Shown: piece by piece, positions 1 to 41,346 of the stretch
How the letters are laid out: every line of letters begins with the position of its first letter
Numbering within the stretch: position 1 is the stretch's first letter
Origin: Deltaproteobacteria bacterium
GTDB taxonomy: Bacteria > Myxococcota > SpSt-1050
Direction: 5' to 3'
Length of the DNA stretch: 41,346 bases
Assembly (NCBI GenBank): GCA_026416535.1
Contig: JAOAFA010000079.1
Span: 1-41,346 of the forward strand
Made by a program: the position numbers and the translations under genes
The notes under the pieces: generated by a model
Databases searched by the model: none
What the model was told of the DNA's origin: nothing
Seen by the model: the letters and a program-made list of their open reading frames with translations, nothing else

Positions 1-200
1 CTCAAGAGCATATTAAGCAGAACATCAATAGGCTTTCCATTCTCAAAAACCTCTGATCTTACTATATTCCCATTAAAGAAAAACACTCTCATTATGAATC
101 TTCCAGACTTTATATGTAAAATTCCTGACTTTCCTTGTTGAGCGATCAATTGAAAAATATCAGCAAGATTAAAGTCTTTTAGTGAACCTGCAAGTGCCAT
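1..200 (-). CDS. DUF4388 (PATAN-like) protein, 3' part missing
   Basis: The minus strand reads ATG at 200 and then an uninterrupted frame to the window edge, giving about 66 residues beginning MALAGSLKDFNLADIFQLI. This start (small-residue loop, then D-I/L-F/L-Q-L-I, then a Lys-Ser/Thr-Gly-x-Leu stretch and an F-F-x-N-G-x-I-V turn) is the typical opening of DUF4388 domains, which occur in Myxococcota and related phyla, often attached to response-regulator or secretion-ATPase modules. The frame is cut by the contig end, so any second domain is unseen. The start codon lies 2 nt after the stop of the upstream TPR gene, and an AAGGA Shine-Dalgarno sits inside that gene's last codons, so the two are probably co-transcribed. 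Family call is fairly firm; function is unknown. Confidence 0.75.
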   Translation of the reverse strand, partial: MALAGSLKDFNLADIFQLIAQQGKSGILHIKSGRFIMRVFFFNGNIVRSEVFENGKPIDVLLNMLL

Positions 201-202
201 AC

Positions 203-2356
203 TTAATCCTTCTTAAAGCAGGTCCTTATATTAATAGCATATGCTACAACCCCCGCTATCAAAAACGGGCTTTTAAAAAACACCTCAAAATCCGTTGTCG
301 AGAAAAATGGCAGCGGGTTAGGACGATTAAAGAAAAACACTGACACAAACCCAGCAACAGACAAAAGCAGTATAAACAGACCCTTAAATGGCATACCCCT
401 CATAACAAAAATACTCCCAGGAATCACAATAGAAAGTAATTTAGTTATTATATTATGGAAAAATTGGTAATCTGATATCTCCTTATCTTTCATAAATCTA
501 ACCTTTGGATCTGAGACATCCCTCCTTGTAAAAACATGAAAACACTGTGAACACTCTTCATCAGAATAAAGTTCAGGACTACAATACTTACAAGCTGGTC
601 TCCCACACCTGTGACATAGCTGGGATATATTTACATATCTCGATAAAAATCCGATTCCAACAATAGTAATACCCATTAAAATAAGCCAGAACACCACATC
701 AGAGGCAAGTATTCCACCAGTGATATAGTGCTCAAATGGTAGATACATACGTTTCCCTGAAGAAACATCTCCCTTAAAGATCTGGGCAAAACTGACATCA
801 TATGACGGCTCCATATCAATTACAAACCTATTTATATTTGAACTCGACCTTCTCAATGCCTCTGAGACCAATTCCTCATTAAATCTCTTTGCATCTGTCA
901 ACTCAGAATTACTCTTATCAAGTTCTTTCTTCCTCAGAAATAGACGTGAAATATTGTAACGAATAATAGGAGATTGAGGTTCTATATTAAGGGCAGTACT
1001 AAACTGTGCAAGGGCCTCATCATACTTTCCGGTTATGAGGTATACATTCCCAAGATTATTATAAGCCGCCACATTTGATGCATTAATCTCCATTGCCCTT
1101 TTATACATCCTTTCTGCCAACAAAAACTCCCCTTTTCTTTTATGAATGAGCCCATATGAAACATAATCATCTGTCCCCGCCAATCCACTATCAATCTTCT
1201 TCTTCAACCTCTCTATAGAAGAGGGATCTTCAAACTTAACTGCTCTATATACATATTGGAGATCACTATTGTACAACTTCAAAGCATTATTATAAATACT
1301 AAAGCTGAATGGAAGCATTGAGACTAAAACAACTAAGCTTATTAAAAGTGCCTTTTCTTTTCTTTTGAGATATAGCCATAAAACTATGCTGCATATAAAG
1401 AAGAAGTGAAATATAGATAGAAATTTAATTACTAGCACAAAAAAAAGAGAAATCCATATTATATCAGATAGAAAAGCAGACCTTCCTGATGGGAACAAGT
1501 GAGATAGGTCATGAAGTATTCTACTTGAATTTTTGATCAAAAGCACAACAATAAACAATAATGATGTTAGTGAGATTATCAAAGATGTTATCGTCAATAT
1601 ATTCCCCACTACGAGCGGACCCACAACAATAGGAAGAAAGACTCTCTTTAATCCGCCCCATATAAAATTTATGGTCTTGATGATATCGGTTTTATTAACT
1701 CTCCAGTTGAGATAAGCACAAAAAAACCAAACCTCATATAGATCCGGTGATATAGTCATAGCAGCCTCAGCAAGTCTTTGGGCAGAGACAAAATCATTTG
1801 CTCTAATAGCATTTTTAGATTCAATTATTAATGCCAAAGATATGGGAGGAATATCTGGTATCCCACTATCAAGTTTTGCTTCTACAATCTTTTTCAACTT
1901 TTCATCTGCAACTGAAAACTCTCTCTTCTTCAAGTGTTCAAGTCGTTCAAACCAGATTCTGTCTATCTCAGGCAGTCGTCCTTCTGGAATACTAAGCTGT
2001 GTTAAACCCTCCAACTGTGTCTTATTTTGAGTGATATCCCCCTTTTGAGTCTCCATAACACCTACATTGTCTGACGCCTTTTTCTGGGGATCAGTCGGTT
2101 CTACCACTTTCGCTTCTTTACCCAACTTTTTTTCTTCTTTCTTAACTTCCTTCGGTTTATCTTCATCAACATACTCAAACGAACCAGGTATAACCTCCTC
2201 CTCCTCTACCTTCTTCACTTTTTCCCTATCACTCTTCTTCTTTACCTCCCAAATCTCCTCTTCATTCAAGATCTCCCCCTCTTCCTGTGCATACAGAAAA
2301 AACTGCAAACCTAAAATAGCCAATACCAGTATAATAATTCTAAATCCTATTTGCAT
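203..2356 (-). CDS. TPR-repeat multi-pass membrane protein with zinc-ribbon-like segment
   Basis: 717 residues with no close family recognised. In order: a signal peptide or TM segment (residues 1-23, cut near Y-A-Q); a Lys/Glu-rich low-complexity stretch (24-90); a helical region with a TPR-like helix pair (about 180-215); several hydrophobic helices (about 238-275, 296-355); TPR repeats (about 393-490, with typical A-x-x-x-Y-x-x-A and N-N-L-G-N-V-Y-x-x-x-G-x-Y-D-E-A signatures); a TM helix (about 550-572); a six-Cys segment (C581, C584, C589, C592, C602, C605) that looks like a double zinc ribbon; and further TM helices to the end. A role as an envelope scaffold is inference. It is followed after 2 nt by the DUF4388 gene. 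A candidate promoter lies at 2400-2428, and no good Shine-Dalgarno is seen before the ATG. Confidence 0.7.
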   Translation of the reverse strand: MQIGFRIIILVLAILGLQFFLYAQEEGEILNEEEIWEVKKKSDREKVKKVEEEEVIPGSFEYVDEDKPKEVKKEEKKLGKEAKVVEPTDPQKKASDNVGVMETQKGDITQNKTQLEGLTQLSIPEGRLPEIDRIWFERLEHLKKREFSVADEKLKKIVEAKLDSGIPDIPPISLALIIESKNAIRANDFVSAQRLAEAAMTISPDLYEVWFFCAYLNWRVNKTDIIKTINFIWGGLKRVFLPIVVGPLVVGNILTITSLIISLTSLLFIVVLLIKNSSRILHDLSHLFPSGRSAFLSDIIWISLFFVLVIKFLSIFHFFFICSIVLWLYLKRKEKALLISLVVLVSMLPFSFSIYNNALKLYNSDLQYVYRAVKFEDPSSIERLKKKIDSGLAGTDDYVSYGLIHKRKGEFLLAERMYKRAMEINASNVAAYNNLGNVYLITGKYDEALAQFSTALNIEPQSPIIRYNISRLFLRKKELDKSNSELTDAKRFNEELVSEALRRSSSNINRFVIDMEPSYDVSFAQIFKGDVSSGKRMYLPFEHYITGGILASDVVFWLILMGITIVGIGFLSRYVNISQLCHRCGRPACKYCSPELYSDEECSQCFHVFTRRDVSDPKVRFMKDKEISDYQFFHNIITKLLSIVIPGSIFVMRGMPFKGLFILLLSVAGFVSVFFFNRPNPLPFFSTTDFEVFFKSPFLIAGVVAYAINIRTCFKKD

Positions 2357-2399
2357 AACTAGAAAATATTCAACGCTATTAACACCTTATCCCTGTATA

Positions 2400-2428
2400 A
2401 TTCTACAAGGAAATATACTTTTTGTGAA
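2400..2428 (-). promoter_or_regulatory. sigma-70-type promoter for the TPR protein
   Basis: On the minus strand TTCACA (2428-2423) is separated by exactly 17 nt from TAGAAT (2405-2400), each one mismatch from consensus. Predicted transcription starts near 2394, giving a leader of about 38 nt before the ATG at 2356. It lies in the 92-nt gap after the amidotransferase-like gene. Confidence 0.5.
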
Positions 2429-2448
2429 TCCAGAAACACAGCCCTATT

Positions 2449-3288
2449 TTATATCTTAAAGGTTTTTACAGAGAGGTCTCTGCCAACAATTACTATACTC
2501 TTATCTGGAATTACCTCTTCCTTATCCAACAGTCCTTCTAACGCCCCTCCAACAAGTGTAACCGCTCTAAAATTTTTATGTTGTTCTGCTAATATATCCG
2601 TATCCGTCCCTCTTGTTTTTTTCAAACATAGTTGACAATCTACTATAGAATCAAATCTACCCATATATAATGGTTCCTTTCCAGCAATACCAATCATATA
2701 TTCCCCATTACTCATTATTGACGTAAAACTACTCCTATTGTAGTCATCTATCCCAAGAATATCTTCAATTATCCTTATAGACCGAACTATAGCATTTATT
2801 AGAGCCTCTCCCTTTATATCCTGCCTATCCAAATCCCCTGCCCTAAATAATTCAGCAAGAATAAGATGAAAAAACAGTTCGCTATCGGTTTCCCCCTGAA
2901 TATTCCTCATTAAAAAATCTGGTAGCTTAAAATAAAGTTTTGTATCAATCTTCGAAAAATTGTAGATAGAGCCAATGTGCGCAAATACAAAATTCCTAAA
3001 CCTAAACGGATGAGTATTTTCTATCTTATACAGCCCTGTCTCAGCAATTCGTATGTGAACCAGGAAAGTATCTGACTTAACATCCCGTGCAATATCATAG
3101 CAACTTTTATCAAGTCTCTGCTTATTAAGAGGTTTTTTGAATATCAAGGCCCTGAAGTCATTGTAATATCCCATCCCATAACCATCAAAACTAGTTTCAG
3201 GGTCTGGTTTATATATATCTTTTTTAGTATACAAAAAGCAGCTCAATCTATCAGGATTATTGCACATTACTCCAAGGAGTCTGCACAT
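2449..3288 (-). CDS. Class II glutamine amidotransferase-like protein (YafJ/EgtC type)
   Basis: 279 residues beginning M-C-R-L-L-G, so Cys2 would become the N-terminal nucleophile of an Ntn hydrolase after Met removal. The F-D-G-Y-G-M-G-Y-Y motif (34-42), the H-I-R-I-A segment (78-82), N-T-H-P-F (91-95) and F-A-H-x-G (102-106) match the YafJ/EgtC branch of class II GATases, which release ammonia from glutamine or act as related amidohydrolases. The usual Asn of the F-A-H-N-G oxyanion motif is Ile105 (codon ATT, one base from AAT), so activity may be altered. The start is supported by a GAGGAG Shine-Dalgarno about 6 nt upstream and by the promoter at 3319-3347. It is divergent from the coiled-coil gene at 3409. 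Confidence 0.8.
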   Translation of the reverse strand: MCRLLGVMCNNPDRLSCFLYTKKDIYKPDPETSFDGYGMGYYNDFRALIFKKPLNKQRLDKSCYDIARDVKSDTFLVHIRIAETGLYKIENTHPFRFRNFVFAHIGSIYNFSKIDTKLYFKLPDFLMRNIQGETDSELFFHLILAELFRAGDLDRQDIKGEALINAIVRSIRIIEDILGIDDYNRSSFTSIMSNGEYMIGIAGKEPLYMGRFDSIVDCQLCLKKTRGTDTDILAEQHKNFRAVTLVGGALEGLLDKEEVIPDKSIVIVGRDLSVKTFKI

Positions 3289-3318
3289 AAATTCTCCTCA
3301 CCCAAATTATCAAGGTAA

Positions 3319-3347
3319 ATGATACTTCATACAGATTACTGTTTCAA
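3319..3347 (-). promoter_or_regulatory. sigma-70-type promoter for the amidotransferase-like gene
   Basis: Minus strand TTGAAA (3347-3342), a 17-nt spacer, then TATCAT (3324-3319), each one mismatch from consensus. Predicted start near 3312, leaving about 24 nt of leader that contains the GAGGAG ribosome site. It is back to back with the plus-strand promoter at 3370-3398, so the palindrome at 3370-3386 could affect both. Confidence 0.6.
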
Positions 3348-3369
3348 GAAAATAAATTTTGGATTGCGT

Positions 3370-3398
3370 TTGACACAATGTGTCAATCGTGATATAAT
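3370..3398 (+). promoter_or_regulatory. Perfect-consensus sigma-70 promoter overlapped by a 17-bp palindrome
   Basis: TTGACA (3370-3375), 17-nt spacer, TATAAT (3393-3398): both hexamers match consensus exactly. The -35 hexamer is the left part of a perfect palindrome, TTGACACAATGTGTCAA (3370-3386, 8-nt arms around one A), which looks like a repressor operator covering the -35 box. Predicted transcription begins near 3405, only about 4 nt before the ATG at 3409, so the message may be leaderless. The promoter lies inside a longer open frame that could start at 3319, which argues against that upstream start. Confidence 0.75.
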
Positions 3399-3408
3399 AT
3401 TATACAAT

Positions 3409-3750
3409 ATGCATGTTGATATCATAAAGTCCAAATTCGAACAAATAATAAAAAGGATAATCCTTGAGAAGGATAAAACCATAAATGATCTTTACGCAAA
3501 CCTTACCTCCACATTTTCTAAGTCGGAGATAGAACATAATGAAATAGAGAGAATTATTAACAATTATGAAGCCATTTGTGGAGAATATATAAGAAAGGGT
3601 AGAAAAAGATTTATAGAGATATTTAATTATCTCAACAAAAGATTTTATCAAAATATAAGACCAGAGCTTTTGGAACTAAACAATAGACTTGACAGAATCT
3701 CAAAAAAAATGCAAAAGGTTCAGAGATTAACAAATGAACAGGGCAAATAG
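3409..3750 (+). CDS. Small coiled-coil protein, phasin-like in character
   Basis: 113 residues, not recognised by family. The chain is almost wholly charged amphipathic helix (heptad-like I/L spacing around residues 5-45 and 75-108), without membrane segments, resembling small phasin-like or coiled-coil scaffold proteins; this is only a resemblance. The frame is open back to an ATG at 3319, but the consensus promoter at 3370-3398 lies inside that extension, so ATG 3409 is chosen. There is no Shine-Dalgarno, fitting a leaderless start. Its last 17 nt overlap the transglycosylase gene, suggesting translational coupling. Confidence 0.6.
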   Translation: MHVDIIKSKFEQIIKRIILEKDKTINDLYANLTSTFSKSEIEHNEIERIINNYEAICGEYIRKGRKRFIEIFNYLNKRFYQNIRPELLELNNRLDRISKKMQKVQRLTNEQGK

Positions 3751-4381
3751 ATACATATCTTTAGCGGTCATTCTTTTTTATAGCTGTAACGACTTTACCT
3801 CTGAAAGGAGATATTTTAATAGAACTGAGGAAAACTTCAATACAAACATCAAATCACTCGAAGAACAAAACAATGATAATCTTAGGAGATCTATATCGTT
3901 ACTCATTATGAGTAAAAATGGGGAGATCCCATACACCCTGGTAGAAAAAATAAGTGACAGCATTATATCAACCTCTTTAAAATACAACTTTGATCCAATC
4001 CTAATAACTACTATAATCTACAAAGAGAGCGAGTATAATCCGTTTTCAGTTTCACCAAAGGGCGCTGTAGGGCTGATGCAATTAATACCCAGATATTTTC
4101 AGGATGAAAAGATAAACATATTCGATATAGATACAAACATTGATAGAGGAACAGCTGAATTATCAAGGCTTCGAGACAAATACGGAAATTACATAGATAT
4201 GCTCATGGCATACTTAGGTGGAGAGACACTACTTAAAAATTACAAAAAGGGAGATATACCTGAAGAGACAGCTATATTAATGAACTACTACGCAAGTATG
4301 ATCTTACTAAACTACCAAATCCTTTCTGCAAGATTCAGAATAAATATTAACACAGAGACTGAGCTCGTTTTTATAAACTAA
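3734..4381 (+). CDS. Lytic transglycosylase (SLT family), probable lipoprotein
   Basis: 215 residues. Residues 1-18 form a hydrophobic leader ending L-F-Y-S-C, a weak lipobox with Cys18. The SLT/GH23 core follows: the catalytic Glu98 in Y-K-E-S-E-Y-N-P-F, then S-P-K-G-A-V-G-L-M-Q-L-I-P, the classic G-L-M-Q motif of goose-type lysozyme folds. The later A-Y-L-G-G (normally A-Y-N-x-G) is slightly divergent. Such enzymes cut the MurNAc-GlcNAc bond of peptidoglycan with anhydro-ring formation, in the periplasm or at the outer membrane. It is small for the family and has no extra substrate-binding domain. It is second in a two-gene unit with the coiled-coil protein, and converges on the CHAD gene with a 15-nt gap. 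Confidence 0.85.
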   Translation: MNRANRYISLAVILFYSCNDFTSERRYFNRTEENFNTNIKSLEEQNNDNLRRSISLLIMSKNGEIPYTLVEKISDSIISTSLKYNFDPILITTIIYKESEYNPFSVSPKGAVGLMQLIPRYFQDEKINIFDIDTNIDRGTAELSRLRDKYGNYIDMLMAYLGGETLLKNYKKGDIPEETAILMNYYASMILLNYQILSARFRININTETELVFIN

Positions 4382-4396
4382 AAATATAATCTTACT

Positions 4397-5212
4397 TCAT
4401 ATCATAGTCTGAAATATACCCCTTATTTCGGAGAGATAGCCTATTTGCTTTTCCTGAAGGGCATTTAGCATTTTTAGTTTTAATCCATCATCAAGGTCAT
4501 TATCATACTTCACAATATTAGAGACAACAAAGACATCATTCAAGTTACCTAGCGATGTCTGCATCCTCTTCATGAGCTTCATCTCCTCTTCATAACCTTG
4601 GGGTAACAAGGATTTAAAAAACTCTATTGAATACCTAAGTCTCTTACATAGTATTCTGAGACTATGCAACATCTCAGGACTATATTCGATATCGCTATTT
4701 ATTTCACTAATTAATTTCATGATTCTACTCTCTATCCTACGTATCCGTCTTATAACCAGTTCTCTTGCTTTACGATCACCCTCTACCTTTAATGGGAATA
4801 ACAAAATTGCATTTATCTTTTTCCATATAACATTATATGGGTTAGACCTCAAGTAGTTAATCAACTCCACCTTTAACTCATATTCTGCCTTTTTCTTCTT
4901 TTCATACCACTCCAATATCCTATTATCCTGTTTAGCAATACCCATATCACCAATTAATGCCAACGAAACCTCTATATCCCTAGAAGTACTTGTCTTGTCA
5001 AAAAATTCTTTTAATTCATCGGCTATAATATTTGTATAATATTTACTAAAAAATTTTCTCAATAACCTAAGAATAGTCCTCAATTTTCGCACCGATACTC
5101 TCAAATCATGAACGGCTTCTGGATCCCTACCTTCTATTACCCTTTTTATATTCCTTCTAACATCGTTAGCTAATCTTATTAAACTTTTTTTGATAAACTC
5201 ACTAACTCGCAT
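4397..5212 (-). CDS. CHAD domain protein
   Basis: 271 residues, all helical. Two diagnostic CHAD stretches are visible: A-V-H-D-L-R-V-S-V-R-K-L-R-T (about 34-47) and L-H-S-L-R-I-L-C-K-R-L-R-Y (about 183-195), in which conserved His, Arg and Lys residues line a basic surface. CHAD domains bind polyphosphate and are often found beside CYTH triphosphatases or polyphosphate kinases; no such neighbour is present here. The protein is a stand-alone CHAD. The start has an AAAGGAG Shine-Dalgarno about 7 nt upstream. Role in polyphosphate granules is inferred from the family. Confidence 0.85.
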   Translation of the reverse strand: MRVSEFIKKSLIRLANDVRRNIKRVIEGRDPEAVHDLRVSVRKLRTILRLLRKFFSKYYTNIIADELKEFFDKTSTSRDIEVSLALIGDMGIAKQDNRILEWYEKKKKAEYELKVELINYLRSNPYNVIWKKINAILLFPLKVEGDRKARELVIRRIRRIESRIMKLISEINSDIEYSPEMLHSLRILCKRLRYSIEFFKSLLPQGYEEEMKLMKRMQTSLGNLNDVFVVSNIVKYDNDLDDGLKLKMLNALQEKQIGYLSEIRGIFQTMI

Positions 5213-5510
5213 AGAAGCTCCTTTTTATTTATAAAACTTAGATTTATCCAAAAGTCAAATTCCTAAAATGTTGTAAGATATAAACTCAGACCCTTATTCG
5301 AAGGTAATAATATATTGGTCACTGACTGCCTAATATCAATTTTTATTTCTCTCTCCGCGAGTGTAAATCAAATTCCAACCACAAGTCTCTTGTTTTAACT
5401 AAAAACATTATCAAACATCTATTTTAAGATATATAAATCTACTCTCACAAATTAAAAACAATTTATGATCTTAGCAAAAGCAGATTTCTCAAGCTGATCA
5501 TTTCTAAAAT
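5213..5510. other. Intergenic, mostly unassigned AT-rich DNA
   Basis: About 300 nt between the CHAD gene and tRNA-Pro. The only structure seen is an imperfect inverted repeat at 5466-5500 (TGATC arms plus an inner AGC/GCT pair with a 2-nt bulge), followed on the minus strand by a T-rich stretch. It could terminate the tRNA-Pro transcript, but the hairpin is weak. No coding frame looks real. Confidence 0.3.
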
Positions 5511-5589
<79 letters not shown>

Positions 5590-5600
5590 CATATGAAATA

Positions 5601-5629
5601 CTTATAGATTAAATCTACTCAAAAGTCAA
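5601..5629 (-). promoter_or_regulatory. Promoter of tRNA-Pro
   Basis: Minus strand TTGACT (5629-5624), 17-nt spacer, TATAAG (5606-5601), one mismatch in each hexamer. The predicted start is about 7 nt before the mature 5' end of the tRNA, a normal layout for a stable RNA gene. The remaining 5630-5761 holds no gene that I can see. Confidence 0.65.
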
Positions 5630-5761
5630 CAACATGATAAAAAGCATAAATCTGAAAAATTTCTTATATCACTTCAATTACTCCACTATATAAGTCTAAT
5701 ACCTCAAACAATCTCAAGGATAGACCCTTTAATTGCCGGTATTTCTTAACAAATCTATTCC

Positions 5762-6373
5762 CTAATTCTTCCCTCCACACTCTTTAAAAATAACCATGGA
5801 TAATAAATCAAGATATTGTTTTAGTATCCTACCGGTTGCCCCCCAGATCGTGTAGTTCTTATAATCATAGAAATACTGTTTAATCTTGAGCCTCCCATAT
5901 TTTACATCCTCAACCCTGGGCACATAACCCAATAAAAAATTTAAGGGAATGTTTAAGACCTCTGCAATTTCATCATTGGGACATATCCCTTCAAGAATAT
6001 CCCTCTTGTTTATAAAGAATACGAATGGTGTAACTCTAAATCTTGAGATTGTTAAAATGTCATCAATCTTTCCAAGTAGTTCATCTTTTCTCAACTCTAT
6101 ATCCAACTCTTCTTTGGTTTCACGAATTGCACAATCTACTAATCTTTCATTTGCATCCCTGGCCCCACCAGGAAATGATATCTGCCCCTGATGATGTTTT
6201 ACTTTATCCGAGCGAAGGGTAAAAAGTAAATAATATTCCCCATCATATAAATGATTAATCAAAGCAACAGCTGAACTTTTAAATCCCTTTCTATAGATTG
6301 ACTTTCTCTTCCTAACACTTAAAATATACCTCATCTCTTCAAATATATGTTCGGTAATATCTAGCCTACCCAT
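5762..6373 (-). CDS. Nudix hydrolase, CoA pyrophosphatase type
   Basis: 203 residues. The segment L-L-F-T-L-R-S-D-K-V-K-x-H-x-G-Q-I-S-F-P-G-G (about 50-72) is the UPF0035/NudL signature of coenzyme A diphosphatases, directly followed by the Nudix box (G-x5-E-x7-R-E-T-K-E-E-L-D-I, about 72-94). The final Gly of the canonical box is Asp here. These Mg-dependent enzymes split CoA to phosphopantetheine and 3',5'-ADP. The C-terminal W-G-A-T-G-R-I-L segment also fits the NudL subfamily. The ATG overlaps the end of a small upstream frame (ATGGGTAG), and the Shine-Dalgarno is distant. It is divergent from recO. Confidence 0.85.
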   Translation of the reverse strand: MGRLDITEHIFEEMRYILSVRKRKSIYRKGFKSSAVALINHLYDGEYYLLFTLRSDKVKHHQGQISFPGGARDANERLVDCAIRETKEELDIELRKDELLGKIDDILTISRFRVTPFVFFINKRDILEGICPNDEIAEVLNIPLNFLLGYVPRVEDVKYGRLKIKQYFYDYKNYTIWGATGRILKQYLDLLSMVIFKECGGKN

Positions 6374-6518
6374 TTAAATCAAAACCCCTCATTACACCAA
6401 TGATTATCTTAGATGACTCTGGTCTGAGCAACATCAATTTTTCACAATCGCACAACCGGTCTTCTAAATACAACCTTGTCAACAAACACTTCATCCCATC
6501 CACCGTCTGATCTCGCAT
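6366..6518 (-). CDS. Small ORF or decayed gene end upstream of the Nudix gene
   Basis: The minus strand holds a 50-codon frame from ATG 6518 to TAG 6366, overlapping the Nudix start by 8 nt as a coupled operon gene would. Its C-terminus reads like real protein (L-L-R-P-E-S-S-K-I-I-I-G-V-M-R-G-F-D-L-N-G). The same frame stays open a little further upstream (F-E-Y-L-L-K-L-L-G-Y-T-E), and a neighbouring frame (G-L-R-G-I-E-E-F-F) would join it if one base were added or lost in a run of six T at about 6560, which suggests a frameshifted remnant. I do not recognise the family. A chance frame cannot be excluded. Confidence 0.3.
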   Translation of the reverse strand: MRDQTVDGMKCLLTRLYLEDRLCDCEKLMLLRPESSKIIIGVMRGFDLNG

Positions 6519-6804
6519 CTCAGTATAACCTAATAATTTTAGTAAATACTCAAAGAAAAAACTCCTCTATACCTCTCAACCCCCTGAAATTACTACTCTT
6601 AATCTACACAAAGCCTCCCTATATGTAAACAAAATTACTATTGAACAATCCTATAAGAATACTATAACAAGCCTAATGCAAGTCGCTTCTCGAATTACAA
6701 TGTTTACAAAATAAAATACCAACAAAGAGCTCTACCATTTAGGAAAAAACCTTTATCTTCTTTAGTAAATTCAAATATATAATATACTAAAGTAAAATAA
6801 TTTC
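6519..6804. other. Divergent intergenic region before recO, nothing firm
   Basis: AT-rich DNA between the leftward Nudix unit and the rightward recO. Apart from the possible upstream extension of the small frame (to about 6600), no gene, hairpin or repeat is clear. Confidence 0.3.
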
Positions 6805-6832
6805 TTGCCATCTACCATTATTTGTTTATAAA
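6805..6832 (+). promoter_or_regulatory. Promoter of recO
   Basis: TTGCCA (6805-6810), 16-nt spacer, TATAAA (6827-6832), one mismatch in each hexamer. The predicted start is near 6839, only about 5 nt before the ATG at 6844, so the AGGAA at 6836-6840 would barely be in the transcript. Confidence 0.5.
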
Positions 6833-6843
6833 TTTAGGAACTT

Positions 6844-7554
6844 ATGAAAACATTAATCGGTCAGGCAATAATTCTCGACAAAAGCGAGCTTAAGGAGGCA
6901 GACATAAGGGTTCTGCTCTCAACAGATAATTTTGGTCACATATACGCAATAGGACCAAACGCCAAGAAGAGCAAGATAAGATTTGTAGGGGGTTTAAATA
7001 CCTTTTCTCACATAGAGTTTTCTATAAACAAGAAGGAAGAACTGTTTATATTAGATGAGAGTACCCTTATAGATGAAAACGGATTAGCATTTGAGAATAT
7101 CCACAACTTTATCACAGCCTCTTCATTAGTAGAAGTTGCTGAAAAATTGTTTACACTTAATAATCCTGCAGAGACTGCTTATTACAAGCTCAAATTTGCA
7201 CTTGCCCACTTAGATAATAAAAAAGACCTAAAACTTATATTCAGTTTTCTTAATCACTCGTTGATTGACATTGGTGAGATACCAGAGCTAAGCGCATGTA
7301 CTATGTGTCAAAGAGCCATAACAGGAAAAAAGATCCTATTTAATTACTATAGAGGTGGAATAGTCTGCAATATATGTTCGAAAAAGGACAATAGAGGCGA
7401 AAATATCCCTCAGAATTTATACAAATTTTTAACCGCAAATGCCTCTGAGGCCAATAATTTTGAAGAAAGGGTTGTAAGACAAGGAATATTCCTTTATGAG
7501 AGATACATTAGATTTAAATTGGGTATATCTTTTAAGAGCTTTTTATTCTTATGA
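6844..7554 (+). CDS. recO: DNA repair protein RecO
   Basis: 236 residues, the usual RecO length. The N-terminal OB-fold opens with the typical I-G-Q-A-I-I-L-D-K-S-E-L-K-E-A-D segment followed by an R-V-L-L-S strand. A helical middle precedes a zinc knuckle with C152-x2-C155 and C175-x2-C178, present in many RecO proteins. RecO loads RecA on SSB-coated single-stranded DNA together with RecR in gap repair. The stop overlaps the start of the radical SAM gene (ATGA, 4 nt), so the pair is translationally coupled. Start ATG 6844 follows a promoter at 6805-6832. Confidence 0.9.
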   Translation: MKTLIGQAIILDKSELKEADIRVLLSTDNFGHIYAIGPNAKKSKIRFVGGLNTFSHIEFSINKKEELFILDESTLIDENGLAFENIHNFITASSLVEVAEKLFTLNNPAETAYYKLKFALAHLDNKKDLKLIFSFLNHSLIDIGEIPELSACTMCQRAITGKKILFNYYRGGIVCNICSKKDNRGENIPQNLYKFLTANASEANNFEERVVRQGIFLYERYIRFKLGISFKSFLFL

Positions 7555-8918
7555 AGGTCCTCCTTATCATACCTTCTATCACTGATTTTGCAGCTCATGA
7601 TATGTGGGCTGCCCCATACGGAATGATGGTTATAGCCTCAGCACTAAAAAAGCACAACATAGAGTTTGATATACTCGATCTACTAGGGAGAAATTATACT
7701 CGGAAAGAGTATGAAGATGGACGAAGACGCTACAAAAGAACAATAATAGAAATGCCTAAAATTTTAAGAAACAAAAACATTAAAAGGCATTATGCAATTT
7801 ATGGAGCCAACTTCGACGATATAGAGGCGGAGGTCGAAAAACTAACAAACACCTACAAGTTAATCGTCATGTCTACAACCATGACATACTGGTATTATGG
7901 GTACAAGTATATATATGAGAGATTAAAAAATAGATTTCAAACCTCGACCTTTGCAATAGGTGGAGTATATGTAACACTCCTCGAATCACATTCAAAAACT
8001 GTATTTGAAGGTGCTCACATCTTCCCAAATCAAAGACTCCAATATTTTGACAAATTGGTCTCAGAGATCTATGGGAAGGAATTTACATGTTTTTCACAAC
8101 CTTTCTCACTATGGGAATTTCCAGATGTAGAGTCGTTTTCACATAGAAGATATATTCCTGCCCTACTTATGAGGGGCTGTCCATTTAATTGTACCTATTG
8201 TGCATCAAAGACTCTTGTTAAAAATTTAGAACATAAAGATCCAATTAAACTTGCAGATTGGGTAATTCAAACATGTGAGACAACAGGCATTGATAATGTT
8301 GCTCTTTTCGATGACGCATTTTTGTATAGGGCGGATGAATTCGCAAAACCATTTTTAAGAAGGATTATGCAAAGTAATCTACGTCTTCGCCTTCATGCCT
8401 CAAATGGACTTCACCCAAGATTTATTGATGAAGAGCTAGCCTCTCTCATGAGAAAGTCAGGCTTTGAGACAATTAGACTATCACTCGAAAGCTCTGATGA
8501 AAAGATTATGTCAATAACAGGAGACAAAGTAAAACGTACCGAGTATGAAAATGCAATCAAATACCTACAAAAAAGTGGATATAAAAAAGCTGAGCTCGGA
8601 ACATACATAATTTGTGGTATACCACATCAATCCCCCCAAGAAGTCATAGATTCTATAAAATATGTTGATGACATCGGCGGAGTCGTCTACTTAGCCGAGT
8701 ATTCTCCTATCCCTAATACACCCCTTTTTTATGAATCAATAAAAATCTCTCGTTATGATCTACATGAACCACTGTGGCAAAACAATACGTTGATGTCATA
8801 TTGGAATCCTTCATTTAACGAGGAGGTATTAAATAAACTAAAGAATTTTTTAATAGGACTAAGAAAGGACGTAGATAAGGCTGACGATGATCTGCAAAAA
8901 AGTAAAACCAGTAAGTAA
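7551..8918 (+). CDS. Radical SAM protein with B12-binding-like N-terminus
   Basis: 455 residues. The N-terminus (K-V-L-L-I-I-P-S-I-T-D, then a Rossmann-like region to about 170) resembles the cobalamin-binding half of B12-dependent radical SAM proteins, but a clear D-x-H-x-x-G cobalamin motif is not seen. The radical SAM core begins at R-G-C-P-F-N-C-T-Y-C with the iron-sulfur Cys at 210, 214 and 217, and includes the L-R-L-S-L-E-S segment. Substrate is unknown; the family methylates or rearranges lipids, tRNA and small molecules. Coupled to recO by a 4-nt overlap, though no functional link is known to me. The pseudogene starts 6 nt after its stop. Confidence 0.85.
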   Translation: MKVLLIIPSITDFAAHDMWAAPYGMMVIASALKKHNIEFDILDLLGRNYTRKEYEDGRRRYKRTIIEMPKILRNKNIKRHYAIYGANFDDIEAEVEKLTNTYKLIVMSTTMTYWYYGYKYIYERLKNRFQTSTFAIGGVYVTLLESHSKTVFEGAHIFPNQRLQYFDKLVSEIYGKEFTCFSQPFSLWEFPDVESFSHRRYIPALLMRGCPFNCTYCASKTLVKNLEHKDPIKLADWVIQTCETTGIDNVALFDDAFLYRADEFAKPFLRRIMQSNLRLRLHASNGLHPRFIDEELASLMRKSGFETIRLSLESSDEKIMSITGDKVKRTEYENAIKYLQKSGYKKAELGTYIICGIPHQSPQEVIDSIKYVDDIGGVVYLAEYSPIPNTPLFYESIKISRYDLHEPLWQNNTLMSYWNPSFNEEVLNKLKNFLIGLRKDVDKADDDLQKSKTSK

Positions 8919-8924
8919 TTTGGT

Positions 8925-9758
8925 ATGGAAGATATTGTTAAGAAAATACTCAACCCAAGAAATAGAATCAGCAAAACTCTAATACTTCTTCTTTTTACAA
9001 TCATGGTTGACTTTATTAGCTATATTGACTGGATAACAAAACACTAAATATTTGCAATATTCTATCTAATACCAATAAGTCTAACAGTCATATTCTTAGT
9101 AAGAGCTGGAGGACTGCTCATTTCTTTTATTGCAGCCTTCATCCGGTTGGTTATGGACTTAAATTTCGATTCTGATTACCATCATATCTTCTATCCTATC
9201 ACAAACAACATCATGAGATTTGGGTATTTTTCAATACATGTATTTATGCCCTCGGCACTTATCGAACTACTAATAAAGACTGAAGAGCTCTCTCACAGGC
9301 ACACTCACATGTATCAAAAACTCAAGAGCATTTTACACTCATCTCAAGGCCGAAGTCAGTAAAGCAAAGAGAAATAAAAATCCTTTGTCGATAATCTACT
9401 TTGATTTTGACAATTTCAAAGAAGTTAACGGCATCTACGGGCATTCATCTGGTGATAATCTACTCAAATCATTAGCAGACGTTGTAAAAAGTTGTTTGAG
9501 GGAGACCAATATATTTGCGAGACTCGGGGATGAATTTTCAATAGTCCTACCAGATACTGGGGAAAATGAAACTAAAATTATTTCAGAAAGGTTTAGAGGA
9601 GAAGTAATGAGACTTATGAGAAAAAACGATTGGCCTGTAACCCTGAGTATAGGCGCTATTACATTCAAAAAATTTGATATTTCAGATACGAAATGCTACA
9701 TAAGGTAGACAAGCTCATGTACAAGGTAAAAGGAGTGGGGAAGAACGGCTTTTTGTAG
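8925..9758 (+). pseudogene. Decayed membrane-anchored GGDEF (diguanylate cyclase-like) gene
   Basis: A once-continuous gene broken by three lesions. Frame one starts at ATG 8925 (M-E-D-I-V-K-K, then hydrophobic helices), meets an in-frame TAA at 9045, and resumes as membrane protein to TAG about 9360. Near 9300 the homology shifts one frame into L-T-C-I-K-N-S-R-A-F-Y, the start of a GGDEF domain. This continues through F-D-F-D-N-F-K-E-V-N-G and a degenerate signature (L-G-D-E-F instead of G-G-D-E-F). At about 9690 it shifts again, to E-M-L-H-K-V-D-K-L-M-Y-K-V-K-G-x-G-K-N-G, the typical GGDEF C-terminus, ending at TAG 9756. Flanking genes are intact, so gene decay is more likely than sequencing error. 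Confidence 0.85.
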
Positions 9759-9783
9759 GAAAATTACAAATAACAGAACAAAA

Positions 9784-9856
<73 letters not shown>

Positions 9857-9867
9857 ATGACAATTAA

Positions 9868-9896
9868 AAAATAAAGTATTTTATATCTCTTGTCAA
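9868..9896 (-). promoter_or_regulatory. Promoter of tRNA-Thr
   Basis: Minus strand TTGACA (9896-9891), 17-nt spacer, TATTTT (9873-9868). The hexamers and spacer are the same as at the arsenic operon promoter. Predicted start about 5 nt before the mature tRNA. Confidence 0.6.
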
Positions 9897-10330
9897 AATT
9901 TAAATTACATTTGAACCTTGTGATTTATTTAAGATTCCGTTGTCTTAAATTATTATAACTCTTCTTATAGATCTCCTTTCACTAAAAGGCACATTCGAAA
10001 TATTCCTATATAATATCCGAATCAGTGGACAACTAAAGATGGACTACTATCTTTCAATTATACTACTCATCGGACAGAAAAAAATAGATATGATTAATTA
10101 AAGCACACAAAAGATAGATTTACATCCCCCGGGCAAAAGACCCCAGCCACTGATTAATTAACATGTTTACCTAATAAAACTTCTTAAGAATATTCTACAA
10201 ATTGCAATATTTATCTTGATGCCACCCAAATAAATGTAGATGGCAATTAATGTCGATATTTAAAGGCTTTGTATAACAGGAGACTCTATTACAACATTTT
10301 AATTCTACTTGATGAAATAATAGATTTTTG
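9897..10330. other. Long intergenic region upstream of the arsenic operon
   Basis: About 430 nt of AT-rich DNA without a convincing frame on either strand. The only repeat noticed is GATTAATTAA at about 10090 and again at about 10153. A small CCCCCGGGC patch near 10127 stands out from the AT-rich surroundings. No RNA gene recognised. Confidence 0.35.
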
Positions 10331-10359
10331 TTGACAGATTTTGGCAATTTGGCTATTTT
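10331..10359 (+). promoter_or_regulatory. Promoter of the arsenic operon
   Basis: TTGACA (10331-10336), 17-nt spacer, TATTTT (10354-10359). Transcription would start near 10366, about 16 nt before the arsR ATG. The short leader lacks a Shine-Dalgarno. The -10 hexamer is the spacer of the operator palindrome at 10346-10367. Confidence 0.75.
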
Positions 10360-10367
10360 GCCAAATT
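10346..10367. promoter_or_regulatory. ArsR-type operator palindrome over the -10 box
   Basis: Perfect inverted repeat AATTTGGC (10346-10353) and GCCAAATT (10360-10367) around the 6-nt -10 hexamer. A third TTGGC half-site lies just upstream at 10341. Placement directly before arsR fits autorepression by the ArsR dimer, relieved by arsenite. Binding is inference. Confidence 0.7.
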
Positions 10368-10381
10368 GTATATGATTTGAT

Positions 10382-10717
10382 ATGAGACTGAGACAAGGTA
10401 TTAATCAGATATATGAAACAAGGGCAAGAATATTAAAAGCTATAGCCCATCCTACGCGCCTCTTCATCCTGGACAAACTCAAAAACAAAGAATACTGCGT
10501 ATGTGAGCTCACCAAACTAGTCGGTGCTGATGTCTCAACAGTTTCAAAGCATCTCTCAATAATGAAAAACGCGGGGATATTAACAACACGCAAAGAAAAG
10601 AATATTGTTTACTATGACATAACCTGCGATTGTGTAACTAGGTACATTGAATGCATAGATGAGGTAATAAGAAATACCGCCGTTAATCACCGAAAGTTGT
10701 TAAAAACAATAAAATAA
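10382..10717 (+). CDS. arsR: ArsR-family arsenic-responsive repressor
   Basis: 111 residues, winged helix. Residues 15-35 match the family's A-I-A-H-P-T-R-L-x-I-L-D-x-L, and the metalloid site Cys39-Val-Cys41-Glu-Leu corresponds to the C-V-C-D/E-L of ArsR, next to the recognition helix (S-T-V-S-K-H-L-S, 52-59). Further Cys82, Cys84 and Cys91 near the C-terminus could supply a third ligand, as in variant As(III) sites. It should repress its own operon through the palindrome at 10346-10367 and release on arsenite. It is first of five rightward genes; the thioredoxin gene starts 15 nt later. Called arsR from the motif and neighbours. Confidence 0.9.
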   Translation: MRLRQGINQIYETRARILKAIAHPTRLFILDKLKNKEYCVCELTKLVGADVSTVSKHLSIMKNAGILTTRKEKNIVYYDITCDCVTRYIECIDEVIRNTAVNHRKLLKTIK

Positions 10718-10732
10718 AAGGAGGTGTAAACA

Positions 10733-10984
10733 ATGAAGATTCAGATTTTAGGAAGTGGTTGTGCAAAATGTAAGAGACTGGAAGAACTGGTTCGTCAGGC
10801 AGCAGATAATCTTGGTCTTACTTATGAAATAGAAAAAATCGATAAAGTACCAGATATATTGAAGATGGGTGTGATGATAACTCCAGGACTTGCAATTGAT
10901 AACAAAGTAATACTATCAGGGCGACTTCCTTCACTCTCTGAGCTTACATCAATAATAACCTCTTATCTTGCAAAAAATAGCTAG
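10733..10984 (+). CDS. Small thioredoxin-like protein (redox-active disulfide protein 2 type)
   Basis: 83 residues, a minimal thioredoxin fold. The active site is G-C10-A-K-C13, preceded by the I-Q-I-L-G strand, with the cis-Pro segment M-I-T-P-G-L-A-I (about 54-61). This matches the glutaredoxin-sized family TIGR00412, which is often encoded beside COG0701 permeases and arsenic genes. It may reduce the arsenate reductase encoded two genes downstream, or hand metalloid to the transporter; both are inference. A strong AGGAGG ribosome site precedes it. Its stop abuts the acr3 start. Confidence 0.85.
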   Translation: MKIQILGSGCAKCKRLEELVRQAADNLGLTYEIEKIDKVPDILKMGVMITPGLAIDNKVILSGRLPSLSELTSIITSYLAKNS

Positions 10985-12079
10985 ATGATGAACAAAACTG
11001 ACATAACTACATCAAACAACATAAGTAGTAAACTATCCATTCTTGATAGATATCTGACTCTCTGGATATTTCTTGCGATTATCACGGGGGTATCCATAGG
11101 TTATCTCTTTCCTTCAACCGCTGTATTATTAGATAAGATGAGTATAGGGACTACAAATATTCCAATAGCCATTGGTCTTATTCTGATGATGTACCCCCCT
11201 CTTTCAAGAGTAAAGTATGAGCAATTACCTAAGATTTTCAGAAATATTAGACTACTCCTCTTATCCCTCCTTATGAATTGGATAATTGGTCCACTTGTAA
11301 TGTTTCTCTTAGCTATACTTCTACTGCCAGACCAAACAGGATATATGACAGGTGTAATCCTTGTTGGACTCGCAAGATGCATAGCCATGGTACTCGTGTG
11401 GAACCATCTCGCCGATGGAGATCCCGAATACGCAGCAGGGCTTGTAGCACTTAATGCCATATTCCAGGTCCTTTTTTATTCAATATATGCCTACGTCTTT
11501 CTCTCTCTTCTTCTACCAATATTTGGATACCGTGGCACCCTTGTAAATATCACCATAGCTGAGATCGCAAAGACTGTATTTATCTACTTAGGAATTCCAT
11601 TCGTCGCTGGCATAGTTACTCGTTATTACTTAATAAGGATTAAAGGTACAGATTGGTATCACAATATTTTTATTCCTAAAATATCTTACATCACTCTCAT
11701 ATCCCTCCTCTTTACAATTGTTATAATGTTCTCATTTAAGGGTGAGTATATAATAAGGATTCCGATCGATGTGATCAGAGTTGCCATACCATTGACCCTT
11801 TACTTTATTGTTATGTTTCTTATAACATTCTATCTCGCAAAAAAAATTATGGCACCCTATCCCCAAACAGCTACAGTTTCACTAACAGCTGCAAGTAACG
11901 ACTTTGAATTAGCAATAGCTGTGGCAATTGCTATATTTGGTATTGCATCAAAGGAGGCATTTGCAACAGTAATAGGTCCTCTCATAGAAGTTCCTGTATT
12001 GCTTGGACTTGTAAAAACCTCCCTATATTTTAAGCAAACATTATTTGACAATAACAATTTAACTGTGGAGGAAAAGTAA
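10985..12079 (+). CDS. acr3: ACR3-family arsenite efflux permease
   Basis: 364 residues with about ten membrane helices. The diagnostic ACR3 segment G-L-A-R-C-I-A-M-V-L-V-W-N (about 120-132) carries the conserved Cys needed for As(III) transport, and a second conserved stretch (T-A-A-S-N-D-F-E-L-A-I-A-V-A, about 299-312) is also present. It exports arsenite using the proton-motive force. ATG follows the thioredoxin stop directly (TAG-ATG), so translation is probably coupled. A second ATG 3 nt later is an alternative start. ACR3 is not homologous to the ArsB antiporter family, so the symbol acr3 is preferred. Confidence 0.93.
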   Translation: MMNKTDITTSNNISSKLSILDRYLTLWIFLAIITGVSIGYLFPSTAVLLDKMSIGTTNIPIAIGLILMMYPPLSRVKYEQLPKIFRNIRLLLLSLLMNWIIGPLVMFLLAILLLPDQTGYMTGVILVGLARCIAMVLVWNHLADGDPEYAAGLVALNAIFQVLFYSIYAYVFLSLLLPIFGYRGTLVNITIAEIAKTVFIYLGIPFVAGIVTRYYLIRIKGTDWYHNIFIPKISYITLISLLFTIVIMFSFKGEYIIRIPIDVIRVAIPLTLYFIVMFLITFYLAKKIMAPYPQTATVSLTAASNDFELAIAVAIAIFGIASKEAFATVIGPLIEVPVLLGLVKTSLYFKQTLFDNNNLTVEEK

Positions 12080-12080
12080 G

Positions 12081-12782
12081 ATGAGAATTGAAATATTATA
12101 TTCCCCAGGATGCCTAGGCCTCGAGGAGACAAAAAGTCTTATTAAAGAGACAATGCTATCCTTGGGGATCAATGGTGAGCTGTTATGTATTAATACCGAT
12201 ATTGATAAAAGGTCTTATTACAAAGGTTCTCCTACCATACTAGTAGACGGAGAAGACATAGACCCACTATCCCCAGAGAAACCAAATAAGGACGGCTGTA
12301 GGATATACGAAAATGGGAATCCCTATCCTCCAAGGTATATGATTGAAGCTGCAATACTGAGAGCTCTCAAACCAAAAAAAATACTATTTATGTGTGTTCA
12401 TAATTCAGTTCGTTCAATTCTTGCAGAAGGGATCGCTAGGCATCTCGCCCCCGCAGATGTGGAAATCCTATCTGCAGGGTCAAATCCAGGCGGTGTCAAA
12501 AATGATGCCTTAAAGGTCTTATCAGAAATTGGAATAAGTACAGTTGGGCTCTATTCAAAATCTGTTTACGATATTGATACAAAAGGAGTTGACTGCGTAA
12601 TCACTTTATGTGAGGAGGAGGCATGCCCATTATTTTTAGGTTCGGCCATCAAACTTCACTGGGGACTCAAAGACCCGTCCACAGAACCTGATCTGTCAAA
12701 GAGGCTCAATGCCTTTAGAAAAACGAGAGATGAACTTTATAAAAGGATATCACTTCTCTTTAGGGAGAAGACAATTGAATGA
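12081..12782 (+). CDS. arsC: Thioredoxin-like domain fused to LMW-phosphatase-type arsenate reductase
   Basis: 233 residues, about 100 more than a stand-alone ArsC. Residues 1-95 form a thioredoxin-like domain (E-I-L-Y-S-P-G-C, cis-Pro segment G-S-P-T-I-L-V-D-G, then a D-G-C-R-I-Y motif) of the kind found alone in mercury and arsenic clusters; only one Cys remains at the usual CxxC site (C11). Residues 99-233 are ArsC: catalytic P-loop C105-V-H-N-S-V-R-S, resolving Cys177 and Cys182 in L-C-E-E-E-A-C, and the acid Asp198 in K-D-P-S. It reduces arsenate to arsenite for ACR3. The fusion may supply a built-in partner or reductant. Its stop overlaps the permease start by 8 nt. Confidence 0.88.
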   Translation: MRIEILYSPGCLGLEETKSLIKETMLSLGINGELLCINTDIDKRSYYKGSPTILVDGEDIDPLSPEKPNKDGCRIYENGNPYPPRYMIEAAILRALKPKKILFMCVHNSVRSILAEGIARHLAPADVEILSAGSNPGGVKNDALKVLSEIGISTVGLYSKSVYDIDTKGVDCVITLCEEEACPLFLGSAIKLHWGLKDPSTEPDLSKRLNAFRKTRDELYKRISLLFREKTIE

Positions 12783-13935
12783 TAAAAAATTATTACTGAT
12801 ATTCTTGGTAATCTTCTTATCATTCTGGTTTTTACCTATCGATAACTTAAGTTTTAGGAACGCCCTGATTGAGGCATTAGCACTAACAAAGTGGTATGCA
12901 AGGGAGCATGTAATATTTTGCCTAGTCCCTGCATTTTTTATCGCGGGGGCTATATCAGTGTTCATCTCCCAGGATTCCCTAATGAGATATTTAGGCATAA
13001 AGGCAAACAAAATAGTTGCCTACAGTGTAGCCTCCATCTCAGGCTCAGTACTCGCGGTATGCTCGTGTACAGTACTTCCCATCTTTGCTGGTATATACAA
13101 AAGAGGGGCTGGACTAGGTCCTGCTATTACATTTTTGTATTCTGGTCCAGCAATCAATATACTTGCAATAATCCTAACCGCCCGTGTCTTAGGAATCGAG
13201 ATAGGCGTCGCAAGAGCAATAGGGTCAATCCTATTTTCAGTCTTAATCGGAATTATAATGGCGATTCTCTTTAAATCGAATGACCGAGAGAGGATATCAG
13301 ACACATCAGAGTTACCTTATGAACCTCCGAAGAAAAAATCTTTAGTAAATGCTATTTACTTTACACTACTTGTCGGATTACTCATATTTTTAAATTGGGG
13401 AGAAGCTGAGAATAACAACTTTTTCAATTTTGTTCACTCGATAAAGTGGTATCTCAGTGGATTGGTATTTATATTTCTATGCATAACTACTTTTAAGTGG
13501 TTTACCAAAGATGAACTTATATTATGGGCTGACTCATCATGGCAATACATAAAAATGATGTTTCCTTTGTTATTTGTGGGTGTATTTGCTGCAGGCTTTC
13601 TTTTTGGAAGACCAGGAAATGAGGGGATTATACCTTCGGAATTTGTAAGGTCCCTTGTAGGAGGAAACTCTCTAACCTCTAATCTATTTGCCTCAGTTAT
13701 AGGAACAATCATGTACTTTGCTACGCTAACAGAGGTACCTATAGTTCAAGGGCTCCTCGGTTCTGGGATGGGGAAAGGACCTGCACTTGCGCTCCTCTTG
13801 TCAGGCCCAGCACTCTCGCTACCTAACATAATAGTCATCAGCAATATCCTGGGGACAAAGAAGACAATGGTATATGTCTTACTTGTAATTATATTCTCTA
13901 CGATTATAGGCCTAATTTTTGGTAAACTGTTTTAG
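12775..13935 (+). CDS. COG0701/PF03773 permease of the arsenic operon (ArsP-like)
   Basis: 386 residues from TTG 12775, eight to ten membrane helices. Two internally related halves carry A-V-C-S-C-T-V-L-P-I-F-A-G-I-Y-K-R-G-A-G-L-G-P-A in pieces, and later E-V-P-I-V-Q-G-L-L-G-S-G-M-G-K-G-P-A, with matching S-G-P-A segments; this is the hallmark of the ArsP/SO_0444 permeases that export metalloids or organoarsenicals. TTG is chosen because GGGAGAAG lies just upstream and the first helix follows at once, overlapping the arsC stop. Earlier in-frame ATGs at 12709 and 12730 lie deep inside arsC. It converges on fmt with a 12-nt gap and no evident terminator. Confidence 0.85.
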   Translation: MNDKKLLLIFLVIFLSFWFLPIDNLSFRNALIEALALTKWYAREHVIFCLVPAFFIAGAISVFISQDSLMRYLGIKANKIVAYSVASISGSVLAVCSCTVLPIFAGIYKRGAGLGPAITFLYSGPAINILAIILTARVLGIEIGVARAIGSILFSVLIGIIMAILFKSNDRERISDTSELPYEPPKKKSLVNAIYFTLLVGLLIFLNWGEAENNNFFNFVHSIKWYLSGLVFIFLCITTFKWFTKDELILWADSSWQYIKMMFPLLFVGVFAAGFLFGRPGNEGIIPSEFVRSLVGGNSLTSNLFASVIGTIMYFATLTEVPIVQGLLGSGMGKGPALALLLSGPALSLPNIIVISNILGTKKTMVYVLLVIIFSTIIGLIFGKLF

Positions 13936-13947
13936 CGCCTTATCTTA

Positions 13948-14886
13948 TCAGTCAAACCTCTCACCTGGCAAGATGCGAGTTCCAGTAAGAAAATCCTTAA
14001 CATCCAACGGATTTCTTCCTTCTTTTTGCAATCTCTTAATAATGAGCACCCCCTCTCCAGTTGCAACAAAAATACCCCTTTCTGAGGATTCAATTATGGT
14101 GCCGGGTGCAGATGGGTTGTGAACCTCATAAACATCTGCTGCCAAAACCTTTATCAGAGAACCTTTGTAATAAGTAAATGTAGATGGCCATGGATTAAGT
14201 CCTCTAATCCTATTAAACAACTCTATTGCTGACTTGTTGAAATCAAGCCTTCCATCCTCTTTTTTTAGTACAGGCGCATATGTTGCCAAGGATTCATCTT
14301 GTTTTTCATAAACCAGTGTCCCACTCTCAAATCTTTCAATAAACTCAGGCAACATCTCACACGCCAGTTTGACAAGCTTGTCATGAAGTATCTCTGCATT
14401 ATCCTCCCTTAATATTGGTATCTCTCTTTTTAACACTATGTCACCCGAATCAAGTTTATAAACCACCTTTTGAAATGTTATTCCAGTTTTCTCATCTCCA
14501 TTGATAATAGCCCAATTAATCGGTGCAGGACCTCTATATTTAGGAAGAAGGGATGCATGAATATTAAAAATACACTTGCCATTTACATCAAGAAAACGTT
14601 GAGAGAGAATTTTCCCATAGGCCGCTACTAATATCAAGTCAAACCCTTTTTTACTAATAAACTCTATAACTTCATCTGAATTAATATTTTCTGGAGAGAA
14701 AACTTCTATATTGTGTTCCATAGCTACCCTCTTCGCCTCAGCCACTTTAATCTTCATCCCTCTACCTGCTGGTCTATCAGGTTGTGTAATTACCAGAATC
14801 GGCTTGCAGATCGTCAACAATCCATTCAAAATACCAGCAGCAAAGGCTGGTGTCCCCATAAAAACAATCCTACATTTTGAGTTCAT
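13948..14886 (-). CDS. fmt: Methionyl-tRNA formyltransferase
   Basis: 312 residues, normal length. Opens with R-I-V-F-M-G-T-P-A-F-A, followed by the folate-binding catalytic region (N-I-H-A-S-L-L-P-K-Y-R-G-P-A-P-I with conserved Asn and His, and later K-L-D-S-G-D-I with the catalytic Asp), then the OB-like C-terminal domain. It formylates initiator Met-tRNA with 10-formyl-THF, the step before deformylase acts on nascent chains. The start overlaps the end of def by 17 nt, which matches the common priA-def-fmt gene order. Last gene of the long leftward block. Confidence 0.95.
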   Translation of the reverse strand: MNSKCRIVFMGTPAFAAGILNGLLTICKPILVITQPDRPAGRGMKIKVAEAKRVAMEHNIEVFSPENINSDEVIEFISKKGFDLILVAAYGKILSQRFLDVNGKCIFNIHASLLPKYRGPAPINWAIINGDEKTGITFQKVVYKLDSGDIVLKREIPILREDNAEILHDKLVKLACEMLPEFIERFESGTLVYEKQDESLATYAPVLKKEDGRLDFNKSAIELFNRIRGLNPWPSTFTYYKGSLIKVLAADVYEVHNPSAPGTIIESSERGIFVATGEGVLIIKRLQKEGRNPLDVKDFLTGTRILPGERFD

Positions 14887-15403
14887 CTCTTCTCTTTTTT
14901 GCCTCCTTTTTCAGTCTTCTATAATAAATAGCTTTTTTAAGTGGTGAAAGCCTATCTATAAAAACTATGCCGTCTAGGTGATCAATCTCATGTTGAATCA
15001 CCCTAGCAAGCAGACCATCGTCATCTATAACACGTTCTACTCCATCGGTATCGAGATACCTAAACTTAACACTCTTAAACCTCTTTACCTCATCTCTAAT
15101 ACCAGGAACAGACAGACAACCCTCCTCCATAACTAATTCACCACCACCCTCCATTATCTCAGGATTGATCATCTTTAGCAACTCTGACTTCCTCTCCTCA
15201 TTAGAGATATCAATGGTAACTAGTCTCATATCTATCCCCACCTGACTAGCTGCAAGACCAACACCATTTGAATAATACATGGTCTCGGCCATATCATCCA
15301 AAATTTTTAACACCTCAGGAGTTATGTCTTGAACTTTTTTAACCTTCTTCTTAAGGAAAGGGTCAGGAACTTTTAAAATATTTAAGACTGCCATAACACT
15401 CAT
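14870..15403 (-). CDS. def: Peptide deformylase
   Basis: 177 residues. All three signature motifs are present: G-V-G-L-A-A-S-Q-V-G (47-56), E-G-C-L-S-V-P-G (94-101, metal ligand Cys96) and Q-H-E-I-D-H-L-D-G (137-145, ligands His138 and His142 with catalytic Glu139). It removes the formyl group from new proteins. Taking the first ATG gives a one-base TAATG overlap with the priA stop. A second ATG 9 nt later (M-A-V-L-N-I-L) fits the usual family start better and cannot be excluded. Confidence 0.95.
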   Translation of the reverse strand: MSVMAVLNILKVPDPFLKKKVKKVQDITPEVLKILDDMAETMYYSNGVGLAASQVGIDMRLVTIDISNEERKSELLKMINPEIMEGGGELVMEEGCLSVPGIRDEVKRFKSVKFRYLDTDGVERVIDDDGLLARVIQHEIDHLDGIVFIDRLSPLKKAIYYRRLKKEAKKRRDELKM

Positions 15404-17772
15404 TAAAGCATATTAATTGGGTCAACATCAACAAAAACCCTAACATTTGGATGCTTCTTATATATATTAGGTATCACATTTTTCAAAATTTTTCTTACAC
15501 CTGCTCCCTCCGCTGTTTTTATCATCAGTTGATATCTATATTCATTCTTCATCTTTTTGACAAATGAAGGAACCGGTCCAAGAACCTCCGACCTCTTCAA
15601 ATGCACAAGATGATCTTTAACCACTTGTAATACATTAACACATCTCTCTTCTTTAATAGAGCGAGCACGTATAAGAATTATTTTCGAGAATGGTGGATAA
15701 AAAAGATTCTTCCTCCTCTTCAGTTCTACATCCAGATATTCATCTATATTACCATTCTTTACAGCCAAAATGGAGGGTTCAAACGGATTGAAAGTCTGAA
15801 TTATAACCACACCTTTTTCTTCACCCCGACCTGCCCTTCCGGACACCTGCATCAAAAGCTGCATTAATCTCTCCTGAACTCTAAAATCTGGTACAAAAAA
15901 TGCCGTCTCGGCCAATATTACTCCTACAAGGGTTACATCAGGGAAATGGTGCCCTTTGGCAACCATCTGGGTCCCTATCAATATATTTGCCTCACCTCTT
16001 GAAAACTTGGAGATTATGCTTTCGAGATCATAGAGATTTGACACAGAATCCCTATCCAGCCTGATTGTCTTCGCATTAGGTATTAACCTCGAAACAACCT
16101 CCTCTACCTGCTCTGTCCCAAACCCAAAATTCTGGATATTTATCGAATTACACTTAGGACAGATATTTACAAATTTCTCCAAAAAACTACAATAGTGACA
16201 TAATAATATAGCCTCTTTTTTATGATATATTAGATTCACATCACAATTTGGACACTTAAAAAAATATCCACACTTTGAACAGATCACTATGGTATTAAAT
16301 CCACGCCTATTTAACATAAGTATAGCTTTGCGATCGTTACTAACAGTATCCAATAGTGCCCTATATAGCCTCTCACTGATAAAAAAGGGTAGTCCCTCCA
16401 CATCATCCTTTTTTTCATCGCTTCTTGTAAGACTTACTATCTCTATTTCAGGGAGAGGTTTTTTATTTGCCCTAATAGATAACTTTGAATGTTCATAACG
16501 CCCTGTTTTTATATTGTATATACTTTGTACAGACGGAGTTGCACTTCCAAGAATGACCATACAGTTTTCTATCTGACCTCTCTTTATTGCTATATCCCTT
16601 CCATTATAACGAGGTGACTCTTCCTGTTTATAAGCACTATCATGCTCCTCATCCACAACTATCAACCCCAAATTATTAAGAGGAGCAAATATTGCAGACC
16701 TTGCACCCACAACCACTTTGACATCATTGTTTTTAATTCTAAGATACTCCTTTATTCTCTCTTTCTCACCAAGGCCGGAGTGTAAAACTGCAACATCACA
16801 GCCAAGGGCAACTCTTATCCTATAAATTGATTGAGGAGTCAGTGCTATCTCTGGAACAAGGAAAATAACACCCTTATTCTCACTAATAACCTTATTAGCT
16901 ACTCTTAAATATACCTCTGTCTTCCCACTACCGGTGACCCCATAAATATAATGTACACCAAACCCGTTAGCCCTTTCTTTGTCAATCTTCTCAATTGTAT
17001 TCTTCTGTTCATCAGTAAGGTGGATCACCGATGGTTCACTTACCCTATATACAGAGGACAGAGAATTATTCTCTTGAATACTAATCACTCCCATTTTATA
17101 CAAGTACCTTAGCAACCTCTTATCCCTCAGAATTGTCAACACATCAAATAATGGAATGCTCCTCCTCTTATTTAGCTCTTTCAAAAAAACCTCAATTATA
17201 GGGTATCTCTTCACTATTTTATCTAACTCTTCCTTATTACCATCACCAAGATTATCTCCCAAAAATACAACTACGTTTCCCTCGAACTCCCCTTTCTGTG
17301 AAACCGATAGACGCACATCATCGTCTTTTAGCATACTAAATATATCTACGAGAGATAGTCCATACCTTCTCTTGAGATACTCTCTCGATAAGATATTAAT
17401 ATCCCCTCTTTGGGAATTATCTTTGAATACAACCCTATATTGTGATAATTTGAAAAGCCCTGATGGTATAGCTGAGAAGAGTACACTTCCAGGTGGTTCT
17501 ATGTAATAATCAGAAATCCAGAGCAACAATTCAAACATATTCTTTTCGAATATAGGATTTATCGGGAATACATCAAGAACTTCCTTTATTTTATTTTCGG
17601 GTATATTCGGCAATTGATCTTTATTCAATCTTCTTACAAATCCTATCTGAATACTATTTTTTAGAGGGACATATACTGCATATCCTTCTTTTACAAAATG
17701 CAGAAGCCTATCTGGTATCTTATACGTAAAAGATTCAAACAGAGCATTCTTCAATATTACTTCAGCAAACAC
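15403..17772 (-). CDS. priA: Primosomal replication-restart helicase PriA
   Basis: 789 residues. An N-terminal 3'-DNA-binding domain (1-105) and winged helix precede the helicase core: Walker A G-V-T-G-S-G-K-T (278-285), V-V-D-E-E-H (Walker B, about 372-377), L-G-S-A-T-P-S (about 408-414), and the eight Cys that bind two zinc ions (498, 501, 507, 510, 525, 528, 538, 541). The helicase C-terminal motif Q-V-S-G-R-A-G-R is present. PriA reloads the replisome at stalled forks. The start is 25 nt after the sppA stop, and def overlaps its end by 1 nt. Confidence 0.95.
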   Translation of the reverse strand: MFAEVILKNALFESFTYKIPDRLLHFVKEGYAVYVPLKNSIQIGFVRRLNKDQLPNIPENKIKEVLDVFPINPIFEKNMFELLLWISDYYIEPPGSVLFSAIPSGLFKLSQYRVVFKDNSQRGDINILSREYLKRRYGLSLVDIFSMLKDDDVRLSVSQKGEFEGNVVVFLGDNLGDGNKEELDKIVKRYPIIEVFLKELNKRRSIPLFDVLTILRDKRLLRYLYKMGVISIQENNSLSSVYRVSEPSVIHLTDEQKNTIEKIDKERANGFGVHYIYGVTGSGKTEVYLRVANKVISENKGVIFLVPEIALTPQSIYRIRVALGCDVAVLHSGLGEKERIKEYLRIKNNDVKVVVGARSAIFAPLNNLGLIVVDEEHDSAYKQEESPRYNGRDIAIKRGQIENCMVILGSATPSVQSIYNIKTGRYEHSKLSIRANKKPLPEIEIVSLTRSDEKKDDVEGLPFFISERLYRALLDTVSNDRKAILMLNRRGFNTIVICSKCGYFFKCPNCDVNLIYHKKEAILLCHYCSFLEKFVNICPKCNSINIQNFGFGTEQVEEVVSRLIPNAKTIRLDRDSVSNLYDLESIISKFSRGEANILIGTQMVAKGHHFPDVTLVGVILAETAFFVPDFRVQERLMQLLMQVSGRAGRGEEKGVVIIQTFNPFEPSILAVKNGNIDEYLDVELKRRKNLFYPPFSKIILIRARSIKEERCVNVLQVVKDHLVHLKRSEVLGPVPSFVKKMKNEYRYQLMIKTAEGAGVRKILKNVIPNIYKKHPNVRVFVDVDPINML

Positions 17773-17797
17773 TGCTAACCATCAGTAATAAAGGTGC

Positions 17798-20167
17798 CTA
17801 ATTCTCATTAAAGTATCTATATAAGACAAAATCGGTGATCCTCTTTTCTTTCACAATATAGTTCAATACTCTATCCAAAATAGACTCTTGATCCAACATC
17901 ACTTCACTCAACCCCCCTTTTTTGCTATATTCAACAAATTCAATCCCTACATCATACGGTATATTAGCAAGAGATCTGATTTTTTGCTCAGCCAAAACAT
18001 AACCGCCTACGCCATCAACTAAACCGAGTAATTTTGCCTCTGCCCCTGTAAAAACTCTGCCTTCAGAAAGCTCAGAGACCTTACTAATATCAATATCCCT
18101 TGATAATGAAACCTTACTCCTAAAAAACTCGTAAAACTCATCAATAAAATTCTTTATTCCCTTAATCTCACTATCACTCAGCCCTCTAAAAATACTATCT
18201 GAGTCTCCACTCTGCTTTACAACATACGGTTCGTAATTAACACCCAGCTTTTTTAACAATCCTGAAATATCGGGCTTCAAGAAAAATACACCGATTGAAC
18301 CCACTATGGACAATTCATCTGCTATTATATAATCAGATGCAATAGCAGAAAAGTATCCTCCCGATGCTGCCATAGAACCAACTGAGACCACAAGAGGCTT
18401 TACTGAAGATAACCTCCTTATATCCTCATATATCAATTGACTTGCTAATGTCGAACCACCTGGAGAATTTATTCTCACAATGACACCTACAATTGACTCA
18501 TCTTTCATAATTTCACCCACTATATCTGAGATGTCAACATTGCCAATTGACTCAAGACCAACAGTATCACCAAATCCCTTGCCATACACAATATCTCCAT
18601 TCAGATAAATAACCGCAATCCTTCTCTTTATGTGCCATCCACCCCTAAAGATCCCAGTTTCTGTATAATTCTCATTTACTGGATATGGTTTACCAAAATA
18701 ATACTTAGTATCACTTAAAATCCTCTCAAACACCGACACATCATCAACTAACCTTTCTTCCTTTGCCCTGCGAGGTGAGAATAATGCATTGGAATAAATT
18801 TGTTCAAGCTTTTTATCTTCTATGCCTCTCGATTTAATTATTGCATCATCCAAAATCTTTTGAATCGAGCTTAACAACCTTTGTGTCTGTTCCTTTCTCT
18901 TATTGCTCGCCTTTTCTAATACAAGAGGTTCAAATGCCGTCTTATATTCCCCTGCTGCAACCACATCAAATCTCAATCCTATTTTCTCAAAAAGATTCCT
19001 AAAATACAACCCTATAGAGGCAGCCCCTTTTAAATAAATAGAGCCTCCTTCATTTAGGATTATCTTATCAGCTATATTGGCAATATAATAGGTCTTATCA
19101 TCACCTGACTCTAAAAATGCCACTACCGTCTTCCCCCTACTCTTAAATTCAGATAGGGCTCTCCTTATATCACCAGCCGCCCCCAACGAAATGTCGATAT
19201 CAGATACATAAAGAATCAAACCCGAGACCACACTGTCATTTGCAGCCGACCTAATAATATTTATAATGTCCAAGACAGATCTACTCTTTTTCCTAAGTCC
19301 AAACATGTCCTCTCTGACTCCATCAATAACAGTATTATCCAACCTTATCAAAATCACCTCTTGAGACAAAGCAAAAAGTTCTTCATAACTATTTTTGGAA
19401 TATCTAAATGCAATCCCTTTGCCATCAAAATCCCTATCTTTGTCCGAGTAGCTACCCAAAAAAGAGAATCCAAATTTTGCAAGATCAAGATTTATACCTC
19501 CATACATATCTTTCTCTTCATTAATACCATAATACAATCTCAACCCTTTCACTGGATTTATAGCCACAAAGTATCTATTGGGGATGTCCTTATTATGCTC
19601 AATAAAACTAAAATCGCCATACAGCTCGAATAAATCGGAAAATGGTTTTATCCCTAACCCCAGATTTAATCTTCTCGGCAATTTTATATCTCCAACTGAG
19701 GGCTGACCCAAATTCTGTCCCACTACCGATATATTAAGGAATCGTGCAGGCATAAAATATGTGCCTGCATACCAATCGAAGGATAAGTCATATTTAGGTT
19801 CAATTGGATCAAAGATAGAAAACCCAACCCCCATAACCATATAATCCCCTACCCTAAAACCAAATGGGACAGAATATTTTAAAAAGTCCACAAAATTACT
19901 GTCGATGTAGTTTATCCCCAATCCAAAATTCTTGATCTCAACTACAGAACCATAAAATTTAGATTCATTGGAGAATGATTCTTGATAAAAGAATGTAAAC
20001 TGATTGTCCTGAAGATAACCAAATATAGCTGGGTTATCAAGAGCACTTAGCGAGTTGTATACCGACGCATAAGGATTAAATTTATTATAATAAAGAAACT
20101 CATCCCTGTCAGCATAGATTTCACGACAAAATATACTAATAATAAGTAAAAAAACTTTCTTTTTCAT
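17798..20167 (-). CDS. sppA: SppA-type S49 signal peptide peptidase with N-terminal beta-rich (outer-membrane-like) domain
   Basis: 789 residues against about 618 for E. coli SppA. A signal peptide (1-19, cut near Y-A/D) leads into about 240 residues (20-258) of alternating, Gly- and aromatic-rich strands (G-L-G-I-N-Y, L-N-L-G-L-G-I-K-P) that look like a beta-barrel or PorV-like module. The two S49 domains follow: Lys409 in A-G-E-Y-K-T-A-F-E-P is the general base and Ser602 in S-M-A-A-S-G-G-Y-F the nucleophile, as in the 67K class. There is no N-terminal membrane anchor of the normal type. GAGGAG about 8 nt upstream supports the start. An AT hairpin at 20202-20258 separates it from glcD. It probably digests leftover signal peptides, here perhaps in the periplasm or at the outer membrane. 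Confidence 0.9.
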   Translation of the reverse strand: MKKKVFLLIISIFCREIYADRDEFLYYNKFNPYASVYNSLSALDNPAIFGYLQDNQFTFFYQESFSNESKFYGSVVEIKNFGLGINYIDSNFVDFLKYSVPFGFRVGDYMVMGVGFSIFDPIEPKYDLSFDWYAGTYFMPARFLNISVVGQNLGQPSVGDIKLPRRLNLGLGIKPFSDLFELYGDFSFIEHNKDIPNRYFVAINPVKGLRLYYGINEEKDMYGGINLDLAKFGFSFLGSYSDKDRDFDGKGIAFRYSKNSYEELFALSQEVILIRLDNTVIDGVREDMFGLRKKSRSVLDIINIIRSAANDSVVSGLILYVSDIDISLGAAGDIRRALSEFKSRGKTVVAFLESGDDKTYYIANIADKIILNEGGSIYLKGAASIGLYFRNLFEKIGLRFDVVAAGEYKTAFEPLVLEKASNKRKEQTQRLLSSIQKILDDAIIKSRGIEDKKLEQIYSNALFSPRRAKEERLVDDVSVFERILSDTKYYFGKPYPVNENYTETGIFRGGWHIKRRIAVIYLNGDIVYGKGFGDTVGLESIGNVDISDIVGEIMKDESIVGVIVRINSPGGSTLASQLIYEDIRRLSSVKPLVVSVGSMAASGGYFSAIASDYIIADELSIVGSIGVFFLKPDISGLLKKLGVNYEPYVVKQSGDSDSIFRGLSDSEIKGIKNFIDEFYEFFRSKVSLSRDIDISKVSELSEGRVFTGAEAKLLGLVDGVGGYVLAEQKIRSLANIPYDVGIEFVEYSKKGGLSEVMLDQESILDRVLNYIVKEKRITDFVLYRYFNEN

Positions 20168-20201
20168 GATCCGAAACTCCTCAATAATTCATCCACCTAT
20201 C

Positions 20202-20258
20202 CCATAATTTTTTTTAAATCAAAAAAATTTTCAATTCCTATTTCAGAAAAAATTATGG
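20202..20258. repeat. 12-bp inverted repeat between glcD-like gene and sppA
   Basis: CCATAATTTTTT (20202-20213) and AAAAAATTATGG (20247-20258) are exact reverse complements, separated by 33 nt that is itself A/T-rich. On the minus strand it lies in the 101-nt gap after the glcD-like stop. A transcript hairpin here could end or process the mRNA between the ATP synthase block and sppA; it is almost GC-free, so a weak terminator at best. Confidence 0.5.
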
Positions 20259-20268
20259 TCTAGTTAAA

Positions 20269-21669
20269 CTAACAATCTTTAAATATCTTCATAGGATTTA
20301 GAAGGTTATGGGGGTCAAAAAGCCTTTTTAACTGTTTCATTACCTCTAATGCATTTGTATCCAATTCCTCTTCAGAATAACCCTTTTTTAAGAAGCCAAC
20401 CCCATGTTCACCAGATATAGAACCACCATATCTAACAACAATATCGGTAATTGACTTCATTATCTTTTCAAAATTCTTTTCCATCTCCTCTTTGCTGCCA
20501 AAAATAAAATTTACATGAAGATTTGAATCCCCAGCATGGCCAAATATGGCGATTCTAAAAGAATTCTCATGGGCAAACCTCCTCAATTCATGAACAGTAT
20601 CTCTCAATGAACTCAATGGAACAGAGATATCGTCGGCAATTTTGTATCCACCCAATAAATTTAAGGAAGGAGAGACATCTCTTCTTATATCCCATATATC
20701 CTCTATCTCGTGTACATCATCAGAAAAAATTACATCAGTTATATTAAAGGATGATAGAATCTCTTTCACCTTCTTAGACTCAGATAAAACAGACTCAGGT
20801 TGTCCATCAAGTTCTATAAATACAATTGACTGAATATCCTCTTTTTTTAATTCACTAAATTCACGTGCCCTTCTATTCACAGATATGCACTCCTTATCCA
20901 TAAACTCAATGGAGCACGGCAAAACACCACTTTCATATATCTTAAGCAAGACATCAATCCATCCATATTCTTCAAAAAATGGGATCACAAAGAGAACCCT
21001 AGTTTGAGGCTTTGGAATTAGTCTAAGTATTGCCTCTGTAATCAATGCCAACGTGCCTTCTGAGCCTGCTATTAATCTCATAATATCATACCCTACAACG
21101 GACTTTAACACCTTGCCTCCCAATCTCAGAACCCTACCATCAACAGTAACAACCCTCAATCCAAGAAGGTAATTCTTTGTTACCCCATATTTAACTGCAT
21201 GAATACCTCCTGCGTTATGAGAGATATTCCCACCAATAGTAGAGACCTTGACAGAAGAGGGGTCAGGGGGATAATATAATCCATATTTTGCAACCTCGTT
21301 ATTTAATTCCTGAGTTATTACACCGGGCTCAACAACGGCAACCATATTTATTCTATCTATCTCCTTTATCTTATTCATCCTAGCAAAACAAATTACAAAA
21401 CCACCACAAATGGGTAAAGGACCTCCAGAACGTGATGTCCCCGAGCCCCTTGCTACAATCGGTATCTTATACTCGCTGGCAACCTGTGCTATTCTTACAA
21501 CATCAATCTCACTCTCAGGAAAGATAACGGCATCGGGCTTAAAGAAAATCTTTGTGGAATCAAAAGAATAAAGAGAGAGATAATACTCTTCAGTAAACAC
21601 CTTTTCCTTACCAATAACGGAATTAAGTCTCCTAATAGCTTTATCTAGTTGTCTCTGATCCAACATCAT
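20269..21669 (-). CDS. FAD-linked oxidase of the GlcD/lactate dehydrogenase family
   Basis: 466 residues. The FAD-binding PF01565 half shows V-A-R-G-S-G-T-S-R-S-G-G (about 74-85), V-E-P-G-V (about 113-117), and G-G-N-I-S-H-N-A-G-G (about 146-155) with S-V-V-G-Y-D. The C-terminal PF02913 half has F-G-H-A-G-D-S-N-L-H-V-N, S-G-E-H-G-V-G and D-P-H-N-L-L-N-P-M-K. Members oxidise 2-hydroxy acids (glycolate, D-lactate, 2-hydroxyglutarate) and pass electrons to an iron-sulfur partner or quinone; the substrate cannot be told, and no glcE or glcF is adjacent. It overlaps the M23 gene by 29 nt. A second Met directly follows the first. Confidence 0.88.
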   Translation of the reverse strand: MMLDQRQLDKAIRRLNSVIGKEKVFTEEYYLSLYSFDSTKIFFKPDAVIFPESEIDVVRIAQVASEYKIPIVARGSGTSRSGGPLPICGGFVICFARMNKIKEIDRINMVAVVEPGVITQELNNEVAKYGLYYPPDPSSVKVSTIGGNISHNAGGIHAVKYGVTKNYLLGLRVVTVDGRVLRLGGKVLKSVVGYDIMRLIAGSEGTLALITEAILRLIPKPQTRVLFVIPFFEEYGWIDVLLKIYESGVLPCSIEFMDKECISVNRRAREFSELKKEDIQSIVFIELDGQPESVLSESKKVKEILSSFNITDVIFSDDVHEIEDIWDIRRDVSPSLNLLGGYKIADDISVPLSSLRDTVHELRRFAHENSFRIAIFGHAGDSNLHVNFIFGSKEEMEKNFEKIMKSITDIVVRYGGSISGEHGVGFLKKGYSEEELDTNALEVMKQLKRLFDPHNLLNPMKIFKDC

Positions 21670-22951
21670 TATTAACCGATATTACCTTACTTTCCGTGAA
21701 TTGAAAATATTTCCTGTACTCTTCAACCATTTTCAAAAACTGACTCATATATCTCTTATCAAGAGGTTCGGTTGGCGGAGCTACCTTTTTAAGTGGATTT
21801 ATTATCTTTCCATTATGTCTCATCTCAAAATGGAGATGTGGTCCAGTGGAAACACCTGTAGATCCAACATATCCAATCAATCTACCCTGCTCTACCGACA
21901 CACCTTGTCTAATACCCGCCCCAAACCTTGAGAGATGTCCATACCTGGTCTCCAGTCCACCCTTATGTTTTATAATAACAAGATTCCCATAACCTCCCAT
22001 TACACCTGCAAAGGTAACTACTCCATCTGCAACTGCCCAGACCTGAGTCCCTATCGGTGCTGCATAATCAACTCCATGATGCATTTTAATTCTCTTGTAT
22101 ATTGGATGACGCCTTTTACCAAAGCCGGACGAGATCTTGCCATATTTCAAAGGCGATTTTAAAAATGCCCTCTTGTTTGCAAGCCCCTTCGAATTATAAT
22201 ATCCACCTTTTTTATCTACCACAAAGTAGAAAGCCTCTTTACTACCTGTCACCTTGCCATTATAACTAGCTGCAAGTATATTGCCGTATTGAACAAAGTA
22301 GTTCCCACTATAGTATTTTTCGACTACTATCTTAAATTCATCATCCGGCATAACCTCAGTGTAAAAATCTATATCCCATGCAAACACCTCGTTAGCAAGT
22401 ATTATTGAAAGCTGGGGATCCTCCCCTATCCTCTCCATCGTTTCATATAAAGAACCAGAAATCCTACCAGTTACAAACTCAACCCTTTTTTCAATCTCGT
22501 ACTCCTCCTTATAAGCCACAAAGTTTCCATCCTCATCTGACTCAATAATGTAACTCTCAATCGGCGAAGAAGAGTACTCAAACGACAACAAATTATTTGT
22601 ATCCCTATCCAAAGAGACAACAAAAGTATCTCCAGCCTTGCACTTTCTAAAGTCAAAAATACCTCTCAAATTCAAAATAATCTGTTCAGCAATCTTATAC
22701 TCTACGCCAGCCCTAAGCAAGGCCAGAGAAAGCGTTTCTCCATCTTCTATGTTACCATAGATCTTCATGAAGTCAGGTAAAGGGCCTATTGGTTCCTTAT
22801 AAATATCCTTTTTTATAGTATCATGTTGTGAAAGGGTTAAAGGTCTATTATACTCTGCCTTTATGGGATCTATTCTATCTTTACAACCGATATGAGTAAA
22901 GAAGACAGAAATGAAAAACACAGGAATGAAAAGTAGATGAAATAGATGCAT
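21641..22951 (-). CDS. M23-family peptidoglycan DD-endopeptidase, MepM-like
   Basis: 436 residues. A hydrophobic leader ends at H-I-G-C23, an atypical lipobox, so it is either a lipoprotein or membrane-anchored. Residues 60-250 resemble the OapA/MepM regulatory region (D-G-E-T-L-S-L-A-L-L-R-A-G, like the family's G-D-S-L). The LytM domain holds the zinc ligands in H291-H-G-V-D295 and H372-L-H374-F-E. It cuts peptide cross-links in the wall for growth or division. It begins 23 nt after atpC, probably within the same transcript, and its end overlaps the glcD-like gene by 29 nt. No clear Shine-Dalgarno. Confidence 0.9.
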   Translation of the reverse strand: MHLFHLLFIPVFFISVFFTHIGCKDRIDPIKAEYNRPLTLSQHDTIKKDIYKEPIGPLPDFMKIYGNIEDGETLSLALLRAGVEYKIAEQIILNLRGIFDFRKCKAGDTFVVSLDRDTNNLLSFEYSSSPIESYIIESDEDGNFVAYKEEYEIEKRVEFVTGRISGSLYETMERIGEDPQLSIILANEVFAWDIDFYTEVMPDDEFKIVVEKYYSGNYFVQYGNILAASYNGKVTGSKEAFYFVVDKKGGYYNSKGLANKRAFLKSPLKYGKISSGFGKRRHPIYKRIKMHHGVDYAAPIGTQVWAVADGVVTFAGVMGGYGNLVIIKHKGGLETRYGHLSRFGAGIRQGVSVEQGRLIGYVGSTGVSTGPHLHFEMRHNGKIINPLKKVAPPTEPLDKRYMSQFLKMVEEYRKYFQFTESKVISVNNDVGSETTR

Positions 22952-22974
22952 TACACATTAAGTTTACTAATTAA

Positions 22975-23400
22975 CTATTTATTCTTAATTCTTTCAAGGA
23001 GCGCAAGCCTAGCCTCAGCCTTTCTCAATCTATTCTCCCACTTTTTATATTCTATATCAAATTGGGTAAGTTGCATCAATTTTTTTTGTGCCTCTTCTTT
23101 TAGTATATTTGCCCTCTCTGGATCAATCTCTTCAGGCCACTCAGTGGCATCCACGATAACATCTACTACATCATCATGGACACTGGCATACCCATCAGAT
23201 ACACAAAGTTCTTTTTCTCCATCTTCGAATTTAATAGTCGCAATACCAGGTACGATCTGGGTTAGAAATGGCGTATGCCCACTTAATATCTCAAAATATC
23301 CCTCTTTACCCGGCAGAATTACACTGACTACCTCACTATGGATTACCGCCTCTTCAGGTGTAACAAGAGTAAGTTTTATAAGACCCTGCTTCTTTGCCAT
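22975..23400 (-). CDS. atpC: ATP synthase F1 epsilon subunit
   Basis: 141 residues. The N-terminal beta-sandwich has the typical L-V-T-P-E-E-A-V, L-P-G-K-E-G-Y-F-E-I-L-S-G-H-T-P-F and V-S-D-G-Y-A segments, and a helical hairpin follows (about 90-138). Epsilon forms the lower central stalk and can inhibit ATP hydrolysis. It starts on the base after the atpD stop (TAA-ATG), and is last of the seven ATP synthase genes. Confidence 0.95.
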   Translation of the reverse strand: MAKKQGLIKLTLVTPEEAVIHSEVVSVILPGKEGYFEILSGHTPFLTQIVPGIATIKFEDGEKELCVSDGYASVHDDVVDVIVDATEWPEEIDPERANILKEEAQKKLMQLTQFDIEYKKWENRLRKAEARLALLERIKNK

Positions 23401-24831
<1,431 letters not shown>

Positions 24832-24846
24832 CTAAACTCCTTTATG

Positions 24847-25713
24847 TTATTTTTTAACAGCCTCAGCCCCCGTTATGATCTCCGAGAGCTCTTTAGTAAT
24901 CGCTGCCTGCCTTGCTCTATTATACTTTAGCGTCAATATATCTATCATCTCAGACGCCGAATTTGTGGCATTCTCCATAGCCGTCATTCTCGCACCGAAT
25001 TCTGAAGCCGCAGATTCTATCAAAGCCCTATAAACCTCTATTGCTAAACACCTAGGAATAAGATCGTTCAAGACTTCCTCTTTAGAAGGTTCATATATAT
25101 AATCAACTAAATAAACCTTCTCAGCACGTGGTTTAGGGATGATTGGTAAGAGTGTCAAAGAGGTTACCCTCTGCTGAATAACAGATTTGAATTCGTTGTA
25201 TATCAAAATAATCTCATCAAGATTAGCAGATAAAAAGTTATCTATTAGGTCATTTGAGATATCAAGGGCTATCTCAAAATTTACATTATCAAACACCTTA
25301 ACAAACTCTCTTCGAAGATTATAATTTTTTCGCCTAAAATAATCTCTTCCTTTCTTTCCAATACAACTAAATGTAATACTCTCATATTTCCCAGCGTTCT
25401 CTTTAATAAAATTTTCTGCATATCTAATGATATTCGAATTAAAGGCGCCACAAAACCCTCGGTCTGAGGTCATGATAACAAGCTCAACTCTCTTGGGCTC
25501 ACGCCTTGAGAGCAGAGGGTGAGAGGTTATATCAATTCGGGACGCCAAATCATCTAGAATATCGTAAGTACTTATAGCGTAAGGTCTAATCCTTAGCAAA
25601 CTCTCTTGTGCCCTCTTAAACTTTGCTGCAGCTACCATCTTCATCGCACGCGTAATCTGCCTAGTATTTATAATAGAAGCTATTCGCCTCTTAATAGATC
25701 TCAACGACGGCAT
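24847..25713 (-). CDS. atpG: ATP synthase F1 gamma subunit
   Basis: 288 residues. N-terminal helix with the S-I-K-R-R-I-A-S-I-I-N-T-R-Q-I-T-R-A-M-K-M-V-A-A stretch (split here by function: shaft helix), the T-S-D-R-G-F-C-G-A-F-N segment, and the C-terminal conserved helix with E-F-G-A-R-M-T-A-M-E-N-A-T-N-S-A and Y-N-R-A-R-Q-A-A-I-T-K-E. The rotating shaft couples the c-ring to the catalytic head. It starts 11 nt after atpA. Confidence 0.97.
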   Translation of the reverse strand: MPSLRSIKRRIASIINTRQITRAMKMVAAAKFKRAQESLLRIRPYAISTYDILDDLASRIDITSHPLLSRREPKRVELVIMTSDRGFCGAFNSNIIRYAENFIKENAGKYESITFSCIGKKGRDYFRRKNYNLRREFVKVFDNVNFEIALDISNDLIDNFLSANLDEIILIYNEFKSVIQQRVTSLTLLPIIPKPRAEKVYLVDYIYEPSKEEVLNDLIPRCLAIEVYRALIESAASEFGARMTAMENATNSASEMIDILTLKYNRARQAAITKELSEIITGAEAVKK

Positions 25714-25724
25714 AATACATACCT

Positions 25725-27251
25725 TTAGGGTCTAAAAATATCCTTGAATTCTTTTAGTGCCTTCACAATATCTCTTTTTAGACCTTCATCCAATTCCTTC
25801 TTCTCTGCGATTCTCTTCAAAATCTCTGGGTGCTTAGTATCCATAAAACTAACCAGCTCCTGAACATATCTTCTAATAGACTCCACAGGATAATCCCTAA
25901 TAAAATTCTTCCCATTCTCATCTTTTTCTGTTGCAGCAAATATTATTACAACTTGCTTCTCCATCGAATAAGGTTTATAGAGATCTTGCTTCAGCAACTC
26001 AACAATTCGCTTACCATTCTCGAGCTGTTCTTGCGTAATTTTATCTAAATCCGATCCAAACTGTGCAAACGCCGCAAGAGATCGGTATTGCATAAGATCG
26101 AGCCTCAGCTTACCCGCAACCTGTTTCATAGCCTTAGTTTGTGCATTACCCCCAACTCTCGAAACAGAGATACCGGGATTAATAGCAGGTCTAACACCCG
26201 CATAAAACAGATCCGTTTCCAGATATATTTGTCCATCTGTAATAGAGATAACATTGGTCGGTATATATGCAGACACATCTCCCGCTTGAGTCTCAATAAT
26301 TGGTAAAGCTGTAAGCGAGCCGCCACCATATTTATCAGCCATTTTTGCCGCCCTTTCTAAAAGCCTTGAATGTAGATAAAACACATCGCCGGGGTATGCC
26401 TCTCTGCCCGGTGGTCTTCTGAGTAAGAGCGAAAGTTGTCTATAAGCAACTGCGTGTTTAGACAAATCATCATAAACTAATAACGCATGCTTCCCATTGT
26501 CTCTAAAGTATTCTCCCATAGTACAACCAGAGTACGGTGCAATGAACTGTAGAGGAGCCGGATCAGAAGCATTTGCACATATCACCGTAGTATACTCCAT
26601 TGCCCCAAACTGATTAAGCTTATCAACAACCTGCGCAACAGTTGACTGTTTTTGTCCTATAGCAACATAAAAACAATACACATTTTGTCCCTTCTGATTA
26701 ATTATAGTATCTATTGCTATCGCCGTCTTACCTGTCTGCCTATCACCTATTATTAACTCTCTCTGTCCCCTCCCTATGGGGATCATTGAGTCAATGGCTA
26801 TTATACCTGTCTGCAGAGGTTCTTTTACGGGTTGTCTATAAACTATTCCAGGAGCCTTTATTTCAATATTCCTTCGCTCGCTCGTCAATACAGGCCCTTT
26901 ACCATCCAATGGTCTTCCTAAGGCATCAAGGACTCTGCCTACAACAGCTTCTCCGACTGGGACATCCGCTATTCTCCCCGTCCTCTTAACCCTATGACCC
27001 TCCCTAATCTCCTTGTCATCACCCATAATGGATATACCAACCGTGTCCTCCTCTAAATTCAATACCATCCCCATAACTCCACCCTCAAACTCAACTAATT
27101 CCCCTGCCATAACATTCTCCAAACCATACACCCGTGCAATCCCATCACCGGCTGATATAACCGTCCCTGTCTCCTTTAAATCTATACTCTTGTCCACTTC
27201 TGAGATATAATTCTTTATTATCTCACTAATCTCTTGAGAAGATATCTTCAT
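25725..27251 (-). CDS. atpA: ATP synthase F1 alpha subunit
   Basis: 508 residues, usual length. Walker A G-D-R-Q-T-G-K-T (169-176), [18 protein letters not shown] in pieces around 270-290, and the family signature [11 protein letters not shown]. Carries the non-catalytic nucleotide sites of F1. Starts 15 nt after atpH. Confidence 0.98.
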
Positions 27252-27266
27252 AGCCTTTACCTCTTC

Positions 27267-27806
27267 TTAAACAATAGTTATATTTTCAAGTGAATTAATT
27301 CTTCTTAGAACAGAACCGTCCAATTCTAATGACCCAATTTTAACTATTGCCCCACCAATGATCTCTTTCCTAATAACAGAATTCAAAATCACCTTCTTGC
27401 CAATTATATCAGAAAGTTCTTTTTCTGCCTTTGAAATCAATGACGCATCGATTGGATATGCACTAATAAATTCACCTCTCAAGACACCTTCTTTCTTATC
27501 AATCTCTTCATCTATAATCTCAACTACGCTTTTCAAATAGTGCAGTCGATAATTTGAAAACATCACCATAACAAGATTACTTACAACTCTATGACATCCA
27601 AGTTTCTTTAGGACATTTTCAAGTATACTCTTTCTCTTATCTATAGCCAAAACAGGTTTCGAAAGAACCTCACCAAGCTCTAGAGAACTAGAGATAGTAT
27701 TCAACACACTTACCAGTTGGTCCCTAAAGCTTCTGAGCTCCTCTTCACTTGAAGAACTCTTTATGATTGCCCTCGCATATGCCCTGGCGGCGCTCTTCTT
27801 TATCAT
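27267..27806 (-). CDS. atpH: ATP synthase F1 delta subunit (OSCP)
   Basis: 179 residues. N-terminal six-helix domain starting A-A-R-A-Y-A-R-A-I and the conserved C-terminal I-I-G-G-A-I-V-K-I-G-S-L-E-L-D-G-S-V-L-R-R-I in pieces (about 147-170). It joins the peripheral stalk to the F1 head. Its ATG overlaps the atpF stop by 4 nt (ATGA), a sign of coupling. Confidence 0.95.
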   Translation of the reverse strand: MIKKSAARAYARAIIKSSSSEEELRSFRDQLVSVLNTISSSLELGEVLSKPVLAIDKRKSILENVLKKLGCHRVVSNLVMVMFSNYRLHYLKSVVEIIDEEIDKKEGVLRGEFISAYPIDASLISKAEKELSDIIGKKVILNSVIRKEIIGGAIVKIGSLELDGSVLRRINSLENITIV

Positions 27807-28420
27807 ATAATATACCCAAACCTCTTCCTATCCATACTTTTAATTGAATCCACAAACTCTTCCACAATCTGCCTATCGCGCTCTTGAGTATATTGACTAA
27901 TGACCATCTGAAGTGCTTTATCAGTAGCATTCCTCATTATTTGCCTCACTATCTCCTTCTTAATCTCGAGAGACTCAAATAGAATCGTCTGTTCCGCAGA
28001 ACTGATTAAGGACCTTGCGGTCCTTTTAGCATGGTTTAAGATATCCTCCTTCTCCTTTTTTGCCATATCAATATACTCTTCTATAATCGCCCTTTGGTAG
28101 TAATCACTCCTACTTAACTTTCCCTCAATCTCCTTTAATTTCGATATAGCCTCATCTCTTATCCTAATAGACTCATCCATTTGTCTCTTCATATTTTCAT
28201 AACGTTCATTAAAAAACTTACCAACCCTCTTTTTCAAAACAAAGCCGAGAAATCCAAAAAGGACTACAAAGTTAAATATGAACCAAGCAACAGGTGGGTT
28301 CTCAGTATCCCAACCAAACCAGTTGATATGCTCGGCCCCACCATGTCCGCCCCCGTGTCCAGCTGATAGATCAGCCGTAATACCAAAAATAATGATTAAA
28401 AAAACTACTACCCTACTCAT
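27803..28420 (-). CDS. atpF: ATP synthase F0 subunit b with cleavable-type leader
   Basis: 205 residues, longer than the usual 155-170. Residues 1-20 look like a signal peptide (S-R-V-V-V-F-L-I-I-I-F-G then A-D-L-S-A-G), followed by a short Gly/His stretch (G-H-G-G-G-H-G-G) and a membrane helix (about 46-62) leading to the long coiled-coil stator. The leader plus His/Gly patch resembles b subunits of deltaproteobacteria as I know them. It pairs with the b' subunit just upstream as a heterodimeric peripheral stalk. Starts 17 nt after atpF'. Confidence 0.92.
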   Translation of the reverse strand: MSRVVVFLIIIFGITADLSAGHGGGHGGAEHINWFGWDTENPPVAWFIFNFVVLFGFLGFVLKKRVGKFFNERYENMKRQMDESIRIRDEAISKLKEIEGKLSRSDYYQRAIIEEYIDMAKKEKEDILNHAKRTARSLISSAEQTILFESLEIKKEIVRQIMRNATDKALQMVISQYTQERDRQIVEEFVDSIKSMDRKRFGYII

Positions 28421-28437
28421 ACCCTATTCATATTCTT

Positions 28438-28866
28438 CTACTTAAGCTGACCTTTCAATATCTTCTCAGCAATCTGTTTACTAATCATATCTACTTGAAT
28501 TGAGGCCTCCGCCATAATCTTTTCCTTATCCCTCCTCAGACTTTCCCTTCCCTTTTCAATAATCTCTGCTACCTCTAATCGGGCCTTATGAATAATCTCT
28601 TCTCTCTCCAAATTCGCCTCATCCTTTATTTTCTCATACTCCGCCCTTGCCTCCTCTCTCGCCGATTTCACCAACTCATCGAATCTCTTCGAAAGCTCTT
28701 CTACTCTCCTATTAATCTCCTCCGCCTCTTTTCTATACCCTACCAAAACCTCATCCCTCTTTTTAAGTCTCTTCAAGTAAGGATCGAAAAGGATAAATTT
28801 TAGAGATACTACAAGCACTACGAAAAGGATAAGTTGTATAAATAAGGTATAATCTAAATCTATCAT
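28438..28866 (-). CDS. ATP synthase F0 subunit b' (second stator subunit)
   Basis: 142 residues: short N-terminus, one membrane helix (about 8-27), F-D-P-Y-L-K-R-L-x-K-R-D, then a continuous charged coiled coil to the end, with the A-E-x-I-L-K-G-type b C-terminus. It lacks the leader and Gly/His patch of its neighbour. First gene of the ATP synthase operon. No atpB (a) or atpE (c) lies nearby; in the deltaproteobacterial arrangement those are in a separate locus. No clear Shine-Dalgarno before the ATG. Confidence 0.92.
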   Translation of the reverse strand: MIDLDYTLFIQLILFVVLVVSLKFILFDPYLKRLKKRDEVLVGYRKEAEEINRRVEELSKRFDELVKSAREEARAEYEKIKDEANLEREEIIHKARLEVAEIIEKGRESLRRDKEKIMAEASIQVDMISKQIAEKILKGQLK

Positions 28867-28933
28867 CTTTTTACAAGTGATTCATAAATTTTTCATAGAA
28901 TCCCACAACAACCTTTTTTCAGTTAACACATCA

Positions 28934-28949
28934 TGACGCACTATGTCAA
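28934..28949 (-). promoter_or_regulatory. Candidate -35 region and palindromic site before the ATP synthase operon
   Basis: Minus strand TTGACA at 28949-28944 is a perfect -35 box; with 17-nt spacing the -10 would be TTAACT, which is poor. The box overlaps an imperfect palindrome TGACGCACTATGTCA (28934-28948) that matches the perfect palindrome at 3371-3385 in 12 of 15 positions. It lies in the 145-nt gap shared with the divergent histidine kinase gene. Confidence 0.4.
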
Positions 28950-29011
28950 TAAAAATTCAATCAATTTTCAATTTGATTTTTTAATTTAACCTGAATAAAT
29001 TATATAAATGT

Positions 29012-31384
29012 ATGGGATCCGATATAACGATAGTAAATCGTGAAGAGATATTGGATTTAATACCTGAGGGGATCCAGATCCTTGATAAAGAACTTAGATA
29101 TGTATTTGTAAATAAGGCTTTTGCAAATCAATCAGGGGAGACTGTGGAAAGGCTGATTGGGAAGGGGATTGAAGAAGTATACCCCGACATTAAAGGGACT
29201 GAGCTTCAGAGAAAAATACTTAATTCTGTAAAAAACAATACTATAGAAGAGCTAACAAGTGAGACTGTCACACCTGGTGGCAGGAAAGGATACTTCTTAA
29301 TAAAGATCACACCTTACGACAACATGGTGATTATATTGTCGTCTGATATATCAGCCCACAAGCAGAGAGAAGATAGAATTATTTTGCTCAACCGCTTATT
29401 AAAAAGCATAAGGGAGATAAACCAACTGATAATAAAGGAAAGGGAGAGAAATAGACTCATTAAATCTGCCTGCAAAATCCTGCTCGACTCACTGTTATTC
29501 AGGATCATAGCAATTCTGCTCTGGGAAGACAAAGGGGTTCAACATTTTTCCCTAAGTGGTGATAATAGACTACTTTCAGAACTAGGCGAATTAATCAACT
29601 CTAATAGATTACCTGAGTGTATAAGAAGATCTCACTCAGCAAGCATCATGTTTATATGTAGAGATGAGGTAGAACTCTGCAAAGATTGTACCTGTTCCCA
29701 AAACTACTGCAAGGGTATGAACACAATTGTTATTCCCATATCTTATGGAATAAAAAATTACGGTGTTTTATTTTGCATAGCAGAAAGAAAGATTACCACA
29801 GGAGATGAAGAACTATCCCTATTAAAAGAAATATGCAGTGATATTGGTTTTTCAATTCATAACGCAGATATAGAAAAAAAACTAGGAAAATCACTCAGGA
29901 TGATCGAAAACTTTATGAACCACATAGACAGCATTATGGTCATCCTAGATCAGCACAACAATATAGAATACATAAATCCCCACATAAAAAATTTTGGTTT
30001 TGATGATGCCGAACTTTTGGGCAAGTCACTTCTACAAATAATTATAAGCAGCGAACAGGATTTTGTTACCAACGCATTAGGAGATATTAAAACTGGGAAG
30101 ACAAGAGAGTTTGAAATTCACCTTACCGACCACCAAAAGAAAATACATACTTTCAGTGCAAAGGGCAGGCTGCTTACAAATGAAGATGGGGAGCCAATAA
30201 CAGTTTTGATAATGGACGACATAACAGAAAAAAAACTAATAGAACAGCAGATGTTGGTTGCTCAGAAACTTGAATCCATTGGCAGACTTGCAGGTGGAAT
30301 AGCACATGATTTTAACAATATATTATCTGTGATCTTAAATCACGCCGACTTTGCACTGAATAATAGCAAAAGTGACGAAAGTATCTTAGAAAATATAAGG
30401 AGTATAAAGAGTGCTGGATTAAAAGCCGCTAATCTGACAAGACAGTTATTATCGTTCAGTCGACGTACAATAATAGAACCAAAAATAATTGATATAAATA
30501 GTTTCATCTTAAATTTTATTAAGTTTATGAAAAGGGTTATAGGAGAAAACATCAAAATCGAAACTTCCTTAAATAACAACGTAAAGACAGTAAAAGTTGA
30601 CCCCGGACACCTGGATCAAATCCTCATAAACCTCATGATTAATGCGCGGGATGCCATGCCAAAAGGAGGAAAGATTACAATCACCACTGATAGCATCTTC
30701 CTAAATGAAGATTATAGACTAAAAAAATTTAACCTCAAAGCAGGGGAATATTCAGTAATCATTGTATCAGATACCGGAATAGGAATGGATGAAACGGTTA
30801 TGGAAAAGATATTTGAACCTTTCTTTACTACAAAAGAAAAGGATAAAGGGACGGGATTGGGACTTTCAACTGTCTACGGGCTTGTCCGTCAGTACAACGG
30901 AGATATCTTTGTTTATAGTGAGGTAGAACACGGAACCACTTTTAAGATATATCTTCCATCAATAACAGACAAACAAGAAGAGAAAACCGGAGAGGATGAG
31001 ATTGTGAACCTAAATGGAAATGAGACCATTCTTCTTGTAGAAGATGATCCCATGGTAAGGGATATTACCGCGAGGATCCTCAAGACAAGTGGATATAAAG
31101 TATTATCTGCATCCTCTCCTTCAGAGGCATTAAAACTGATATCTGAAACAAATGAAAAAATTGACCTTCTATTAAGTGACATTATCATGCCCGATATAAA
31201 CGGCGTTGAGTTATCAAAAATGATCCTTGCAAAGCTTCCGAATTTAAAGATACTTCTTATGTCGGGATATACGGAGGATACCCTCTCAGGTCTTAATATC
31301 AAACAGAGACCCATTGATATTATTCAAAAACCATTCGACTCAATGGCCCTAAGAAAAAAGATTAGAGAAGTCTTAAACAAATGA
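29012..31384 (+). CDS. Hybrid histidine kinase: PAS-GAF-PAS-HisKA-HATPase-receiver
   Basis: 790 residues, no membrane segment, so cytoplasmic. PAS (about 5-115); GAF (about 130-290) with a six-Cys cluster (C203, C216, C223, C226, C228, C233) that could hold a metal, iron-sulfur centre or redox switch; second PAS (about 297-408); HisKA with phospho-acceptor His432 in G-G-I-A-H-D-F-N-N; HATPase with the N box N-A-R-D-A-M-P and G boxes D-T-G-I-G-M and G-T-G-L-G-L; C-terminal receiver (about 670-790) with D678/D679, phospho-Asp723 and Lys773. Its partner output protein is not in the window. It is divergent from the ATP synthase operon. A weak promoter (TTGATT 28973, TAAATT 28996) would give a nearly leaderless message, and no Shine-Dalgarno is seen. 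Confidence 0.93.
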   Translation: MGSDITIVNREEILDLIPEGIQILDKELRYVFVNKAFANQSGETVERLIGKGIEEVYPDIKGTELQRKILNSVKNNTIEELTSETVTPGGRKGYFLIKITPYDNMVIILSSDISAHKQREDRIILLNRLLKSIREINQLIIKERERNRLIKSACKILLDSLLFRIIAILLWEDKGVQHFSLSGDNRLLSELGELINSNRLPECIRRSHSASIMFICRDEVELCKDCTCSQNYCKGMNTIVIPISYGIKNYGVLFCIAERKITTGDEELSLLKEICSDIGFSIHNADIEKKLGKSLRMIENFMNHIDSIMVILDQHNNIEYINPHIKNFGFDDAELLGKSLLQIIISSEQDFVTNALGDIKTGKTREFEIHLTDHQKKIHTFSAKGRLLTNEDGEPITVLIMDDITEKKLIEQQMLVAQKLESIGRLAGGIAHDFNNILSVILNHADFALNNSKSDESILENIRSIKSAGLKAANLTRQLLSFSRRTIIEPKIIDINSFILNFIKFMKRVIGENIKIETSLNNNVKTVKVDPGHLDQILINLMINARDAMPKGGKITITTDSIFLNEDYRLKKFNLKAGEYSVIIVSDTGIGMDETVMEKIFEPFFTTKEKDKGTGLGLSTVYGLVRQYNGDIFVYSEVEHGTTFKIYLPSITDKQEEKTGEDEIVNLNGNETILLVEDDPMVRDITARILKTSGYKVLSASSPSEALKLISETNEKIDLLLSDIIMPDINGVELSKMILAKLPNLKILLMSGYTEDTLSGLNIKQRPIDIIQKPFDSMALRKKIREVLNK

Positions 31385-31446
31385 TATTTTATCTTGCAAA
31401 ACCACAATTTTGAATTAAGCTTTTATACTAAAGTGGAGGAGTTTTT

Positions 31447-33342
31447 ATGAAAAGACACTTATTTTTTTTAGTATCTGTACTTACCATATACATTGCTTGT
31501 TCGGATGAGAGTTCAGATGATTTCATTTCAGATTCAATTTCCAAAGACACATCTTTGGACATAGATCCTGTAGATAAAGAGGAGATGAAAGACATAGATG
31601 ATATCTCGTTTGCAGATCTAAGTCTAAGAGATGCGACAGAGATTACTGACACAACAATCTCTGACTCTGGAGGTGATGGAGACAACAATGATATAATAGT
31701 CATTCAAGATGTATCCACTGAGTTAGGTATAGGTGATATCATTATTACAGATATTCTGGATATACACTATCAAGACACAGGAACGGATAATATCATGTAT
31801 GATATAGACATAGATGCAGACGCCATGGGCGAAGATATTACAGACTCCGGGGATACGGTATCACTACCACCTATCGTCAACGAGCTCATGATAATGCCAA
31901 ACTACGGTGATACCAAACTCGGCCAATATATTGAGATCTACAATCCAAACAGATTTGACCTTGACATTAATGGATATAAGCTCAAGACCGAAAAAGATGA
32001 ATTCATTATATCTAATAAAGAATGTGACACAATAATCAAAGCTTATTCATTTATTGTTATTGGGGCAACAAAAGATCCTCTTAAAAACTCTTATGCAAAG
32101 GTCAGGTGTGAATGGAAAGACCTATTCACCCTCACAGATGCAAGACAGTTAGAGCTTCTAGGGCCAAATAATCTCTTAATTGAAAAGATCGATCTTACGA
32201 AACTTCCTACTAAAAAAGGTGCATCACTCGAAAGGAAAGGAGACAAGTTCGAACCCTCACCATCACTTATAACGTTTTTAAACGAAACAGGCCTTTACAA
32301 TGGAGACAGGGGTTCACCTTTTAAAACAAACTATAATCTAGTAATTAAAAGCAAACTATATGAATCAGAACCTCAAGAGGATAGATTTGAAAAAGAAAAT
32401 ACAGTTTACAGATATCCTGCCGATTTAGCAAAAGGTGATATAATAGCATTTCATGCAGATGTGGATAGAATAAGTGGTGATTTAAAACTATTTGCATCAT
32501 TACTCGATTCTGACGATAGATTTATAACACCTGATATCTACATATCAGACATTAGTTATGACTTTTTCATTTACCATCTTATCAAAGATACGAAAAGATA
32601 TTATTTCCAAATCCAACCTGACTTCTTCTACAAATTCAATCCGGCAAATATTGAGGCAACATACTACAGAGCCAATAGTATTAAGACCACAAAAGACCTA
32701 ATAGAGCTGCAAGTTGGAGACAAATATCAAATCACAACATACGCAACTTTTAGCCAAAATCCAAATCTGAAAGACTTCCTAATTGACAAGACTCTCCTGT
32801 CATATTCATCTAATGACCCCTATATAGCTGAGATATCAACAGATGGTGTAATCACAGGAAAGAACATTGGAACAGTCACCGTATATATCAATTATTACTA
32901 CACTGATGGAACAAGCCTAAATACAACGATGGTAGTTAATGTATATAACCAACCGCCGAATGAAACCTGTGCAACCGCTTTAGATGCTACAAACGGACTT
33001 TCAACATATAGCTCAACAATAGGCACACAAGACGACTATAACCCTAAAGAATGCATATTCTCCATGTTCTCTGGTGGTGACATTGTCTACTATGTTGACG
33101 CGGAACCTAATGCAATATACGAGGTGATCGTTACACCCTATGCAAGCTTTGACCCCATGATTTATGTCTACGACGATTGTAGCAAAAATGAATGCCTTTA
33201 TGGAACAGTCCTCAACGGTGCAGGTGCCCCAGAAAAACTAACATTCAAGAACGAGACATTCTCCAAAAAGCGATTTTATATTATAATTGATGGAGAGGCT
33301 GGGGATGAGGGCTCATTTCAACTTACTATAACTAAAAAATGA
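31447..33342 (+). CDS. Asp-rich multidomain lipoprotein: LTD, BIG2-like and C-terminal PPC-like domains
   Basis: 631 residues. Lipoprotein signal peptide with I-Y-I-A-C18. Residues 19-138 are an acidic stalk made largely of Asp, Ser, Ile and Thr. A lamin-tail domain (about 141-290) has the typical N-E-L-M-I-M-P and Y-I-E-I-Y-N-P-N segments. A BIG2-like fold (about 420-500) shows S-S-N-D-P-Y-I-A-E-I-S-T-D-G-V-I-T-G. The C-terminus (about 503-630) resembles the bacterial pre-peptidase C-terminal domain (E-T-C-A-T-A, F-D-P-M-I-Y-V-Y-D-D-C). No enzyme domain is seen; a cell-surface adhesive or structural role is inference. GGAGGA precedes the ATG. It converges on yjbQ with a 7-nt gap. Confidence 0.85.
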   Translation: MKRHLFFLVSVLTIYIACSDESSDDFISDSISKDTSLDIDPVDKEEMKDIDDISFADLSLRDATEITDTTISDSGGDGDNNDIIVIQDVSTELGIGDIIITDILDIHYQDTGTDNIMYDIDIDADAMGEDITDSGDTVSLPPIVNELMIMPNYGDTKLGQYIEIYNPNRFDLDINGYKLKTEKDEFIISNKECDTIIKAYSFIVIGATKDPLKNSYAKVRCEWKDLFTLTDARQLELLGPNNLLIEKIDLTKLPTKKGASLERKGDKFEPSPSLITFLNETGLYNGDRGSPFKTNYNLVIKSKLYESEPQEDRFEKENTVYRYPADLAKGDIIAFHADVDRISGDLKLFASLLDSDDRFITPDIYISDISYDFFIYHLIKDTKRYYFQIQPDFFYKFNPANIEATYYRANSIKTTKDLIELQVGDKYQITTYATFSQNPNLKDFLIDKTLLSYSSNDPYIAEISTDGVITGKNIGTVTVYINYYYTDGTSLNTTMVVNVYNQPPNETCATALDATNGLSTYSSTIGTQDDYNPKECIFSMFSGGDIVYYVDAEPNAIYEVIVTPYASFDPMIYVYDDCSKNECLYGTVLNGAGAPEKLTFKNETFSKKRFYIIIDGEAGDEGSFQLTITKK

Positions 33343-33349
33343 TAAATTA

Positions 33350-33769
33350 CTAAACCTTGTAAATGTGTACTACAACAACCCTATCCCTTGGTCTGTGATC
33401 AAATTCCGCAAGTACAATTTGTTGCCATCTTCCCAATACAGGTTCATTATTCTCTATCGGAAAAACAAAAGACTGTCCCAAAAGAGTTGCCCTTAGATGT
33501 GAATACCCGTTGTCATCATCCCAAGTAGCATTGTGCAGATAATCTCTATCTTTAGGGATCAACTCCCCCAAAAACTCTCTCACATCTTTTGCAAGACCAC
33601 TCTCGTATTCCATAGTCAATATGGAGGCCGTAGAACCTACAACAAATACTACTCCAAAGCCATCCTCTGCACCACTCTCCTTTACACAACAACGAACATC
33701 AGAGGTTATATCTATAAGATCATCCTCTCCCTTGGTCTTCTTTGTAATCCTATACTTAAATAATTTCAT
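33350..33769 (-). CDS. YjbQ/UPF0047 family protein
   Basis: 139 residues from the chosen ATG. Shows the family pattern: D-L-I-D-I-T-S-D-V near the N-terminus, V-F-V-x-G-S-T-A-S-I (normally H-T-T-A-x-L, so the His is replaced by Gly and one Thr by Ser), the central N-D-N-G-Y-S-H-L-R-A-T-L-L-G-Q segment and the C-terminal L-G-x-W-Q-Q-I-V-L-A-E-F-D-H-R-P-R. Members are linked to thiamine-phosphate synthase side activity, but the physiological role is unsettled. The frame stays open to an ATG at 33799; 33769 is preferred since the family starts close to this point, while 33778 is also possible. No strong ribosome site separates them. Confidence 0.85.
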   Translation of the reverse strand: MKLFKYRITKKTKGEDDLIDITSDVRCCVKESGAEDGFGVVFVVGSTASILTMEYESGLAKDVREFLGELIPKDRDYLHNATWDDDNGYSHLRATLLGQSFVFPIENNEPVLGRWQQIVLAEFDHRPRDRVVVVHIYKV

Positions 33770-34155
33770 AATGTGCATCTTCAAATACAAAATAATCAAT
33801 AAGTCAAATATTTTCCACCTACCTAACTTTAACTCTCACGATGTTGTGAAATATACATAAGAATCCCCTACTAAAGGCTTCCTCTACCAATTGAGGATGA
33901 AAACAAGGCTAAATCTTTTTTCGACACCCTATTTAAATACTGACCTATTACCTTAGACATATACCAACACCGCTTTCTGGGGGGAAAGAAGAGAAAACAT
34001 GAGAGGATAATTAACTAGGTATCTCTATCAAAACAAACAACAATTAACTCGGAGATTTATAATCTCTGTTCCATCATAGACAAAAATAAGAGCTAATGAA
34101 AGGATTAATTTGGAGATTCTTACGTAAACCTTTTTAAAATCAGAATTAGAAGGTT
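33770..34155. other. 386-nt intergenic region, nothing firm
   Basis: AT-rich DNA between two leftward genes. It has a 16-nt D-arm-like piece (33881-33896) without the rest of a tRNA, and a weak inverted repeat AAACCTT/AAGGTTT (about 34128-34156) after the phosphoesterase stop that lacks a T-run. No convincing frame on either strand. Confidence 0.35.
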
Positions 34156-36660
34156 TTACCTAAATAAATGTGGATACTCAATTTTCAAATAATCTCTCAG
34201 GACCTCATGCATTTCATGATTTCTTGGTGAATCCGGCTCTGAAAAATCCATTAGAAGTGATTTTTCTGCAAGGGGTCTCAATCTTATATCGAGGCTATGA
34301 ATTGGAGGAATTATTTTATCCTCTATTCTCCTCGGTTCTGCCTTATAAGGTCTAAAGTCAGGTGTATTAGTAAATACATCGAGCATCGGCGCAGCCCTCA
34401 AATCTGTCTGATACAATGATTCAAGTCCCAAGATCAACTCAAATGTTTTATAAAAAGAGGGAAAACTATACTGAATCGAGGAGACATACCCTCTCTTGAC
34501 ATATGGTCCTATTGCCAGACAGACTGTACGATGAGAATCAATATGGTCAGAACCACTCTGTGGGTCATCTTGAACTACAAATACTACCGACTCTTTCCAG
34601 AAAATTGAATTACTCAAATACTCTATGACAAGTCCCAAGGCATAATCATTATCTGAGACCATTGAGTCAGGAGCAAGTTTACCTGGACTTACACCATAGG
34701 TATGATCGTTGGGAAGAAGCATAAATATAAAAGTAGGCATTCTCTCTGGATTCTTTTCCCACTCTTTTAGCCTGTCTCTAAAATAATTAGCCCTTTCCTC
34801 ATCTTTGGGTGACATATTCCAGATTACTCCACCAGGCCATTTCCTATCCACATACTTTTCAAACCTCGGCTTTCTCCCATAGAGTCCCTCGAGGTCAGCC
34901 ATAACTCCAACAGCCTCCCCATAGACCATAAAGTTAATCCTATTTTTTAAAAGATAATGGAAGAAAAACTCAGAGGCTGGATAACTAGCTGGTTCAACAC
35001 CTGGCAAGAATAATCTTGATTCATCACCTATAAGCCAATTTCTCTCAATATAATCATTTGTGGTAGAGGAGGTAAGCCATATATGCCCTTGCACAGAGAC
35101 CTCTGATTCAGCATAGCAATTGTCAAAGACTGCAAACTCACGAGCAAGCTTATGTGTATTTGGGGTAAACATCTCACCAAACATCAAAAGTGATGGATCC
35201 GTCTTGACGCCTTCCATATCACCAAAAACCTGATCGAATGTCTTATTTTCCTTAATGATAAATATGATGTGCTTTATTGGGGATTTATAATTTTTGTTAA
35301 TTGGCACAGGAGAATTTATATTTTCGCACGGGAACTCATAATATCGAGAAGGTCTTGAATTATTGTTATAAACAATCTCGGAGTAAGACTTCAATTTCTT
35401 GATAATATCTTCAATCTCTATGATTGACACACTACCAAAAAGAATTTCATCTGCCTCCTCACCCTTTATGTTTGGAGAAGAACCATTGCCTTTAGCATTG
35501 AGGACAAAAATCCTTTTGTTGTCATTAGAAACTACAACTCTCACAGGGTAAAAGCCAACAGGTATCCTGCCCAACACCTGATTATTTGTAGTATCAATTA
35601 TAGAGACCGAGTTCAAAAGAGCCTCTGCAACAAAAATGTACCTACCATCTTTTGTAATATCCATTGTAGTAGGAGATGTCCCATAAGGGACACCCTCTGG
35701 ATTTAACTTTATAACATCTGTGACCTGATTCTTTGATGTATCAATCACTGATATATCATCTGTATCACTATTTGCCACATATATGAATCTTCCATCTGGT
35801 GACATCACTATGCCCTCAGGATTCTTTCCAACATTAATATTTGCAATTACAGACATTAAGTTCAGGTCAACGACTGATACTGTATTATCACCCCAATTAG
35901 ACACATACAACCTACTTTCATCTTTACTCAGCTGGAGCCAAAATGGATATGCGTAAGGTAACTCATTTGTATGAATCCCTACCCTTATCGAACCCCTTAA
36001 CTGCAAGGTCCCATTATTATCTATAATCGCTACTTTATCACCCAAATGCTGAGCAACATATATTTTCGATTCATCTTTACTCAATACTAAATGTCCAATA
36101 AACCCTGAAAGAGAAATAGAATTAATCCTATGGATCGAACCCTGATCATCAATTTTTAAAATAAGGACATTATTGTTTGCTCCTCCGGATGCATAAATTG
36201 TTCTATTATCCTTCGAAAGATACAATCCCAAGAAATTTCCGTATTTACCCTCAAGTGGATATTTATGTATGACTTCTCCTATACCTAAATCTACAACCTG
36301 GAGATACTTCTTACCATCAAGTGTTCTACCTCCGTTTGAGACAACAAGCCAATTTTTATCCGGAATTTCAATTACATTCATAGGGAAGGTATTGACAGTT
36401 ATATTCTTACCTATCGGTGTAATCATCCTACCATCTATTAGAAGTATCCCATCCGATGTCCTCCCAGGTCTTTGATATGCTATCTGATTTACATTGTAAT
36501 CACACCTTCTTACTTCAGTATCCAAACCAGCTATGTCTCCACCAACCCCAATATCAACAAACACACCCTCATCACTCAGATAAGTACCATCCCTCTCCCC
36601 ACACCCATAGATAACCATAATTAGCGAAATTTTGAGAAGTATTAGTAAGAATAATTTCAT
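34156..36660 (-). CDS. Lipoprotein with YVTN beta-propeller and PF04185-type phosphoesterase
   Basis: 834 residues. Signal peptide with I-Y-G-C20. Residues 90-420 form a beta-propeller of YVTN-type repeats (S-P-D-G-R-F-I-Y-V-A-N, S-V-I-D-T). Residues 462-760 match the phospholipase C/acid phosphatase-like phosphoesterase family: I-K-E-N-K-T-F-D-Q-V-F-G-D (metal-binding Glu/Asn region), N-D-H-T-Y-G (651-656) and D-D-P-Q-S-G-S-D-H-I-D-S-H-R (698-711). The natural substrate is unknown; phosphate esters at the cell surface are likely. The start at 36660 is chosen over the longer frame (36684) because GGAGG sits 8 nt upstream and the signal peptide begins here. A palindromic promoter lies just upstream. 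Confidence 0.9.
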   Translation of the reverse strand: MKLFLLILLKISLIMVIYGCGERDGTYLSDEGVFVDIGVGGDIAGLDTEVRRCDYNVNQIAYQRPGRTSDGILLIDGRMITPIGKNITVNTFPMNVIEIPDKNWLVVSNGGRTLDGKKYLQVVDLGIGEVIHKYPLEGKYGNFLGLYLSKDNRTIYASGGANNNVLILKIDDQGSIHRINSISLSGFIGHLVLSKDESKIYVAQHLGDKVAIIDNNGTLQLRGSIRVGIHTNELPYAYPFWLQLSKDESRLYVSNWGDNTVSVVDLNLMSVIANINVGKNPEGIVMSPDGRFIYVANSDTDDISVIDTSKNQVTDVIKLNPEGVPYGTSPTTMDITKDGRYIFVAEALLNSVSIIDTTNNQVLGRIPVGFYPVRVVVSNDNKRIFVLNAKGNGSSPNIKGEEADEILFGSVSIIEIEDIIKKLKSYSEIVYNNNSRPSRYYEFPCENINSPVPINKNYKSPIKHIIFIIKENKTFDQVFGDMEGVKTDPSLLMFGEMFTPNTHKLAREFAVFDNCYAESEVSVQGHIWLTSSTTNDYIERNWLIGDESRLFLPGVEPASYPASEFFFHYLLKNRINFMVYGEAVGVMADLEGLYGRKPRFEKYVDRKWPGGVIWNMSPKDEERANYFRDRLKEWEKNPERMPTFIFMLLPNDHTYGVSPGKLAPDSMVSDNDYALGLVIEYLSNSIFWKESVVFVVQDDPQSGSDHIDSHRTVCLAIGPYVKRGYVSSIQYSFPSFYKTFELILGLESLYQTDLRAAPMLDVFTNTPDFRPYKAEPRRIEDKIIPPIHSLDIRLRPLAEKSLLMDFSEPDSPRNHEMHEVLRDYLKIEYPHLFR

Positions 36661-36661
36661 T

Positions 36662-36671
36662 AGGTATACCT
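36662..36671. promoter_or_regulatory. 10-bp palindrome AGGTATACCT beside the ribosome site
   Basis: A perfect 10-bp palindrome in the leader of the phosphoesterase gene, overlapping the 3' side of its GGAGG Shine-Dalgarno and ending 1 nt before the ATG. It resembles a shortened form of the palindrome at 36686-36700. Confidence 0.4.
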
Positions 36672-36685
36672 CCTTACACTCCATT

Positions 36686-36719
36686 AGGGTATAATACCCT
36701 GCCTTTAAAAATATTACAA
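36686..36719 (-). promoter_or_regulatory. Promoter of the phosphoesterase gene with palindromic operator on its -10 box
   Basis: Minus strand TTGTAA (36719-36714), 17-nt spacer, TATTAT (36696-36691). The -10 box is at the centre of AGGGTATAATACCCT (36686-36700), a perfect 7-nt-arm palindrome around one base. Predicted start about 36684, leaving a 24-nt leader with GGAGG. Control by a dimeric repressor is likely but its identity is unknown. Confidence 0.6.
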
Positions 36720-36765
36720 CTTTGTTCAGTTTCTGTTAATATTAGGAAAAGATACGGTGAATATA

Positions 36766-37155
36766 TCAAAAAAGATATTTCACCAGATTGACAATCCACG
36801 ATACCACCACCAGAGGAATCAATATAATCATTATTTGTCTTTGGAACCTATTAAAGAGATTCACTATTATCAACTTATTCAATATTACCTCAGCCACCGA
36901 TAAGATTATTCCTATTAAAAGCACTGAATAAAGTAAAGGACCCAATATATTAAAATAAAATGCCTCTCTCATTCTCATATGACCAATAGAGATAAATGAG
37001 TGGGTCATTCCACACGAGGGACAAGGAAGTTTAAATAATGCTTTAAATGGGCACATCAAAAAAGGAATATTAGGATCTTCTACAACTACTGATGCTATAA
37101 GAATTGCCAATAAAATAATTAGTACAATAATTGACCTTTTTCTATTTTGGCTCAT
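36766..37155 (-). CDS. DUF2752 membrane protein
   Basis: 129 residues, three hydrophobic helices (about 10-26, 64-90, 106-128). The DUF2752 core C-P-S-C-G-M-T-H-S-F-I-S-I-G, with the preceding L-P-C and the following A-F-Y-F-N segment, is clear, the usual Arg after Thr being His. The two Cys of C-P-x-C-G could bind metal, but the family function is unknown. It is divergent from the DUF1844 gene and lies 105 nt upstream of the phosphoesterase gene. Confidence 0.85.
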   Translation of the reverse strand: MSQNRKRSIIVLIILLAILIASVVVEDPNIPFLMCPFKALFKLPCPSCGMTHSFISIGHMRMREAFYFNILGPLLYSVLLIGIILSVAEVILNKLIIVNLFNRFQRQIMIILIPLVVVSWIVNLVKYLF

Positions 37156-37244
37156 AGTTACATGGATCTAATATTGAAACAAAACCAAACAAGATTCTTA
37201 TCACCAAATTAAAAAATTGCAAATCTTCAGAATTACTTAATAAA

Positions 37245-37272
37245 TTGACAATACATATTTTCCAACTAATAT
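37245..37272 (+). promoter_or_regulatory. Promoter of the DUF1844 and outer-membrane-type gene pair
   Basis: TTGACA (37245-37250), 16-nt spacer, TAATAT (37267-37272). A strong AGGAGG site follows at 37284-37289, 4 nt before the ATG at 37294. Confidence 0.45.
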
Positions 37273-37293
37273 TTATAAAAAATAGGAGGATCT

Positions 37294-37596
37294 ATGAGTG
37301 ATAACAACAACCAGATTGAAAATAAGCCACAGGAAAGAAAGATTGAGTTCAAAGACTTCATAGCCTCTCTTTACATGAGTGCTGTAGTATCTTTAGGACT
37401 AATTCCTGATCCTATTACAAATGAAAAGAGGAAGAATATCAGCTTTGCCCAGGAGACCATTGAGATACTAAGAATCTTAAAAGAGAAAACGCGAGGAAAC
37501 CTTACAGAAGAAGAGTCAAAATTCTTAGACGACTGCACATATAAACTTATGTTACAGTTTGTTGATGCGATCAAGGAAGGAGATAAAAAAGCTTGA
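37294..37596 (+). CDS. DUF1844 protein
   Basis: 100 residues, soluble and helical. F-K-D-F-I-A-S-L-Y-M-S-A-V-V-S-L-G, then P-D-P-x-T, F-A-Q-E-T-I-E-I-L, L-K-E-K-T-R-G-N-L-T-E-E-E, and a final L-D-D-C-T-Y-K-L-M-L-Q-F-V: the whole length matches DUF1844, found in Myxococcota, Desulfobacterota and other phyla. Function unknown. Its stop overlaps the TTG start of the next gene by 4 nt (TTGA), so the pair is coupled. It has the strongest ribosome site in this region. Confidence 0.9.
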   Translation: MSDNNNQIENKPQERKIEFKDFIASLYMSAVVSLGLIPDPITNEKRKNISFAQETIEILRILKEKTRGNLTEEESKFLDDCTYKLMLQFVDAIKEGDKKA

Positions 37597-38636
37597 GTAA
37601 TATTTGGCTTATACTGATTTTGCCAATATACACAGATTTTTCTGCCAAAGAACGACTCAACATCTCCACTGAATATGACTCGAATGTCTACAAAAGGCCA
37701 TTAAAGGACAACGAACTACTAAAATCCGACTTCAATCTAAGGCTTCAATCTGATCTCAATCTAAGGTTTTCGTCAAACAAACATATCCTCAAACTCAATA
37801 TCATTAATGGCGGTAAGTTATTTATTAATGAATCAGATGCAAATGCAATAGCAAATCAGGGTGAAATATCATATTCTTACAAAGCTGGTAAATTCATACC
37901 TGAAATAGGACTAGATGCAAAAGACACTTCTACAATTGACACTATACAAGATTATACAATAATTATGCCATTCGTTGCATTAAATTATTATTCTAAATCA
38001 TTATATCTCAAACTACTTCAAGGATATGAAAGATTCATCTTAGATTATAAGGAGGACTACTCTTACGATGGCCTAGTATCAGGAATCATAACGAATCTCT
38101 CAATTGATGAGGACTTAAGTTTTAATGCAAACTATATATTCAAGTACAACTACTACGACTCGCCCGCGTACAAAAAATTGGGGGATTTAGATAAAGACAT
38201 ATTATTGACTCAAAAGACGACAAACAAAAGGCGAGACTCAAATCACAATCTACTTTTAAGATTAAATTATGAATCAGATATAATTATATTCTTCTCCTAT
38301 AATCCGGAAATTAATACCTCCAATTCAGCCGGTGAATCTGTATTTAGGCAAAGATTTCAACTCTCTATGACTTCACTCCTATTTTTTAAGATATACATTA
38401 ACATGTTAATCTCAATCATGATATCCTCATTTAAGGATGGGATATTAATATCTGATGAGCTATTACTAATTAATGATAGCGAAAATAGAAATTACATAAT
38501 CATTAAGCTATCACGTGAGATTTACAAGAAGACAATGATAGAATTCAAATACTCCTACTATTATTCTGAGTTTTCAAACTATATAACACAATTTAATCGC
38601 ACTGTAATATCTTTAGGATTCTGTTTTAAATTTTAA
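37593..38636 (+). CDS. Outer-membrane beta-barrel-type protein
   Basis: 347 residues from TTG 37593. The leader (residues 2-18) is hydrophobic and could be cleaved after D-F-S-A. The rest is a series of alternating polar/apolar strands with many Tyr and Phe, including the E-Y-D-S-N-V opening common in beta-barrel porin-type families, and the chain ends in an aromatic residue (C-F-K-F), the usual BAM recognition end. No specific family recognised. TTG is chosen because it gives the signal peptide and overlaps the DUF1844 stop; GGAG lies about 12 nt upstream. It converges on the next gene with no gap: the stop codons are adjacent (38636/38637). Confidence 0.7.
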   Translation: MSNIWLILILPIYTDFSAKERLNISTEYDSNVYKRPLKDNELLKSDFNLRLQSDLNLRFSSNKHILKLNIINGGKLFINESDANAIANQGEISYSYKAGKFIPEIGLDAKDTSTIDTIQDYTIIMPFVALNYYSKSLYLKLLQGYERFILDYKEDYSYDGLVSGIITNLSIDEDLSFNANYIFKYNYYDSPAYKKLGDLDKDILLTQKTTNKRRDSNHNLLLRLNYESDIIIFFSYNPEINTSNSAGESVFRQRFQLSMTSLLFFKIYINMLISIMISSFKDGILISDELLLINDSENRNYIIIKLSREIYKKTMIEFKYSYYYSEFSNYITQFNRTVISLGFCFKF

Positions 38637-40187
38637 TCACCTCTGATCTTGATTACAAAGGACCCTCTTCATATTAAGAAAGTATTTCATTTTTGTATTT
38701 ATATCAGTATAAAACACATAATAATCTTTGCCAATTAAAGACATATATGGTTTCTCAATGAGAGATACAGGAGAGATTATCAATTCCGAGATCTTCTTGC
38801 CACTTACATCCATATCAGCAAACAATATATATCCCTTATTGTTTCTAACAGCCTGAAATGTGCTTCCAAATATATTGCCATTATAGATTATCACAGGTAA
38901 GCCAAATTCATCAAAAAGAAAATCAACCTTCTTCAATATAAGGCTATACATCTCACTATTGAGGACAGTTATATACATGGTCCCAACAGATGTCTTTGAC
39001 TCCGTCCATATCAAAACAAAATAACCACCCCCATAGCCAATAGCAGTGCCAATTACACTACTTGATGTCTCATAAATAGGGTATCTAACCTTCTTACCAT
39101 CTAAAAGACCATTCTCCATTATGACTACTTCTACCTTACCGTCTCTAATCTCACAATAAGACGTATATATCTTATCATTTTCTATAACCAAGTTATGCCC
39201 ATATGAATCAACATCTCTATTTGAGATAATTCTCATTGAGGTCATTTCTCTTTTCAATAAATCTATCTCTCCCAAAAACACCGCCCTTTTACCTTTCTCA
39301 ATTGTCTCAAAAGAAAGATAATTAGAAGCTTTATATTCCGTAAAAATTAGATTATCTATAAAATCATATCCTTTATAAAATTCAACTGGTTCGGTATAAA
39401 AAAGTCCGTTATAAGAGACACTTCTATATAGAATTTTTGATCCATCTTTACAATTTTCTGACCAATAAATATCAATCCTTTCTTCATACAGACTTACAGC
39501 AACACTACCGAAGCGACAATCAATAGGCAATTCTTTCACATCTGTTAAAAATATTACTTTTATAGTATCATCAACTAGAGAGACCCTCAAAATATGTCCC
39601 TTGTCTAATATTGACTCAATGAAAGCTACTGCCATATAGCCTTTATAAGTAGTTGAAATCAGATTTGAGACCTTACCAGTAAGATCAGTAGCAATGCTAT
39701 ACGCCTTATTTTCTACTTCATACCTACAGACATTATCTACAAACCCATCACAATCATCATCCCGGAGATTTGATGGTATCTCTTCATCCCCAAACTTCTG
39801 ACATCTATATTCACAACCATTCTCATATTTGCCATCTAAGTCTATATAACCACTTATGCAATACTCTATCTTACACTTAGCACTTATGCACTCGACGCTT
39901 GACACTCCTTCAGCAGTTCCACAAACATTTCCACACCTTCCACAGTTATTTAAATCAGTTGTTATATTCGCCTCACATCCATCATTTGAATCCTTATTGC
40001 AATCCGCAAAATTCTTATCACATCTTTTTATCGCCAAATTCCCATTTTCATCTTTACTAGCAAATCCATTATTCACTCTCACTACTTCAATCTCCTCTCC
40101 CTCTTCTACACTATCACCACAGTTACAACCGCTTACAAGCACAATCAAACTAACGAAGACCAAATGTATCAAATATCTCCATTTCAT
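38637..40187 (-). CDS. Lipoprotein with MopE-like Cys and Asp motifs
   Basis: 516 residues. Signal peptide ending V-S-G-C21, with a second Cys soon after. Residues 54-100 hold the repeat-like D-C-N-K-D-S-N-D-G-C-E and N-C-G-R-C-G-N-V-C, and about 139-150 hold D-D-D-C-D-G-F-V-D-N-x-C; these match motifs abundant in Myxococcota surface proteins and the putative metal-binding motif of MopE-type proteins. Residues about 165-510 form a beta-propeller-like region of short repeated strands, without an identifiable enzyme. A surface or extracellular binding role is inference. ATG 40187 lies within the amylase gene (38-nt overlap) with GGAGA 9 nt upstream. Confidence 0.8.
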   Translation of the reverse strand: MKWRYLIHLVFVSLIVLVSGCNCGDSVEEGEEIEVVRVNNGFASKDENGNLAIKRCDKNFADCNKDSNDGCEANITTDLNNCGRCGNVCGTAEGVSSVECISAKCKIEYCISGYIDLDGKYENGCEYRCQKFGDEEIPSNLRDDDCDGFVDNVCRYEVENKAYSIATDLTGKVSNLISTTYKGYMAVAFIESILDKGHILRVSLVDDTIKVIFLTDVKELPIDCRFGSVAVSLYEERIDIYWSENCKDGSKILYRSVSYNGLFYTEPVEFYKGYDFIDNLIFTEYKASNYLSFETIEKGKRAVFLGEIDLLKREMTSMRIISNRDVDSYGHNLVIENDKIYTSYCEIRDGKVEVVIMENGLLDGKKVRYPIYETSSSVIGTAIGYGGGYFVLIWTESKTSVGTMYITVLNSEMYSLILKKVDFLFDEFGLPVIIYNGNIFGSTFQAVRNNKGYILFADMDVSGKKISELIISPVSLIEKPYMSLIGKDYYVFYTDINTKMKYFLNMKRVLCNQDQR

Positions 40188-41325
40188 TATTCACATCTCC
40201 AGATATAATCACTTTTCTATTTTCCCCTGAGAACTCAACACCATCCCACCTCTCTAAAGCCCCGTAATCAATTAAATATTTATATTCTATCTGCGTATTG
40301 TTGCATATATATGTTTCATAATACGAACTCTCAGAATTTACCTTTGTCATTTTCATACGATTTGGGACCCAATTCCCGAGCTGGACAACATCCCCGGAAA
40401 TAAAAGCCGACTTACCAGCCGATATCTCAAATGACTTACTTGATGTATTGAGATTGAATCTCACCTTTACCGGCAAGACACTACTCTTCTCATTGATTCT
40501 ATATAATCTGACCTCGTATGGTTTTAACGGTCCAACAAATAAGTAATTATAATTTTCCTCGACTTCGATACTCGAATACGAAAAGAGCGAATCAAAGCTG
40601 AGAATCCCACAACTCTTATCTCTAAAAACCCCTATATTTAGGCTAACAGTATCAATATACATATCTTTCATATTAATAAGCCCAAGTATCTTACCTTCAT
40701 CTGCTCTCACAACAAATGAATAAACAAAATCCTCCTGTGAATTTTGGACATGAAAAAATTCAGAATTAGCAGAGATTTTTATCTCCCTTCTCAATTTATA
40801 CATCGATCTATAAAAATTATACAATGGGTTGTGCTCACTGAAATTTTGCCATGGCACATACCCCCTATATTCAGTTATACCCAACTCTTCACCATAAAAA
40901 ATTTGAGGTGAATTAGGAAAAACAAACATAAGTGTTGCAGCGGAGATCTGTTTAGAAATCCCTTTTTCATTATAACCACCATAATCATTTAGTGCCGTAC
41001 TCTTATGGGGGACATCATGATTTTGAATGAAAAATGAATGTGTAACGCCTTCAGAAAACTTTCTTCTTAAATCTGCCCTCAACCCATCGATAGCATTAGG
41101 TTTATTATTTCCATTCACAATTGAATTAACTGTCCAATAATAAGGGAAGGTAAACGCAACATCAAATTCACCATTGTAATAATCTTTTATCCCATAGCCC
41201 TGATTATTGTTATCAAAATCCCTGAAAACCTCAGCAATTAGGATCACATTAGGGTTAATAGACTTGACAAATCTTCTAAGATTCATCCAGACACTATGAG
41301 AGGGACCTGTCACATGGTCTATCCT
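40150..41325 (-). CDS. GH13 alpha-amylase-family glycosidase with C-terminal CBM20, 5' part missing
   Basis: About 391 real residues; the N-terminal half of the catalytic barrel lies off the contig. The visible part starts at R-I-D-H-V, the region II motif with the nucleophile Asp, then region III L-I-A-E-V (acid/base Glu), region IV Q-N-H-D-V-P, and Y-G-E-E-L-G. A beta-sandwich domain C is followed by a CBM20 starch-binding domain (about 300-396: G-D-V-V-Q-L-G-N-W and I-E-Y-K-Y-L-I). Subfamily and substrate (starch, glycogen or maltooligosaccharides) cannot be told. An apparent GTG start at 41340 and residues M-Y-K-R-Q come from adapter and are not real. Confidence 0.9.
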   Translation of the reverse strand, partial: RIDHVTGPSHSVWMNLRRFVKSINPNVILIAEVFRDFDNNNQGYGIKDYYNGEFDVAFTFPYYWTVNSIVNGNNKPNAIDGLRADLRRKFSEGVTHSFFIQNHDVPHKSTALNDYGGYNEKGISKQISAATLMFVFPNSPQIFYGEELGITEYRGYVPWQNFSEHNPLYNFYRSMYKLRREIKISANSEFFHVQNSQEDFVYSFVVRADEGKILGLINMKDMYIDTVSLNIGVFRDKSCGILSFDSLFSYSSIEVEENYNYLFVGPLKPYEVRLYRINEKSSVLPVKVRFNLNTSSKSFEISAGKSAFISGDVVQLGNWVPNRMKMTKVNSESSYYETYICNNTQIEYKYLIDYGALERWDGVEFSGENRKVIISGDVNNEMEIFDTFGLR

Positions 41326-41346
41326 CTGTCTCTTATACACATCTCC
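41326..41346. other. Tn5/Nextera adapter remnant at the contig end
   Basis: CTGTCTCTTATACACATCT (41326-41344) is the 19-bp Tn5 mosaic end used in Nextera libraries, and the following CC agrees with the read-2 adapter. It is a sequencing artefact. On the minus strand it creates a false M-Y-K-R-Q protein start. Confidence 0.97.

Follow-up and report, generated by a model that had tools for sequence, protein, structure and literature searches.

An SppA protease with a predicted N-terminal outer-membrane-type barrel in Myxococcota and other bacterial phyla

The gene and its protease core

The stretch of DNA analyzed here, referred to as the window, comprises 41,346 nucleotides of a contig from a Deltaproteobacteria bacterium placed in Myxococcota, and its minus strand carries an open frame for a protein of 789 amino acids, with the ATG at 20167 and the stop codon at 17798-17800 (Table 1). 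A preliminary description of the locus, which did not give the strand, had claimed an SppA protease of unusual architecture, and this architecture proved to be real, since the frame, the S49 core, the signal peptide, and the beta-rich residues 20-257 were all found. A frameshift or gene-merging artefact is excluded because the N-terminal region is conserved at phylum distance, the layout being identical in more than 180 genomes. Judging from the sequence, residues 1-19 resemble a Sec signal peptide, with KKK followed by a hydrophobic stretch and then IYA-D, and the signal peptides of relatives have textbook AxA-Q cleavage sites.

Table 1. Features of the barrel-SppA gene, with positions in the window
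Feature	Position	Strand	Basis
Whole gene: signal peptide, outer-membrane-type barrel, and tandem SppA (S49) protease, 789 aa	17798..20167	-	Open frame; S49 match, E 1.9e-54; barrel and SppA models
Ribosome-binding site GAGGAG, 9 nt upstream of ATG	20177..20182	-	Sequence
Predicted Sec signal peptide, residues 1-19 (MKKKVFLLIISIFCREIYA)	20111..20167	-	Sequence; low-confidence N-terminus in full model; AxA-Q sites in relatives
Hatch-like N-terminal segment, residues 20-53, with two short helices (39-44, 47-52)	20009..20110	-	Structure models
Asn45-Pro46-Ala47 motif	20027..20035	-	Conservation in alignments; FadL PDB entries
Predicted barrel, 14 transmembrane-type beta strands, residues 54-257	19397..20008	-	Models; Foldseek to OmpG/FadL/PorV; alternation; loop asymmetry
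Junction and linker, residues 258-293 (287-293 of low confidence)	19289..19396	-	Full-length model
N-terminal S49 repeat, about residues 294-505, supplies Lys	18653..19288	-	Pfam; PDB alignment; full-length model; Foldseek
Catalytic Lys409 codon	18941..18943	-	Invariant in aligned barrel-SppA; aligned with E. coli dyad Lys region
C-terminal S49 repeat, about residues 514-750, supplies Ser	17918..18628	-	Pfam S49 at 586-735; TIGR00706 above cut-off
Catalytic Ser602 codon (SMAASGGY)	18362..18364	-	Invariant; aligned with 3bez
C-terminal tail, residues 751-789, pLDDT 26-43	17801..17917	-	Full-length model

In textbooks, SppA is an inner-membrane protease that clears used signal peptides. Peptidase_S49 was the only Pfam model that matched the window protein, in two stretches, and scans of its relatives with the same models matched the protease part alone. 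The NCBIfam SppA match runs across residues 281-759, with nothing N-terminal of 281, and the best PDB sequence match is E. coli SppA (3bez; residues 292-736, E 6.6e-45). The full-length structure model likewise has E. coli SppA chains as its top Foldseek matches, with TM-scores of 0.83-0.86 on the target (0.85 for 3bf0). The protein exceeds the TIGR00706 domain model (208 against a cut-off of 155) and reaches 271 bits with the full-length model TIGR00705, below the cut-off of 311 because it has diverged; four of the five relatives tested do pass that cut-off. Lys409 and Ser602, described as intact in the preliminary description, are so in the alignment with 3bez and are invariant in both family alignments (30/30 and 22/22 rows). 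The core is therefore of the type seen in E. coli SppA, or protease IV (MEROPS S49, 67K type, 3bf0), with tandem S49 repeats of which the first provides the Lys and the second the Ser, whereas the single N-terminal inner-membrane helix of the E. coli enzyme (PMC9360617) contrasts with a signal peptide and a predicted 14-strand barrel in the window protein.

Several other features of the window were recorded. The region 10382-13935 looks like an arsenic cluster when its translations are read by eye, with an ArsR-type regulator, an ACR3-like transporter, a permease, and one frame that combines a small thioredoxin-like part with an ArsC-like phosphatase part. Two large proteins, probably lipoproteins or secreted, are encoded at 31447-33342 (+) and 38637-40187 (-), one with a lamin-tail domain and one without a Pfam match. 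At the contig end, an exact 19-base Nextera transposase adapter (CTGTCTCTTATACACATCT; 41326-41344) is an assembly remnant, from which the frame at 40150-41340 reads its GTG start and first residues, MYKRQ. In locus L023, on the contig of a relative, a minus-strand frame starts at the 3' end with EMCIRDR, apparently this adapter in another reading frame.

The N-terminal domain and its relatives

Residues 20-257 of the window protein have no Pfam match and no confident match in the Pfam, NCBIfam, and profile searches. Using 21 relatives from a genome scan, we made alignments of the whole protein (A5) and of residues 20-275 (A6), and structure models were built from 22 sequences without templates. 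The model of the domain alone has two short helices followed by 14 strands (mean pLDDT 90.2, pTM 0.84), and the full-length model repeats the 14 strands, followed by a short linker and the SppA core, the linker being weak and the relative placement of barrel and protease uncertain. Foldseek searches with the domain led to outer-membrane barrels, namely, OmpG (E 2.1e-6), FadL, TodX, TbuX, CymD, and PorV, with the highest query-normalised TM-score for PorV (0.64), followed by a FadL mutant (0.60). The N-terminal domain is thus confidently predicted to be a 14-strand outer-membrane-type barrel with a small NPA hatch. The structure models rule out a helix-bundle anchor. A viral source of the barrel was also considered and rejected, the best viral structure matches being generic barrels with TM-scores of at most 0.46.

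The sequence bears the marks of such a barrel. The two faces of the strands differ in hydrophobicity beyond within-strand shuffles, both in the window protein (p 0.001 by Kyte-Doolittle, 0.014 by Wimley-White) and in the family average (p 0.0002 on each scale); since the strands were located by the model, this alternation is a consistency test and not an independent discovery. Connections following odd strands have a mean length of 6.6 residues and those following even strands 2.8 (p 0.014), and short periplasmic turns with longer outer loops are the usual asymmetry of outer-membrane barrels. Alternation, turn asymmetry, an even strand number, and a Sec-like signal, all general features of outer-membrane barrels, are thus found together. 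Because 14 is an even number, both ends of the barrel should lie on the same side, and from this, together with the alternation and the lengths of turns and loops in the model, we infer that the protease is in the periplasm. The proposal that a signal peptide and about 240 residues of alternating strands replace the usual N-terminal anchor is therefore borne out by the sequence, the alternation test, and the barrel models.

The hatch motif is well conserved at all three positions, with Asn45 in 27/30, Pro46 in 26/30, and Ala47 in 25/30 rows, and in a wider set with 21/22, 20/22, and 20/22 rows, respectively. FadL has a named NPA motif, and PDB entries labeled "delta NPA" and "P34A" are among the Foldseek matches. 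The barrels of FadL/TodX and PorV share with the window domain the fold, the 14 strands, and the N-terminal Asn-Pro-Ala hatch, but they are far larger (about 420 residues in FadL, about 240 in the window domain) and have no fused protease; 14 strands are characteristic of FadL-family proteins (PMC12611786). Membership of Pfam families Toluene_X (PF03349), PorV (PF19572), and UPF0164 (PF03687) was dropped, as none of these models matched the window domain, one relative giving a weak match to PF03349 (E 0.02). PorV is the best PDB profile match, with an E value of 0.00027 that is due in part to the signal peptide and of 0.03 when relatives from other phyla are added. Of the barrel families named for comparison in the preliminary description, PorV is thus linked by structure and by a weak distant-profile match, whereas the Pfam models of PorV and UPF0164 remain unmatched. 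With type IX secretion in question, 19 genomes were searched with the PorV model and gave no match, in a search run without a positive control.

Closer relatives of the domain occur in Myxococcota as separate proteins. Searches with the domain profile also pick up protease-free frames about 300 residues long, with E values down to 1.4e-20, and these stand-alone barrels (L127-L131, L134, L135) have N-terminal signal peptides and an NPAG motif, resemble the Pfam Toluene_X and porin models weakly, and have no Pfam name. Comparison of the window domain family with the stand-alone barrels by hhalign gave a match of 99.2% (E 9e-20) over nearly the full length. They are homologous over almost the whole domain, have the same NPAG, and differ in having no protease, so that the fusion joins a known outer-membrane barrel type to SppA. 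OmpA consists of an N-terminal 8-strand barrel followed by a periplasmic, peptidoglycan-binding C-terminal domain; its likeness to the window protein is one of layout only, an even-stranded N-terminal barrel with a periplasmic C-terminal domain, and the sequences are unrelated. Two further frames deserve mention. In a TA06 MAG, a 314-aa frame directly upstream of barrel SppA (L039:177-1119, +) resembles the start of the barrel domain, as a separate barrel beside the fusion, and in the window, a 347-aa protein at 37593-38636 (+), with many alternating strands and no Pfam match, may be another outer-membrane barrel.

Distribution and the second SppA form

We counted a genome as positive when a match spanned the barrel and the first protease repeat, with the Myxococcota rows counted by eye. 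Barrel SppA is found in 137 of 156 Myxococcota genomes, in all 8 Eisenbacteria genomes, and, by hand count, in 42 of 60 genomes from a group that includes WOR-3, TA06, and related MAGs. Conservation of the architecture thus extends to at least three bacterial phyla, and the survey suggested in the preliminary description finds it widespread. The N-terminal part is thus a large, phylum-conserved domain without a name in the Pfam and NCBIfam models. The barrel form is absent from ten genomes picked for their barrel-less SppA (from Cyanobacteriota, Verrucomicrobiota, Bacteroidota, Chlorobiota, Planctomycetota, a gammaproteobacterium, and others), which are not an unbiased survey of their phyla. 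The fusion is old. In a tree built from the protease core, the forms group loosely. The best tree requires the label "barrel" to change five times, and the AU test does not reject a single barrel clade (p 0.46).

Many Myxococcota also encode an SppA of about 600 residues, and in most of the retrieved examples a single helix stands at the N-terminus (L115, MKRFFIGALACIGALSILFVIGIVGLLVLA, is one of them). Both the barrel and the helix-anchored form seem to be present in culturable Myxococcus species. The helix-anchored form was not found in the genome of the window, where the only other S49 gene (L001:1228-2112, +, contig C112) encodes a short SppA of 294 aa with a lipobox-like LLCGC, which suggests a lipoprotein anchor in place of the helix. 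Eisenbacteria and WOR-3-type genomes tend to hold a single barrel SppA together with a single short one. The earlier view that the enzyme had been moved away from the inner membrane thus fits the genome of the window, which is without a helix-anchored SppA; many other Myxococcota keep this form alongside the barrel form.

No partner genes of barrel SppA are conserved in its neighborhood beyond the genus. The order ATP synthase, M23 peptidase, FAD oxidase, sppA, priA, def, and fmt is common to the window and the nearest named contig (L034, DYEF01000065.1), which encodes a 70% identical protein and bears the public name "Bdellovibrio sp. isolate Tomsk_43_40". This name is probably wrong because the relatives of the window are Myxococcota. 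Two irregular copies were seen. In genome G233 (C10:46430-48674), the barrel and protease parts occupy different or broken frames and contain several stops, perhaps as a decaying or split copy, and in genome G070 (C30:3320-4939), the match of an extra copy begins at the protease only.

Anchoring and possible function at the outer membrane

With the fold, the catalytic dyad, and the conservation computed, we infer the location, membrane side, oligomeric state, and substrates of the protein: it is probably an SppA anchored in the outer membrane, with its tandem S49 core in the periplasm, that clears peptides and failed envelope proteins. Barrel SppA would be exported by Sec and lose its signal peptide, and its FadL/PorV-type barrel would be inserted into the outer membrane. 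The chain would then return to the periplasm, as the strand number is even, where the tandem S49 repeats would form the Ser-Lys site from Lys409 of the first repeat and Ser602 of the second. The tethered protease, perhaps tetrameric like E. coli SppA, would act at the inner face of the outer membrane on peptides that are short or unfolded; putative substrates are signal peptides released from the inner membrane, as well as pieces of outer-membrane proteins or lipoproteins that have failed. The substrate set may thus be a different one, as the preliminary description proposed.

SppA chemistry is consistent with such a move to another membrane, because known SppA, a tetramer held in the inner membrane by single-helix anchors, acts on signal peptides already freed from the membrane (PMC9360617). 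Its active sites are far from the membrane and its substrates are released peptides (PMC9360617). Such an enzyme could work just as well from the other side of the periplasm. In Flavobacterium columnare, loss of the ordinary sppA leads to more vesicles (PMC13236525); envelope upkeep can depend on ordinary SppA, which for the barrel form is an analogy and no demonstration. No S49 protein is named in the main-text tables of two papers on outer-membrane and vesicle proteomes of Myxococcus xanthus, which were checked by name with the locus tag unmapped, and we found no published description of an outer-membrane SppA in a search of mainly open-access literature.

The barrel could do more than anchor the enzyme. 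As a FadL-like conduit, it would let signal-peptide fragments or peptides from outside pass through or out of its wall, to or from the protease, much as the FadL family moves hydrophobic substrates via a lateral opening (PMC12611786). The fold, the 14 strands, and the FadL-like Asn-Pro-Ala motif speak for this reading, as does the retention of a hatch motif for which a mere anchor would have no need; however, FadL-family barrels also have roles other than transport, BamG being an example (PMC12611786), and the barrel is small beside that of FadL, so we regard a conduit as unlikely. Similarly unlikely is its fullest version, in which the fusion is a self-contained machine and the FadL-like barrel a gate that lets hydrophobic peptides cross or leave the outer membrane and reach the tethered Ser-Lys protease. 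If true, such a gate with its own protease would be a route of peptide disposal or uptake at the outer membrane that has not been described before.

Alternatively, barrel and protease might be cut apart after export, leaving the barrel on its own and the S49 domain as a soluble periplasmic protease. The linker is weakly predicted at 287-293 and SppA, itself a protease, could self-cleave, but across phyla the two domains stay in a single frame, and just 36 residues separate them in the window protein, which makes the split improbable. That the beta domain resides in the periplasm or at the surface and does not span a membrane at all, as its lack of recognition by Pfam might suggest, is highly improbable in view of the high-confidence 14-strand model, the matches to outer-membrane barrels, the alternation, and the loop asymmetry.

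Anchoring of the protease in the outer membrane, the reading that we prefer, bears on how SppA is understood. If a conserved outer-membrane SppA exists in Myxococcota, Eisenbacteria, and the WOR-3-type phyla, then either signal peptides can be cleared without the inner membrane, or S49 proteases do a separate job in the upkeep of the outer membrane. These two roles would be separable by gene removal, since some genomes are without a helix-anchored SppA while Myxococcus appears to have both forms.
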